From Thermodesulfobacteriota bacterium (GTDB lineage: Bacteria > Desulfobacterota_D > UBA1144 > Nemesobacterales > CSP1-2), in assembly GCA_035559815.1 (NCBI GenBank), contig DATMAT010000018.1, positions 1 through 55,505 of the forward strand: a DNA stretch of 55,505 nt. Reading direction: 5' to 3'. Positions 1-55,505 of this stretch are shown one piece after another; position 1 is the first letter of the stretch, and every line of letters starts with the position of its first letter. Below the pieces are notes generated by a model, which worked only from the letters and a program-made list of their open reading frames with translations, had not been told where the DNA came from and searched no databases. Position numbers and translations under genes: made by a program.

Positions 1-209
1 TCCCCTGAAAGGAAGGTTTCCTTTATCCACCTGAAAAACGAAATAGGGTTTTGACTATACGGACCAGAACCACCATGAAATTTTATGTGCGCTAAATAAA
101 ACCCTCTTTTTAGTATCTTCTTCTTGGCTTCTGGTAGGCTCGGCGCCCTAACCGTACCCAGCTTCTTCTTTCCCGATGAATTAAATGCTATAAATTCAAA
201 GGATTTCAT
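1..209 (-). CDS. Type II secretion / type IV pilus inner-membrane protein GspF/PilC, N-terminal part (cut by window edge)
   Basis: Translating the minus strand from the ATG at 207-209 gives 69 residues without a stop, running off the left edge. The start, MKSFEFIAFNSSGKK, followed by a short GT-x-R-A-P-S-L-P-E-A segment and then K-K-I-L-K-R-G-F, follows the T2SSF/PilC N-terminal pattern (A-x-D/N-x-x-G-K ... G-T/x-x-A-x-S-x-x-E-A ... L-x-x-x-G). In the family this cytoplasmic domain binds the assembly ATPase at the inner membrane and helps build pseudopili or pili. A good ribosome site, GAGGT, lies 5-6 bases upstream of the ATG. The gene follows two secreted collagen-like genes on the same strand with about 145 bases between. 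Only the first domain is visible, so GspF and PilC cannot be told apart. Confidence 0.7.
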   Translation of the reverse strand, partial: MKSFEFIAFNSSGKKKLGTVRAPSLPEAKKKILKRGFYLAHIKFHGGSGPYSQNPISFFRWIKETFLSG

Positions 210-245
210 TTTTTACCTCACAATCTTTGCATTCCTCATTAAAGA

Positions 246-317
246 GCCAGGAGGAGCCTGTCGACTCCTCCGATGGCACGCGGCCCAACTTCTAGAGAAT
301 AAAAACTTAAGTTTGCC
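246..317 (-). promoter_or_regulatory. Structured leader upstream of the GspF/PilC start (possible riboswitch or attenuator)
   Basis: On the minus strand the leader carries GGCAAAC (311-317), then GGGCCGCG (279-286), then a strong hairpin. The hairpin stem GGAGGAG/CTCCTCC (250-256 with 265-271) is extended by GCCA/TGGC (246-249 with 274-277). The order GGCAAAC ... GGGNCGC ... GCC recalls the c-di-GMP-I (GEMM) riboswitch, which is common before pilus and secretion genes. The second half does not match well, so this is only a resemblance. A plain hairpin that terminates or stabilises the upstream mRNA is the main alternative; there is no T-tract. Confidence 0.3.
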
Positions 318-353
318 GAAGACCGAATTTAAAAATCTCTTCATCTAGGCTCT

Positions 354-2126
354 TCAGGGCTGTTCAAAACGTATATTGATTTGCTGTCGTGGCGCGTTGC
401 ATGAAGGAGTCGGGCCCGATCCTAATCCCCCTTCCGTACCGTTACTAACCGTGCACGGCCGGATCGCTCGATTCTGGCAGTTGTTATCACTTTGACTGAA
501 TCCTGAACCAATCTCAACAGAAACTGTTACTCCACTAGGATCAAGTCCAGCATTGTACCTTATTACGTTCCATAGTTGGCCGCCACACGTCACTTGTATC
601 GGCTGTTTATTTCTGATTGCATTAATCAAAGTAGCAGCGCCTGAACCATCACATACGAATGGACCACCAAGGTCACCATACAATGTGATCCTAGTGTAAT
701 TTGGTGACAGATTATTTCTAAATGTATGCCAACTGACACATTGGGCTTGGTCAGGTGGGCTTCCAGTTTCATTTAATATGGAGAATTCTGCTGGTGCGAG
801 TATTGTTGTTGTCGTAAACCTTACCCATTCAGTTCCATTACAGCCTTCAAAATTGGTTCCGTTATAGCGCAAGTATCCCGCTTTACTGGCATCACAGGTA
901 GCTGTGTTATTAGTAAGCTGAGAGGGTCCCGGTGGTCCCTGTGGCCCCTCCGGACCCTGAGGGCCTTGTGGTCCGGTTGGTCCTTGCGGACCTGTTGCTC
1001 CAGTTGGGCCTTGTGGCCCCGCTGGACCCTGAGGACCTTCCGGTCCTTGAGCACCTTGAGTACCCTGCTCGCCCTGCGGGCCTTGTGGTCCCTCCGCCCC
1101 TACTTCTCCCTGCTCCCCTTGGTCACCTTTTTCTCCCTTACAATCCAGAGGGGTACATTCATTGTCATTATCCAAATCCTCCGTCGCTACCTCGCACGTT
1201 CCACTACCATCTAGATCCCAACATGATATACCATCGAGTCCATCAAGACCATTTTCTCCTGCTGGACCCTGTGGGCCCTGAGGACCTACTGGTCCTACCG
1301 GACCTTGAGGTCCGATTTCGCCCTGCAATCCCTGAGGTCCTTGCGGGCCGGTTTCTCCCTGAGGACCTTGAGGCCCAGTCTCTCCCTGCGGCCCTTGTGG
1401 ACCTTGCTCACCCTGCGGGCCTTGAGGTCCAATTTCACCCTGCAGCCCTTGTTCTCCTTTTTCCCCTTTACAATCTAGATGGGTACATTCATTATCATCG
1501 TTCAAATCCTCCGTGGCCACATCGCATGTTCCACTGCTGTCTAAATCCCAACACGAAGTCCCATCGAGACCATCGAGACCGTCTTCTCCGGCTGGACCCT
1601 GTGGGCCAATTTCACCCTGTAAACCCTGAGGTCCTTGCGGCCCAGTCTCACCTTGAGGCCCGGGTGGTCCCGGCGGTCCTTCAGGTCCTTGAGGACCTTG
1701 CGGACCTTCCGGCCCAGGTTCGCCCCGAGGGCCTACTGCACCTATAGTTAGATTATAGTCCTCCGTCTTACTCTGGCTTGTTCCAACAGAGACAGTAAGA
1801 AGATAGTCACCATCTGATAAACCCGGCGAAGGAAAGTCCACCACTACCGTATTGGAGTTCGCAGAAACTATAGTTAAATTGCCAAATTCTCCCAATATTA
1901 CCTTCAGGTTGCTTGTGGGGGTGAAGTTTGCTCCGAGGATCGTGATGGTTTCACTCTGAAAATCTACAAATACCTCGTTAATAGTTACACCACCCTCTAC
2001 CGGTAGCGCTGATACCTTAAGTTGAAACGATATTAGAAAGATCAGAATCACGCCCAATACTCCAAGCGCTTTAAAAAAGCCCGTCCGTGAGTATTGTTCT
2101 GGAGAATAGAAGAGTATCCTCATCAT
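354..2126 (-). CDS. Secreted collagen-like protein 1 with IPT/TIG-like domain and two Cys/Asp cassettes
   Basis: 590 residues. Residues 16-42 form a signal peptide or anchor. Residues 47-128 look like an IPT/TIG-type beta domain. Gly-X-Y collagen repeats (mostly GPQ, GPE, GET) fill 129-189, 220-299 and 331-401. The first two repeat blocks are each followed by a near-identical 30-residue cassette containing SCWDLD, SGTC, TEDL and LDCKGEKG; its D-x-D-x-S-G loops look calcium-binding and its four cysteines could form disulfides. The C-terminal 190 residues carry several cysteines and probably fold as a globular head. Start: tandem ATGs at 2121-2126 behind AAAGGAGGG. The first 130 residues are about 70 percent like the gene at 2303-3163, so the two are duplicates. 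Upstream, at about 2150-2163, is a degenerate copy of the -24/-12 element of the paralogue; co-transcription from the upstream promoter is likely. Exact function is unknown; surface filament or adhesin is an inference. Confidence 0.85.
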
Positions 2127-2302
2127 TTGCTGTCCCTCCTTTACTTTTTAACAAGCAGCATTGCAGTACAACATAAGCTCCATAATTAAGTTTCAACCGC
2201 TACCGTTGTAAGAAAGATCCTTGTGCATTCTTTCAGGAACAAAATGTTCTCCGCCAGGAGCAGGGGTAAGCCTCCCAGCTCACCCCGCTTGGAATTTAAT
2301 AA

Positions 2303-3184
<882 letters not shown>

Positions 3185-3198
3185 TTAAAACTCAGCAC

Positions 3199-3214
3199 AG
3201 CAAGCCCAATGCCA
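3199..3214 (-). promoter_or_regulatory. Sigma-54 (-24/-12) promoter of the collagen-like genes
   Basis: The minus strand reads TGGCATTGGGCTTGCT. It matches the consensus TGGCAC-N5-TTGC at nine of ten defined positions, and the essential GG and GC are exactly 10 bases apart. Predicted transcription start is near 3188, leaving a leader of about 25 bases that contains the ribosome site of the gene starting at 3163. Confidence 0.75.
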
Positions 3215-3323
3215 GGTAGGAGTAAAGGAATAATGAAGAGAAGAAAGTCTAGTGAGATCAAGCGATTAAGTTAATTAAAAGAAAGTTTTCCTTATTTCTT
3301 GAATCGGTCATCTCCTAAGTTGT

Positions 3324-3342
3324 ATGTAAACGTTCTTTACAT
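3324..3342. promoter_or_regulatory. Dyad 1: ATGTAAA-N5-TTTACAT
   Basis: A perfect 7-bp inverted repeat with a 5-base spacer. Its centre is about 145 bases upstream of the predicted start of the sigma-54 promoter at 3199-3214, the usual distance for an enhancer-binding-protein site. A second copy of the same dyad lies 70 bases away, close to seven helical turns, so both would face the same side of the DNA. Confidence 0.65.
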
Positions 3343-3394
3343 GTTTCAATTCGAAAATAGCTTTAACAATTGCCAATGAAGGAATTAGACTCTG

Positions 3395-3411
3395 TGTAAA
3401 GTTGATTTACA
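3395..3411. promoter_or_regulatory. Dyad 2: TGTAAA-N5-TTTACA
   Basis: A perfect 6-bp inverted repeat with a 5-base spacer, the same core as dyad 1. It ends 14 bases before the -35 box of the sigma-70-type promoter of the activator gene, so the same protein could both activate the collagen-like genes and adjust its own expression. Confidence 0.65.
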
Positions 3412-3425
3412 TGGTGTTAATTCCA

Positions 3426-3455
3426 TTGACACCTCCATATCAACAGTGATAAAAT
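3426..3455 (+). promoter_or_regulatory. Sigma-70-type promoter of the GAF/sigma-54 activator gene
   Basis: TTGACA at 3426-3431, 18 bases of spacer, TAAAAT at 3450-3455. Transcription should begin near 3462, leaving a 15-base leader that contains the ribosome site GAGGAG at 3466-3471, before the GTG start at 3477. Confidence 0.6.
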
Positions 3456-3476
3456 TATCCAAGCTGAGGAGATAGA

Positions 3477-5024
3477 GTGCACTCCATAAAGAAACAATCC
3501 TCTCACGAACATAATAAGACCGGTGAAGAATTCCCTGAGATTATCAAAATCTCCTATGCCATAAACTCAGAAAAGGATTTGTCCAACCTTCTTTATCTTA
3601 TAGCCAGGGAAGCCGCAGACCTCACCAATGCCGAGAAAGCCAGCATTTTCCTCCTGGATAGAGAAAAGCAAGAGCTCTGGTCAATAGTGACACTTGACGG
3701 CGAGCAGATAAGGCTCGATGCCCGCATGGGGATTGCCGGAAAAGCTGCTATGACCGGTCAAATGATCAATGTGGAAGACGTTTATCAAGACCCGCGATTT
3801 TACAAGAAGGTTGATGCCCGTACCGGATACCGAACACAAAGCCTCCTCGTCGTCCCGCTAAAGAACCAGGAAGGAAAGGTAATTGGAACCTTCCAAGTCC
3901 TTAATAAAAAAGCGGGCACCTTCACCAAAAGGGACGAGGGGATTATGGAGGCCTTGGCCGAGCAGGTAGCTACCGCCATCCAAGCCGCTCAGTTGGTCGC
4001 CGACCTGAAGGATTATCAAGAGCAATTACTCAAAGAAAACGCACAGTTGTGGAAAGAGATTGAGGACCGATTCTCCACCGAGAGCATAGTAGGCACCAGC
4101 CCGGAGATTCAAAACGTGGTCAGGCTGATCGAACAGATAAGCGACAGCACCGCCAATGTCCTTATCTTCGGCGAGAGCGGCACCGGAAAGGAACTGGCAG
4201 CCAAGGCTATACACTACAACAGCCCGCGCGCAAAAAGCCCTTTCATCGCCATAAACTGCGCAGCGATTCCGGAGAGCCTAATCGAAACAGAGCTATTCGG
4301 GATTGAAAAGGGTGTGGCCACCGGGGTAGAGGCGAGAATCGGAAAATTCGAGGAAGCAAACGGAGGAACGCTATTTTTAGATGAAATCGGAGACCTTAGT
4401 CTGGCGGCCCAGGCAAAGATACTCCGTGTAATTCAGGAGAGGGTTTTACAACATGTAGGTGGCAGGAAGACAATTCCGATAGACGTGCGAATTCTAGCCG
4501 CAACAAACAAAGACCTGGAAACAGAAATCAAGAAGGGGAATTTCCGTAAAGACCTCTACTACCGTCTAAAAGAAATACAGATTCAGATGCCGGCGCTCAG
4601 GGAAATTCCTGATGATATTCCTATCCTTGTAGATCATTTTCTTACAAAGTATTGCCAGCAATTGGATAAGGAGCCAAAGAGGATTTCCGGTAGGGCACTG
4701 GACCTTTTGATGAGTTACAGTTGGCCCGGAAATGTTAGAGAGCTAGAAAACACCATAAAAAGACTGGTGACCTTAGTTCCCAGAAAATTAATATACGAAG
4801 AGGACCTTCCTGAAAATATACAGGAGAGCAGTCGGGATAAAGGGTCTCTCAAGTTGCTGTCAAAACATACCCTGAAAGAGAGGGTCGAAGAATTCGAGAG
4901 GAAGATTATCGTAGAAGCATTAGAAAGGTGTGAGCAAAACCAGATGCAAGCGGCAAAGCTTTTGGGCCTCAGCCGGCAGGGGTTGATAAATAAGATGAAG
5001 AGATACGGACTGATAAGAAGTTGA
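3477..5024 (+). CDS. GAF-domain sigma-54-dependent transcriptional activator (EBP 1)
   Basis: 515 residues. A GAF sensor domain spans about 20-170, a helical linker 172-200, an AAA+ domain 205-435 and a Fis-type helix-turn-helix 475-513. Walker A GESGTGKE is at 232-239, Walker B GGTLFLDE at 296-303, and the arginine-finger region DLYYRL is near 359-364. The sigma-54-contacting loop, normally GAFTGA, reads GVATGV at 279-284. GTG start with GAGGAG five bases before. In the family, ATP hydrolysis by the AAA+ ring remodels sigma-54 RNA polymerase and the GAF domain senses a small ligand or redox state. Divergent to the collagen-like genes, with two dyads and a sigma-54 promoter between, so it is probably their activator (inference). 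A close paralogue lies at 24294-25850. Confidence 0.9.
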   Translation: MHSIKKQSSHEHNKTGEEFPEIIKISYAINSEKDLSNLLYLIAREAADLTNAEKASIFLLDREKQELWSIVTLDGEQIRLDARMGIAGKAAMTGQMINVEDVYQDPRFYKKVDARTGYRTQSLLVVPLKNQEGKVIGTFQVLNKKAGTFTKRDEGIMEALAEQVATAIQAAQLVADLKDYQEQLLKENAQLWKEIEDRFSTESIVGTSPEIQNVVRLIEQISDSTANVLIFGESGTGKELAAKAIHYNSPRAKSPFIAINCAAIPESLIETELFGIEKGVATGVEARIGKFEEANGGTLFLDEIGDLSLAAQAKILRVIQERVLQHVGGRKTIPIDVRILAATNKDLETEIKKGNFRKDLYYRLKEIQIQMPALREIPDDIPILVDHFLTKYCQQLDKEPKRISGRALDLLMSYSWPGNVRELENTIKRLVTLVPRKLIYEEDLPENIQESSRDKGSLKLLSKHTLKERVEEFERKIIVEALERCEQNQMQAAKLLGLSRQGLINKMKRYGLIRS

Positions 5025-5044
5025 GAGTCTATAGTCGGAAATCT

Positions 5045-5101
5045 CTTGCCCCGTGCCATTTCCCCATATGCCGCCTCTAAGCCCGAAGAGCCTACATATT
5101 G
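5045..5101 (-). pseudogene. Remnant of a MazE-like antitoxin C-terminus
   Basis: The minus strand translates to GLEAAYGEMARGK. The matching region of the antitoxin gene at 6135-6365 reads DLEAAYMEMAQDE. The DNA of 5046-5100 and 6209-6256 is also visibly alike (shared blocks CCATTTCC and TATGCCGCCTCTAA). No start codon, DNA-binding part or toxin goes with it, so it looks like a leftover piece of a second copy. It sits just upstream of the VapBC pair. Confidence 0.4.
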
Positions 5102-5134
5102 ACATCTATCCATATCTTATGTACGGTTTTCCAT

Positions 5135-5365
5135 ATGAAAACTACCCTCATAATCCATGACAAAATTATGAAACGCCTCCGAGAAGAGGCCGCAAAGCGT
5201 GACACAACCATTTCCGAGTTAGTAGAAGCGGCTCTCCGTCTGATGCTCGAGCGTAAAAGAGGGGATACTACCGACATTCCACCCCTGCCTTCATTCGACC
5301 TAGGAGGAGCCTATGTGGATATATCAGACCGGGATGCCCTTTACCAAGCAATGGAAGGACGCTAA
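5135..5365 (+). CDS. vapB: VapB-family antitoxin (ribbon-helix-helix)
   Basis: 76 residues from the ATG at 5135. An earlier in-frame codon at 5099 would add 12 residues unlike the family. The N-terminal MKTTLIIHDKIMKRLREEA segment is a ribbon-helix-helix DNA-binding strand and helix. The C-terminal LPSFDLGGAYVDISDRDAL is the toxin-binding tail typical of VapB partners of PIN toxins. Its TAA overlaps the toxin ATG by one base (TAATG), so the two are translationally coupled. No clear ribosome site precedes the start. TTGACA occurs at 5099-5104, but a good -10 box is not obvious. In such pairs the antitoxin neutralises the toxin and represses the operon. Confidence 0.8.
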   Translation: MKTTLIIHDKIMKRLREEAAKRDTTISELVEAALRLMLERKRGDTTDIPPLPSFDLGGAYVDISDRDALYQAMEGR

Positions 5366-5802
5366 TGTTCGTTGTGGACACCAATGTGTTCATATATGCC
5401 ATTGATAGAAAATCAAAGGAGCACACCCAGTGTAGAACTTTGCTAGAGACATGGAGGAAAGACCGCTTACCCTGGTACACAACATGGGGGATTCTCTACG
5501 AGTTTTTACGAGTCAGCACACATCCAAGGGTTTTTCGCAATCCTCTAACCCTTGAGCAGGCCTGGAGTTTGGTCAAGGCTATACTAGCTTCTCCGGGACT
5601 GAGAATGCTTTCAGAAGGAGAAAATCACACCGAGGTAGCCGCCAGGACATTCAAGGAAATCCAGGGTTTGAGCGGTAATCTTCTCCATTATGCCCACATC
5701 GCAATCTTGATGCGAGAGCACGGTATAAAACGAATCTATACCAGGGATACGGATTTTCATCGTTTCCCCTTCCTTGAGGTCATCGACCCGGTCAACATAT
5801 AA
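5365..5802 (+). CDS. vapC: VapC-family PIN-domain ribonuclease toxin, altered active site
   Basis: 145 residues, normal VapC length. Acidic residues of the PIN site are D5 (VVDTNVF), E46 (ILYEFLR), and D128/D130 (TRDTDFHRF). The third conserved aspartate, expected in the H-D-A-H motif after G-N-L, is tyrosine here (LLHYAHIA, Y109). In the family this acid helps hold the catalytic metal, so activity may be reduced or lost; an aspartate-to-tyrosine change needs only one base (GAT to TAT). Coupled by a one-base overlap to its antitoxin. PIN toxins of this family usually cleave tRNA or rRNA; the target here cannot be read from sequence. Confidence 0.8.
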   Translation: MFVVDTNVFIYAIDRKSKEHTQCRTLLETWRKDRLPWYTTWGILYEFLRVSTHPRVFRNPLTLEQAWSLVKAILASPGLRMLSEGENHTEVAARTFKEIQGLSGNLLHYAHIAILMREHGIKRIYTRDTDFHRFPFLEVIDPVNI

Positions 5803-5827
5803 AATTTAAAAGTAAAACGAAAAGGGC

Positions 5828-6148
5828 CTACAAGTCGAGTTGCACTTTAACAGCGTTTTCGACTTTTTTCATATCTGAATCAGACAATCTTCCCACCAAG
5901 TTAATCAAGCGTGATTTGCTTACGGTGGTCAATTGATCGGCCATAGTTTTATTTTGTTTTCCACTCAGGTTCACGTATGCCTCACTAGGATAAAGTCGCT
6001 CCACCTTGCTCGTCAGCGGTACCACTTGCACCCGGTTCAGAAATTTATTTGAAGCATCATTACTGATAATGACTGCGGGTCTTTTCTTTTTGATTTCACC
6101 GCTGATAGAGGGTTCAAAGTTTACCCTCTATACCTCACCGCGGTTCAT
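5828..6148 (-). pseudogene. mazF: MazF-family endoribonuclease toxin with amber stop at codon 7
   Basis: Starting at the ATG at 6146-6148, which overlaps the antitoxin end by 14 bases, the frame reads M-N-R-G-E-V-stop. It then continues [24 protein letters not shown], and further in frame to a normal MazF end with [10 protein letters not shown] and VGRLSD. Family members read RGEVW-x-V-N-F, so the tryptophan codon TGG has become TAG (6128-6130). The rest, 106 codons in all, is intact. Translation could restart only at a GTG at 6031, which would lose the N-terminal half including the R-P-A-V-I-I-S-N-D motif. Either a recently inactivated toxin, a sequencing error, or readthrough; no evidence in the window favours recoding. 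Confidence 0.8.
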
Positions 6149-6365
6149 CGCTGACGTCTCCGATTGTGGCTTCAGACCACTCTAATGCTTTGGCTTCACG
6201 TCCCTCGTCTTGCGCCATTTCCATGTATGCCGCCTCTAAATCTTGAGAGACTACACGAGGTCTAACCAAGGATTCTATAAATTGGCTAATATTTCTGGGA
6301 CCAATGACTTTATGTAACCCCTCATAAACCTTTTCATCTATGGTAATAGTTAGTTTTTTCTGCAT
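6135..6365 (-). CDS. MazE-like / ribbon-helix-helix antitoxin
   Basis: 76 residues from the ATG at 6363-6365, preceded by AGGAG five bases upstream. An ATG 24 bases earlier lies inside the operator and has no ribosome site. The N-terminal MQKKLTITIDEKVYEGLHKV is a ribbon-helix-helix strand and helix; the C-terminal half is acidic (LEAAYMEMAQDE, DVSDEP) as in toxin-binding tails. It appears intact although its MazF partner carries an early stop. The two genes overlap by 14 bases. A perfect palindrome straddles its promoter, consistent with autorepression. Confidence 0.8.
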   Translation of the reverse strand: MQKKLTITIDEKVYEGLHKVIGPRNISQFIESLVRPRVVSQDLEAAYMEMAQDEGREAKALEWSEATIGDVSDEPR

Positions 6366-6376
6366 ATTTACTCCTA

Positions 6377-6425
6377 TGTACGTATTCAATACGTACAGTA
6401 TAGGTTACAACATTAAGAAGCACAA
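6377..6425 (-). promoter_or_regulatory. Antitoxin/toxin promoter with overlapping operator
   Basis: On the minus strand TTGTGC (6420-6425), 17 bases, then TATACT (6397-6402) form a sigma-70-type promoter. Directly after the -10 lies a perfect inverted repeat: arm TGTACGTATT (6377-6386) and its complement (6388-6397) around one central base. A repressor bound there would cover the transcription start, as expected for an antitoxin operator. Confidence 0.7.
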
Positions 6426-6538
6426 GAAATGCAAGGAAGAATGTGAACACTGAACTGCATTCTTGCCCTTAGACAGGATTAAGGTGAACTGTAAAAATTT
6501 TATTCATTAGTGTAAGCTTGTGCACATACGTGGCTATT

Positions 6539-9500
6539 CTACGACAACTCATTTAACAACTCCTTCGCTTCAATCAAGTCCCTCGTATCAAACCCCTCCG
6601 TAAACCAGCCGTAAATCTCTGAGAGTATTTCCCTCGCTTCATCTCTTCTTTCCTGCTCCCTCAAAAGACGACTCAGGCTCACTACAGACCTAAGCTCTAG
6701 AGATTTTGCACTTTGACGACGCGCAATTCGAATGGCACGACGAAAACACTCTTCTACCTCATCTCGATTGCCTTGAGAGTATGCAAGCAATAATTCCCCT
6801 TTCAGCCTTAGTAACTCTGCTTCCCACCAGCGTTCTTCACTCTTATCAATCATGGTTAGAGCATCACTCAGCACTTCTAACCCTTCCTTCACCCATCCTT
6901 CCCGGTAATAGGCTTCAGCCAGCAGAGAAAGAAAGTACGGCCTTGCCAGTTCCGCTCCAGTTGCCTGCCAGGCAGCTATGCTATTTTGTATCTGTTCAAT
7001 CCCCTCTTCCATTTTGTCCTGTTTTGTTAACGCCCAACCCTGAAGAATGGACCCACCTACCAGCCAGAATGTAAAACCCTGCTCTTTTGAGAGTGCGACC
7101 TCCTCCTCCGCTCGTTCTAGAATGAGCTCTGGTTCACAGCAGAATTGATTCATTACTGCATCGAAGTGTAAAGCATAAGCCAGACTGAAGAGATGAGATA
7201 CCTCCCGATCCAAGACTAACATGTCCTTGCATAACCTCAGAGCCGAATCCGGGTAGCCAAGAAGCCAAATGCTCCAGGATGCAAATCCACGGCAAGCTAC
7301 CCCGGGATCCTGTCCATAGAGGTAGGCATGTGAACTATGCTTCTCAGGGTCGTATAGTGCAATTCCCTCCTCCAAACAAGCTCTGGCAGAGATCAAATCT
7401 CCCAGCCAAAACAATGTAGTCCCAAGCCCAAAGTTGGCTTCGACAAGAAGAGCGTTATCTTGCAAGCTCTGGGCTATGCGCATGATTAGTTCACCCAACT
7501 CATGCGATCTTTTAAACTCTGCCCGCACCAAATAAAACCTCAAAAGTCCATGGAGCACCGGAAAGAGTTCCGGAATCTCGCCCAGGTCCTGACACAGCTC
7601 CAAAGCCCGAGCGTAAGTTTCTTCCACTTCTGATGCTGCATAGCCCTTGGTCATGGTCAACGGAATACCAAGGGTCATTCGTAAGGCCAGTTCTTGTTGA
7701 GCACGCTCAGGGGTTTCAGGAAGATTTTTAAGCAACTCTAAGCCCTTTCTGAGATGAGCAATAGCTTCTATGTTAGCCGAGCGCTCGATAGCCCTCTCCC
7801 CTGCCCTCTGCCAGTAGGGAACAGCTTTTTCTACGACACCCGCTTCAGTAAAGTGATGTGCCAGAAGTTCCGGCTGTGTCTCGACTGTCCATGGAAACCG
7901 CTCCTCCAAGACCTCTGCAATCCTCTTATGATACTGCTGCCTTTTCCCCTTTACCAAGGACTGATATGCCACAACCTGAATCAGGGCATGCTTGAATGTG
8001 TACCTAGTCTGAGCGAAAAACTTGCTCTGGTAGAGAAGCTCTGCTTCCACTAATCGAGAGAGCTCTCTCTGCAAAGTCATTCCGTCTAGGGATGAAACTG
8101 CGTGGAGTAGCTCATAACTATACTCCCGACCAATTGTGGATCCCAGCTCTACCACCTCTTTCTCTATTGCCAGACGGTCTAACCTTGCCATGAGTGAGTC
8201 CTGAAGTGTCGAGGGAATTGCAAATGCGGGCGACCGGCCGGTCGCCCCTACAAATGCCAAATCAGACTCAATTACCATCTTTGTCAGTTCCTCCACGAAA
8301 AGAGGCACTCCGTCGGTCTTTGCTACGATCTGATTTAACACCTCAGACGGAAGTGTCTTCTCTCCAGCTACGTTCTTCACCATAGCCTCTACTTCTTTCT
8401 GACTTAACCGGCCTACAGTGAGATTGGTTATATGCGGACCGCTCTCCCAAGGAGAGATAAACTCCGGACGAAATGTAAGGACAATAAAAATAGGAGCTTT
8501 AGGTTCCCGATCTATAAGAAGATTTAGAAATTCCAGAGTCGATGGGTCTGCCCAGTGCAAGTCCTCCATTACGAAGAGCACAGGCTGATTCTTTGCCACT
8601 TCCATGAGCCATGAAATCAGGGCTTCGAGTAACTTCTCCTTCTGCTTCTGGGGAGTCAAAGTAATAGGTGGGTAACTGTCAGGAATTGGGAGAGAAAGAA
8701 AGGAGGCAAAGTGAGAAACCGTCTCTTGTAGTGGAATGGGACACCACGGTCCTGCGTTCAGTGCCCTCTCGAGCTTTCTAAACTTCTCCTCCGGGGAATC
8801 TTCTATTCTAAATTCAAAGATCCGCTCAAGAAGGTCAATCACAGGGTAAAAAGCGGTATTTTTGTGATACGGCAGGCAGCTACACTTTAGCCACACATGA
8901 GCGTCTCCAGATACGTGATCTCTTAGCACGCGCAAAAGGCGGGATTTGCCGATTCCCGGCTCTCCGTTGATTAGCACCACCTGCCCGTTTCCCTTCTTCA
9001 CCTTCTCCCCCAGGTTAAGCAAAAGTCCTACTTCCTTCTCTCGTCCTACAAGCGGGGTTAATTTTGTACCGACAGCCGCCGCAAATCGGCTTACACCCCG
9101 ACGCTCCCCGGTGACTCGGTATGTCTGAACCGGCCTGGAAATTCCTTTGAGAGTACAAAGACCTTGATCGAGACACTCAAAATAACCATGTACCAACCGA
9201 TAAGTGTCCGAGCTGATTACTACGGTGTTCGGTTGGGCTATTTCCTGTAGACGAAAAGCGATGTTCGGGGTCTCGCCCAGTGCGAGTAGCTCCCGCTTCT
9301 CCTTTGCCCCTAATTCTCCCACCACCACAAGACCGGTGTGAATTCCTATCCGAATCTGTACGGATTGTTGTAAGTGCTCCTTCGGCAGAGACAAATTACC
9401 AATCGCCCCTGCAATCCTTAACCCTGTCCTCACAGCTCTCTGTGCATCGTCTTCATGAGCAAACGGGTAACCAAAGTAAACCAGAAGTCCATCGCCCAGA

Positions 9501-9766
9501 TATTGGGCGATATAACCCTCAAAACTATAAATTATCTCTGCACATCCCCTTTGATATGCGGTCACCACATCTCTAAGCTCTTCGGGGTCGATTTGCCCTG
9601 AGAGGCTGGTAAAGCCGGCTATATCACAGAACATCACCGTTATCTGGCGACGCTCTGATTCAATTTTAGGTTTGGTATCCGCAGGTTGCACTGTAAGAGG
9701 CGTACCGCATCGCCCGCAGAAATTAAGCCCCGGTGGGTTTTCGAAGCTACAACTCGGGCAGTGCAT
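6539..9766 (-). CDS. Zinc-ribbon / class III nucleotide cyclase / AAA-type ATPase / TPR protein 1
   Basis: 1075 residues from the ATG at 9764-9766; an upstream in-frame TTG would add 8 residues lacking similarity. Zinc ribbon CPSC...CGRC at 3-20. A class III cyclase domain spans 38-225, with metal aspartates D48 (FCDIAGFT) and D92 (YLGDG) and the catalytic pair N168/R172 (TPNIAFRLQ), so an active cyclase is possible. An ATPase of the AAA_16 type follows (LVGRE at 239-243, Walker A GEPGIGKS 268-275, Walker B LFVMED 397-402), then alpha-helical TPR-like repeats to the end. Residues 505-513 (FVGATGRSP) are encoded by a 20-bp palindrome also found in the paralogue. This protein and the one at 9872-13171 end in the same YGWFTEGFDT motif. 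Such proteins are presumed signal-responsive cyclases; no ligand can be named. Confidence 0.85.
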   Translation of the reverse strand: MHCPSCSFENPPGLNFCGRCGTPLTVQPADTKPKIESERRQITVMFCDIAGFTSLSGQIDPEELRDVVTAYQRGCAEIIYSFEGYIAQYLGDGLLVYFGYPFAHEDDAQRAVRTGLRIAGAIGNLSLPKEHLQQSVQIRIGIHTGLVVVGELGAKEKRELLALGETPNIAFRLQEIAQPNTVVISSDTYRLVHGYFECLDQGLCTLKGISRPVQTYRVTGERRGVSRFAAAVGTKLTPLVGREKEVGLLLNLGEKVKKGNGQVVLINGEPGIGKSRLLRVLRDHVSGDAHVWLKCSCLPYHKNTAFYPVIDLLERIFEFRIEDSPEEKFRKLERALNAGPWCPIPLQETVSHFASFLSLPIPDSYPPITLTPQKQKEKLLEALISWLMEVAKNQPVLFVMEDLHWADPSTLEFLNLLIDREPKAPIFIVLTFRPEFISPWESGPHITNLTVGRLSQKEVEAMVKNVAGEKTLPSEVLNQIVAKTDGVPLFVEELTKMVIESDLAFVGATGRSPAFAIPSTLQDSLMARLDRLAIEKEVVELGSTIGREYSYELLHAVSSLDGMTLQRELSRLVEAELLYQSKFFAQTRYTFKHALIQVVAYQSLVKGKRQQYHKRIAEVLEERFPWTVETQPELLAHHFTEAGVVEKAVPYWQRAGERAIERSANIEAIAHLRKGLELLKNLPETPERAQQELALRMTLGIPLTMTKGYAASEVEETYARALELCQDLGEIPELFPVLHGLLRFYLVRAEFKRSHELGELIMRIAQSLQDNALLVEANFGLGTTLFWLGDLISARACLEEGIALYDPEKHSSHAYLYGQDPGVACRGFASWSIWLLGYPDSALRLCKDMLVLDREVSHLFSLAYALHFDAVMNQFCCEPELILERAEEEVALSKEQGFTFWLVGGSILQGWALTKQDKMEEGIEQIQNSIAAWQATGAELARPYFLSLLAEAYYREGWVKEGLEVLSDALTMIDKSEERWWEAELLRLKGELLLAYSQGNRDEVEECFRRAIRIARRQSAKSLELRSVVSLSRLLREQERRDEAREILSEIYGWFTEGFDTRDLIEAKELLNELS
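8228..8247. repeat. 20-bp perfect palindrome inside a coding region (GGGCGACC family)
   Basis: GGGCGACCGGCCGGTCGCCC followed by CTACAAATGCC, inside the first cyclase/ATPase gene. An identical palindrome with the same right flank occurs at 11651-11670 in the second paralogue. It encodes GATGRS in frame. Confidence 0.8.
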
Positions 9767-9871
9767 CCCCGCCCCCAAAATTAGACTCAACTAAGTCTAT
9801 CACAACAGTGCTAAAAATTACAGCTTCAACTGCCCACTCTCGACTCTTGGCTCCCGACTCTCTACTCTCGA

Positions 9872-12800
9872 CTATTTCGACAATTCATTTAACAATATCT
9901 TTGCTTCTTGTAAGTCTTTTGTGTCAAACCCCTCCGTAAACCAGCCATAAATCTCGGCGAGCATGTTTCGCGCTTCTTCTTTCTTTCCCTGCTTCATCCA
10001 TAGACGGCTCAAATCCATCACGGCGCAAAGCTCGAATAATTTGGCCTTTTGCCTGCGGGCAATTTCAATGGCACGGAGGAAACATTCTTCTGCCTTGCCC
10101 TCGTCAAGAAGAGCCAGGAGAAATTTTCCCTTGAAACGGTTTAACTCTCCTTCAAAAAGGCAAAATCCTGTTTCTTCGAGATTAGCTAAACACTCGTTCA
10201 CAAAATTTAGACCAACCTCTACTTGGTCGATTTTCAAGTACACTTCGGCAAATTGTGGTGCAAAAACCTGGATGATCACTTCATCTCTCCCAGTCTCAGG
10301 CGCTCTTATTCCCTGCCACATCTGTTTGATTATATTCTCGGCCTTCACCAAAAGATTATCATGAGAACCCATAATCAGCGCCCAGCCACGAAGAATTTTC
10401 CCCATCCCCATATAAAACGGCAAGCCAAATTCTGTAGAAGAGGCAACCAATTCCTCCGATCTCTCCAATGTCAATTCAACCTCTCGACTTTTACAATGAA
10501 ACATGGCCGTAAAGGCCATGTAGAAGCAGAGCTCTACAAGATTAGCACCAGCTTGAGCCATAACTTGGGCTTGATGAAGTATAGAGGACGCCCGTTCTGC
10601 ATAGCCAAGAATCAACAGAATCCAGCTTTTATAGCATAGTGCCATCAAAATTGGGTCATAAAAACCATATTTATTATAAGACTTCTCCGTTTCAGAGATA
10701 GCTATTGCCGCGTTAATATGCTCCAGCGAAGAGTCAAGCTCCCCTTGCCAGTATTTTAATGTACCCATATAGGAATGGCACCATATATAAAAGCTTGGGT
10801 CTTCTGCACTTTCGGCAATCTTAAACATCTTATCAGTCATCTCAATAGCAATTTTCAAATCCCTGAAGCTGTACATAACTGATAAACCCATTAAAATTGG
10901 GAAAAGATGAGGGGTGCCCCCCACCTTCCGGCACAGCTCTAAGGCTCTGTTATAATTTTCTTCAACTTCTGGATTGGAAAACCCTTTGCTTAATGCCAAG
11001 GCCGACCCCAGCATGACCAATATTGTGAGTTCCTTCTCATTACTATTCGGAGTTTCCGGAAGTATCTCCAGTAACTGGAGGGCTTTCTTAAGATGACTTA
11101 CTGCCTCTATATTTGCCGAGCGCTCTACAGCATTTTGTCCAGCCCTGGTCCAGTAAGGAATCGCTTTCTCCCCTATTCCCGCCTCTGTGTAATGATGTGC
11201 TATAATCTCCGGCTCTATCTCTATTGTCTCTTGATACCTCTCCTCCAATACCTCCGCAATCCGCTGATGATACTGCTGCCTCTTGCTCTTCAGCAAAGAT
11301 TGATACGCCGCATCCCGAATCAAAGCGTGTTTGAACGAATATTTAACATCTCGCCCTTCGACGGGCCTGCCCTGAGCCTGCCGCTCTCCTTCGACAGGCT
11401 CAGGATGAGCGGCAGAGTCGAAGGGGCTCAGGGCGAACGGGTTATCTAACTTTAATAAAAGCTCGGCTTCTACCAACCTATCGAGCTCCCTCTGCAAAAC
11501 CGTATCGTCAATTGTGGAGATTGCCTTTAGTAACTCGTAGCTGAACTCCCTCCCTATGGCCGCCCCTATCTGCGCTACCTCTTTTACCGTGGATAATCTG
11601 TCTAACCTCGCCATCAATGAATCCTGAAGTGTCGAGGGAATTGCAAATACGGGCGACCGGCCGGTCGCCCCTACAAATGCCAGATCCTGCTCCATCACCA
11701 TCTTCGTTATCTCTTCCACATATAGCGGTATCCCGTCGCTCTTTGCCACTACCTGTCTCAACAATTCAGACGGCAACGTCTTTCCCTTCGCTATACTTTC
11801 GGTCATCTCTCCCGTCTCTCTCTCGTTCAGCCTATCTAACGTAATAAAATCAGCATCCTTCGACAGCATGTCTGGGCTTTCAGGGCGGGATGTAAGAAGA
11901 ATGAGAATTCTATTCTCGTTCTTACTATCTATGAAAAGATTTAAAAATTCTAGAGTGGAAGGGTCCACCCACTGCAGGTCTTCCACTACAAACAGCACCG
12001 GCTGCTTTACTGCCATGTCCACGAACAAATCATATAAAGCCTCTATCGTCTTCTCCTTCTGCCTCTGCGGGGTTACCTGGATCGGCGGATACCCCTCGGG
12101 AATGGGAAGAGACAACAATGACGCGAATAAAGGTACCGTCACATCCCTGGGCACGCTGCAGCGTGCCCCTACATAATCCTCTATCTTCCCAATCTTCTCC
12201 TCTCCCGTGTCCTCTCTCCCTATCCCCATCATCCTCTCCAATAGCTCTATCAACGGATAAAATGCACTGTTCTGATAATTCTCTAAACATTGACATTCAA
12301 GAACTATGCTCTCTTCGTTCTTTATCTTCTCCCTTAACTCATGTACCATCCTCGACTTCCCTATCCCCGCCTCTCCTCTCAGCATCACCACCTGCACTCC
12401 CCCTCTCACTCTCTCCCATAAGCTCTTCAATGCTCTTAACTCTTCCTCCCTCCCCACCAGCGGCGTCAGCCCCCTCGCTATATGCCTACCAAACCTGCTC
12501 CTTACCCTCCTCTCCCCTATTACCCGATATACCTCCACCCACCCCCCTATCCCCTTAAGATTACGCAATCCCATGCTTTCACACTTAAACTCCCCCTCCA
12601 AAAGCCGATGCGTTTCCGAGCTTATCACTACCTCATTCTCCCCGGCTATCTCCTGAAGCTTCGATGCTACATTCGGCGCCTCCCCTACCGCCAACCATTC
12701 ATGTTTTGCTTCTCCCCCTACCTCACCCACTACCACTACCCCAGTGTGTATCCCTACCCTAACCCCTATGTCTTTCTGTAGATGAGTCCTGGGTAATGCT

Positions 12801-13171
12801 AGTCTATGAACTGCCTCTACTATCTCCAGCCCTGCTCTCACCGCCCTCTGGGCTGTGTCCTCATGCGTTATCGGATACCCAAAATACACTAGAAGGCCGT
12901 CTCCAAGATATTGGGCAATATGCCCGCCATGCTTGTAGATTATCTCCGCACATCCTCTTTGATAGGCGGTGACTATCTCCCTCAACTCCTCAGGGTCTAT
13001 CTGTCCGGAAAGGCTGGTGAATCCCACCAGGTCGCAGAACATCACCGTTATCTGGCGTCGCTCCGCTTCTTCTTTCTTTAGTTCTGGAGATAATTCACTT
13101 AGAACAGCCCCACACTCCCCGCAGTACCTGAACCCGGATGGATTGCTAAAATTGCACTTTGGGCACTGCAT
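9872..13171 (-). CDS. Zinc-ribbon / class III nucleotide cyclase / AAA-type ATPase / TPR protein 2
   Basis: 1099 residues from the ATG at 13169-13171, preceded by GAGGAGGGG; an upstream GTG would lie at the promoter. Same architecture as the protein at 6539-9766: zinc ribbon CPKC...CGEC, cyclase with FCDLVGFT and YLGDG metal motifs and APNVASKLQ. In that last motif the arginine of the N-x-x-x-R pair is lysine, so cyclase activity is uncertain. Then LVGREEE, Walker A GEAGIGKS, Walker B FVVEDLQW, and TPR-like helices. Three in-frame palindromic repeat insertions are visible: 11351-11441 (giving the residues HPEPVEG and RPVEG, absent from the paralogue), 11651-11670 and 12149-12168. The two neighbouring cyclase genes are tandem duplicates 105 bases apart. 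They may be transcribed together from the promoter at about 13193. Confidence 0.85.
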   Translation of the reverse strand: MQCPKCNFSNPSGFRYCGECGAVLSELSPELKKEEAERRQITVMFCDLVGFTSLSGQIDPEELREIVTAYQRGCAEIIYKHGGHIAQYLGDGLLVYFGYPITHEDTAQRAVRAGLEIVEAVHRLALPRTHLQKDIGVRVGIHTGVVVVGEVGGEAKHEWLAVGEAPNVASKLQEIAGENEVVISSETHRLLEGEFKCESMGLRNLKGIGGWVEVYRVIGERRVRSRFGRHIARGLTPLVGREEELRALKSLWERVRGGVQVVMLRGEAGIGKSRMVHELREKIKNEESIVLECQCLENYQNSAFYPLIELLERMMGIGREDTGEEKIGKIEDYVGARCSVPRDVTVPLFASLLSLPIPEGYPPIQVTPQRQKEKTIEALYDLFVDMAVKQPVLFVVEDLQWVDPSTLEFLNLFIDSKNENRILILLTSRPESPDMLSKDADFITLDRLNERETGEMTESIAKGKTLPSELLRQVVAKSDGIPLYVEEITKMVMEQDLAFVGATGRSPVFAIPSTLQDSLMARLDRLSTVKEVAQIGAAIGREFSYELLKAISTIDDTVLQRELDRLVEAELLLKLDNPFALSPFDSAAHPEPVEGERQAQGRPVEGRDVKYSFKHALIRDAAYQSLLKSKRQQYHQRIAEVLEERYQETIEIEPEIIAHHYTEAGIGEKAIPYWTRAGQNAVERSANIEAVSHLKKALQLLEILPETPNSNEKELTILVMLGSALALSKGFSNPEVEENYNRALELCRKVGGTPHLFPILMGLSVMYSFRDLKIAIEMTDKMFKIAESAEDPSFYIWCHSYMGTLKYWQGELDSSLEHINAAIAISETEKSYNKYGFYDPILMALCYKSWILLILGYAERASSILHQAQVMAQAGANLVELCFYMAFTAMFHCKSREVELTLERSEELVASSTEFGLPFYMGMGKILRGWALIMGSHDNLLVKAENIIKQMWQGIRAPETGRDEVIIQVFAPQFAEVYLKIDQVEVGLNFVNECLANLEETGFCLFEGELNRFKGKFLLALLDEGKAEECFLRAIEIARRQKAKLFELCAVMDLSRLWMKQGKKEEARNMLAEIYGWFTEGFDTKDLQEAKILLNELSK
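11351..11441. repeat. REP-type palindromic repeat inserted in frame within a coding region
   Basis: Contains CCCTTCGAC, CTTCGACAGGCTCAGGATGA and GTCGAAGGGGCTCAGGGCGA, the same core found between genes at about 17400, 26270, 37745, 44920 and 51960. Against the paralogous protein it adds about 30 residues just before the conserved FKHALI motif while keeping the frame. Confidence 0.8.
11651..11670. repeat. 20-bp palindrome inside a coding region, second copy
   Basis: Identical to the palindrome at 8228-8247, including the CTACAAATGCC flank, at the equivalent place in the paralogue. It could predate the gene duplication or have been copied by conversion. Confidence 0.8.
12149..12168. repeat. 20-bp palindrome inside a coding region (GGGCACGC family)
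   Basis: GGGCACGCTGCAGCGTGCCC followed by CTACATAAT. A near-identical palindrome lies between genes at 30436-30463, showing the element is mobile or recurrent rather than protein-selected. Encodes GARCSVP in frame. Confidence 0.75.
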
Positions 13172-13192
13172 CCCCACCCCTCCTCGACCCAG

Positions 13193-13201
13193 ATTATACC
13201 A
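13193..13201 (-). promoter_or_regulatory. Extended -10 promoter of cyclase gene 2
   Basis: The minus strand reads TGGTATAAT, a consensus TATAAT with the extended TG-N motif. It lies 21 bases before the ATG at 13171, so the leader is short (about 15 bases) and contains the GGAGGGG ribosome site. No good -35 box is seen, as is usual for extended -10 promoters. Confidence 0.5.
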
Positions 13202-13263
13202 CACCAGAGGATTGTAATTTAGTAGTATTTACGCGTTACTTCACGATTCCGGGTAAATCTGTC

Positions 13264-13367
13264 TAACACACCCCGTCCCTACGGGACACCCCTCTCTAGA
13301 GGGGATTTTTTTGCCAACTCCCCTCTTGAGACCAGCCTGCCGAAGGGGGGGATTTAGGGGTGTGTAA
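13264..13367. repeat. About 104-bp MITE-like repeat with terminal inverted repeats
   Basis: Begins TAACACACCCC and ends GGGGTGTGTAA, an 11-base terminal inverted repeat with one mismatch. Inside are CGTCCCTACGGGACACCCCTC and CTCTAGAGGGG, giving nested hairpins. A partial copy lies at 37845-37890 (ACACACCCCGTCACAACG...AGAGGGGATTT). It fills most of the gap between the TonB receptor gene and cyclase gene 2. Confidence 0.6.
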
Positions 13368-13370
13368 CTT

Positions 13371-15509
13371 TCAAAACTCAACCCTCAACGTAGCCAGCAT
13401 CGTAAACGGCTCACCGGGAATGACGGTTAGTCTTGAAGTAGAATTCACAATATAATCCTCGTCAGTAATATTTTTAAAATTCACAGATGCTTTCACCTTT
13501 CCGATATTCCTAATTTGCCTCTCATAGTACAAAGCCGCATCCAGCCTCACAAAGCCGTCCAATTTAAATGTATTTTCAAGATCCCCTTCCCTCTCGCCGA
13601 CAGCGACTAAACCAGCACCGACTCCAAATCCGTCTAAGACCCCCTTGTAAAACTTGTAAGTTGTCCATACGCTCCCGCTGTTTTTTGGAACTCCGGCAAG
13701 CTCGTTGCCCTCTTCAAAAAAATCATCCTCTACCACTTCCGCATCGGTGTAGGCGTAAGACGCTATTATGTTCCAACCGTTTACAGGCTCGGCAGTCAAA
13801 TCAAACTCAAACCCCTGGCTTCTTTCCTTATCAACCTGGACGGAGAAAATGGGATTAGCCGGGTCGGGTGTCAGGGCGTTTCTTTTTATTATTTTATAAA
13901 GGGCGATAGTCGAAGAGAGCCTGCCATCCCAAAAATAAAACTTAACTCCTCCTTCATATTGTGTCGACCTTTCAGGGTCGAGGACCGAGCCGTCTGTCGT
14001 GAATGCATTCACTAATAGCAGTTTAAAAGACTTTGCATAATTTGCATATAACGAAACACCTCGGACTGGCCTGTAGGTTATACCAAAGCGGGGGCTGAAC
14101 TCGCTGTCCTCTTTTTTTATATTGTTGAAACTGAAATCCGGTGCAGAGGTGTTATCCTTTAAGTTCTGATTCAAGTAGTCGTAGCGCAAACCGGCAAGCA
14201 CGAAAAGACGGTCAAATAGATTGATCTGATCCTGTACATATACCCCCAAGTCGTTCAGTTTTCCTGACCGTCTTACTAAAGGCACGTCATCTGGGTTGAA
14301 AGGGACTTCGATGCCGTAAACCGGGTCGAATATATCTATCGGGCTTGCCGGAAGAAACCGGGCAGGGTTGTCGAAGTTTTCTCTTATATATTCCAGCCCG
14401 ATTAGTATATCGTGGTCCACTGACCATGTTTTCAAATTGATGTTGAGTTCATTCTGCGTGGTATAAATCTCGTCTTTAAGGGTCGAGTCAAATATGAACC
14501 GCAAAAGATTTCTGTTATCTTCGAGAAGCGCCAGGCTTCTGTGGTCAAAAGTGTCGGCGTCTGTGCGGTAATACTGAAAGGCATTTCTAAGAGAGACATT
14601 TTCGTTAAACTCGGTTTCAAGTGTAGCTTTAGCTAGATAGTTCTTAAATTTAGTCCTGTCGGTTGGCTCGGCAAGATTACGGCTAAATGGTATCTCCGCT
14701 ACCTCATCGCCAACTGCAATGAGTCCTTCATCGAAAGGCTGGTCCACATAGAAGTATTCTCCCCCAAGCGTTAGTACCATCTTTGGATTAATCTGCCAGC
14801 TTAATACTGGAGCTACAAAAACCCGTTCCAAAAATATAAAATCACGGAAGCTGTCTGAATTGCGATAGGAAGCATTTATTCGAAAAAGTAAGCTATTGTC
14901 TTTGTTCAAAGGAGCCGAAAGGTCTAAAGCTCCTCTATAGAAATCAAAACTACCAATCATACCCTCTGCTGAAACATAGAAATAAGGGAGAGGTTTCTTA
15001 GTTATGATATTTATTATCCCTCCGGCGGCAGCATTCCCGTAGAGTACGGAGCCAGGTCCTTTGAGAAACTCGATGCGCTCTACATTAGTCAGCTCTTCGA
15101 GCAAAAGATTGAGAAATATAGCGGAGCTGAAAGAAAATCCGTCTCTTAGTATCTCCGCCCTGAATCCACGGACAAGATACGGCACTAAGAAGGAATCCCC
15201 TGGAACTACTCCGGATATGTTATAAACCGTATCCTGCAACTGCACTGCACCTTGGTCGTCAATGAGTTCGCGGTCGATGACTTCGATAGACTGGGGGATA
15301 TCTTGGATAGGTGTGTCTGTCTTGGTAGCGGTCGAGGCCTCCTCTTCGATATAAGAGCCTTCTCTTCTCTCCCCGGGAACTAAGACTTCTGGAAGGACTA
15401 TCTCAGACTCCTGCTCTTTTTCCTGTGCTTTATTCACCCCGAATGAAAGAAAGAAAACCAGCAGGAAAACCAAAACTTCCTTAGCCGGATTAAATAGCGC
15501 AATCAACAA
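13371..15509 (-). CDS. TonB-dependent outer-membrane receptor (siderophore type)
   Basis: 712 residues: signal peptide to about residue 28, a possible TonB box near LPEVLVPG, and a plug domain with TDTPIQDIPQSIEVI, VRGFRAEILRDGF and the LKGPGSVLYGNAAAGGIINIITKKP block. The beta-barrel ends in TLRVEF with a terminal phenylalanine. The IPQSI-x-V and GPGSVLYG motifs are those of ferric siderophore receptors of the FhuA/FpvA class, which move iron chelates across the outer membrane using TonB energy. Start: two TTG codons at 15504-15509 behind AAGGAG; the second has the better spacing (6 bases). No Fur box of the 7-1-7 type is seen upstream, and no TonB, ABC transporter or siderophore synthesis gene is nearby, so the substrate is unproven. 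Confidence 0.9.
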   Translation of the reverse strand: MLIALFNPAKEVLVFLLVFFLSFGVNKAQEKEQESEIVLPEVLVPGERREGSYIEEEASTATKTDTPIQDIPQSIEVIDRELIDDQGAVQLQDTVYNISGVVPGDSFLVPYLVRGFRAEILRDGFSFSSAIFLNLLLEELTNVERIEFLKGPGSVLYGNAAAGGIINIITKKPLPYFYVSAEGMIGSFDFYRGALDLSAPLNKDNSLLFRINASYRNSDSFRDFIFLERVFVAPVLSWQINPKMVLTLGGEYFYVDQPFDEGLIAVGDEVAEIPFSRNLAEPTDRTKFKNYLAKATLETEFNENVSLRNAFQYYRTDADTFDHRSLALLEDNRNLLRFIFDSTLKDEIYTTQNELNINLKTWSVDHDILIGLEYIRENFDNPARFLPASPIDIFDPVYGIEVPFNPDDVPLVRRSGKLNDLGVYVQDQINLFDRLFVLAGLRYDYLNQNLKDNTSAPDFSFNNIKKEDSEFSPRFGITYRPVRGVSLYANYAKSFKLLLVNAFTTDGSVLDPERSTQYEGGVKFYFWDGRLSSTIALYKIIKRNALTPDPANPIFSVQVDKERSQGFEFDLTAEPVNGWNIIASYAYTDAEVVEDDFFEEGNELAGVPKNSGSVWTTYKFYKGVLDGFGVGAGLVAVGEREGDLENTFKLDGFVRLDAALYYERQIRNIGKVKASVNFKNITDEDYIVNSTSRLTVIPGEPFTMLATLRVEF

Positions 15510-15717
15510 TCACTCCTTAAGGCAGATTATACAATTTCATATCAGATTCCTACCTCACGACGCCTTTCGGATTGATGTTTATATGGTTCTATTAGCCTGG
15601 ATATTACTGTCAAGTGCTAACGAAAGACCAAAGATACAATTTTATCCGTGAGAAAATTAAAGTGGAAAAAATTTACGTGTATAGTAAATTAAATACCTAA
15701 AAAGGGTACAAACAAAC

Positions 15718-16347
15718 ATGAACACATCAACCGGTATAAAATGGCACATCACCGGCTATGAGATCTCCAACTGCAACTGTGCCTGGGGCTGCCCCTGTCA
15801 ATTCAACGCCCTGCCGACCCATGGCCGTTGCGAGGGAATAGCCGTCTGGCAGGTCAGAGAAGGGTACTTCGGCGATACTCGGCTTAACGGCACGCGTTTC
15901 GCCGGGATCGGTTGGTTTCCGGGACCAATACATGAAGGCAATGGCACAATACAGATTATTATCGATGAACAGGCCACGCCGGAGCAGCGCGAGGCGCTGA
16001 TTAAGCTTTCCAGCGGCAAGTATGGCGGCGTGTTTTTCGAAATCTTCGCTGCGGTTACTCCAAACCGACCTGCTCCTATCTTCGCGCCGATTTTCATGGA
16101 GATGGATTATGACCACCGCACCGCTAATGTGCGCATACCCGGCATTCTCGAAAGCCGCACTCAACCGATCAGGAACCCGGTGACGGGTGAAGAGCACCGG
16201 GCACGGATAGTTTTACCCAACGGGTTTGAGTTCAAAGAAGCGGAGATTGCAAACGCAGCCATTCTCAAAGTCACAGCGGGCGGCAGGCTCATTTTTACAC
16301 ATGAGAACACCCATGCCCATCTTAATGCCTTTGACTGGAGTAATTGA
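15718..16347 (+). CDS. DUF1326 domain protein
   Basis: 209 residues. The N-terminal half holds the DUF1326 signature: W-H-I-T-G-Y-E, N-C-N-C-A-W-G-C-P-C-Q-F, with four closely spaced cysteines (likely metal or redox site), then G-R-C-E-G. No signal peptide or membrane segment, so cytoplasmic. The partner 245 bases downstream is a DUF2182 membrane protein; the two families often occur side by side, and a joint role in metal handling is a common but unproven suggestion. Base composition is richer in GC than the neighbours, which hints at separate acquisition. A weak TATAGT -10-like box lies at about 15681; the ribosome site AAGGG is rather far from the ATG. Confidence 0.85.
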   Translation: MNTSTGIKWHITGYEISNCNCAWGCPCQFNALPTHGRCEGIAVWQVREGYFGDTRLNGTRFAGIGWFPGPIHEGNGTIQIIIDEQATPEQREALIKLSSGKYGGVFFEIFAAVTPNRPAPIFAPIFMEMDYDHRTANVRIPGILESRTQPIRNPVTGEEHRARIVLPNGFEFKEAEIANAAILKVTAGGRLIFTHENTHAHLNAFDWSN

Positions 16348-16592
16348 GTATTTCCAGGCTTAAAGATTCCTCATATTCATTCGGAATGACAAAATAGAGA
16401 GAGGCCTTAAATAACAAAAAGATCTTTAGCCAAACTAGATTGCCTCATCGAGTTTTACATAGAGTACATTCTATCTATGCTTTCGGTGCTGACAAGGCCG
16501 ACGCCCTTGTAATAACGGTGGACACCGTGTTGGGTGCGATGGTAAATTCTCAGGTTAGAACCAATTCCCCGAAACTTTAGAGAGGACTAGAC

Positions 16593-17384
16593 ATGTTGAA
16601 TATTCAGTTATCTAAGCACGAAAAGATTATCATAGCTGCCTTGATAGCAGTATCGGTAATTGCCTGGGTTGTCACCATACAGCACTCGACGGGTATGTCT
16701 TCTCATTCGCCGATGGAAATGGAGATGCCCATGAATATGGAGCATACTTCCTCGATTCTAGAGGCTTCCCTTTTTTTAGTCATGTGGACGGTGATGATGA
16801 TTGCAATGATGTTCCCGGCAGTGGTGCCGATGGTGGTTATCTTCTCTACCGTACAGAACAAGCGAAAAGCCGGGAACAAAGGGTTCATACCAACCTGGGT
16901 ATTCGTTGCCGGGTATCTAGTAGTTTGGGCTTCCTTTGGCGTTCTGGCATATCTGGCGGATTTGCTGATCCGACATCTCGGAATGCCCTTCCCCGGTTTA
17001 CAATCCTATACCCCTCTGATTAGCGGAGTAGTTCTAGTCGCCGCCGGAATATATCAACTAACACCGCTCAAAAACGTCTGCCTAACCCATTGCCGTTCTC
17101 CACTCCACTTCATCACCCACAAATGGAGAGAAGGCTACCTGGGCTCGTTAATCATGGGGGTAGACCACGGAGCGTATTGCCTCGGCTGTTGCTGGGGCCT
17201 TATGGTTGTCCTGTTCGTCATGGGGTTGATGAATCTGGCGTGGATGGGAATCCTGGCGCTGGTGATATTTGTGGAAAAGATTAGTAAACATGGGGTGTTA
17301 ATTTCTAGATTGGTGGGCGGGGCGCTGATTATTCTGGGGATTGTTATTGCTTTTCAGCCTGAGATATTTTCGATGCTGATTTAA
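16593..17384 (+). CDS. DUF2182 integral membrane protein (predicted metal-binding)
   Basis: 263 residues with about seven hydrophobic segments. Helix 1 (residues 12-30) is followed by a periplasmic loop packed with His and Met (HSTGMSSHSPMEMEMPMNME), a pattern typical of copper or silver binding. Later come V-C-L-T-H-C-R-S-P (a cysteine pair) and G-V-D-H-G-A-Y-C-L-G-C-C-W near a helix, the DUF2182 signature. Pairs with the DUF1326 gene upstream on the same strand. The 245-base gap between them holds a short stretch of an ATTCGGAATGACA-type repeat and no gene. ATG preceded by GAGAGGAC. Function unknown; copper or other soft-metal handling is an inference from the loop. Confidence 0.85.
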   Translation: MLNIQLSKHEKIIIAALIAVSVIAWVVTIQHSTGMSSHSPMEMEMPMNMEHTSSILEASLFLVMWTVMMIAMMFPAVVPMVVIFSTVQNKRKAGNKGFIPTWVFVAGYLVVWASFGVLAYLADLLIRHLGMPFPGLQSYTPLISGVVLVAAGIYQLTPLKNVCLTHCRSPLHFITHKWREGYLGSLIMGVDHGAYCLGCCWGLMVVLFVMGLMNLAWMGILALVIFVEKISKHGVLISRLVGGALIILGIVIAFQPEIFSMLI

Positions 17385-17391
17385 ATAGCGC

Positions 17392-17441
17392 AGGGAACGC
17401 ATCCTTCGACCGGGCTCAGGATGAGCGGATGTACATCCGCT
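17392..17441. repeat. REP-type repeat with 18-bp palindrome
   Basis: GGGAACGCATCCTTCGACCGGGCTCAGGATG-type sequence followed by a perfect palindrome, arm AGCGGATGT (17424-17432) against ACATCCGCT (17433-17441). The CTTCGAC...CTCAGGATGAGCGGAT core recurs in several gaps of the window. Confidence 0.7.
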
Positions 17442-17554
17442 GAAAGTGATTTTGGTAATTCATTGAAAAAATGTAACTTATCCCGACACCGTCCGACAAA
17501 TCCTGATTTTCACAACTAAAGTTAGTCTACAGATTCTAGTTATGTACTACCAAC

Positions 17555-18082
17555 TCAACGAAGTGGTGCTCTTGTGAGCCTGATGTCGTCGACCCACACA
17601 GTCCCCTTGCCGTTTATAACCAGATTAAGCTTAACTCCATCCGTTTTCATTCCCCTTGCCAAGTAGAAAGTAGCCTCTTGCGTCGACCAATCCTGAGTTC
17701 CGGTTATCCGGCTGCTACGCCCTCGGGATAAAAGCTCCCGCCGGTTGGGAAAGCTACATCTTATTTCTAGATAAGCATCGCCTTGCAGATTTTCTGTACG
17801 GATTCTCATCTGATAGATTAAGCGTGCATCCTCAACACTTATGTCCCTGACCTCGAACAGCTTTATAACCGCAGGCTCTTCGACGCTTATACGAAGCGAC
17901 CCTTTACCATCGCTGGAGATACGCTGGTCAAACTCGACGCCCGAATTGGTGATTATTCCATCAAGGCTGTTCAGCGGAAACTGCTTTAATTCCTTTGGCC
18001 GGTCCGACATTTGAAGGATTCCAAATATAAAAATTACAACCGTGGCTGCAACCATCAACAATAGTAGATAACGTCCGCTCAT
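17555..18082 (-). CDS. Membrane-anchored protein with carbohydrate-binding-like beta domain
   Basis: 175 residues. One N-terminal membrane segment (6-24), then an all-beta domain. Its features, GKGSLRI near the start, RIRTENLQGDAYLEI in the middle, and G-T-V-W-V-D-D-I-R-L at the end, resemble the jelly-roll of CBM4/9-type or CIA30-like domains. No catalytic motif. It follows the NDH-2/cNMP-binding gene by 54 bases on the same strand, so it is probably co-transcribed; the functional link is unclear. It ends with VDDIRLTRAPLR, close to the stop. I do not recognise a named family. Confidence 0.65.
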   Translation of the reverse strand: MSGRYLLLLMVAATVVIFIFGILQMSDRPKELKQFPLNSLDGIITNSGVEFDQRISSDGKGSLRISVEEPAVIKLFEVRDISVEDARLIYQMRIRTENLQGDAYLEIRCSFPNRRELLSRGRSSRITGTQDWSTQEATFYLARGMKTDGVKLNLVINGKGTVWVDDIRLTRAPLR

Positions 18083-18136
18083 GTCAACATCTCCACATCA
18101 TCAGAAATTTCCGACAATCCACAAACTGAAGCCAAA

Positions 18137-19732
18137 TTACTGCCTGGCCCTCCTGTCCCTGACCGCTTCCGATATTAAATCCCGTAACGGACCGAGCGAA
18201 CTGGATATTTGTGTAAACACATTCTTGCCCATCACCACTACTTCCACCGGTGTTTTGGCCCTTACGCTGGCATTACGTGGCTTATTGTCGACTAATGCCA
18301 TTTCACCAAAAAAATCACCGGAACCAAGAACCGCTATGACATCACCCATCTCTCCCTCCTTTCTAGACTTGAGTATCTCGACCTCTCCGCTCTCTATGAT
18401 GTAGAAATTTACCCCAGGGTCGCCCTGGTGGAAGATGTAATCACCCGGCCTGTAGTAAGCTTTGGAGATGCGTTCAGTCTCGTTGGTTTTCGGGTAAGCG
18501 AGGTCACGCGAAAAGACTAGGTCCCATGCCCAGTCAAACCCTACCTTGACGCGCCTGGCCCATGACGGAAGCTTCAAAAGATAAACTCCGCGCCAGAGAA
18601 ACCAGGCCAGAAAACCAGAAATACGGATGCCCAGTATCTCGGCCACGGCGTTATGGCCGCCTATCGAACAAAGTTGCCCGAGCGGTTTGAAGCGAAATGG
18701 GCGGGTCTTCTGTCCGTTTATTGCCCGAACTATATTCTCGGCGGCCTGTTTTCCCTGACGCTCGGCAAATTGCCCCGTAGTAGGGCATGGCTTGTTATCA
18801 TAACTGTTTATGATATAGGCGCAGTCCCCTATAGCCCAGGCATTTTCAAATCCAAGAATACGCATGTCTGCCTCGGTAACGAGTCGCCCATGTTCCTTGG
18901 GAATATCCAAACGCTCAATTATTGGGGACATGGCATTCCCCACCGTGCAAATAACCGTAGCCCCGTTAATGAAACTCCCGTCGTTAAGTCCGACCCCTTC
19001 CGGGGTCACGAGCAAAGCGCGTTTATTCAAAACCATCTTTATACCCGCCTTTTCCATCTCTACCCGCGAAAAGTCCCTGAGCTTAGGAGTAACCTCGGGC
19101 AGAATTTGGTCGTGCGGGTGTACTAGGGAAACCGTGACCAGGCTAGGTGGTATATTCTCGAAGAGATGCACGCTATCACGGACTAGGTCATTAATCTCTC
19201 CGGCGACTTCTACACCGCTGAAGCCCCCACCCAGTACGATAAAAGAGAGATAGCACTTTTTTCGCCCCTCATCCTTGCACACCTCGGCCTTTTCCAATTG
19301 TCGGATAACATGATAGCGAAGGCGTATAGCGTCGCCGACCGTCCTCAAAGGGAATGAATGGTCGGCCATTCCCGGAATCTGGCTCAGGTTGACGACCTCC
19401 CCACAGGCAAGAACAAGATGGTTGTAGGACATTTGAAGTAAATTACCTTCATAGCTCTCAAACTCGACAAAGCCTTCGTTAAGTGAGATGCTCTTAACTT
19501 CTTTAGACCTACAATGCACACCCGGAAGCATCTGTCTTAGCGGCGCAGCTATCGCATCCGGGTCTATGGATGCTCCGGCAACCTCGGCCAAAAGCGGTTG
19601 AAAAACCAAGTGGTTTTCCCGGTTGAAGAGCACTATGTCGCAATTTTCCGGAGGCAATAACCGGCGAAGGGTCTTAGCGCATTTCACTCCGGCGAAACCG
19701 CCCCCGACAATTACAATTCTCGATGACGCCAT
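18137..19732 (-). CDS. Type II NADH dehydrogenase-like FAD oxidoreductase fused to a cyclic-nucleotide-binding domain
   Basis: 531 residues. The FAD site is IVIVGGGFAGVKCAK (6-20), the NAD site FIVLGGGFSGVEVAGE (about 165-180), and the second FAD motif AWAIGDCAY. The C-terminal NDH-2 region includes hydrophobic FLAWFLWRGVYLLKLPSW, which in the family lies on the membrane face and reaches quinone. After about residue 415 a cNMP-binding domain follows: YRPGDYIFHQGD, then the phosphate-binding cassette GDFFGEMAL...KPRNASV, with the E and the R-x-A needed for binding cAMP or cGMP. Expected reaction: NADH to quinone electron transfer without proton pumping, possibly gated by a cyclic nucleotide. 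Three class III cyclase genes lie within 15 kb. Starts at ATG 19732. Confidence 0.9.
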   Translation of the reverse strand: MASSRIVIVGGGFAGVKCAKTLRRLLPPENCDIVLFNRENHLVFQPLLAEVAGASIDPDAIAAPLRQMLPGVHCRSKEVKSISLNEGFVEFESYEGNLLQMSYNHLVLACGEVVNLSQIPGMADHSFPLRTVGDAIRLRYHVIRQLEKAEVCKDEGRKKCYLSFIVLGGGFSGVEVAGEINDLVRDSVHLFENIPPSLVTVSLVHPHDQILPEVTPKLRDFSRVEMEKAGIKMVLNKRALLVTPEGVGLNDGSFINGATVICTVGNAMSPIIERLDIPKEHGRLVTEADMRILGFENAWAIGDCAYIINSYDNKPCPTTGQFAERQGKQAAENIVRAINGQKTRPFRFKPLGQLCSIGGHNAVAEILGIRISGFLAWFLWRGVYLLKLPSWARRVKVGFDWAWDLVFSRDLAYPKTNETERISKAYYRPGDYIFHQGDPGVNFYIIESGEVEILKSRKEGEMGDVIAVLGSGDFFGEMALVDNKPRNASVRAKTPVEVVVMGKNVFTQISSSLGPLRDLISEAVRDRRARQ

Positions 19733-19901
19733 GATCCTTGATTCCTCGTTGTGGAAAACTCATTGCGCAATAATTCAATTTATATATGAAATTCACTTAA
19801 TCGGCAATATTAGTGGTATAGAAAATCGAAGCGTAGATCTATTGGTTTATTTATAAGACAACCCTGCGGGTCGTCCCCAGCACAGAATATAAGGTTAATT
19901 G

Positions 19902-20165
19902 TTACTTAAACATACTTGGGTCAAATTCACCCGATATCATAGACACAATATCTATTGGGAGTTGTGCGCGCTTTGCGTGTTCGTATATAGCCTCAATGTT
20001 CGGCGCCTCGTACTCACAGTAGAACTTTCCATCAGCCGCAGAATGGTAGCTTTTTATCCATTTCATTCCCAGCTCCTCTGCAACGGCCTTATTTAGCTTG
20101 GCTGCTGCGGTTATCTCCTCTTCCTTCAATGGTGGAACTGTCCTGGTAACTAAAAATCGCGGCAT
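19902..20165 (-). CDS. DUF4242 small protein
   Basis: 87 residues. M-P-R-F-L-V-T-R-T-V-P-P at the start, M-K-W-I-K-S-Y-H-S in the middle, K-F-Y-C-E-Y-E-A-P-N-I-E-A-I-Y-E-H-A and P-I-D at the end match the DUF4242 pattern (small ferredoxin-like fold; one family member, SCO4226, binds nickel). The conserved H, Y and C residues could bind metal. GGAGGGATTACAAA precedes the ATG. It lies 71 bases downstream of the third cyclase gene on the same strand and may share its transcript. The 169-base gap to the NDH-2 gene shows nothing clear. Confidence 0.8.
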   Translation of the reverse strand: MPRFLVTRTVPPLKEEEITAAAKLNKAVAEELGMKWIKSYHSAADGKFYCEYEAPNIEAIYEHAKRAQLPIDIVSMISGEFDPSMFK

Positions 20166-20236
20166 TTTGTAATCCCTCCTTCTTTTTAAGTTTTTAGTGA
20201 TTGGTGTTTAGTTTTTTAGTTCCCTAAAGCTAATCG

Positions 20237-23200
20237 CTAAATACTCTCCTTCATTATCTCGGATAACGCGTTTTTGCTACTTGCCGTTAACTCCTCTTCC
20301 CCTACTTCCTGGGCTAAAGATAGAGTTTCCTCATAACACCTCTTAGCCTCTTCATAATTTTCCAGGGCCCGATAAACCCTTCCAAGATTATGAAGAACCC
20401 ATGCTTCTCCCCTTTTATCTCCGAGTTCTTTTCTTATTCTCAAAGACTCCTGATATGATTTCCAAGCCCCACGGTAATCACCCATCTCATAATACACGTT
20501 TCCGATAGAGTTTAGAATATATCCTTCAACCCTCTGGTCTCCGGCTGCTTTTAGAATATCAAGAGCTTTCTGATTGCATCCTAATGCCCTTTCATAATCG
20601 TGTAAGCTGAGGTACACCACACCCATGCCGCTAAGGGCTATTCCTTCCTGTATGGTTTTTCCGGTCCTCCTACAAACTTCCAAAGACTCCTGGTAGTAAG
20701 AAAGAGCCTCCTGGTAAAGACCTAGATTCCAGCAAACTACTCCCAGGCTGTTTAGCACAGTCCTAACCTCTTCCTCATCGCCTATTTTTTTCTTAATATC
20801 CAAGCTCTCTTGATAGTACGAGAGGGCCTCATGATAATCAAGCAGATTCTGTCGAAATATATTCCCGATTAGGCTGAGCACCCTACCTACAGAGGCCTTG
20901 TCTTCTAATTCTTTAAAAATCTCTAAAGCGTATTGGTAATGCTTCAGCGATTCTTTATAATCCCCTAGGATTTCATGAATAGCAGCAATGGAGCTTAGGA
21001 TACTGGCCTCTTCAAGCCTGTTTCCCAACCCTCTGCTTATACCGAGCGCCTCTAGATAATACTTTAGGGACTCTTCATAATTACCGAGACGCCAATACAC
21101 ATTGGCGATAGCGCTCGGAACAGCGATCACCCCGGAGAAACTAAGTGTACTGTATCTTCTCTCCTTGATTATTCTCCAACACTCTTGGTAAGTCTTTAAA
21201 CAGGATTGATAGTCGCCCATGTCTCTATAAACACTGCCTATATTGAATGTACAAGTATGCTGGCCGAATATTATCCCTAAGTCTCTATAAATCTTTAACG
21301 CTTCTTCTAGGCATGATAAAGCATCTTTATAACGCCCTAGCTTTCTATAAATATCTCCAAGACTTACCAGCTCAAACCCTTCCGCTTCTGTGGCTTTCAA
21401 CTCCCGATGAATATTTAAAGACTCAAGATGGCATTTCAGTGCCTTATCATAGTCGCCCGAATGCCAATGTATAAAACCCATGCCCCTTAAGGCCTTTCCC
21501 TCTCCTGATTTATCACCGATCATCTTCTTAAGATTAAGGGCCTTTTTACCGATCTCTTTAGCCTTTCGGTATTCCTTCATAACACTCAAGAATTCCGCCT
21601 GTCTTATATACACGTCGGAAAGCCTTCTCTCATCATTTAGTGACATTGATAATTCTACGAGTTCATCCAGGATTTTTTTCTGCTCCTCTCTCTTTTCCGT
21701 AGCATCGTAGATGTTCTCCATATCCAGAAGAACGTCTATCTTCCTCTGTCTGTTCAGCCCGTTCTCAGGCATCCCAGACAAGCGCTTTAGAGCCTCGCCG
21801 TAGAAACTAATCGCCTCGTTGTTAGCGTATACTTCCTTCGCCTTTCTACCTGCCATATTCAAATAATGAAATGCCTTTTCTCGATTATCCGTCCGGCTGA
21901 AGTGATGGGCAAGAATCTCATATAGCTCTTCAATTCTATCTAAGTACAGCTCCTCGATGGCCGTTCCCACCCTTTCATGAAGCTCCTTTCTTTTTTGAAC
22001 CAGGAGGCTGGAATAAGCTACATCATGGGTCAGAGCATGTTGGAACGCATATTCAGAGTTCGGAGAAAAACCGGTCTCATAGATCAACTCTGAATTTCTC
22101 AACGCCAATAGATGGTCTTTAAGGTCTTTATCACCGGACACGGTTTCGAGCAGATCAAGGCTAAACTCTCTTCCAACGACGGATCCAATTTGAAGAATTC
22201 TCTTTCGGTTTTCATCTAACCTATCTATCCTAGCCATTATTACATCCTGTACCGTGCTCGGGATTTCTAATGGCGATACGAGCCTATTGACTTTATACCC
22301 ACCGTTGGTCTTTACGATTATCCCGGTCTCCAAGAGCGATTTTGTCAGCTCTTCTATGAAGAACGGATTACCCTCCCCTTTCTTGTTGATCAGTTCAATA
22401 ATATCATTCGGCAGACTGTGGGTTTCCAGGAGAGCTTCTGCCATTTTAGCGCTTTCATCTCCAGAAAGATTATTCAACAAGATTTTCCTATGATAATCCG
22501 TCTCTCTGAATGGCTGGAAGTAATCCGGCCTATAGGTGAGAATTAACAGCACCGGTAATGTACCAAGGCTATCCGTGAGAAAGGCAAAAAAATCTTCAGA
22601 GGTCTTGTCTATCCAGTGAAGGTCTTCTACAACCAGTACCAGGGGACAAACCTTTCCGGTTGCTACTATCACTTTTCTGACCGCCTCGAATATCTCCGCT
22701 CTTCTCAGTTGAGCGTCCATAACGGCGACCGAAGATTGCCCTCGGTCTACGGAGAGAAGATATCTAAAATAGGGTATGGCTGGCTCCAGGTCGTTTCCGA
22801 GGGATAATGTGGCTTCATCGATTTTTCTAATTATGTCATCTTCGGCATCCGTTTCCGCTATGTGGAAAGCCTTCTTTAAAATCTCTATTACCGGCAGATA
22901 AGATACGGATTTACCGAAGGAAAGACATCTACCCTCAAGCCAGCTTACGTTATCGTTGGCGAGTGATTTCCGGAACTCCAGGAGTAATCGAGATTTGCCT
23001 ACCCCCGCCTCCCCCACCACCGAGACGATTTGCCCATGCCCGTTTTTCACTTTATTTAAACATTGTTCAAGTATGCTTAGCTCCTTCTCTCTTCCGGTAA
23101 AGGGCGTTAGACCGCGTTCTATCCCGATGTCGATCCGTGTCCGGGCACTTCGAGCCCCTATCACCTCGTATGCTCTTACCGGTTCTGACTTTCCCTTTAC

Positions 23201-23962
23201 CTGAACCTCCCCAAGAGGACGTGTAAGAAAGTACCCGCTTACCAGCCTGTAAGTGCTCTCAGAGATGAGTATCTTCCCGGGTTCGGCTAGACTCTGAAGA
23301 CGGGAGGCCAAATTAACCGTGTCCCCTATAGCCGTGTAGTCCATCCGTAGATCGTTGCCTATAGTTCCAACAACCACTAGGCCGGTGTTGAGCCCTATCC
23401 TCATCCTGAAGTCAATAGACCTCTCTTCTTTGAGCTTGTCGCCGTACCCTTTTATCGCCTTCTGAATAGCCAAAGCCGCACTCAAAGCTCGGTGAGGATG
23501 GTCCTCCAAAGCTATAGGAGCTCCAAAAAGGGCTAAAACCCCATCTCCCAAGAACTGATTAATCGTTCCCTCATAGCGGTGCACCTCTTCTATGATAATC
23601 TCAAAGCACCGATTCATTATGGAACGCACATCCTCCGGGTCCAGCTTCTCTGAAAGTTCGGTGAAGCCGTGTAGGTCCGCAAAAAGTGCGGTTACCTGCT
23701 TTCGCTCTCCTTCGAGGCCGGCTCTGCCGCCGAGTATTTTTCGGGCCAGGTTCTCGGGGATATAGTTCAGCGGCTGGTCTAATATAAACGCGTCAGCTTT
23801 ATTGACGCCATTGTCCAGCTTCCCCCCGCATTCAAAGCAAAACTTGTTGGCTGGAGGATTTTCTCTCCCACAGCTCAGACACTTAAGCCCTAGCTTGCTT
23901 CCGCACTGTCCGCAAAACTTTGCCTCTTCCGGGTTGTCATGTTGGCAATTAGAGCATCTCAT
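20237..23962 (-). CDS. Double zinc-ribbon / class III nucleotide cyclase / AAA-type ATPase / TPR protein 3
   Basis: 1241 residues. Two zinc ribbons, CSNC...CGQC at 3-20 and CLSC...CFEC at 28-45. The cyclase domain spans 85-270 with D96 (LFADLHGF), D140 (FLGDG) and N217/R221 (TVNLASRLQ); all key residues are present, making it the most convincing active cyclase of the three. Walker A is GEAGVGKS (317-324) and Walker B VLVVEDLHWID. The C-terminal third has about ten TPR units with regular A-L-x-C/Y-x-x-x-A-L spacing, ending with a TPR-rich GDYRGAWKSYQESL stretch. The TPR set is far more regular than in the two tandem paralogues at 6.5-13 kb, so it is a separate branch. ATG at 23960-23962, with no strong ribosome site. 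Confidence 0.85.
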   Translation of the reverse strand: MRCSNCQHDNPEEAKFCGQCGSKLGLKCLSCGRENPPANKFCFECGGKLDNGVNKADAFILDQPLNYIPENLARKILGGRAGLEGERKQVTALFADLHGFTELSEKLDPEDVRSIMNRCFEIIIEEVHRYEGTINQFLGDGVLALFGAPIALEDHPHRALSAALAIQKAIKGYGDKLKEERSIDFRMRIGLNTGLVVVGTIGNDLRMDYTAIGDTVNLASRLQSLAEPGKILISESTYRLVSGYFLTRPLGEVQVKGKSEPVRAYEVIGARSARTRIDIGIERGLTPFTGREKELSILEQCLNKVKNGHGQIVSVVGEAGVGKSRLLLEFRKSLANDNVSWLEGRCLSFGKSVSYLPVIEILKKAFHIAETDAEDDIIRKIDEATLSLGNDLEPAIPYFRYLLSVDRGQSSVAVMDAQLRRAEIFEAVRKVIVATGKVCPLVLVVEDLHWIDKTSEDFFAFLTDSLGTLPVLLILTYRPDYFQPFRETDYHRKILLNNLSGDESAKMAEALLETHSLPNDIIELINKKGEGNPFFIEELTKSLLETGIIVKTNGGYKVNRLVSPLEIPSTVQDVIMARIDRLDENRKRILQIGSVVGREFSLDLLETVSGDKDLKDHLLALRNSELIYETGFSPNSEYAFQHALTHDVAYSSLLVQKRKELHERVGTAIEELYLDRIEELYEILAHHFSRTDNREKAFHYLNMAGRKAKEVYANNEAISFYGEALKRLSGMPENGLNRQRKIDVLLDMENIYDATEKREEQKKILDELVELSMSLNDERRLSDVYIRQAEFLSVMKEYRKAKEIGKKALNLKKMIGDKSGEGKALRGMGFIHWHSGDYDKALKCHLESLNIHRELKATEAEGFELVSLGDIYRKLGRYKDALSCLEEALKIYRDLGIIFGQHTCTFNIGSVYRDMGDYQSCLKTYQECWRIIKERRYSTLSFSGVIAVPSAIANVYWRLGNYEESLKYYLEALGISRGLGNRLEEASILSSIAAIHEILGDYKESLKHYQYALEIFKELEDKASVGRVLSLIGNIFRQNLLDYHEALSYYQESLDIKKKIGDEEEVRTVLNSLGVVCWNLGLYQEALSYYQESLEVCRRTGKTIQEGIALSGMGVVYLSLHDYERALGCNQKALDILKAAGDQRVEGYILNSIGNVYYEMGDYRGAWKSYQESLRIRKELGDKRGEAWVLHNLGRVYRALENYEEAKRCYEETLSLAQEVGEEELTASSKNALSEIMKESI

Positions 23963-24293
23963 TCTCTATTTGCTAACTCTCCTAATAACAATTTGGTTCA
24001 AATACTCGTAGCAAAGCTCAAAGGCCATTCTGACAAAAGTGGGAATCCACAAACCGTTTAGTTAAAATGGATTCCCGATAAAGCTTGTATCCGAAAGCAT
24101 CAACCGGGTAACGTGCGGGAATGAACCACCCTGCAGCAAGCTGCAGGATAACACGAAAATTTCCCCTCCCTTGATGGGAGGGGATGAAGGGGAGGGTGAA
24201 GCACCCCCACTCCTTCGCCTTCGCTTAGGCCAGGCTTAATCATTCTTGTCCGACATCCGACTTTCCTCTGACCTCCAATATATCCTGCATGAA
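23963..24293. repeat. Gene-free stretch with GGGAATCC-type and GGGGAGGG-type repeats
   Basis: Holds GTGGGAATCCACAAACC and ATGGATTCCCGATAAAGCTTGTATCCGAAAGCATC (the same words occur at about 44640 and 48200), then CTGCAGCAAGCTGCAG, then TTTCCCCTCCCTTGATGGGAGGGGATGAAGG in pieces able to form a hairpin. The only likely role for flanking genes is the promoter of cyclase gene 3, which I cannot locate. Confidence 0.55.
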
Positions 24294-25850
24294 TTAACCC
24301 AACCCATACCTTTTGATCTTCTTTATCAGCCCCTGCCTGGTTAGCCCCAGAATCTCAGAAGCCCTCTGTTTGTTTCCTCCGCACCTTCCGAGCGCCTCTT
24401 TTATCATGTGGATCTCCATCTCTTCTAAGGTTACACTCGAAAAATCGACATCTACTTCCTTAGGGGCACATGGCGATGTGCCCCTACTTCTTACTTCATC
24501 CCTGATATTCTCGGAAAGGTCACTCTCCTCGATTACCTCACTCTCAGCTAGTATGGCAGCGCGCTTTACCTCATTCTGGAGTTCCCTCACGTTTCCGGGC
24601 CAGCTATATCTCACCAGGCAGTCAATCGCCCCCGGAGAAAAGCGCATGGGGCTTCTTCCCAGCTCGTTCGTGAAGCCAATCAGAAAATACTGGGCGAGAG
24701 TGGGGATATCTTCCTTCGTTTCACGTAGGGGCGGCATGTGTATGTGAACGACATTCAAGCGGTAATACAAATCTTCACGGAAACTCCCTTTTTGTATATC
24801 GTTCTTCAAGTCTTTATTTGTGGCCGCGATAACACGGACATCAACCTGGATTGTGTTCCTTCCCCCAACCTTTTCCATTTTTCTCTCCTGTAGCACACGG
24901 AGGAGTTTAGCCTGGGCCACAAGGCTCATATCCCCTATCTCGTCGAGAAACAAGGTTCCGCCGTTCGCCATTTCAATCTTTCCTACTCTTTTCTCTACCC
25001 CGGTAGCTACCCCTTTCTCAATTCCGAAAAGTTCGCTCTCGAGCAGAGTCTCCGGCAGTGCCGCACAGTTAATGTCAACAAAGGGTTTCTCCAGGCGGGA
25101 GCTATTGTAATGGATGGTACGGGCAACTAGTTCCTTACCCGTGCCGCTCTCTCCGGTAATTAAGACGCTTAGTGGGCTATCCGCAACCTTTTCTATAAGC
25201 TTTATAATCTCTTGTACCTTAGGGCTGGCTCCTATTATGTTGCTGACAAAGAATCTGCCCTTGGCTTTTTCTCTCAAGAGAACGTTTTCTTGTTTTAGCC
25301 TGGACTTTGCCTCTTCCAATTCCCCTATTAGCCGGGCGTTCTCTATCGCCACGGCCGCGTGAAAAGCGAATATCTCCAGAACCTCTTCATCTTCCTTGGA
25401 AAAAAGACCATCTTTTTTGTTCAATACCTGTAATACACCAACCGGCCTTCCATCGATGTTTTTCATGGGGACACAGAGAACGGATTTTGTGATATAACCG
25501 GTTTGTCTATCTACTTCCGGGTTGAATCTAGGGTACATGTAAGCATCATCAACATTCACTACCTTACCCCACTTGAGAACCTCTCCGGCTATTCCCAAAT
25601 TAGCATCGAAGCGTATTACATCAGTAATCCCGATTGCCACTTTAGACCAAAGCTCGTCTTTCTTCTCATCGAAGAGAAAAATAGTCCCCCGGTCTGCCTC
25701 CACCACTTCTGCCGACTTCTTTACCAAGAAGTCAAGAAGCATATTCAAATCCTTCTCAAAGCTCATCATGTGGCAGAGGTCAAACAGGGTAGAGTATTTG
25801 TGTACTAATTTGCTTTCTTTCTCTTTATTCACTCCGCCGGAGTTCATCAT
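24294..25850 (-). CDS. GAF-domain sigma-54-dependent transcriptional activator (EBP 2)
   Basis: 518 residues, paralogue of the activator at 3477-5024. GAF domain 20-175, AAA+ domain 205-437 with Walker A GESGTGKE (233-240) and GGTLFLDE (297-304), and the Fis-type helix-turn-helix at the end (KQRASEILGLTRQGLIKKIKRYGL). The GAFTGA loop again reads GVATGV (280-285). Residues about 455-464 (RGTSPCAPK), in the linker before the DNA-binding domain, are encoded by a 22-base palindromic repeat (24463-24484). Start: two ATGs at 25845-25850; no good ribosome site. Target genes are unknown; no sigma-54 promoter was found next to it. Confidence 0.9.
   Translation of the reverse strand: MMNSGGVNKEKESKLVHKYSTLFDLCHMMSFEKDLNMLLDFLVKKSAEVVEADRGTIFLFDEKKDELWSKVAIGITDVIRFDANLGIAGEVLKWGKVVNVDDAYMYPRFNPEVDRQTGYITKSVLCVPMKNIDGRPVGVLQVLNKKDGLFSKEDEEVLEIFAFHAAVAIENARLIGELEEAKSRLKQENVLLREKAKGRFFVSNIIGASPKVQEIIKLIEKVADSPLSVLITGESGTGKELVARTIHYNSSRLEKPFVDINCAALPETLLESELFGIEKGVATGVEKRVGKIEMANGGTLFLDEIGDMSLVAQAKLLRVLQERKMEKVGGRNTIQVDVRVIAATNKDLKNDIQKGSFREDLYYRLNVVHIHMPPLRETKEDIPTLAQYFLIGFTNELGRSPMRFSPGAIDCLVRYSWPGNVRELQNEVKRAAILAESEVIEESDLSENIRDEVRSRGTSPCAPKEVDVDFSSVTLEEMEIHMIKEALGRCGGNKQRASEILGLTRQGLIKKIKRYGLG
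24463..24484. repeat. Palindromic repeat in the linker of EBP 2
   Basis: GGGGCACAT, four bases, ATGTGCCCC, followed by TACTT. Same GGGGCA...TGCCCCTA pattern as the other coding-region palindromes at 8228, 11651 and 12149. It falls in the flexible linker between AAA+ and DNA-binding domains, where extra residues are tolerated. Confidence 0.7.
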
Positions 25851-26453
25851 CTAGCTGCTCAAAAGCCCCTTCTCATACCCTAACAAAAAGGATTCTATCA
25901 CAGAGTCTGAAGAAGCGTCAATGTAATTGTTGTATGTGAGGTATCGTAAGGACCATCTGGGCAAGGATATCGATATAGGCTTACCGAAATGAGCTTCTAA
26001 TGAATGAATGATCAAACCATCTAACCAAGAATAAAACCAGATAAGGAAAATAGGAACGCATGTATGCGTTCCCTACAAAACTATATATTCTAGCAAAGCC
26101 AGATGAGAAACTCTAGCCTGGTCGCAGGGGTGTTTATTCCTTTCTAATAGGAGAGGGGTTCACTCATCCTTCCCCGATTTAATCGGGGAACTACTCAGGA
26201 CAGGCTCTGAATCATGAGCAGTTTGACTAGCTGACTACCCCGGCCGAACATGGTTATTTCATTAGTCATTTTCAGCGGATATACATCCGTTCATCCTGAG
26301 CAGGGTCGAAGGATGTATTTTTACGTCTCTCGATCCTTCGGCACAGCGGGACAGGCTGTGCTCAGTGAAAGCAGATTGCTTTCATTGTGTCAATCCTCGA
26401 AATCCAGTCGTTATCACATCAATAACGACCTGACTTGTGAGCATTTAATAGGA
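25851..26453. repeat. 600-base gene-free stretch with three repeat types
   Basis: 26053-26072 is a palindrome, GGAACGCAT-GT-ATGCGTTCC, followed by CTAC. 26167-26200 carries CCCCGATTTAATCGGGG and CTCAGGACAGGCTCTGA. 26270-26380 holds AGCGGATATACATCCGTT, CATCCTGAGCAGGGTCGAAGGATG and CCTTCGGCACAGCGGGACAGGCTGTGC, all REP-like words. The apparent frame here on the plus strand is built from these repeats and runs antiparallel to a real gene. No regulatory element for the neighbouring genes was recognised. Confidence 0.6.
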
Positions 26454-26939
26454 CTAATTCACCGCCTTCTGCTTCTGGTAAAGAAACCAGGTAACCAGGA
26501 TAAGCAGTACCGCCAAGGAAATTTGCAGTATGACCACCGAGGCAATCTTCAGGTAGGCAAAGAGAGGGCTTACGTAGAGTATGAGCCAGCCGCCGGCGAT
26601 ATCTCCGAATGCCGAAACAAACGAGGCCAGTATTATAAGCAGTTTCCAAAGGCTTCTGATTCCGGTAAACAGAATCAGGTGATTAAGGGTTACCAGGATT
26701 ATGGCCATAGAAAAGAAATGGAAATGGGCTTCCTCGAGCATCCCTATGTAGGTTTTGGCCGGCCTGAACGTCTCTTCGTTACCCCTGTAGTAATCAACCA
26801 CCGAGTTGTAGCTAAAACCGATTTTCAGGTATAAAAGCAGGTTGGTCAACCAGAGGAAAAAAAAGAATATTAGGGTAAAGACTATGACTAATTTTAAGAG
26901 GCTGTTTGTCCTTATATCCCCGGATATGAAAAATCTCAA
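26454..26939 (-). CDS. Four-helix inner-membrane protein of the flavin electron-transfer cluster
   Basis: 161 residues with four hydrophobic segments (about 15-38, 72-95, 98-122, 128-152). The motif E-E-A-H-F-H-F-F near residue 70 and N-H-L-I-L in the second helix place three histidines close to the membrane, which could hold haem or contact quinone; this is inference. Its start is two bases downstream of the stop of the FMN-binding gene, so they are tightly coupled. Its partners (FMN-binding protein, porin, ApbE) suggest it passes electrons between the quinone pool and the periplasmic flavoprotein. I do not recognise a named family. Confidence 0.65.
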   Translation of the reverse strand: MRFFISGDIRTNSLLKLVIVFTLIFFFFLWLTNLLLYLKIGFSYNSVVDYYRGNEETFRPAKTYIGMLEEAHFHFFSMAIILVTLNHLILFTGIRSLWKLLIILASFVSAFGDIAGGWLILYVSPLFAYLKIASVVILQISLAVLLILVTWFLYQKQKAVN

Positions 26940-26940
26940 T

Positions 26941-27504
26941 TTAGTCCTTTACCTCTGCGGCTAACTTATTCTTTCCCAGCACCGCCGACTGGAATACGGC
27001 CATTATTCGTCTTACCGAGCTGGCCATCGAGTTAGAGGTTATGGTAGCCCCGGTTATGTTGGGGATATCCCTTCCCACCTGCAGTGAATCCGACGGTTTT
27101 TTCTTGTTAAATAGATTTATCCAGCTATCCGGCGGCATGTAATCCGGGGGCTCGAAGAAGGCCAGGATCTCCACCTGCCTGAGCGTTCCGTCCGGATTTA
27201 TGACCACCATTATTGTCTCGGTCACGGTTCTCAATAAGTGGGTATCGATAACGGCGTAGCCAAGCGTTTCATCTCCTCTTTTTCCCTCATAAAATAGGTA
27301 TAACTTCGATTCAAGCTTGGTTCTGGCCGTGGATGCTATCTCTTTGGCCTGTTCTTCGGTGAGGTAAACGTGTCTCTTCTCGACGCGGTCTGCCCCGGGG
27401 AAGGCCAATTTCAAAGCCTCGTCCCTGGTCATGTAAACCTTGGGGAAAGCAAGAGCGGGTATGGCTAAAATGAAAAAGATTGTTAAAATCGATAATTTTT
27501 TCAT
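26941..27504 (-). CDS. Periplasmic FMN-binding domain protein (flavinylation site NITGATITS)
   Basis: 187 residues from the ATG at 27502-27504. An earlier in-frame start at 27555 would bury the signal peptide 17 residues in. Signal peptide MKKLSILTIFFILAIPALAF, then a short helical region, and an FMN_bind domain (GYAVIDTHLLR, ETIMVVINPDGTLRQVEIL) with the motif P-N-I-T-G-A-T-I-T-S near residues 148-157. In RnfG/NqrC and relatives the second threonine of (S/T)GAT carries FMN through a phosphoester bond added by ApbE, whose gene lies 1.9 kb upstream. Here the usual aspartate before the motif is asparagine. Role: covalent-flavin electron carrier facing the periplasm. Followed at once by a 4-TM protein gene. 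Confidence 0.85.
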   Translation of the reverse strand: MKKLSILTIFFILAIPALAFPKVYMTRDEALKLAFPGADRVEKRHVYLTEEQAKEIASTARTKLESKLYLFYEGKRGDETLGYAVIDTHLLRTVTETIMVVINPDGTLRQVEILAFFEPPDYMPPDSWINLFNKKKPSDSLQVGRDIPNITGATITSNSMASSVRRIMAVFQSAVLGKNKLAAEVKD

Positions 27505-27581
27505 AAAAAAAATACCCGCCTTGAGATCTTGAACAGGAATTAATCTCTCAAACAAGCTTAAATCCGGGTAGAGTTTAAAAT

Positions 27582-27608
27582 GCAGGGGCAGTATAAACCT
27601 GCCCCTGC
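27582..27608. terminator. Strong 10-bp hairpin between porin and FMN-binding genes
   Basis: GCAGGGGCAG (27582-27591) pairs perfectly with CTGCCCCTGC (27599-27608) around a 7-base loop. On the transcribed strand only a short ATTTTAA follows, so it may act as a partial terminator or as an mRNA stabiliser that sets a higher porin level. It could equally be another member of the palindrome family of this genome. Confidence 0.45.
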
Positions 27609-27685
27609 TATCAAATGGACTTGATTCTTAGCCACTTTTAAACGAGACCCAACTAAATACAGCATGCACGAATATTTAACCTGAC

Positions 27686-29077
27686 TTAGAACACATATCC
27701 AATACCCAGATTAAACTGGTTGTCTGCAGTGTCAGCCTCATTGTCTCTCCACTGGTAATCCGCTTTTATTACTATCTGAGGTATAGGCTTGTAGCTAAAG
27801 CCGAATGTGACGAGCTGCCGGTCGTTCGCCGGGTCCGAAGAGAACCCGGAAGGGACTTTATACTGCGTGTTGTATTTCTCGTATCTGACAAAAGGTGAAA
27901 AGTATTCGAGATAAGGACCGAGGTCAACCAGGGACAGTACGTTGTATCCAGCCTCTAAGTAGAAACCATAAAGCTCGCTCCCCACAGACTGATTTCCAGT
28001 AAATCCGTTATTCTGATTTATGAGTCCGGCGTCGCTTATATCGATCCAGGCAAAGAGTCCCCTAGCCTCCAACCCTCTCCACTGAAATTGAGCGTCCGCC
28101 TCATATATCTGGACCAAGCCGCCTATTTTTTCCCCATCTACGCTTTCATTTTGGCCGGAATTCCCTATGTAGAAGGAACCGCCCAATACTAGTCCGGGGA
28201 TTCCGTTGTACTCTGCTCTTGTAGCAAAGGCCACGTCGTTTATTCTCGGCCTATTCCCGTTTTGTCTTCCTCCTCTTATACCTTCGCTGGCGGTAAAGCC
28301 TCTTGAATCAAGCCCGTTTAGCACATAAGCCCTATAGTTAAGACCGGGTATGACCTGACCGAAGACTCCAACTCCTAGGTCCCTCCATGTAGTAGGGATA
28401 ATAAATCTCTCGACATCTGGTCTCAAGACACCGAAAAAGGTCGTCGGTTCGTGTACCTCGTTAATTATGCCGATGGGAACAAGGTTGAGCCCGGCCCGCA
28501 GGTTGGCGTAATCGTTAATCAGGAAGTTTAAATTAGCAAATTCGACCGCTACTTCTCCCGACTGGCCATTCGCATTCTCATCGGTATTGCCATGCTCGAA
28601 TTCTATCTCGGAGTTGAAAATAATCCTATCATTATACTTATAGCCAAAATACAAAACAGCCCTGAGCATATCGGCGATATTACTCTGACCGTGAATGAAC
28701 TGAGCATTGGCCTCGCCATAACCACCTATGGATACGCCCTTATCCACTAGATAAACCTTGGAGGCAGCCGGTCCCTGCCCGTATATCATTTCGTATGTCG
28801 GCTCCTCAACCACGGCGGCAGATTTGATGTTTTCTATCTCTTCGGCAAGGACATCCAGCTTTCTTTCAATCTCCTTTACCTTTTGGTCTGGAATCCCCTC
28901 AGACCGGAGGCTCTGAACCTCATCGGTGAGGCTTTGAATCTTCTTCTCCAGCTCCTTTATACGCTCTTCTTGACTCGCATCCTGGGCTGAGGCGTTTAAA
29001 CCAGAAAAAACGAAAAAGACGGCCATGAAGGCCATCATTAACCTAAACCAAAGGCGATGTGAAGCCCTCTCCTTCAT
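27686..29077 (-). CDS. Outer-membrane porin-like beta-barrel with N-terminal coiled coil
   Basis: 463 residues. Signal peptide to about residue 32. Coiled coil 35-85 (SQEERIKELEKKIQSLTDEV and following heptads), which in porins of this type trimerises or links to the cell wall. Then a barrel rich in alternating aromatic strands (FGYKYNDRIIFNSEIEF, YGFYLEAGYNVLSL), ending in the typical N-L-G-I-G-Y-V-F with a terminal phenylalanine. Resembles the phosphate-selective porin O/P or alginate-porin group; the cargo is unknown. AAAGGAGG lies 8 bases before the ATG. Its promoter overlaps a Fur-type box, and the two flavin-system genes follow on the same strand. Confidence 0.8.
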   Translation of the reverse strand: MKERASHRLWFRLMMAFMAVFFVFSGLNASAQDASQEERIKELEKKIQSLTDEVQSLRSEGIPDQKVKEIERKLDVLAEEIENIKSAAVVEEPTYEMIYGQGPAASKVYLVDKGVSIGGYGEANAQFIHGQSNIADMLRAVLYFGYKYNDRIIFNSEIEFEHGNTDENANGQSGEVAVEFANLNFLINDYANLRAGLNLVPIGIINEVHEPTTFFGVLRPDVERFIIPTTWRDLGVGVFGQVIPGLNYRAYVLNGLDSRGFTASEGIRGGRQNGNRPRINDVAFATRAEYNGIPGLVLGGSFYIGNSGQNESVDGEKIGGLVQIYEADAQFQWRGLEARGLFAWIDISDAGLINQNNGFTGNQSVGSELYGFYLEAGYNVLSLVDLGPYLEYFSPFVRYEKYNTQYKVPSGFSSDPANDRQLVTFGFSYKPIPQIVIKADYQWRDNEADTADNQFNLGIGYVF

Positions 29078-29101
29078 ATTTTTATCCTCCTTTAATTAAA
29101 T

Positions 29102-29149
29102 TGATAATCATTTTCAGAATCAACTTACCAGAGTTTGACCGGGTGTCAA
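29102..29149 (-). promoter_or_regulatory. Promoter with overlapping Fur-type box before the porin/flavin operon
   Basis: On the minus strand TTGACA (29144-29149), 16 bases, TAAGTT (29122-29127), preceded by TGG as an extended -10. The inverted repeat TGATAAT-C-ATTTTCA at 29102-29116 matches the Fur 7-1-7 consensus (TGATAAT-N-ATTATCA) at all but one position. It covers the predicted transcription start near 29115, so iron-loaded Fur would block the promoter. Confidence 0.6.
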
Positions 29150-29252
29150 GAGGTTAAAAGATAATAGAGTTATAAAGAAAAAATCGGGGACAGACTGAGG
29201 AGTTAGGGTGTTAGCCCAATTTATACAATGGCAAGCAAATGGACAAAGCTAT

Positions 29253-29304
29253 AAGGAACGCATACCTGTACTGAGCAGGGTCGAAGTATATGCGTTCCTA
29301 CACA
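29253..29304. repeat. GGAACGCATA-type repeat
   Basis: AAGGAACGCATAC...GTATATGCGTTCCTACAC with CTGAGCAGGGTCGAAG in the loop. The same arms occur at 26053, 37597 and 38413. It lies between the ApbE gene and the porin promoter, inside a 318-base gap that also holds the porin promoter. Confidence 0.65.
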
Positions 29305-29395
29305 TCAATAAATAACTATTTCACTTTGAGCAACGAGCCCGGCTGCTTATTTAGGTAATTACTATGCTAAGATAAGTTCATCTCGAGTTTGCCAG

Positions 29396-30403
29396 CTATT
29401 GAAGGGAACCAGACTCAGGAATCTCGAAACCTTTAAAGAAAGAATCCTTATAAATAGAAAGATTGCCCTTATGCCCGGTCACGATAATCGACCCTACCCT
29501 CTCTAGCTTTTCAAGGGTCTCGACGGATTTCTCTTTTCCCATGACCGACACGGCGGTGGAAAGGGCATCGGCATCGGTTGCATTTTCTGCAATTATGGTG
29601 ACGGATGGAACGGATTCAACGGGATATCCGGTTCTAGGGTCAATTATATGGGAGAAGCGCTTGCCGTTTATCTCAAAATATCTTTCGTAATCACCGGAGG
29701 TAGAAACCGCCATATCCCTGACTTTGATGAAAGTAAGCGCTTCCTCTTTCATTCGCGGGTGTCTAATTGCTATCGTCCAACCCTCCTCCCCGGGCGGCGA
29801 GCCGATTGCATAGATATTTCCGCTGAAGTTTATCACGCCGCTTTCAATCCCATTAGCCTTTAGAATCTTTAAAGCTCTATCCACAGCGTATCCCTTCCCG
29901 ATTCCGCCAAAGTCGATGGAGAGGCAGGATGATTTTAACTGAATCTCTTTTTCCCGAGGGTAGAGTGCTATTTTCTTTGACCCTACGCACTCGGAGACCG
30001 TTCTCTTTATCGTTTTCTCATCGGGCATGTCGTCTTTTTGTTGGCTATTTCTCCAGAGGTCAACGAGATCCCCCACGGTTATATCAAAAGCCCCATCGGT
30101 CAAATTGGAGAAGTAAACGGCTCTCTCGGTAAGCTCGACAAACTCTGGGGGAACCTTGATCCTTCCTTTCCCGGCTTGGGAATTCACCAGGGAGAGATTG
30201 CTATCGGTCTTGTAGTTGCTGAGCATATCGTCTAATCTCTTCACCTCGCTGTAGGCATCGAATATAGCCTCGTTGCATAATTCTTTAGTCTGGCAATAGA
30301 GCCTGAACTCAATCACCGTTCCCATTACGAAAAAAGCTCTCTCCACCAGGACAGGTTTGGGTGTAAGAGTGATGGAGAATAAGAGGGGTAGTATCAAACT
30401 CAT
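29396..30403 (-). CDS. apbE: FAD:protein FMN transferase (ApbE)
   Basis: 335 residues; N-terminal hydrophobic stretch 1-14, likely a short signal or lipoprotein-like anchor without an obvious lipobox. ApbE motifs are in order: M-G-T-V-I-E-F near 27, G-A-F-D-I-T-V-G-D-L, D-F-G-G-I-G-K-G-Y-A-V-D, S-T-S-G-D-Y-E-R, H-I-I-D-P-R-T-G-Y-P and T-D-A-D-A-L-S-T-A. It transfers FMN from FAD onto a threonine of target proteins outside the cytoplasm, using magnesium. The natural target is the FMN-binding protein 1.9 kb downstream. Separated from the porin by 318 bases with a separate promoter, so the two halves of the cluster may be controlled differently. Confidence 0.92.
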   Translation of the reverse strand: MSLILPLLFSITLTPKPVLVERAFFVMGTVIEFRLYCQTKELCNEAIFDAYSEVKRLDDMLSNYKTDSNLSLVNSQAGKGRIKVPPEFVELTERAVYFSNLTDGAFDITVGDLVDLWRNSQQKDDMPDEKTIKRTVSECVGSKKIALYPREKEIQLKSSCLSIDFGGIGKGYAVDRALKILKANGIESGVINFSGNIYAIGSPPGEEGWTIAIRHPRMKEEALTFIKVRDMAVSTSGDYERYFEINGKRFSHIIDPRTGYPVESVPSVTIIAENATDADALSTAVSVMGKEKSVETLEKLERVGSIIVTGHKGNLSIYKDSFFKGFEIPESGSLQ

Positions 30404-30875
30404 TTTTGTGTTGCCCTTTTCATTTGCTATTTATGGTAGTGGCACGCTGCAGTGTGCCACTACATTGGAGAAATATAACAGTACGTTTCCAACTCAGTCC
30501 CCACCATTATTCGTCTATTCAAATCCACCACCACAAAATACCCCAAGAATATCATTATTGCCAGGGGCATTTGGCCTTGTGCAAGACAGGCAATAGTGAA
30601 AAAGCAAGCTCATTAGATTCTTCGAAATGACAGGAGCGGTTTGTGGTACAGGAGATACAACCATTGTTCTATCATCCGCTACTCATCTATCATTTCGAAT
30701 ACCACAGGGAGAAATCTTAGCATTCAGAAATCCTGAAAACCAACAAGATTCCTCACGTTCGTTCGGAATGACACCTTGTGTCATATTGCATCACAGAATT
30801 TTATACTGAGCAGGGCAAATATTTTCGCAATCACAATACACCAATAACTCTCGGGCAAATTGCTGTTTAATTCAT
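30404..30875. repeat. Gene-free stretch with palindromic repeats between apbE and rarA
   Basis: 30436-30463 is an inverted repeat starting GTAGTGGCACGC and ending GTGTGCCACTAC, sibling of the palindrome inside cyclase gene 2. 30605-30640 and 30745-30775 hold AGATTCTTCGAAATGACAGG and ATTCCTCACGTTCGTTCGGA followed by ATGACACC, members of the GGAATGACA family also seen at 16370 and 38220. No coding region is supported. Confidence 0.6.
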
Positions 30876-32207
30876 CTATTTTCGGCGTTTTTTCCATATT
30901 TTTTCGAGGTACTTTTTTAGATTAGCCTCTCTCCCTATTTCCGTTGGCAGGTAGTAGATTCTATCCTTAAGCTCTTCGGGCAAGTAGTTTTGCTCCACAA
31001 AATGACCCTCAAAATCGTGGGCATACTGGTAATCCTTTCCATAGCCTATGTCCTTCATCAACTTAGTCGGGGCATTTCTCAGATGAACAGGAATAGGAAG
31101 ATAGGGTTTCTCCTGAATGTCTGAAAGTGCCTTCCCGATTGCGGCATAGGCTGCATTGCTCTTGGGACAGCTGGCCAGATAGGTCGTAGCCTGGGCCAAT
31201 ATTATTCTGGCCTCGGGCATTCCTACGTATGTCACAGCGGTAAAGCATGCAGTGGCCAAGGTGAGCGCATACGGCTCTGCATTCCCTATATCCTCGGATG
31301 CCAGAATAATCAGACGCCGGGCGATGAATTTCGGGTCTTCCCCTGCTTCGAGCATTCGGACCAGATAGTAAACAGCGGCGTCGGGGTCGCTCCCTCTAAC
31401 GCTCTTTATGAATGCTGAGATAGTGTTGTAATGCTCCTCTCCGGTCTGGTCGTACTTGTAGTGTTGTACCTGATAGGCCTCTCTAATTTTAGCTTTATCA
31501 ATCTTGATTGGAATCTTTTCGCCACTTAGGTCAATCGCTACTTCCAACGCGTTCAGCATAACCCGGGCATCGCTCCCGCATAACCGGACCAGTTCCTCCC
31601 TGGCATCGGGCGTAAGTTCAATGTTTTTTATTAACTGGTCCTCGGTCAAAGCCCGGTTTAATATAGTCTCCAGCTCCGAATCATTAAGCGGGTTCAACAC
31701 GTAAATCTGACAGCGAGAGAGAAGCGGAGATATAACTTCGAAGGAGGGATTTTCGGTCGTCGCACCGATAAGAATAATGGTCCCGTCTTCCACGCTTTTA
31801 AGAAGAGCCGCCTGTTGTGCCTTGTTAAATCGGTGTATTTCGTCTATGAATAAAATAGTGCGCCGGCCGGTTTCGAGAGACTGTTCCGCCCGGGTTATAA
31901 TCTCTCGAAGCTCCTTAACACCGGATGAGATGGCGTTTATCTGAAAAAAATCCGCATCCAGCTTGTTGGAAATAAGCCTGGCCAGGGTCGTCTTTCCGGT
32001 GCCCGGCGGTCCCCAAAAAATCATCGAACGAATATTTCCACCCTCGACCATCCGGCTGACCACACCGGATTTTCCAATAAGATGGTCCTGGCCGACGAAC
32101 TCGGCGAAATTCTTGGGACGTATCCTTTCGGCAAGAGGAGCCGCGGATTTTAAGGGACTAAAGAGTGAAGTGCTATCCTTGTCTGGCTTTGAAAACTTCT
32201 TTGCCAC
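30876..32207 (-). CDS. rarA: Replication-associated recombination protein A (AAA+ ATPase, clamp-loader relative)
   Basis: 443 residues. Walker A GPPGTGKT at 66-73, Walker B LFIDEIHRFNKAQQ, sensor G-A-T-T-E-N-P-S-F-E, S-R-C-Q-I-Y arginine region, and the RarA-specific C-terminal section (K-S-V-R-G-S-D-P-D-A-A, Y-L-V-R-M-L-E-A-G-E-D, L-P-I-P-V-H-L-R-N-A-P-T). RarA (MgsA) acts at stalled forks and DNA ends. Start is the GTG at 32205-32207; its ribosome site is poor. The gene stands alone, flanked by repeat-rich gaps. Confidence 0.93.
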   Translation of the reverse strand: MAKKFSKPDKDSTSLFSPLKSAAPLAERIRPKNFAEFVGQDHLIGKSGVVSRMVEGGNIRSMIFWGPPGTGKTTLARLISNKLDADFFQINAISSGVKELREIITRAEQSLETGRRTILFIDEIHRFNKAQQAALLKSVEDGTIILIGATTENPSFEVISPLLSRCQIYVLNPLNDSELETILNRALTEDQLIKNIELTPDAREELVRLCGSDARVMLNALEVAIDLSGEKIPIKIDKAKIREAYQVQHYKYDQTGEEHYNTISAFIKSVRGSDPDAAVYYLVRMLEAGEDPKFIARRLIILASEDIGNAEPYALTLATACFTAVTYVGMPEARIILAQATTYLASCPKSNAAYAAIGKALSDIQEKPYLPIPVHLRNAPTKLMKDIGYGKDYQYAHDFEGHFVEQNYLPEELKDRIYYLPTEIGREANLKKYLEKIWKKRRK

Positions 32208-32554
32208 CTGAAAAGATTAGATGGTTACGAAAAAGAAATCAATTAAAAAATTGCAATCCGCTAAATCCCTGGTAATACCATTTGCCCTATTAGAGAGCCT
32301 GTTGAAACCCGCTTCACCCTTCGTCTTAGTTTATCCCGAGCCTCTCGGCTACGCTCAAGATAAACTAGGCCGAAGGACTCCAGGGTGAAGTGGTATTAGA
32401 ATGAGATTGCCCTTCCTTCATGGTGAGCGGAGTCGAACCATGAGCCTTTCGGCTACACTCAAAGCCTGTCCTTGTCGAAGAGGGTCGAAGGGCAAACTCC
32501 TTACGTTTTAAATTCATACTTCGATTAAACTCAGCATGAGCGGAGGTATATCCG
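32208..32554. repeat. Gene-free stretch with REP-type inverted repeats
   Basis: Two long imperfect hairpins: CTTCACCCTTCGTCTTAGTTTATC pairs in part with GATAAACTAGGCCGAAGGACTCCAGGGTGAAG, with CGAGCCTCTCGGCTACGCTCAA between (all in segments of under 20 bases). CATGGTGAGCGGAGTCGAACCATGAGC and AGGGTCGAAGGGC follow. ATGAGCGGAGGTATATCCGCT closes the stretch. Same words as in the gaps at 37.7 and 51.9 kb. Confidence 0.6.
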
Positions 32555-33106
32555 CTAGGGCGTTGCCTCGATCAGATGGAAGATCCCAAAAAACCTTCGC
32601 TCAGCTGATATTATTTTTAACCCGGCCTCCTGCACAAGGTCTAGAGGCTCACGATTCCAGCGGCAGCCAAGCTTTTTGGCGTGGGCCTCTGCTCTTCTGT
32701 CCTGCCAGCGCCCTATCCAACCCCGGTCACTTCGACCATGCTCGAGGAGTAGAATTCTACCTCCATCCCGGCACACCCGGGCCATTTCTTTGAGCGCGGC
32801 TAAAGGGTCGGGAAATGTGCAGATGCCCATAGAATCTACGACTATGTCAAAGCTACCTTCGCGAAAGGCAAGACTCTCCGAATCCATAACCAGAAAGTTA
32901 ACCTTAAGACCGAGCGTTTTAGCCCGCTTGTGGGCTATCCCCAGCATCGCCGTGTTTGAGTCCACTGCCGTAATCCGGCAGTTCCGCCGATAGTATACTA
33001 GGTTCCTTCCCGTACCGACGGCGATTTCAAGAACCTCGCCAGAGGTCTTTTCCAAAATTTTTCTGCGCAGTGCTCCTATGCCCAGGAACTCCGGCATTGC
33101 TACCAT
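32555..33106 (-). CDS. Class I SAM-dependent methyltransferase (UbiE/Methyltransf_11 type)
   Basis: 183 residues from the first ATG. Motif I is EVLEIAVGTGRN, motif II AVDSNTAML, then MDSESLAF, FDIVVDSMGICTFPDP and the R-D-G-G-R-I-L-L-L-E-H-G strand. The N-terminal part typical of the family (K-x-K-Y-N-R-F-A-P-W-Y-D-F) is encoded in frame upstream of this ATG (about 33107-33148), yet no ATG, GTG or TTG is available there before a stop. The only candidates are ATA at 33146-33148 or ATT further up, with GAGG about 10 bases before the ATA. The real protein is probably 14 or more residues longer with a rare start. Substrate unknown (lipid, quinone or arsenite relatives are possible). Confidence 0.85.
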   Translation of the reverse strand: MVAMPEFLGIGALRRKILEKTSGEVLEIAVGTGRNLVYYRRNCRITAVDSNTAMLGIAHKRAKTLGLKVNFLVMDSESLAFREGSFDIVVDSMGICTFPDPLAALKEMARVCRDGGRILLLEHGRSDRGWIGRWQDRRAEAHAKKLGCRWNREPLDLVQEAGLKIISAERRFFGIFHLIEATP

Positions 33107-33180
33107 AAAATCGTACCACGGAGCAAAACGGTTGTATTTTTGTTTTATCTCGTCTTTGACCTCTTGATAACTATCCGAAA

Positions 33181-33627
33181 ATGGACGCTCAAAAATTTTT
33201 GATTAAACACTGGATTCGGTTAATCTTATCATCCTTATCCATGGAAAGACAGACTTTGCTCTCCGGAGTTTTATTAGTCGTTTATTGTGCATTTATATTT
33301 TATCTCTCTTCGCTATCGGGAGGATTTATATCCGGTCTTCGTCTTAACGATAAATTAGTACATCTTTTACTCTACTTGGTTCTCGGCTTGGTATTTTCAC
33401 ATTTCCTGCATAATCTCAAACCACAACAGTCCGCCGTCAAATCGGGACTGGTAACTTGCCTTTTCATAGTTCTTTACGGGCTTAGCGACGAGATTCATCA
33501 AATTTTCGTGCCCAGGAGAAACTTTAGCTTACTCGACCTTCTTGCGGACGGCGTTGGAGGTATGGCCGGGTGGTTATTATTCCTCTTCCTTGTCCAGCTT
33601 GGCCGGAATTTGGTAAATAGCAGGTGA
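33181..33627 (+). CDS. VanZ-family membrane protein
   Basis: 148 residues with four hydrophobic segments. Motifs of the VanZ family: N-D-K-L-V-H-L-L-L-Y, then G-L-S-D-E-I-H-Q-I-F-V-P-R-R-N-F-S-L-L-D-L-L-A-D in the second half, followed by a Gly-rich last helix. VanZ in enterococci lowers teicoplanin binding, but most chromosomal members are of unknown role. A second ATG at residue 21 is a possible alternative start. Convergent with the LuxR-type regulator gene (18 bases apart); diverges from the methyltransferase, with which it shares the 33107-33180 region. Confidence 0.85.
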   Translation: MDAQKFLIKHWIRLILSSLSMERQTLLSGVLLVVYCAFIFYLSSLSGGFISGLRLNDKLVHLLLYLVLGLVFSHFLHNLKPQQSAVKSGLVTCLFIVLYGLSDEIHQIFVPRRNFSLLDLLADGVGGMAGWLLFLFLVQLGRNLVNSR

Positions 33628-33645
33628 ACAATCGAAGATATTAGG

Positions 33646-34275
33646 TTAAAACTGCGGAGAGGACTTCCTTGCAAACTTTTGATTATTAGGTCTTCTTCTG
33701 TAGGCTATAAGCTGATACCTGCTTCTAAGCTCAAGCTTATCGAATATGCTGGTTAGATGCGCTTTAACCGTCTTTTCCCGGATAGAAAGTTTCCTGGCAA
33801 TCTCTTTGTTGCTCAGGCCATTGGCGACCAACTCCAGCACCTTTATCTCTCCTTTCGAGAGTAAGACCTTCTCTTTTCCTATTCCGGCGGGCTTATTTTC
33901 AGGTACTACGTGGTTTAAAAAGGCCGCTTTTAAAATGTGGATCAGCTCGGATGAATCGGTCTCTTTATTGATATGAATGACATTAAGAGAATCTAATTCC
34001 TGTCCGTCTTTAACATCAAACATTATAATCTTGGTAAGAGGACTTATGCGATTGACCCTACCTAGCAGTCTTTGATTATCCTTAGTGACGATTCTATTGT
34101 CGATAAAAAGTATGTCGACTACGGTATTTCTAATACGCTCTACCGCTAAATCCAAACTGGTGGTTTCAAATATTATTTCGATATCGCTCTGTTCCTGTAA
34201 AATTCTACGCAGGCCCTCCAGCAAAAAACCAGAATTTGAGACCAAACCTAACCTTAAAGACTTCCCGCCGTTCAT
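33646..34275 (-). CDS. LuxR-family response regulator with degenerate receiver
   Basis: 209 residues from the ATG at 34273-34275, preceded by GGGGGG seven bases upstream; a TTG 54 bases earlier is a poorer start. The receiver-like domain (1-125) keeps a candidate phospho-acceptor D59 (FIDNR) and a lysine (HINKET). It lacks the acidic pair normally found after the first strand (here L-V-S-N-S), so phosphorylation is doubtful. LuxR helix-turn-helix about 140-195 with G-L-S-N-K-E-I-A-R-K-L-S-I and T-V-K-A-H-L. No histidine kinase is nearby. Probably an orphan regulator. The unusually AT-rich upstream region may hold its promoter. Confidence 0.85.
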   Translation of the reverse strand: MNGGKSLRLGLVSNSGFLLEGLRRILQEQSDIEIIFETTSLDLAVERIRNTVVDILFIDNRIVTKDNQRLLGRVNRISPLTKIIMFDVKDGQELDSLNVIHINKETDSSELIHILKAAFLNHVVPENKPAGIGKEKVLLSKGEIKVLELVANGLSNKEIARKLSIREKTVKAHLTSIFDKLELRSRYQLIAYRRRPNNQKFARKSSPQF

Positions 34276-34329
34276 TATTACACCCCCCACATCTTCGCCG
34301 CTTACGAAACCTGAGAATTTTCTCGACAA

Positions 34330-34634
34330 GTGTAAGCCTACCTCAGCAACAACAGATAATAGTAAATATGTATATATACTATTATATATATTAAGTTTGG
34401 ACCAATTCCATCCTCGGTGAATACGGTAATCTTGGTAATGATTTTAGTATAGTTTACACATAAATGTCAAGTACAAACTTATATATATTAAAATATTACT
34501 TTTACTATAATAGTGATTTGTATTAATATACAGGCACAACTATCCCATATAATTAATAATTTCTGCATCTAACATCAAAACGACTTGATTTGAAAAGGCG
34601 GCATTAGCAGCCAGATAATCGGAAGGCTGGGAAA
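34330..34634. other. AT-rich gene-free stretch upstream of the LuxR-type regulator
   Basis: 34360-34560 is dominated by TATATA and TATTA runs (for example TATGTATATATACTATTATA), much richer in AT than the rest of the window. It separates the regulator from the broken GH15 gene. It could be the regulator promoter or a nucleoid-protein binding site. No repeat-family member is seen here, unlike most other gaps. Confidence 0.5.
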
Positions 34635-35801
34635 CTAGGCACGCCTTGACCCGGTACCGGCCGGCTCCGGGCCTATCTGCTTTTTCCCCCTTGCCATACC
34701 TAGGTAGAGCGCGCTGTTTATCAGCCCGATATGGCTGAATGCCTGTGGGAAATTCACTAGTTGCTCATGCGATTTGGTATCTATCTCTTCCGCCAGTAAT
34801 CCCAATGGGCTTACGTATTCTAAAATACTCGGCAATATCCTCTCCGCTTCTTCAACACGTCCGGAAAGGGTCAACACATTGACCAGCCAGAATGTCCAAA
34901 GCACAAAAGTGCCCTCCTCTCCGTCTAGTCCATCCTCGCCCTCATAACGATAGAGCAATCCCTTTTCACTCATCAGTCGCTTCATGGTAGCATCTATGGT
35001 GCCTTGCACGCGGGAGTCTCCGAAGGGCAGAAATTCCATCAAGGGAATCAAGAGACAGGAGGCGTCGAGCTCATCCGCATCGAAGTATTGAACGAAGCTG
35101 TTTAACTTTCGGTTAAAACCTCCTCATGCCATGGACCATCAAAAACACATTGGGAAGATTCACAATCATGTGCCCACTCCAGCCAATAATTAGTAGTCTT
35201 CTCTATATGGTCCTTACATCGCTCAGGACTCATTATTTTATTGCTCCCGTACTGGAGTATAAACCATTTGGTTTCACCCTCTTTGATAGTAAAAACACCA
35301 CTAGGTCATAGATCTCAAAGGGAAACGGTGACTGTAAGAAAAGTTTTTGATCATTCCATCTAGCTTCTATTCCGCTATCAGCCAGCCTCAGGTCGGGCAG
35401 GACACGGGCATAATCGAATCGAGGTTTAAAATCCACTTGCATTTCGACGCTTCCGCTATGGCTCGTACCACGATCCCGGAAGCATCCGAGTAAGAGCCTT
35501 CTATGACCGGCATAAAATCAGTCAGTACAACAGTTCCTGACTCACATTGGAATGTAGTTTGAAGAATATTGGTATCCTCCAGGTAGGACTGCTTAGCCTG
35601 AACGCCATGCTTCGGGCCTATCCGAAAATATCCGCCCTTCTCGGCATCCAATATAGCCGCAAATACACTCGGTGATTCCAGATGAGGAAAACAGCACCAA
35701 TCTATAGACCCATCATTTCCGACCAGGGCGCAGGTCTCCAGGTTGCCTATGACGCCATAATCCTCCAGTCGCTTGTAAACTCTATCCATCGCAAGATTCA
35801 T
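34635..35801 (-). pseudogene. Broken GH15 family glucoamylase/trehalase-like gene (two frameshifts and a large deletion)
   Basis: Three pieces on the minus strand. 35801 to about 35445: MDRVYKRLEDYGVIGN, then GSIDWCCFPHLESPSVFAAIL, the N-terminal domain of GH15 enzymes. After a frameshift near 35445: MQVDFKPRFDYARVLPD and following to about 35240. After a second shift near 35240: IEKTTNYWLEWAHDC to about 35105. The reading then jumps to VQYFDADELDASCLLIPLMEFLP and runs to 34635. Intact relatives are about 600 residues; about 200 residues of the catalytic barrel between W-x-x-x-V and the F-V-Q segment are missing. Not a working enzyme. Confidence 0.85.
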
Positions 35802-36132
35802 GATCGCTGGCGAGAATAATGGAAAAGCGGTGGTAAATCAAGAGTGGCTTTTGAAAAATTATTTACTCCACAAAGTCGATAGCAATAATAGAGATTTGGG
35901 ACTTTTTTAATAACCATTTTTTCTCCTCTTGCTTTCATTTTTCTCTCAAAGTGATAATTGCCAAGGCTAAGCGTCCTTTCTAGACTACAGGAAGTTATTT
36001 TGATATATTTTAAGGTCTTTTTCGAGCATCATGCTGTATATTCCCCGACCCGGAGTTTGTGAGAAAACGATATCTCATAAAATGGCAGAGTGTACCCGGC
36101 ACCTCAAAATACAAACCCAGGAGGGCTCATGA
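35802..36132. other. Gene-free stretch upstream of pgk
   Basis: No coding region and no recognisable member of the repeat families. Contains TTTTTTAATAACC and TTTTTTCTCCTC runs. Before pgk is TTGTGA, 15 bases, TAAAAT (about 36057-36083), a weak promoter candidate with short spacing. The region presumably holds the pgk promoter. Confidence 0.4.
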
Positions 36133-37332
36133 ATGAAGATAGCTATCTCCGATATGCCTGATGATTTTTACAAAGGCAAAAGGGTATTTGTGCGGGTTGA
36201 TTTTAACGTCCCCATAGAAAAAGGTAGGTTGAGAGAAGATTACCGAATCAGAAGGTCGATTCGAACAATAGAGTATTTAGCCAATAGAGGAGCGGCGGTC
36301 ATACTCGCCTCCCATCTGGGGAGACCGAAGGGGAAAGTAGTCCCCGATTTGTCTCTAAAACCGGTTGCGGAGAGGCTTTCCAAGGTGCTCAGGGTCAAGG
36401 GTGTGAAGTTTGTCAACGACTGTGTGGGCAAAAAGGTCAAAGAGAAGGTTGAGGAGCTTTTAGGAGGGGAAGTCTTGCTACTAGAAAACCTGCGGTTTCA
36501 TAAAGAGGAGGAAACAAACGATAACGACTTTAGTAAAGAGCTCGCCTCGCTGGCCGACATATATGTTAACGATGCCTTCAGCACCTCGCACCGAAAGCAC
36601 GCTTCCACTTACGGAATAGCTCCCTTTTTCAAAGAGAGATTGGCCGGGTTTTTAGTTCAAAACGAAATCGAGGTCTTGGGTAAGCTAAGGGATAATCCGG
36701 ATAGACCCTTCACCGTAGTGGTAGGCGGGGCTAAGATCAAAGACAAAATAGGCGCCCTTAAAAATCTTATAAGCAAGGCAGACCGAGTGCTCATAGGCGG
36801 AGCGGTTGCATATACGTTCCTTTCTTCCAAAGGTATCTCTGTCGGGGAATCGTTGATAGAGGAGGATTTCCTGGACTGGGCTCAAGAAGTTTTGACAAAG
36901 AGCGAAGAAAAGATTTTCCTGCCGGAAGACCATGTGGTTGCGCCGAGCATGGAGAAAAGGGCCAAGGCAAAGTTGGTTCAAGGAGAGATCCCCCGTGGAT
37001 TCATGGGGTTTGATATAGGCCAGAAAACCGCACTCAGGTACACACACGAGATAATGAAAGGACAAGGGACCGTATTTTGGAACGGCCCGATGGGGGCTTT
37101 CGAGATAGACGAATTTTCCCATGGGACTATTGACGTAGCCAGGGCGCTTTCTCTTGCCTATTGGAGAGGGGCGCGCACTGTAGTAGGAGGTGGAGATACA
37201 GCCGCAGCTCTGAGGAAAGCCGAGGTTCTGGAAACGGAAGTTGATTATGTCTCCACCGGCGGAGGCGCTTCTCTGGAATTTCTCGGAGGGAACGAACTGC
37301 CTGGAATTTCGATTCTTAATGACAGAAAGTAA
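36133..37332 (+). CDS. pgk: Phosphoglycerate kinase
   Basis: 399 residues, normal length. Motifs: V-F-V-R-V-D-F-N-V-P-I, A-S-H-L-G-R-P-K-G-K, L-L-E-N-L-R-F-H-K-E-E-E, N-D-A-F-S-T-S-H-R-K-H-A-S, the hinge V-V-G-G-A-K-I-K-D-K, nucleotide site V-F-W-N-G-P-M-G-A-F-E, and G-G-G-D-T-A-A-A. Transfers phosphate between 1,3-bisphosphoglycerate and ADP in glycolysis or, in reverse, gluconeogenesis. AGGAGGG lies before ATG 36133; an out-of-frame ATG four bases earlier is not used. Unusually, neither gap nor tpiA flanks it. Confidence 0.96.
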   Translation: MKIAISDMPDDFYKGKRVFVRVDFNVPIEKGRLREDYRIRRSIRTIEYLANRGAAVILASHLGRPKGKVVPDLSLKPVAERLSKVLRVKGVKFVNDCVGKKVKEKVEELLGGEVLLLENLRFHKEEETNDNDFSKELASLADIYVNDAFSTSHRKHASTYGIAPFFKERLAGFLVQNEIEVLGKLRDNPDRPFTVVVGGAKIKDKIGALKNLISKADRVLIGGAVAYTFLSSKGISVGESLIEEDFLDWAQEVLTKSEEKIFLPEDHVVAPSMEKRAKAKLVQGEIPRGFMGFDIGQKTALRYTHEIMKGQGTVFWNGPMGAFEIDEFSHGTIDVARALSLAYWRGARTVVGGGDTAAALRKAEVLETEVDYVSTGGGASLEFLGGNELPGISILNDRK

Positions 37333-38502
37333 ATATTCTTAGTTTGAGAATTACAACATCGTAACAATTCATTCCCTTGAGAAAATTTCCCAAGGTGAAA
37401 TTAACTCGCTAAGCTCATGACTGTTAATCCTGCAGAAGCAGGGATCAACTAACTTGTCATTCCCACGAAAGTGGGAATCCACCCATCCGTCATTCCCACG
37501 AAAGCGGGAATCCAGTTTCTAATTATAGATACCCGATTAAGCTTGTGACCCATAACTCATTTACTGAAGTGTCCAGTACATGCGCTTTGAAAATGTAAGG
37601 AACGCAGATCCTTCGTAAGGCTCAGGACAGATCTGCGTTCCCTACACGAATGTGCGTATTAGCAATGTCGTTACAGTTTGTTCAACATGAATACAACTCA
37701 AGATTGCATTACTGTAGAGACGACAATTGGTTGCCTGGGTACCCTTCGACTTCCTCACTACTCAGGATGAGCGGCATGTTAAAAGGGCTCAGTACGAACG
37801 GCAATAAGACCCACTAACAGTAGTCTCCCCGTCAAGGGGAAAGGGTAACACACCCCGTCACAACGTGACACCCCTCTCAAGAGGGGATTTATTACACTCA
37901 GGATGAACGGGGCTTTAAAGTTGAGCATGAGGTAGTGTAATATGTTTGTAAGGTAGCTGAAAGATGGAAAGTCGCTCCGACCATCTGCATATGCTTCATA
38001 GAAGCCTTTGCTATGAGGGGGGGGTGGGCGTCCCTCCAGCTACCTTAACTTCGGCAACAATATACATTGGATCGCTTTTGAGATTTTTTCATAAAAGCCT
38101 TCCTCCTTTCAAATCATCTCAATGTTCCCCTAAGACTAGCCTAACTTGTCATCCTGTTCAGAATCCGAAGGATCCATATTTCTTTAGATTCTTCACTGGA
38201 GCTTGTCCAGCGAAGCCCAAGGGGGCTCCAGAATGACAGGGTCAAAAATTACTTCTAGATACAACTCATGCCGACATTGCCTGAAATCTCAAATTCTGAT
38301 TATTACACTTTTTTTTCTACTATCAGATTTACTTCTTTAACTTGTACGAATACACAATTTACGCTTTAATGCAGAGGGAACCTTCTAGTTTCCTCAATCC
38401 ACAAAAACGTAAGGAACGCATATATGCGTTCCCTACAGCCATGATTGTATTAGCAATGTCATCACAGACTGGGTAGCGTCGGGGTTTTAAGACCTCCGCT
38501 AA
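37333..38502. repeat. 1.17-kb gene-free nest of at least six palindromic repeats
   Basis: In order: two tandem TTCCCAC-GAAA-GTGGGAA-type copies (37458-37515), GGAACGCAGATC...GATCTGCGTTCC (37597-37647), CCTTCGAC...CTCAGGATGAGCGGC (37742-37801), the ACACACCCCGT...AGAGGGGATTT element (37845-37890), a GTCATCCTG...CAGAATGACAGGG composite (38138-38240), and a 20-bp palindrome GGAACGCATATATGCGTTCC (38413-38432). A 90-codon frame at 37964-38236 crosses these and is not supported. This is the densest repeat cluster in the window, between pgk and the restriction-modification gene. Confidence 0.7.
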
Positions 38503-41500
38503 TCAACCAAGAATCTCCTTAACCAGCCTATCAATCTCTTTTAATTCATCACTCAACGTCTTCCTTACCATACCCCGCAATCTACCGATGCTTTTGATAT
38601 TGCCTGCGCCTCCACTTGCCAGCCATCGCTCTACTTTCACCGTGCATTCCTTACCTAATTCCGCTAGACAACGATGAATGGGATTATCCGCTTTGAATTG
38701 TGGAATAGAAAGTTCAAGAACCTTTTTGTGTATATCACGTTCCCCGAATAAGCCACGACTTTGCATCGGCTTTATCATCTTGTCAATTGCAGGCGAATTA
38801 AAGACCGAGACTAAAAAGAAAACCTCCTCGTTATTACTCAACTCATAAAAGTAAGTCTTGTGGTCAACTATAAACCTCTTCATTGAAATGACCTGACCTG
38901 CGATTCCAAACTCAATTTGCTCGTTTTTCACCACAGCGGCAGTCAAATTTGTACCAGAGGTATTGTAAATGACCCGATACTTTGCTTGCGAATTTTGGTG
39001 AGTCAAACCATGAACACGATCAAGTCTTTCATAAATGCTCATTTGTTCGGCTTTAGCTCCACGACGCTTTGTCCATTCTGCTTCCGCTTTCTCAAGCCAC
39101 TTCTCTAGCCCATAAAGTCCGTCTTTGTGTGCTTTTTGCTTATCAATCAACTCGTAGTGATTATCCTCAGGCCTAATTGGCAGCACTACCAGGCGATAGT
39201 CGAGGTGTCCAAACGGAAGCAGGTCTGTCGAAAGAAGCGTAGCATAGAGAAATTCGCTTTCTACATTTCCTTCCAGCCTGACATCATGATAGGGCCTCTT
39301 GGCCATCTCTATCGCCCTTGGGTCGGTTTCCAATGGCGGCCTGGACGTATCAAAACCAAGAGGAGAAGGCTTTATTTGAACAAACCAGAACGAACGAGGA
39401 ACGATCGTAGCCCCCTGCTTAAAATGTCTGGCATAGAAGCTTCCTTCATAAGAGGCTTTTCCTTTCTCCGTCCCCCAATAAGAACGTTTGCCTCTAGTGT
39501 TCAAGAAAAATTCAGCCTTGTCTAAGGTTAGCTCCTCTTCCGCTTCCTTGAGTGAAGCGTTTTTTCGTTTCAGCTTACCTCTAATAATTTGACCTAGAAT
39601 GGGATATCCAATTTGTAATTCCCTGTCGCACTTGTCGGCAAACAACACACAACAGGGCACGTTAAATAATGGAGTGATGTTTTCGCAATCCCATACCTCA
39701 CGCCAGACGAGATTCTGCTTCACATCCTCGCTCAGTACAAAAGTTCTCTGGCGAAGTCCGCCGTGCTGGTCGGCGCTGAATAAACTTCTAGGCAGAACAA
39801 AGGCTATACTACCGCCGGACTTGAGATATAGGTCTGCCGCACGTACCAGAAAAAGGGTTGCAATCTCCATGTGGGTAATGAGTTCACCGCGTCCCTTTAG
39901 CAGATTATAACGTCCTGTAATGTGACCCTTTAGAAACTCCTGATACTGCGGCTCTCTAATGCTGTTAAAAACAATCCAGGGCGGATTGCCGACTATGAAG
40001 TCAAACTGTTTCTTGAAGAATAGAGGCTTGAATATGTTTTTCAAGATAAATGCCCAAATGGTATCCCGGTCACTATCAATGAATTTCTTCAGAGTTTCTG
40101 TGACGGCGAAGAGAGCTTCGAGGAGCGCTTGATTTTTAATCATGGGAAACTGCTGGGCAATCAGAAAGTTATAAAAAGATTGTTTGTCGATTGATTTTCC
40201 CTTGTTGTGCCTGGCAAAATCCTTACAGAGTTCAATTGCCCGGTCGTAGACATTGAGATCGTCTAGTAACACCTCCGGTAAAAGGACTTCACTTCCGTCT
40301 AGCTCCACAGCATAGCTGGCCAATCCCCAAAGAGTGGTCTGAGTCTTGAGTTCAGGCAGTCGGATTGTGTTTGTCAGATAAACCGGAATGGAAACTATAC
40401 CCTTTCTGCTCTTGAGTAAATCTCCCAGGGCTAGAATGTAGTTTGTCTTTGCCACAATTACAGCAAGCGGATGCACATCAGCGCCGTACACCGAACTGAG
40501 GATATGCCGCAAGCTCTGAGAAGTGTTTCCTAGTCTCGATCTCTTCTCCCTAATGGCCAGATAAAGAAAAGTACCGGAGCCGCAGGCGGGGTCGAGCAAA
40601 GCGCCATCGGGTCTTTCATCCAATAACTTCTTAACCATGCGATGCGCAAGCCAATCCGGCGTGTAGAATTCGCCCAGGTCCTGGCGTGTCTCGGGATCAA
40701 CAAGTTCCTGATAAAGAGACTTGAGCACGTCTTCCGATAGCTCGCGCAGGTTATAATTTTGCAAAAGGCTGAATAGCCAGCGCACTACTTCGACTCCCGT
40801 TTTAACCGCTTGGGCGCGAGACAGCCACGAGAAAAAATCCTCTTCTATAAAATTCTCGATCCCCTGTCTCTTGAACAGTTCTCCTTCCAGCATCTGGGCA
40901 ATTTGAACGTCGTCAGGAAGGGTCGTATTCTCGCTTATTCTCATCCAGGACATGAGCTTTGCCAGCGTAGCCAGATAGGTGTGACGGACAAACAGCTCAT
41001 CCCCGGCAACATCGCTTCCGTACACAATACGGAGATATTTCTCCCAGCTATCGTATATAACCTGAAAACCGCTCTGGTTTTTAACTTTCTCCCACAGATT
41101 AAGGAGCGCACCATTTGTAGTTTGAAAGGCGTGGCTTTTGGTGCCGAAATCACGCACTATTGTCTCGCTCGTCGGAGACATGATTATCTTGCGCAGGAAA
41201 TAGCGGTCAAGCCAGTAAAAAACCTCTTCCGGTTTTAATCTTGTCCAGTCTGCCTCTTCAAGTACATGGAGCTTTATATCATCGGGTGATAAATCTTGTT
41301 TATCTGGATTGACCGGTTCCGGCGAATAAGTTACGAAGCGGACCCCGTCTGTAGCTATAGACAGGAAAGGCGTCCTGTTATCTGCCTTTTCCAGAGACCA
41401 AAGTATAGCGATATAACGGCGTAACTGTTCTTCTGCCTCAGGAAGCTTCTTGGGGATGATGGATTCGAACTCTATAATTACATTACCAAAGAGGTTATCC

Positions 41501-41754
41501 GCTTCCCCCTTCAGAATGCGGTCCTTTTGTTTTACTTTTAAAAACCTCTCTATACCGGTGCTGTAGTTTTCTATGAAGTTAGGCTCGATATCCAGAAGTT
41601 GCTGAAGAAGCGCCGTAAAGCGGTGTGAGCGGGCCGATTCTTTGTTTAAGGTCTCTACATCATGTAAATATCTGGTTATTGTTTCATCCCAATTCGTCTT
41701 ACGTATCTCTGGAATGCGGGTAGCCTTTTCGATGAGTTTTGTTTTTTTTGCCAT
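38503..41754 (-). CDS. Type IIG-like restriction-modification protein (nuclease plus N6-adenine methylase plus target recognition)
   Basis: 1083 residues from the ATG at 41752-41754, five bases after the upstream stop; an ATG at 41799 would overlap that gene by 40 bases. The N-terminal PD-(D/E)XK-like site has D86 and V-I-I-E-F-E (E95, E97); the usual final lysine is glutamate, as in some active relatives. Helical connector 200-355, then the methylase: G-E-F-Y-T-P-D-W, motif I DPACGSGTF (388-396), motif IV G-N-P-P-W (589-593). The C-terminal 400 residues resemble target-recognition domains of Eco57I-type enzymes. Such enzymes cut DNA at unmethylated sites and modify their own. Upstream are a RadC-domain fragment and a nucleotidyltransferase on the same strand. 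Confidence 0.85.
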   Translation of the reverse strand: MAKKTKLIEKATRIPEIRKTNWDETITRYLHDVETLNKESARSHRFTALLQQLLDIEPNFIENYSTGIERFLKVKQKDRILKGEADNLFGNVIIEFESIIPKKLPEAEEQLRRYIAILWSLEKADNRTPFLSIATDGVRFVTYSPEPVNPDKQDLSPDDIKLHVLEEADWTRLKPEEVFYWLDRYFLRKIIMSPTSETIVRDFGTKSHAFQTTNGALLNLWEKVKNQSGFQVIYDSWEKYLRIVYGSDVAGDELFVRHTYLATLAKLMSWMRISENTTLPDDVQIAQMLEGELFKRQGIENFIEEDFFSWLSRAQAVKTGVEVVRWLFSLLQNYNLRELSEDVLKSLYQELVDPETRQDLGEFYTPDWLAHRMVKKLLDERPDGALLDPACGSGTFLYLAIREKRSRLGNTSQSLRHILSSVYGADVHPLAVIVAKTNYILALGDLLKSRKGIVSIPVYLTNTIRLPELKTQTTLWGLASYAVELDGSEVLLPEVLLDDLNVYDRAIELCKDFARHNKGKSIDKQSFYNFLIAQQFPMIKNQALLEALFAVTETLKKFIDSDRDTIWAFILKNIFKPLFFKKQFDFIVGNPPWIVFNSIREPQYQEFLKGHITGRYNLLKGRGELITHMEIATLFLVRAADLYLKSGGSIAFVLPRSLFSADQHGGLRQRTFVLSEDVKQNLVWREVWDCENITPLFNVPCCVLFADKCDRELQIGYPILGQIIRGKLKRKNASLKEAEEELTLDKAEFFLNTRGKRSYWGTEKGKASYEGSFYARHFKQGATIVPRSFWFVQIKPSPLGFDTSRPPLETDPRAIEMAKRPYHDVRLEGNVESEFLYATLLSTDLLPFGHLDYRLVVLPIRPEDNHYELIDKQKAHKDGLYGLEKWLEKAEAEWTKRRGAKAEQMSIYERLDRVHGLTHQNSQAKYRVIYNTSGTNLTAAVVKNEQIEFGIAGQVISMKRFIVDHKTYFYELSNNEEVFFLVSVFNSPAIDKMIKPMQSRGLFGERDIHKKVLELSIPQFKADNPIHRCLAELGKECTVKVERWLASGGAGNIKSIGRLRGMVRKTLSDELKEIDRLVKEILG

Positions 41755-41758
41755 TAAT

Positions 41759-42043
41759 TTAGACCCTGTTTCGTTCCATGATGCGTCTTGCCAATTCAAA
41801 CGCTGCAGCTATTCGAATTATTTTTACATCGGAAAGACCCTTTATTTTGAGTAGTTCCTCAAGAGGCTGATTAGCCAGTCCTTCCAATGAGCCGAACCTT
41901 TGTATTATTTCACTGGCGATTTTCTCGGCAGGTTTTCCTTTTATTCCCACAGAGATTAGAATGGCCAGAAGCTCCTGGTCGGTGAGTTTCTCAGCTCCTT
42001 CTTCTCTCAGTTTTCCGCCAGGATGCTTCCATTTGGGTATCAA
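41759..42043 (-). CDS. RadC/UPF0758 N-terminal helix-hairpin-helix domain protein (no JAB domain)
   Basis: 94 residues. The N-terminal part of RadC-family proteins is clear: G-G-K-L-R-E-E-G-A-E-K-L-T-D-Q-E-L-L-A-I-L, then I-K-G-K-P-A, and the helix-hairpin-helix L-L-K-I-K-G-L-S-D-V-K-I. Full RadC has about 220 residues and ends in a JAB metallopeptidase-like domain, absent here. The protein ends normally and the next gene starts at once, so this is a standalone domain. TTG start at 42041-42043 with AGGAG eight bases before. Tight coupling to the type IIG gene suggests a shared function, perhaps DNA contact for that enzyme (inference). Confidence 0.8.
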   Translation of the reverse strand: MIPKWKHPGGKLREEGAEKLTDQELLAILISVGIKGKPAEKIASEIIQRFGSLEGLANQPLEELLKIKGLSDVKIIRIAAAFELARRIMERNRV

Positions 42044-42067
42044 TTGATTTGCTCCTATGGTGCATAT

Positions 42068-42384
42068 TCAATGTGCGATTTCAATATACTCAACCTCTTT
42101 CATAATGTAAGGCTTTAGGTATGGACTAAGCGACTCTGCCGTTACCAGTTCTACTTTCTTTTGAAAAATTTCTTCGAGGAAAAAGCTAGATTAATAAAAT
42201 TGTCAAAATTCTTTTTGCCTAGAGAAAATTCAACTAAGATATCTATATCACTATTTTCATCCTGGTCTCCTCTCTCATAGGAGCCAAAAAGACCCAACCT
42301 TTTTACGCCTAACTTGCTAACCTTATCTTTATTCTCTTCAATAAGCCTTAAAATTATTTCCTTGGTTTCAATTTTTGTATTCAT
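42068..42384 (-). pseudogene. MNT-type minimal nucleotidyltransferase with one-base frameshift
   Basis: Starts MNTKIETKEIILRL and holds the nucleotidyltransferase core G-L-F-G-S-Y-E-R-G-D-x-x-x-N-S-D-I-D-I-L-V. At about 42174, in a run of five T (plus-strand A), the frame is lost and a stop follows (42151). Adding one T restores F-F-L-E-E-I-F-Q-K-K-V-E-L-V-T and the family-like ending L-K-P-Y-I-M-K-E-V-E-Y-I to a TGA at 42068-42070. Intact length would be about 105 residues. In MNT/HEPN pairs this protein is the antitoxin that modifies a HEPN toxin; no HEPN gene is adjacent. It stands first in the row before the RadC-like and type IIG genes. Mutation or sequencing error cannot be separated. 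Confidence 0.75.
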
Positions 42385-42519
42385 TATTCAGCCCTTTTTT
42401 TAATATATTCTTATGTTAACTCATTCATAAAGCAATAAATTATACCATTCTATGAATTGTAATTATTACATATTTTCCATTGGCAAATCCGTCTCAGTTT
42501 GTTATAATCAAAGCCCAAC

Positions 42520-43554
42520 ATGCAAATCGACCTGCTAAAGCGGCTTTGCGAGGCTCCCGGGCTTCCCGGCGCTGAGGAAGCGGTCAAGGAAATCGTAATC
42601 TCCTCCCTCAGGGAATTCACCGATGAAATCACCATAGACGCCCTCGGCAATACCATAGCCCACATTCCCGGACGTGGACCAAGGCTTGTCCTGGATGCAC
42701 ACACCGATGAAGTGGGATTCATGGTTAAACACATTGACCAAAGAGGCTTCCTGCATGTATCACCGCTCGGGGGAATCGATACAAAGGTATTCTACGGACA
42801 AAGGCTGGTTATCTGGGGGAAGAAACCGCTCGTCGGAATGGTAGCCGCATTGCCGCCCCATATAAGCAAGACCAGCGGGGAGAAGGAAGCACCCGAGGTT
42901 GAAGACTGCACCGTCGACCTGGGGCTAACCGCAGACAAGGTTTTTGACCTGGTACAAATAGGCGATGTTGTCTCCTATTTTTCACCGTTTGTGGAAACCG
43001 AAGACGCGGTGATATCCAAAGCCATCGACGACCGGGTCGGACTCTTCGTCATCCTGGAAGCGCTCAAGCGAAGACCGAAAATAAGCTGCGACCTGTACGT
43101 TTCTGCAACCGTCCAGGAGGAGGTCGGCCTCAGGGGAGCAAACGTTATAGTTCCGGTATATGAACCAGATTTCGCCATAGCCATCGAGGGAACGGTCTCC
43201 AACGACCTTCCCGGCGTTCCCGACCACAAAACCTTGGCCAAAGTGGGCAAAGGCCCGGAGATAAGGCTTTCCGACAGATACCTGGTTGCCCATCGGGCCC
43301 TGAGCTTCTTTATGAGAGAGGTCGCTGAAAAACGAAACATCCCTCATCAGATTACGGTCAAAAAAGCGGGGAGCACAAACGCCACGGCTATGCAGGTAAC
43401 CGGTAAGGGAACGCGTGTTGGAGTTATCTCCGTACCCGTCCGTTATCTCCACAGCCCGAGCTGCTTAGCCTATAAAAGCGACATCGAAGAGACTATCAAG
43501 CTAACCACGGCTATTTTAGAAGAAATCGAGCACTTTGCTCAAAATACTAATTAG
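42520..43554 (+). CDS. M42-family metallo-aminopeptidase
   Basis: 344 residues. Metal ligands in order: H61/D63 (LDAHTDEVGF), D170/D171 (KAIDDRVG), E200/E201 (TVQEEVGLRGA, with E200 as likely catalytic base), E223 (AIAIEGT; many relatives have Asp), H311 (RYLHSPS). M42 enzymes form large dodecamers and remove N-terminal residues from peptides. No signal peptide, so cytoplasmic. Starts 136 bases from the divergent nucleotidyltransferase gene. Followed by the TPR gene 33 bases later, possibly in one unit. Confidence 0.92.
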   Translation: MQIDLLKRLCEAPGLPGAEEAVKEIVISSLREFTDEITIDALGNTIAHIPGRGPRLVLDAHTDEVGFMVKHIDQRGFLHVSPLGGIDTKVFYGQRLVIWGKKPLVGMVAALPPHISKTSGEKEAPEVEDCTVDLGLTADKVFDLVQIGDVVSYFSPFVETEDAVISKAIDDRVGLFVILEALKRRPKISCDLYVSATVQEEVGLRGANVIVPVYEPDFAIAIEGTVSNDLPGVPDHKTLAKVGKGPEIRLSDRYLVAHRALSFFMREVAEKRNIPHQITVKKAGSTNATAMQVTGKGTRVGVISVPVRYLHSPSCLAYKSDIEETIKLTTAILEEIEHFAQNTN

Positions 43555-43587
43555 CTTCTTGGTTAAATTTAGGGCTCTAGATACCGA

Positions 43588-44421
43588 ATGAAATATTTTC
43601 TAACAAACGCTCTTTTGATGACCACCCTACTCTTCTATACCCCGGCTTCAGCAGTTACTGCCAGAATCGAGAAAAGCACTGTCTCACCAGGCAAGGAACA
43701 GAGAGAAACCAATCTCGAAGAAGCCAAGAGTGTTTACCTCGATTACTACAAGGATTTAAAGAACCTGGACCGGTCAATCGGCATCCTAGAAGAAATCCTG
43801 GAGAAAGACCCGGAGAACCTGGAGGCTTTGCTCTTACTATCAAGGGTCTGGCTGACCTACGGTTACGCCAAGGCTCCCGATGATGATGAAAAATCGACAG
43901 CATTCAAGAACGGATTCGAAGCGGCCAGGAGGGCTTTAGAAATAGCGCCGGACGACCCGGACGCCCATTTCTACCATGTGGCTAACCTAGGCTCATGGGC
44001 GGAGACTCGAGGCGTTATAAGGTCCCTTTTCTTATTACCAAAGATAAGGGGAGGAATAGAAAAAATACTGGAGCTAGACCCGAAGCATGTTTACGGTTTA
44101 GCTATGTACGGGCTATTCTATTACTCACTCCCCGGTTTTCTGGGCGGAGACCTCCACCTGTCTGAGATATACCTAAAAAGGGCTATAGGCATAGATCCCC
44201 ACATGAGCACCCTCAAGATTCATCTGGCCAAGACACTGATAAAACAAAAAAAGTACGATGAAGCGAAAGACACGCTCAGAGCATTAATCGAGGAAAAGAA
44301 TCCGACCTTCTACGCGGACTGGTACCTTAACCGGAAAGTGGCCGCAAGAATGATAGTGAACATAGAGAAACTAGAGAAGAAGTCGGATTTTAATCTTACG
44401 TCGTTGTCGTCTACTGAATGA
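43588..44421 (+). CDS. Secreted TPR protein, TRAP-transporter TatT-like
   Basis: 277 residues. Signal peptide about 1-22 (LLMTTLLFYTPASA). TPR helices from 45: L-D-R-S-I-G-I-L-E-E-I-L-E-K-D-P-E-N-L, A-A-R-R-A-L-E-I-A-P-D-D-P-D-A, I-E-K-I-L-E-L-D-P-K-H. The A-E-T-R-G-V-I-R-S-L-F-L-L-P-K-I-R-G segment and F-L-G-G-D-L are typical of the TatT component family. In Treponema, TatT helps a TRAP transporter (TatP, TatQ) bring in hydrophobic ligands; no such transporter is present here, so only the domain likeness is claimed. Stop at 44421; a repeat-filled gap follows. Confidence 0.8.
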   Translation: MKYFLTNALLMTTLLFYTPASAVTARIEKSTVSPGKEQRETNLEEAKSVYLDYYKDLKNLDRSIGILEEILEKDPENLEALLLLSRVWLTYGYAKAPDDDEKSTAFKNGFEAARRALEIAPDDPDAHFYHVANLGSWAETRGVIRSLFLLPKIRGGIEKILELDPKHVYGLAMYGLFYYSLPGFLGGDLHLSEIYLKRAIGIDPHMSTLKIHLAKTLIKQKKYDEAKDTLRALIEEKNPTFYADWYLNRKVAARMIVNIEKLEKKSDFNLTSLSSTE

Positions 44422-45084
44422 ATTCCTAGAGGCATAGTCATGGCAAGAATGCTTTTGTCATTCCCACAAGTTACCGGACTAAACCTGTCCCCTCACCTAT
44501 GAAGAGGGGAACTCTCCGGTACGAGATTGAGTGGAAATCCGCCGATTTGTCATTCCCACGGAACTTGTCCTCGACCATGATCGGGGAGCGGGAATGCACT
44601 CACCTGTCATTCCCGCGCAAGTGGGAATCCAGTTTTTCAAGAATGGATCCCCGATTAAGCCTGTCCCCGAATGTTATCCGATTAATGCTTTCGGATACAA
44701 GTTTTTGCGGGGAACGTTCGGGGATGACATGCGGAGAGGAACCCGATTGATCCCCCGGTTTAACCAGGGCCTATGCCCAGAATGAACCGATTTATAACCT
44801 CTTATATTACTAACGGATGTCGATCCGCTCATTCCTTCCCCGATTTAATCGGGGATCTACTCAGGACAGGCTCTGAGTCCAATCGAAGGATGATCAGATA
44901 CTAGAGAAGTTCACCCTTCGACGATGCTCAGAACAGGCTGGGCTCAGGGTTAACGGAGTTTTTATTTCTCCTTCCCAGCGGATGCATTCATCCACTCATA
45001 CCGGCCTGCCTTGAGTTATCGAAGGCTCGATCGAAAGTTTGTTTCTATCGAACTTCGCTTTACCTGGGTATATTTATTGGCATT
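44422..45084. repeat. Gene-free stretch with GTCATTCCC-type and REP-type repeats
   Basis: Copies of TCATTCCCACAAGTTACCGG, TGTCATTCCCACGGAACTTG and TCATTCCCGCGCAAGTGGGA (followed by ATCCAG) lie between 44455 and 44640. CCCCGATTTAATCGGGG and CTACTCAGGACAGGCTCTGA are at about 44835-44880. CACCCTTCGACGATGCTCAG with GGCTCAGGGTTAACGG is near 44925-44960. Short frames crossing them are not supported. The 5' part of the next gene probably has its promoter near 45040-45080. Confidence 0.6.
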
Positions 45085-45447
45085 ATGGACATTGAAATCT
45101 CTCTTCTAGAAGTTTTCGAGAAAACACTAAACAAGCACTATCCCAAACTTCAGACAAACCAGGTCACGGTCCTTCTTAGAGAAAATTTAAAGGGGAAAAA
45201 ATTTGATAGACAGGACGAAATTTTGATTGAAATTATACTCAAAGACAAAGGCAATCCCCTCGAGGAATCGTTCTTGGAAAACCTCGGCGATTATATAAAC
45301 GAAATAGAAGAAGATGTAAACCGGATTGACCTGCTTGCAAGCAAAGAAGGTCAGCATAAGGTTTCCGAGATCTATATTTCTTCCCTGGAGAGGCTAATAA
45401 ACTACTATTACAACCTGCTCTTCAACAGCCAGTTCTTTACCGGTTGA
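45085..45447 (+). CDS. Hypothetical protein
   Basis: 120 residues, mostly helical with strand-like LRENLKGKKFDRQDEILIEIILK near the middle. No signal peptide, no membrane helix, no recognised motif. A polar, charged protein (many K and E) suggests a soluble cytoplasmic product. Stop at 45447; convergent with the citrate synthase gene. Codon use is like the neighbours, so it is probably real, but this is the least certain coding call of the window among those over 100 codons. Confidence 0.5.
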   Translation: MDIEISLLEVFEKTLNKHYPKLQTNQVTVLLRENLKGKKFDRQDEILIEIILKDKGNPLEESFLENLGDYINEIEEDVNRIDLLASKEGQHKVSEIYISSLERLINYYYNLLFNSQFFTG

Positions 45448-45495
45448 ATAGGCATAGCACCATCGGCTGTAAAAGCCAGCCAACCAGTTCACATC

Positions 45496-46785
45496 TTATC
45501 CCCTTTCTTCAATAGGGACAAAGTCGCGCTCTCCCGAACCCAGGTATACCTGTCTTGGACGAAATATTTTTCTTTCTTCATCCAGTAGCATTTCCTGCCA
45601 CTGTGCCAGCCAGCCCGATGTACGCGCTATGGCAAAAAGAACGGTAAACATACTGGTTGGAAGCCCCATGCTCTGGTATATAAGACCGGAGTAAAAGTCC
45701 ACGTTGGGGTATAGCTTCCGCTTGACGAAGTATTCATCCTCAAGAGCGATTCTCTCCAGTTCCAGAGCAACGTCCAGTAGAGGATTCTTACCGGTTACTT
45801 CAAAAACCTCGTGGGCAATCTGCTTGATTATCTTTGCCCTGGGGTCATAGGACTTATAAACGCGGTGTCCAAACCCCATGAGCCTGAACTCTCCGGCTTT
45901 CACTCTCTTGATGTATTCAGGAATTCGGTCTTTCGAGCCAATTTCATTGAGCATATGCAATACCTCTTCATTCGCCCCGCCATGTAAAGGCCCATAGAGC
46001 GCGGCGATAGCCGCTGCAGTGGCCGAATATGGGTCGGGTAAAGAGCTTCCTACAGTGCGCATAGCGCTCGTGCTGCAATTCTGCTCATGGTCGGCATGGA
46101 GTATGAACAGTATATCTATGGCCCTCTCTATGACCGGGTTGGGTTTATACTTGAGCTCGGTCATCTTGAACATCATGTTGAGGAAGTTTCCGGTGTAGCT
46201 AAGGTCATTATCCGGATATACGTAGGGTAACCCCATAGCGTGGCGGTAGGAAAAAGCGGCCAATGTAGGCATCTTCGAGATCAGACGATTTATCTGTATA
46301 TTTCTTACCTTCTGGTCAAAAATATTCTTTGCTTCCGGGTAGAACGTAGAAAGAGCCCCAACCGTGCTAACCAGCATACCTACCGGGTGTGCATCATAAC
46401 GAAATCCGTCCATGAATTTTTTAACGCTCTCGTGGATTATTGTATGGTAGGTCACATCGTGAACCCACTTGTCATACTGAGATTTATTGGGAAGCTCTCC
46501 GTTGAGAAGAAGGTAAGCTACCTCTAAGTAGTTGCTCTTCTCAGCCAGTTGCTCTATAGGGTAGCCGCGGTATCGAAGAATGCCTTTATCCCCGTCTATG
46601 TAGGTTATCCGGCTCTTGCAGGATGCGGTGTTCTCCAGTGCCGGGTCATAACTCATCATCCCGAAATCACCCTCAGACACCTTGATTTGACGAAGGTCCA
46701 TAGCCCTGATTGTGTCGTTGGTTATAGGAATCTCGTATGTTCTACCCGTCCGGTTATCGGTAATCGTTAACGTATCCTTGGCCAC
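45496..46785 (-). CDS. gltA: Citrate synthase
   Basis: 429 residues (type II, E. coli-like length). Catalytic histidines in H-A-D-H-E-Q-N-C-S-T-S and Y-G-P-L-H-G-G-A-N-E; F-G-H-R-V-Y-K-S-Y-D-P-R-A near the active site. N-terminal beta domain L-T-I-T-D-N-R-T-G-R-T-Y-E-I-P. Condenses acetyl-CoA with oxaloacetate, entering the TCA cycle. GTG start at 46783-46785, with AAGGAGGAC nine bases upstream, is preferred because no ATG lies near. Single gene; the 250-base gap behind its start holds no clear promoter. Confidence 0.95.
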   Translation of the reverse strand: MAKDTLTITDNRTGRTYEIPITNDTIRAMDLRQIKVSEGDFGMMSYDPALENTASCKSRITYIDGDKGILRYRGYPIEQLAEKSNYLEVAYLLLNGELPNKSQYDKWVHDVTYHTIIHESVKKFMDGFRYDAHPVGMLVSTVGALSTFYPEAKNIFDQKVRNIQINRLISKMPTLAAFSYRHAMGLPYVYPDNDLSYTGNFLNMMFKMTELKYKPNPVIERAIDILFILHADHEQNCSTSAMRTVGSSLPDPYSATAAAIAALYGPLHGGANEEVLHMLNEIGSKDRIPEYIKRVKAGEFRLMGFGHRVYKSYDPRAKIIKQIAHEVFEVTGKNPLLDVALELERIALEDEYFVKRKLYPNVDFYSGLIYQSMGLPTSMFTVLFAIARTSGWLAQWQEMLLDEERKIFRPRQVYLGSGERDFVPIEERG

Positions 46786-47035
46786 TACTTTGTCCTCCTT
46801 ATATGACGTTTGTTTAGTATTGTATAAATCTAGTGGTTAGCGCTTCGATAAAACTTCTGGATTTTGGCCAGTAAGGCCGTCCAACATCGAGTAATAGTGT
46901 AACTCAACCACCTAGACAATACCTAAATTACATAATTTTTCAAATTCACTGGCAAGTTAACGGATGGAGGCTTTGTTTTCTTAACTATGGAATTGCCTAT
47001 ACAAATTTATCACCCGACCGGGAAAGGAGGCCCGT

Positions 47036-47938
47036 CTAAATCTTGATCGGAACCGGGGTAAAACAGCCTATGAATAGAAGCAACGCAAAAACACCCAGCA
47101 TCTTTCTCTTCCCGTCTAACGGTACTTCATCGTACATAGTAGGCGGGTGTCTCGTGCCCATTATAGATAAAATGGCCGCCCACATGATCCATCCCGGCCA
47201 TCCGTCAAATACGAATACCTCCCGGATATAGCTAAAACCAGACCCTTCAAAAAAGGAATTGAGGAACTGGATCAAAGGCCTGGTACCAATTCCCAGGATC
47301 GCTAGAATCAAGACCATAGAAATTGAGCTTAGCCTGTACCACTTCCTGGAAAGAAGAGAATACATTATATGGCCGCCATCGAGCTGTCCGGCCGGGATCA
47401 GGTTAAGAGCGGTCACAAAGAGCCCGATCCACCCGGCAAATGCTACCGGATGGAGGAGGATATCGTAGCCCTCTCCTATGTTTCCCAGTAAGACCTCCGA
47501 TAGGAAGGTAAAAATTAAAGGGGAACCGAGACTTATTCCGTCTTTAATTTCATTATTACCCGCTTCAATAACCCGGGATAGCCTGAGCCCGACTATTATT
47601 ACCGGTATCGCGGCAATTATACCGGCCACCGGGCCGGCCAGCCCTATGTCAAAGAGTGCCTTTTTAGTGGAGATCGAGGACCTGATTTTAATGAAAGCGC
47701 CAAAGGTTCCTATGGGTGAGATAAGGGGTGGAGCGGGTATAAAATACGGCGGTGAAATATCAACCCCGTATCTCTTCCCGAATATGAAGTGCCCCATTTC
47801 GTGGGCACCCAGTATGAAAAGAAGAGCGGCAGAGAACGAAATGCCCCCGGCAACGCTTCCACCCTGAAAGAACCCAGCCAAGAAGGTAGTAACCAGCGTT
47901 ACCAGGAAAAGAACTATATGGATTTTGCTTATTCCCAT
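47036..47938 (-). CDS. M50-family site-2-type membrane protease
   Basis: 300 residues with six or more hydrophobic segments. Zinc site H46-E47-x-x-H50 (GAHEMGHFIFG) and the second metal motif N-L-I-P-A-G-Q-L-D-G-G-H. P-P-Y-F-I-P-A-P-P-L-I-S-P-I-G-T-F-G is the conserved loop after the first motif in the plant EGY/bacterial S2P-like group. No PDZ domain is present, unlike RseP. It would cut within membranes, usually to release regulatory proteins; the substrate is unknown. Stands alone. Confidence 0.88.
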   Translation of the reverse strand: MGISKIHIVLFLVTLVTTFLAGFFQGGSVAGGISFSAALLFILGAHEMGHFIFGKRYGVDISPPYFIPAPPLISPIGTFGAFIKIRSSISTKKALFDIGLAGPVAGIIAAIPVIIVGLRLSRVIEAGNNEIKDGISLGSPLIFTFLSEVLLGNIGEGYDILLHPVAFAGWIGLFVTALNLIPAGQLDGGHIMYSLLSRKWYRLSSISMVLILAILGIGTRPLIQFLNSFFEGSGFSYIREVFVFDGWPGWIMWAAILSIMGTRHPPTMYDEVPLDGKRKMLGVFALLLFIGCFTPVPIKI

Positions 47939-48406
47939 CTACCGGATTTATGATTTAAGACTCGAAAGAGTAACCAGGATATTTTGAAAGAATACCCAAA
48001 CGATTGTTAAATGGGAAGAAAAGAAAGACTGTCGAATTTATAATTATTTTTGCAAATTCCCCTCATGCTACGGTGCTCCCATTGAATATTTGAGGGAGTC
48101 AATTTTATCTGTACATTCTCCCAGCATGTCATCTCCTCGCCCAGTCAAACCGGTGGATTGATCGAGCGTCCATCCCTTTTGTCATTCCCGAATGTTCCCC
48201 GCCAAAGCTTGTATCCGAAAGTATTAATCGGATAGCATGCGGGGACAAGCTTAACCGGGAATCCCCTCAGCATGTCATCCCCGAATGTATTAATCGGGGA
48301 TCCATAATTAAAAACTAGATTCCCGCTTACGCGGGAATGACAGGTCGGTGTACACGTATTTTTTCCCGCATATGCACGGACAAGTTCCATGACATCTCAA
48401 CACAAA
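47939..48406. repeat. Gene-free stretch with GTCATTCCC/GGGAATGACA repeats
   Basis: 48181-48344 contains GTCATTCCCGAATG, AAAGCTTGTATCCGAAAGTA, GCATGCGGGGACAAGCTTAA and a TTCCCGC-TTAC-GCGGGAA hairpin (48320-48337), ending GAATGACAGG. These words are shared with 24040-24130 and 44600-44720. An 81-codon frame here is made only of repeats. Confidence 0.6.
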
Positions 48407-50701
48407 TCATTCGATATTAATAAGGTTAGAGTCGATTGATTCCAATACCTCGACCATGTACCGGCGTATCTCGGCCTCTTTTCTCTCGTTTAAAATCTTA
48501 GATTGTATCCGGCTGAGAATACCATCATCCACCCTGTTGCATAGATAGCGGATAATGGGGGCATGCGATGGAGAGACGCTGAGCTGACGGTAACCTATGG
48601 CCATCAAAGCCAAAGCACCGGACGGCATTCCGGCAAGCTCGCCGCAGATCGAGACTTCCTTTCGGAAAGAACTTGTTTTATGAAAAATATCGTTAAGCAT
48701 CCGCAATACCGCTGGATGAAAACCGGAATATAGATGCCCGACCACGTTAGAATTCCTGTCGACGGCCAAAAGATACTGAATCAGGTCGTTCGTGCCTACC
48801 GAGATAAAATCAATCAACTCCCTGTAGTCATCCATCTGGTAGAGAATAGCCGGAACCTCCATCATTACCCCGAGAGGGGGCAGCTTTTCGGATGGTATCC
48901 CCTGCTCCTCACCCAGCTCCTCTAACACCTCCCGTGCGGTCTCTACTTCCCAGACATTGGACACCATGGGGAGGAGTATTTTGAAGCGGTATCCCTTTTT
49001 CACACCGAGTAGAATCGCTCTTATCTGGTCCCGAAATAGGTTAAGATACTCCATGGAAAATCTAATTGCCCTTAAACCCAAAAGGGGATTCTCCTCCTTG
49101 GGAAAGGAAAAATAGGGAAGCAGTTTGTCCGCGCCGATATCCAGGGTGCGTATGGTGACATAGCCGTCAAAATGCCTGGCTACCTCTTCATAGATTTCTA
49201 CCTGTTCCTGAACTCCGGGCCATCTATCGAAGCGAGTAAAGGCGAATTCCGTTCGAAAAAGCCCGACATCGCTCAGGCGGTAGCGCTTGGCCATCTCCAG
49301 GTCAACCGGGAAGCCGATGTTGGCAGTGAGAGTTAGGTCGAGATGGTTTCCCTTGGCCTCCGTTCCCTCTCTTTCGATCTCCTCTCTCAGGCGAGCCAGT
49401 TTTCTGTACATGTTTTCATACTCGGAGATAAGACCGTCGTCCGGGTTAGAAATTATGAATCCGGTTTTGCCGTCAACCATGATTTTCTCGCCCGGTTTTA
49501 CCAGATTGCAGATATTTTCTATCCCTACCACTGCCGGAATTCCCAGAGACTTGGCCAGAATAACGGTATGAGAGGTTTCACCGCCCTTTTCGGTTATTAT
49601 TGCCGCCACCTTATTTTTGTGGAGCATGGAAAGAAACGACGGCCCGACATCATAGGCAACCAGTATCGAACCCTCCCTTGGCTGAGGAGTAGCCCTTGAT
49701 TCGCCCCGTGATTGCAAGAGATAGTGCAGTATCTTTTCCCCGATATCGCGAAAATCCTGCGCCCGTTCCCGGAGATAACGGTCGGAAAGGTTTTCAAACT
49801 GCCCGGCAATAGATTCAATACCCTCGATGACGGCAGCTTCCGCGGCCAGTTTGTCCTCCCTTATCTTTGTCAACATGGTGTTCTGGAACGTGGAATCCTT
49901 GAGAATCAAAAGGTGGGCATGAAATATATTTATCTCACTCTCGGATAAGGTACCCTCCATCTCCAGGGTCAGAATTATGTTTTCGAGGTCCTTCTCCACG
50001 CTCACTATGGCATTGGAGAGCCTTTCCGCTTCTTCATCCGGGCTAGAGGCTATAAGCTCATTTGCCTGAAGTTGCTCGAAAAGCCCGCGGAAAAGAAATA
50101 CGTTTCCTACTGCGAACCCTCCGGATACACCCTTTCCCTGGTAGGTCTTGCTCTCCTGTTTAATAACAGAAGGGGTATGCAGTCTCTCTAACCGGTCCGC
50201 CACTTCCAGTAGCCCAGCCAGGCGGGAGGCTATAATCTGGAAGAGCGTTTCCTCCGCAGGGTTAATCAAACGCTTCTCTCTGGTCTGGCCGACCAGCACG
50301 CCCAGGCACAGGTTTTGAAGCAGAATTGGAACGCCGATATAACTTTCGTACTCCTCTTCTCCTATCTCCGGAAAGTACCGGTAACGAGGATGATGGGACG
50401 CCGGCATGACCACGAGCGGCCGCCTGGTTTCGTAAACTAGCCCGGTCAAACCTTCTTCCGGTTTCAGGCTTATGGGATTGTCCGGGTCGACGTGTAGTCC
50501 TCGGGTGGAGCGAAGAACCAGCTCATTTTTCTGTTTGTCCCAGAGATATACGGATACCACGTCGAAATTAAGAGAATCGCCTATCTTGTTCACTATTTTC
50601 TTCAGGATGGTAGTCAACCCGGAGGACTGGTTGACCAGGTCGCTGATCTCATGGACTATCTTGAGATGAAAATCTGCCCTATCGACCGAGGATGGATTCA
50701 T
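48407..50701 (-). CDS. ptsP: GAF-domain PEP-protein phosphotransferase (PtsP, EI-Ntr type)
   Basis: 764 residues. N-terminal GAF domain 10-175; PEP-utilising N-terminal helical region about 185-335; phospho-histidine domain with G-G-E-T-S-H378-T-V-I-L-A-K; C-terminal TIM barrel with V-G-L-F-R-T-E-F-A-F, L-G-L-R-A-I-R and the G-T-N-D-L-I-Q-Y-L-L-A-V-D-R-N signature, ending in H-P-A-V-L-R and a final helix with S-I-C-G-E-L-A-G. Takes phosphate from PEP to a histidine and hands it to an HPr-type protein (NPr) in the nitrogen phosphotransferase system, which regulates rather than transports. NPr and EIIA-Ntr are not in this window. Divergent from moaA. Confidence 0.93.
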   Translation of the reverse strand: MNPSSVDRADFHLKIVHEISDLVNQSSGLTTILKKIVNKIGDSLNFDVVSVYLWDKQKNELVLRSTRGLHVDPDNPISLKPEEGLTGLVYETRRPLVVMPASHHPRYRYFPEIGEEEYESYIGVPILLQNLCLGVLVGQTREKRLINPAEETLFQIIASRLAGLLEVADRLERLHTPSVIKQESKTYQGKGVSGGFAVGNVFLFRGLFEQLQANELIASSPDEEAERLSNAIVSVEKDLENIILTLEMEGTLSESEINIFHAHLLILKDSTFQNTMLTKIREDKLAAEAAVIEGIESIAGQFENLSDRYLRERAQDFRDIGEKILHYLLQSRGESRATPQPREGSILVAYDVGPSFLSMLHKNKVAAIITEKGGETSHTVILAKSLGIPAVVGIENICNLVKPGEKIMVDGKTGFIISNPDDGLISEYENMYRKLARLREEIEREGTEAKGNHLDLTLTANIGFPVDLEMAKRYRLSDVGLFRTEFAFTRFDRWPGVQEQVEIYEEVARHFDGYVTIRTLDIGADKLLPYFSFPKEENPLLGLRAIRFSMEYLNLFRDQIRAILLGVKKGYRFKILLPMVSNVWEVETAREVLEELGEEQGIPSEKLPPLGVMMEVPAILYQMDDYRELIDFISVGTNDLIQYLLAVDRNSNVVGHLYSGFHPAVLRMLNDIFHKTSSFRKEVSICGELAGMPSGALALMAIGYRQLSVSPSHAPIIRYLCNRVDDGILSRIQSKILNERKEAEIRRYMVEVLESIDSNLINIE

Positions 50702-50860
50702 GTAACGGTTTTAACCAAAAATGTTTTTGAATACCCCAAGAAGTATGATACCACAGCTTGATTTGTAAATAGCCATCTCTCGTATAGATAAAACAAGTTT
50801 ATTTATAACGGCTTAAAAATTATTTATTCATGCCCCAACAACTCAGGTAATATTAATGAG

Positions 50861-51874
50861 ATGTCTGAGAATAGTGAAAACGGCTTCAGCCTAAAAGATT
50901 CTTTTGGCCGCACCATCAACAACCTCAGAATATCGGTCACAGACCGGTGTAACTTCCGCTGTCAATACTGCATGCCGGAAAACGGGATGGCATGGATTAA
51001 AAAGGGCGAGCTAGTCACTTTTGAAGAAATCGAGCGGCTGGTAAATATCTTTTCAGGCCTGGGCATCAAAAAGATTCGTCTTACCGGTGGCGAGCCTCTC
51101 ATGCGAAGAGACCTTCATCTACTGGTGAGAATGATCTCAAATATCTCCGGTATCGAAGACCTTGCGCTCACCACGAACGGCTATTTCTTGACGGACCAGG
51201 CAGAAAAACTGGCCGAAGCCGGACTCAAGCGGATTAACGTAAGCCTCGACTCGCTCGATGCTGTTAAGTTCGGCGTCATAACCCGGCGGGACTATTATCA
51301 CCAGGTGTGGGAGGGAATAGAAGCCGTAGATGCACTGGGCATAAAGCCGGTCAAAATAAACGTTGTTCTCATGCGCGGGGTGAACGACGATGAAATACCA
51401 AGATTTGCTTACCTTGCCCGAGAGAGGTCGTTTGTTATTCGCTTCATTGAATTCATGCCCCTCGGCGCAGACGATGGCTGGACTCCAGACAAGGTGGTAT
51501 CCACGCAGGAGATAATCGAAACCATCGAGGAGAAGACGGGAAAGAAGCTGATTCCGGTCGAGTACAGGGGAAGCCAGCCGGCAGACCGCTTTATGTTCGA
51601 AGACGGAATTGGCGAAATCGGATTTATAAGCTCGGTAAGCGAGCCATTCTGTAACCACTGCAATCGAGTACGGTTGACATCCGACGGAAAGCTTCGTACA
51701 TGCCTTTTTTCCTTGAAAGAGACCGACTTAAAAAAGCTGATGCGGGAAGGCGCCGGTGATGAGGCTATTAAAGAGATTATTCTAAAATCCGTTTGGAATA
51801 AGGAACCCGGGCATCTCATAAACCGCCCCGGATTCATCCGGCCTAATCGGACCATGTCACAGATCGGGGGGTAG
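50861..51874 (+). CDS. moaA: GTP 3',8-cyclase MoaA
   Basis: 337 residues. Radical-SAM cluster C30-x3-C34-x2-C37 (TDRCNFRCQYC). C-terminal 4Fe-4S set F-C-N-H-C-N-R-V-R with a third cysteine 13 residues later (L-R-T-C-L-F-S). The last residues N-R-T-M-S-Q-I-G-G give the conserved GG end. With MoaC it converts GTP to cyclic pyranopterin monophosphate, the first step of molybdenum cofactor synthesis. MoaC is not here; moeA, the last step, is 1.6 kb away on the same strand. ATG at 50861; the AATATTAATGAG leader has no strong ribosome site. Confidence 0.95.
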   Translation: MSENSENGFSLKDSFGRTINNLRISVTDRCNFRCQYCMPENGMAWIKKGELVTFEEIERLVNIFSGLGIKKIRLTGGEPLMRRDLHLLVRMISNISGIEDLALTTNGYFLTDQAEKLAEAGLKRINVSLDSLDAVKFGVITRRDYYHQVWEGIEAVDALGIKPVKINVVLMRGVNDDEIPRFAYLARERSFVIRFIEFMPLGADDGWTPDKVVSTQEIIETIEEKTGKKLIPVEYRGSQPADRFMFEDGIGEIGFISSVSEPFCNHCNRVRLTSDGKLRTCLFSLKETDLKKLMREGAGDEAIKEIILKSVWNKEPGHLINRPGFIRPNRTMSQIGG

Positions 51875-52435
51875 GTAAAACTTGTACAGAATAAGAGATT
51901 GCTTTACCGCAAAAGAAAGAATAGAATTTTTGGGGTGTTCGCCCTTTGACTCCGTCCTTCGTCGGGCTCAGGACGAACGGGTCTTTTATTACCGATTAAC
52001 AGCGGATGCTTGCATCCGCTCATCCAGAGCCCCGTCGAAGGATGCCAATGTACTTACTCGTAACCCTATCCAGCTATTCGAAGGGATAAATTCCACGAAC
52101 GAAACTAATGCCATCAGGACATACACGGCATAGTTAAACGGATATGATTTAGACAGCATTTGCATAACAAGCACATAAAAAGGCAACCTGATTTGAAATT
52201 ATCCTTTTTATCTGTCTAAAAGTCTTATTTACAGAGATAGATTGTTTGATTTCTGATTATCTTGGACAGCAGTGGGGCTAGATAAATCTTCAACGCTCCA
52301 GTCAGTTAGAAGTCATAAATTTCTCTCAAAATGTAACAATTGTAACCAAATCATCCGCGTGTCTGAATCCATTCATAATGATGCGTATCTATAAAATAAA
52401 GAGGTTAAGGTATGTTGTACATCTTTTTACACATT
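51875..52435. repeat. Gene-free stretch: REP-type repeat and upstream region of the flavin reductase promoter
   Basis: 51935-52045 holds CGTCCTTCGTCGGGCTCAGG, ACAGCGGATGCTTGCATCCG (a palindrome) and CCCCGTCGAAGGATGCC, a full REP-type element. 52130-52435 is AT-rich, with TGTAACAATTGTAAC (a direct repeat of TGTAAC) at about 52333-52350 and TGT-N10-ACA at 52416-52431, possible enhancer-binding sites for the sigma-54 promoter that follows. Neither matches the dyads near 3.3 kb exactly. Confidence 0.5.
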
Positions 52436-52450
52436 TGGCATAGACTTTGC
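52436..52450 (+). promoter_or_regulatory. Sigma-54 (-24/-12) promoter before the flavin reductase gene
   Basis: TGGCATAGACTTTGC: TGGCA and TTGC match the consensus, with GG and GC 10 bases apart. Predicted start near 52462; the leader to the ATG at 52529 is about 67 bases and holds GAGGAG at 52516-52521. Confidence 0.7.
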
Positions 52451-52528
52451 CAACACAATAACGATTTATCTAAATTCTTAAGGAGTTGATCAATCAAAGC
52501 AAAATTTTAAATACGAGGAGAACCCTAT

Positions 52529-53242
52529 ATGCAAGCAGAAGCGCCAAAGGCGAGAGTATTAGAGAAGGTCAGTCTTACCGAACATCTTATGGTCATAAAG
52601 ATAAAACCGGAGGTCCCCTTTACATTTAAACCGGGTCAATACTGCACCATAGGCGTGAGCGGTGTAGAAAGGCCTTATTCCATAGTTTCTTCTCCACACG
52701 AGGAATCGGTCGAGCTCTTTGTAGAATTGATTCCGAATGGAGGGCTCACGCCTCAATTATGGCAGGTCAACATAGGGGACACGGTTAGCATCCGGCCAAG
52801 GGCAAAGGGTGTCTTCACATTCGACGATAAATACCGGAATCAGTTGATGGTAGCAACGGTGACCGGGATCGCTCCATTTGTGAGCATGATAAGAAACTAC
52901 CTCCACCTAGGACAACAATCCCATAAGTTCTATGTCCTTCACGGCGCCAGCTACCATGATGAGCTAGCCTATAGAGAGGAGCTGGAGAAATTGGCCAGAG
53001 AATATGAAAACATCTTCTACATTCCTACGATTAGCCGGTCTGAAGAGCATAGAAATAAATATTGGGGCGGTGAAAGGGGAAGGGTGAATGTAGTGGTCGA
53101 AAAATATATCGATGAATTCTCCCTGAGCCCGGAAAACACCATAGTATATGCCTGCGGTCATCCGGAAATGATTGAAGACGTTAAAGAAAGACTGGAAATG
53201 AAAGGATACAAGGTCAAAGAGGAGAAATACTGGAGAGATTGA
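52529..53242 (+). CDS. Ferredoxin/flavodoxin-NADP reductase-like FAD oxidoreductase
   Basis: 237 residues. FAD-binding barrel with F-K-P-G-Q-Y-C-T-I and R-P-Y-S-I-V-S-S. NAD(P) domain with A-T-V-T-G-I-A-P-F-V-S-M-I-R and the C-terminal V-Y-A-C-G-H-P-E-M-I-E-D-V. Resembles bacterial Fpr-type reductases (short, no extra iron-sulfur domain). Transfers electrons between NAD(P)H and ferredoxin or flavodoxin in the cytoplasm. GAGGAG is 7-8 bases before the ATG. A sigma-54 promoter precedes it, so it is likely switched on by an activator of the type encoded at 3.5 or 24.3 kb. Not coupled to moeA; the 241-base gap holds two palindromes. Confidence 0.88.
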   Translation: MQAEAPKARVLEKVSLTEHLMVIKIKPEVPFTFKPGQYCTIGVSGVERPYSIVSSPHEESVELFVELIPNGGLTPQLWQVNIGDTVSIRPRAKGVFTFDDKYRNQLMVATVTGIAPFVSMIRNYLHLGQQSHKFYVLHGASYHDELAYREELEKLAREYENIFYIPTISRSEEHRNKYWGGERGRVNVVVEKYIDEFSLSPENTIVYACGHPEMIEDVKERLEMKGYKVKEEKYWRD

Positions 53243-53321
53243 ATTAACCCATTCTCTGACCAGTCGAACCAAAGAACAGGCCAATTTGTTTATCCCTCTT
53301 GTAATTAGATCAATATTATTA

Positions 53322-53343
53322 GAGACGCATTGCAATGCGTCTC
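53322..53343. repeat. 22-bp perfect palindrome (GAGACGCATTG family)
   Basis: Arm GAGACGCATTG against CAATGCGTCTC, in the gap between the reductase gene and moeA. A sister lies 32 bases further on. Confidence 0.8.
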
Positions 53344-53375
53344 CAAAGAATTCCATTGGTTATGTGAATAATGTA

Positions 53376-53397
53376 GAGACGGGATTAATCCCGTCTC
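53376..53397. repeat. 22-bp perfect palindrome (GAGACGGGATT family)
   Basis: Arm GAGACGGGATT against AATCCCGTCTC, preceded by TGTA. Same TAGAGACG...CGTCTC outer frame as the copy at 53322-53343, with a different centre; compensating changes keep the hairpin. Confidence 0.8.
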
Positions 53398-53483
53398 ACA
53401 AATAACATTCTCTACAATTCATAAGGCGCACGTCTATGCTAAATTTTAGCACTGCGCTTAGATATAATATAGCGAAAGAGAAA

Positions 53484-54704
53484 ATGATCGCCGTGGAAGA
53501 AGCCAGAAGACTGATCCTCGAAAACACCGGTTTATTAGAACCCGTCGAGATTTCATTAACCGAGGCTAAAGGATACGTACTGGCTCAAGATATTATCAGC
53601 ACGGTGAACCTTCCCAACTTCACTAACTCGGCTATGGACGGCTATGCCGTAAAAAGTGAGAACACAAAAGGGACAAATGAAACCAATCCCATCCGTTTAC
53701 AAGTAATAGGCATAGTACGAGCTGGAGACTTCCCGAACTTCATCGTCGGCGAGGGCGAGGCAGCCAAGATTATGACCGGCGCTCCCATACCCCAGGGAGC
53801 GGATTCCGTCGTAATGGTGGAATACACCGAGGAAAAAGACGGATACGTAAAAATAAAAAGTCCGGTCGGTCCCGGTGAAAATATAAGGTACGAGGGAGAG
53901 GAGATAAAAAAGGGTGAGATTGGGCTCGAAAAAGGGGTTCAGCTCAATTCCGCATCTATTGGGTTTATAGCTGAACTGGGCGTGAACAAGATATTGGTTC
54001 ATCGAAAGCCGAGAATAGCCTTGGTTGTAACCGGGGAGGAGGTGGTCGGCCCGGATGAAGAATTGAGACCGGGGAAGATTAGAGATACAAACTCATTAAC
54101 CCTTAAATCCGCTCTTTCTCAGGAACTCGTCGAATTCAAGTTTATGGGACGGGCAAGAGACGAGGTCTCCGATATTAAAAGGAAAATAGAAAACGGACTT
54201 GAGTGGTGCGATGTTCTTCTTGTGACCGGTGGGGTTTCGGTAGGCGATTACGATTACGTAAAAGAGGTTTTAGAAGAGCTTTCAGTTGAAGGCCTATTTT
54301 GGAGAGTCGCCCAAAGACCGGGAGGACCGCTATTCTTCGGGAAAAAAGACAGCACGCTGATTTTTGGCCTCCCTGGGAATCCAGCCTCTTCCCTTGTTTG
54401 CTTCTATGAGTATGTAAGGCCAGCGCTTCGTAAGATGATCGGTAAAAAAGATTTATTTCTTTTAGAGGTTGAAGCCGTGCTCTTGGAAGAAATAAGAAAA
54501 AGACCGGATAAGACACACTTCTTAAGAGGATACTTGGAAAAAAGAGATGACACTTTTTATGTAAAATCCACCGGAAGCCAGGGCTCTCACATGCTTAAAT
54601 CATTCGCTCTCTCCAATTGTCTTATCGTGGTTCCTAAGGAGGTAGACCATCTTCCACCGCAAAGCAGGGTAAAGGTGCATCTTCTCCCGGAAGCTATTCT
54701 ATAG
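53484..54704 (+). CDS. moeA: Molybdopterin molybdenumtransferase MoeA
   Basis: 406 residues from the ATG at 53484 (MIAVEEARRLIL), the normal MoeA start. An ATG at 53436 would add 16 residues without similarity, and TATAAT at 53463-53468 lies between the two, suggesting a promoter there. Motifs: F-T-N-S-A-M-D-G-Y-A-V, M-T-G-A-P-I-P-Q-G-A-D, T-G-G-V-S-V-G-D-Y-D-Y-V, G-L-P-G-N-P-A-S-S-L. Inserts molybdenum into adenylated molybdopterin to finish Moco. Shares the pathway with moaA upstream. The C-terminal domain is complete. Confidence 0.94.
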   Translation: MIAVEEARRLILENTGLLEPVEISLTEAKGYVLAQDIISTVNLPNFTNSAMDGYAVKSENTKGTNETNPIRLQVIGIVRAGDFPNFIVGEGEAAKIMTGAPIPQGADSVVMVEYTEEKDGYVKIKSPVGPGENIRYEGEEIKKGEIGLEKGVQLNSASIGFIAELGVNKILVHRKPRIALVVTGEEVVGPDEELRPGKIRDTNSLTLKSALSQELVEFKFMGRARDEVSDIKRKIENGLEWCDVLLVTGGVSVGDYDYVKEVLEELSVEGLFWRVAQRPGGPLFFGKKDSTLIFGLPGNPASSLVCFYEYVRPALRKMIGKKDLFLLEVEAVLLEEIRKRPDKTHFLRGYLEKRDDTFYVKSTGSQGSHMLKSFALSNCLIVVPKEVDHLPPQSRVKVHLLPEAIL

Positions 54705-54730
54705 ACTCATTTTCATTAGCCTTCCTTAAA

Positions 54731-54772
54731 GAATTGGGGTCAGTTCTTGACTTTACATCAAATTGATATTTA
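54731..54772 (+). repeat. GGGGTCAGTTCTTGAC leader of the RAYT element
   Basis: AATTGGGGTCAGTTCTTGAC, then TTTACATC, just before the transposase start. Words of this kind (TTGGGGTCAG...TTGAC) are often found directly upstream of MARPLR-type transposase genes. I take it as the left end of the element; TTGACTTTACATC could also serve as a -35 region. Confidence 0.5.
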
Positions 54773-54780
54773 CTTTTCCT

Positions 54781-55505
54781 ATGGCAAGACCTCTGAGACT
54801 AGAATTCCCCGGTGCTCTATACCACATAACCTCCCGCGGCAATGCAAGACAAGATATATTCCTCGATGATCAGGACAGAACTCTATTCCTGAGCATGTTT
54901 GCAAGAGAAGCGGAGCAGCAAAAATGGAGATGTTATGCATACTGCCTTATGAGCAATCACTATCACCTTATGCTAGAGACTCCAGAGAGCAATCTCGTCA
55001 CAGGAATGAGACGTTTAAATGGGGTCTATACCCAGAAGTTCAACCGAAGGCATGGAAGAGTGGGACATCTGTTTCAAGGTAGGTATAAAAGCATAGTTGT
55101 GGACAGGGAGAATTACCTCCTTGAGCTTTGCCGATATGTGGTTTTAAATCCCGTTCGAGCGGGGATGGTAAGCAAGCCAGGGGATTGGAAGTGGAGCAGC
55201 TATCTTGCAACCGCAGGGGAAGTAAAGAAACCGGATTGGCTAGAGGCCGATTGGATTCTAGGCCAGTTTGACAGGGTTAGGGAAAAGGCTAAAGAGGCAT
55301 ACAAACGTTTTGTTTTAGATGGTGTTGGCGGACAAAGTCCTTGGACTAAACTTCAAGGTCAAATATGGTTGGGAAACAGGGCATTTTTGGAGCGGATGGA
55401 GAGATTGGTGGAGAAGAGGGATTTAGAAGAGGTTCCATCGGCACAGACTTTTCCCTCACGACCAACAAAACCCGATGTGCTTGAATCCGTTTCGAGAGAA
55501 TATGG
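54781..55505 (+). mobile_element. REP-associated tyrosine transposase (RAYT, IS200-like Y1), C-terminal end cut by window
   Basis: Translation from ATG 54781 is open to the window edge (241 codons). Starts MARPLRLEFPGALYHITSRGN, typical of this transposase group with the first strand of the Y1 fold. HUH motif N-H-Y-H-L-M (H60, H62) and catalytic Y119 in L-C-R-Y-V-V-L-N-P-V-R-A-G-M-V. The R-x-G-H-L-F-Q-G-R-Y-K motif is present at 93-103. Such enzymes nick single-stranded DNA at REP hairpins and are domesticated rather than flanked by normal insertion-sequence ends. The many palindromes of the window are plausible substrates. No strong ribosome site. Confidence 0.88.

Follow-up and report, generated by a model that had tools for sequence, protein, structure and literature searches.

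Four genes lie on the minus strand at positions 26454 to 30403 of the window, the whole 55,505-nucleotide stretch of DNA analyzed here, in the order apbE, coiled-coil porin, signal-peptide FMN_bind protein, and four-helix membrane protein (4TM), each of them found where the first-pass annotation had placed it (Table 1). The host is an uncultured member of Candidatus Dadabacteria whose 3.97-Mb genome encodes exactly one ApbE and one FMN_bind protein, which leaves the ApbE with one visible client. The FMN_bind and 4TM genes are probably translationally coupled, since the TTG start codon of the latter lies one base past the stop codon of the former. The stem-loop that separates the porin and FMN_bind genes may be an attenuator or a stabilizer of the mRNA, from which unequal expression could result; a known RNA leader was rejected for lack of an Rfam match. 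Short, similar, dispersed REP-like pieces (ggaacgcat...atgcgttcct) occupy intergenic positions 29254-29302 and 26054-26078. The minus strand also encodes, at 20237-23962, a 1,241-residue protein that joins a zinc ribbon to adenylate/guanylate cyclase, AAA, and multiple TPR domains; a GAF/sigma-54 activator gene (24294-25850) adjoins it.

Table 1 Features of the four-gene locus (window positions) and FMN_bind-ApbE fusions in homologous loci (locus positions)
Feature	Position	Strand	Basis or remark
apbE, FAD:protein FMN transferase, 335 aa	29396..30403	minus	PF02424, 1.7e-87; single copy in genome
-35 element TTGACA, porin promoter	29144..29149	minus	read directly; relatives with same layout
-10 element TAAGTT, 16-nt spacer	29122..29127	minus	read directly; relatives with same layout
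Predicted Fur-type operator TGAAAATGATTATCA (coding strand)	29102..29116	minus	5 bases downstream of TTGACA-N16-TAAGTT
Outer-membrane porin, 463 aa; signal peptide, coiled coil about 33-88, then beta barrel	27686..29077	minus	
Stem-loop, 10 bp, G+C-rich, porin/FMN_bind gap	27582..27608	minus	fold energy z -3.8, surrounding 81 nt
FMN_bind protein, 187 aa, signal peptide	26941..27504	minus	PF04205, 31.1 bits (cut-off 22), 3.7e-7; single copy in genome
Thr154 codon, predicted flavinylation site in NITGATIT	27043..27045	minus	invariant in 17 homologues
4TM protein, 161 aa, unnamed family, predicted membrane electron-transfer partner	26454..26939	minus	AlphaFold2 model
TM2 segment with invariant E69, H72, F73, H74, F76, H87	26679..26735	minus	69 sequences, many phyla
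FMN_bind-ApbE fusions	L092:3879-5402, L099:6397-7983, L122:5715-7229, L123:6296-8020, L139:6185-7906		

ApbE matches its family profile and carries the catalytic motifs GGIGKG, HIIDPRTG, and DADALSTA; the FMN_bind protein, with the ATG at 27504 as its likeliest start codon, scores above the profile cut-off and combines secretion with a motif of the (S/T)GA(S/T) type. An FMN_bind domain with covalent FMN is also found in RnfG and NqrC, and the window protein has weak similarity to rnfG, but no other Rnf or Nqr genes stand beside it, and we rejected identity with these subunits at 21.4 bits against the 102-bit cut-off of NCBIfam TIGR01947. The predicted porin had nothing above cut-off in Pfam, whereas its homologue in locus L092 scored 32.6 (cut-off, 20.9) for Porin_O_P (PF07396, OprP/OprO). 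AlphaFold2 models the window porin (pLDDT 86) as a general-porin barrel preceded by a coiled coil at the N terminus, and the Foldseek matches of this model are OmpU/OmpF-type general trimeric porins (best E value, 7e-15).

The promoter of the porin gene was missed by a consensus promoter scan, its -10 element being too weak. The site TGAAAATGATTATCA that follows it has one mismatch to TGATAATNATTATCA (13 of 14 positions), which bears out the earlier statement that it is a single change away from the Fur consensus, and likewise one mismatch to the delta-proteobacterial Fur consensus TGAAAATNATTTTCA (PMC545781). It is one of only three sites as good in the 3.97-Mb genome, which holds 31 sites at two or fewer mismatches to TGATAATNATTATCA against 13 for a reversed control pattern; no recognizable iron genes adjoin the other two best sites (L149, L150). 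Five FUR-family proteins are encoded in the host genome. Among relatives in the host clade (families f1 and f3), all nine porin promoters have a Fur-type site matching at least 11 of 14 positions, whereas the 65 control gene starts have no such site (p = 9e-12). Because both the site and the gene order are kept in relatives, they are more than chance, and we rejected a fortuitous Fur-like sequence given the conservation of its position and letters. The same class of site precedes the gene for an FTR1-cytochrome c protein in eight of nine loci, the host's among them (host site, TGAAAATAAATTTCA), and its place is almost fixed, 208 to 233 nt before a conserved codon; the exception, L055, comes from a genome in which the 4TM gene was not found. 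Conservation in the host clade and recurrence at the host FTR1 gene support the proposal of Fur control.

Beyond the host clade, the regulatory picture varies. Sites matching at least 12 of 14 positions occur, mostly in intergenic gaps of the cluster, in Nitrospirota and others (L080, L086, L088, L101, L106, L118, L120, L122, L123), and porin promoters outside Dadabacteria, taken as a set, show weak or no enrichment. Within Dadabacteria, the porin promoters of families f6 and f8 (the latter marine) lack a Fur-type site; those of f6 carry instead the palindrome GGATATTNAATATCCATAATAT (upstream regions of L129 and L130), present as a single copy in a 1.6-Mb f6 genome (G034:C1:767203-767224), and f8 has an altered form of it. 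Another regulator has therefore possibly taken over in these families, and the f6 palindrome is apparently the target of a dedicated regulator other than Fur.

A 4TM profile run against a single genome of each species picked out 92 loci; the 80 that we kept come, by the taxon given in each record, from Dadabacteria, Nitrospirota, Gemmatimonadota, Acidobacteriota, Latescibacterota, Armatimonadota, Verrucomicrobiota, Planctomycetota, Deltaproteobacteria, and Oligoflexia. The trio of porin, FMN_bind, and 4TM genes recurs in order across about nine phyla: where Dadabacteria loci have room for it, the three genes share a strand in this order (porin, 20 of 20), and of the 44 loci outside Dadabacteria with room, 43 have a preceding porin on the same strand, although these counts are not independent because loci within each clade are related. 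The gene order on which the first-pass annotation had staked its reading is thus kept in many phyla, and we rejected a lineage-specific cluster. ApbE varies in place, being encoded upstream on the same strand, between FMN_bind and 4TM, convergently downstream, or elsewhere, depending on the Dadabacteria family. A strong ApbE is present in 40 of 42 Dadabacteria genomes with 4TM versus 3 of 16 without it (p = 2e-8; 58 genomes of the phylum). In five loci the middle gene is a fused FMN_bind-ApbE (Table 1; two confirmed by Pfam), which is strong evidence that enzyme and substrate act together. Synteny in many phyla and these fusions support the earlier suggestion that the cluster transfers electrons through a covalent flavin.

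Several variations accompany the module in particular clades. In marine Dadabacteria (aligned from L035, L037, L038, L039, and L040) the flavinylation motif drifts through SGAT, SGST, AGST, ANST, and SNST while the threonine is kept, and ApbE is retained though divergent. Marine clusters also encode a secreted helical protein of 116 to 130 residues (L035:4345-4695, L038:5536-5886, L039:2802-3191, L040:7647-8039) that adjoins FTR1 or is retained where FTR1 is absent; the one scanned had no match in Pfam. In f1 and f3, small Cys-rich DUF6686-like proteins are encoded just upstream of the module (L045:2604-3027, L047:9024-9251, L033:10093-10305), with none seen in the window.

Iron permeases of more than one family neighbor the module. 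All six loci of the Gemmatimonadota/Latescibacterota type with room encode FeoB divergently from the porin (a Pfam check of Feo neighbors identified feoB in L073 and feoA in L072), and full-length FTR1 adjoins the module in 9 of 23 Dadabacteria loci. In family f6 the FTR1 permease is fused to cytochrome c and divergent from the porin, and some marine f8 genomes have a plain FTR1 inside or beside the operon. Among loci outside Dadabacteria, TonB/ExbBD genes occur in six and a FUR gene in five, several of these being Nitrospirota loci, and FTR1 is absent from the vicinity of most. The host encodes its FTR1-cytochrome c protein, with a periplasmic cytochrome c domain and the upstream Fur-type site described above, separately on contig C70 (L163:3993-6383 of genome G000). 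No true FeoB was found in the host genome, where the best matches reached about 1e-13 (real FeoB proteins elsewhere reach at least 1e-50), and Nramp and P19 (PF10634) are absent from it. These FeoAB, FTR1, and TonB-ExbBD neighbors, together with the site at the host FTR1 gene, uphold the link to iron made earlier. Since the module recurs, often near iron transporters and under an apparent iron-controlled switch, its function is probably flavin-based iron reduction outside the inner membrane for uptake.

AlphaFold2 models 4TM as four long helices (pLDDT 88). Neither the single sequence nor the 69-member family matched a family in Pfam or NCBIfam, the 69 members giving one spurious, unrelated match in Pfam and nothing else. 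The sequence had no match in the PDB, and a fold search of the PDB returned nothing at E below 0.001, weak four-helix (MAPEG) matches at E of about 1, and no known cytochrome. Spread of the gene on plasmids was rejected, as no plasmid match was found. Invariant positions across the 69 sequences include K99 and W118 besides those of TM2 (Table 1), and the conserved histidines (H72, H74, H87) all lie on that one helix. An N-in topology, with TM2 running from outside to inside, is suggested by the N-terminal start and the distribution of charges; E69, H72, and H74 would then lie near the periplasm and H87 nearer the cytoplasm. In ideal-helix geometry, H72 and H87 fall on one face, separated by 60 degrees and about 22 Å, a spacing like that of histidines on one helix face in b cytochromes with two hemes. 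Because the other helices lack conserved histidines, heme in 4TM would need a homodimer, with one or two b-type hemes probably at its interface and H72 and H87 (H74) as ligands.

The same residues admit a heme-free reading, in which ExxHxH and H87 form a metal site or a DsbB-like quinone site and electrons pass directly between the flavin and quinol or the bound metal. The invariant E69-x-x-H72-F-H74 resembles metal ligands, and the confinement of conserved histidines to one helix and the lack of a cytochrome fold match would suit such a site. We nevertheless think this unlikely, because the one-face spacing of H72 and H87 suits b-heme helices and other flavinylation-linked membrane partners are heme proteins, including homodimeric FezC (PMC11334425). 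It rivals the heme step alone, and the module could serve iron reduction under this reading too.

Our favored interpretation, held with moderate confidence, is that the four genes constitute a Fur-repressed, flavin-based module for assimilatory iron reduction. When iron is short, Fur would leave the porin promoter, allowing synthesis of porin, FMN_bind, and 4TM; ApbE would load the secreted FMN_bind protein with FMN at Thr154, and 4TM would draw electrons from the quinol pool and hand them to this periplasmic FMN. The flavin would then reduce Fe(III) or an Fe(III) chelate admitted by the porin, and Fe(II) would enter through a separate permease, which in the host would be the FTR1-cytochrome c protein and in Gemmatimonadota FeoB. 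Given the homodimer that heme would require, as proposed for FezC, we therefore suggest a path from quinol through 4TM heme and FMN to Fe(III) and on to FTR1 or FeoB; the heme, the quinol donor, the direction of electron flow, the Fe(III) acceptor, and the cargo of the porin are parts that we infer. More tentatively, and with somewhat more doubt than confidence, we propose that the 4TM family is a previously undescribed transmembrane electron carrier, a probable dihaem b homodimer, which with the covalent-flavin protein and the porin would make a complete Fur-controlled ferric reductase working with FeoB or FTR1 in about nine phyla.

The direction of flow could conceivably be the reverse, with Fe(II) oxidized during uptake by FTR1 and its electrons passing from the FTR1 cytochrome c through FMN and 4TM to the quinone pool, a ferroxidase-coupled permease with logic like that of yeast Fet3-Ftr1. 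The cytochrome c domain of Dadabacteria FTR1, its position next to the module in f6, and the Fur-type sites common to FTR1 and porin in the host clade fit such an arrangement, but FeoAB of Gemmatimonadota and Latescibacterota carries Fe(II), for which no oxidation is needed, and the scarcity of nearby FTR1 outside Dadabacteria also counts against it; we rate it quite improbable. Against our favored interpretation in its simple form stand six marine Dadabacteria genomes that retain the module without FTR1 or true FeoB, an FTR1 co-occurrence that is marginal (p = 0.056), the lack of a Fur-type site in marine and f6 Dadabacteria, and the failure of 4TM to match a known cytochrome fold. Those six genomes, the lack of a terminal reductase in the cluster, and the idea that flavins substitute for iron (PMC8238504) would also accord with a respiratory or stress-defense outlet, in which the flavin reduces a periplasmic acceptor other than iron and expression follows iron since flavins stand in for heme proteins when iron is low, but the repeated adjacency of iron permeases from different families (FeoAB, FTR1) in different phyla makes this very unlikely.

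Our interpretation has precedents, in that flavinylation clusters tied to iron assimilation, some of them Fur repressed, have been described (PMC8238504). The PepSY-like clusters (PepSY_TM, DUF2271, ApbE, and DUF4198; Fur repressed in two species [PMC8238504]) resemble our module in their ApbE, covalent-flavin periplasmic protein, membrane electron-transfer partner, Fur control, and association with iron assimilation. They differ in that here FMN_bind is the substrate, a dedicated porin belongs to the core, and 4TM has no sequence similarity to PepSY; we rejected membership, with no PepSY_TM in the whole host genome and 4TM unmatched. P19-FTR1 clusters with an FMN-binding protein, of which those with FMN_bind are mostly Gram-positive (PMC8238504), share the combination of FTR1 permease and FMN_bind protein, but the host has no P19 and the present module has porin, ApbE, and 4TM; this assignment was rejected for want of P19, even with FTR1 present on contig C70. 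FezC (DUF4405), whose heme sites are proposed to form by homodimerization (PMC11334425), is likewise a small membrane protein with a link to flavinylation or to iron, and homodimer heme is proposed for both; 4TM, however, lies outside Pfam and NCBIfam, and DUF4405 membership was rejected since none of the 69 members has similarity to it. Fur-controlled porins are known from delta-proteobacteria, where Geobacter and Desulfuromonas have psp and a porin-feoAB operon (PMC545781). Fur-box control, the box type TGAAAATNATTTTCA, and one case adjoining feoAB are common ground, but those porins were described without a flavin protein or membrane electron-transfer protein. A literature search, with most subscription papers outside its coverage, found no published account of this gene set, of the 4TM family, or of an FMN_bind-ApbE fusion in such a setting. 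Iron-linked flavinylation clusters and Fur-controlled porins are thus already known, and what is new, within that search, is the gene set with the 4TM family.

FeoB transports Fe(II) only, and to our knowledge the source of periplasmic Fe(II) for FeoB in many diderm bacteria is unknown. A module of this kind beside iron permeases would, if our interpretation is true, supply a candidate periplasmic reductase across many phyla, with Nitrospirota, Gemmatimonadota, and marine Dadabacteria among them. The five flavinylation-linked electron-transfer classes (PMC8238504) and DUF4405 (PMC11334425) would be joined by a further membrane partner, and a membrane family missing from Pfam and NCBIfam would be assigned a function.
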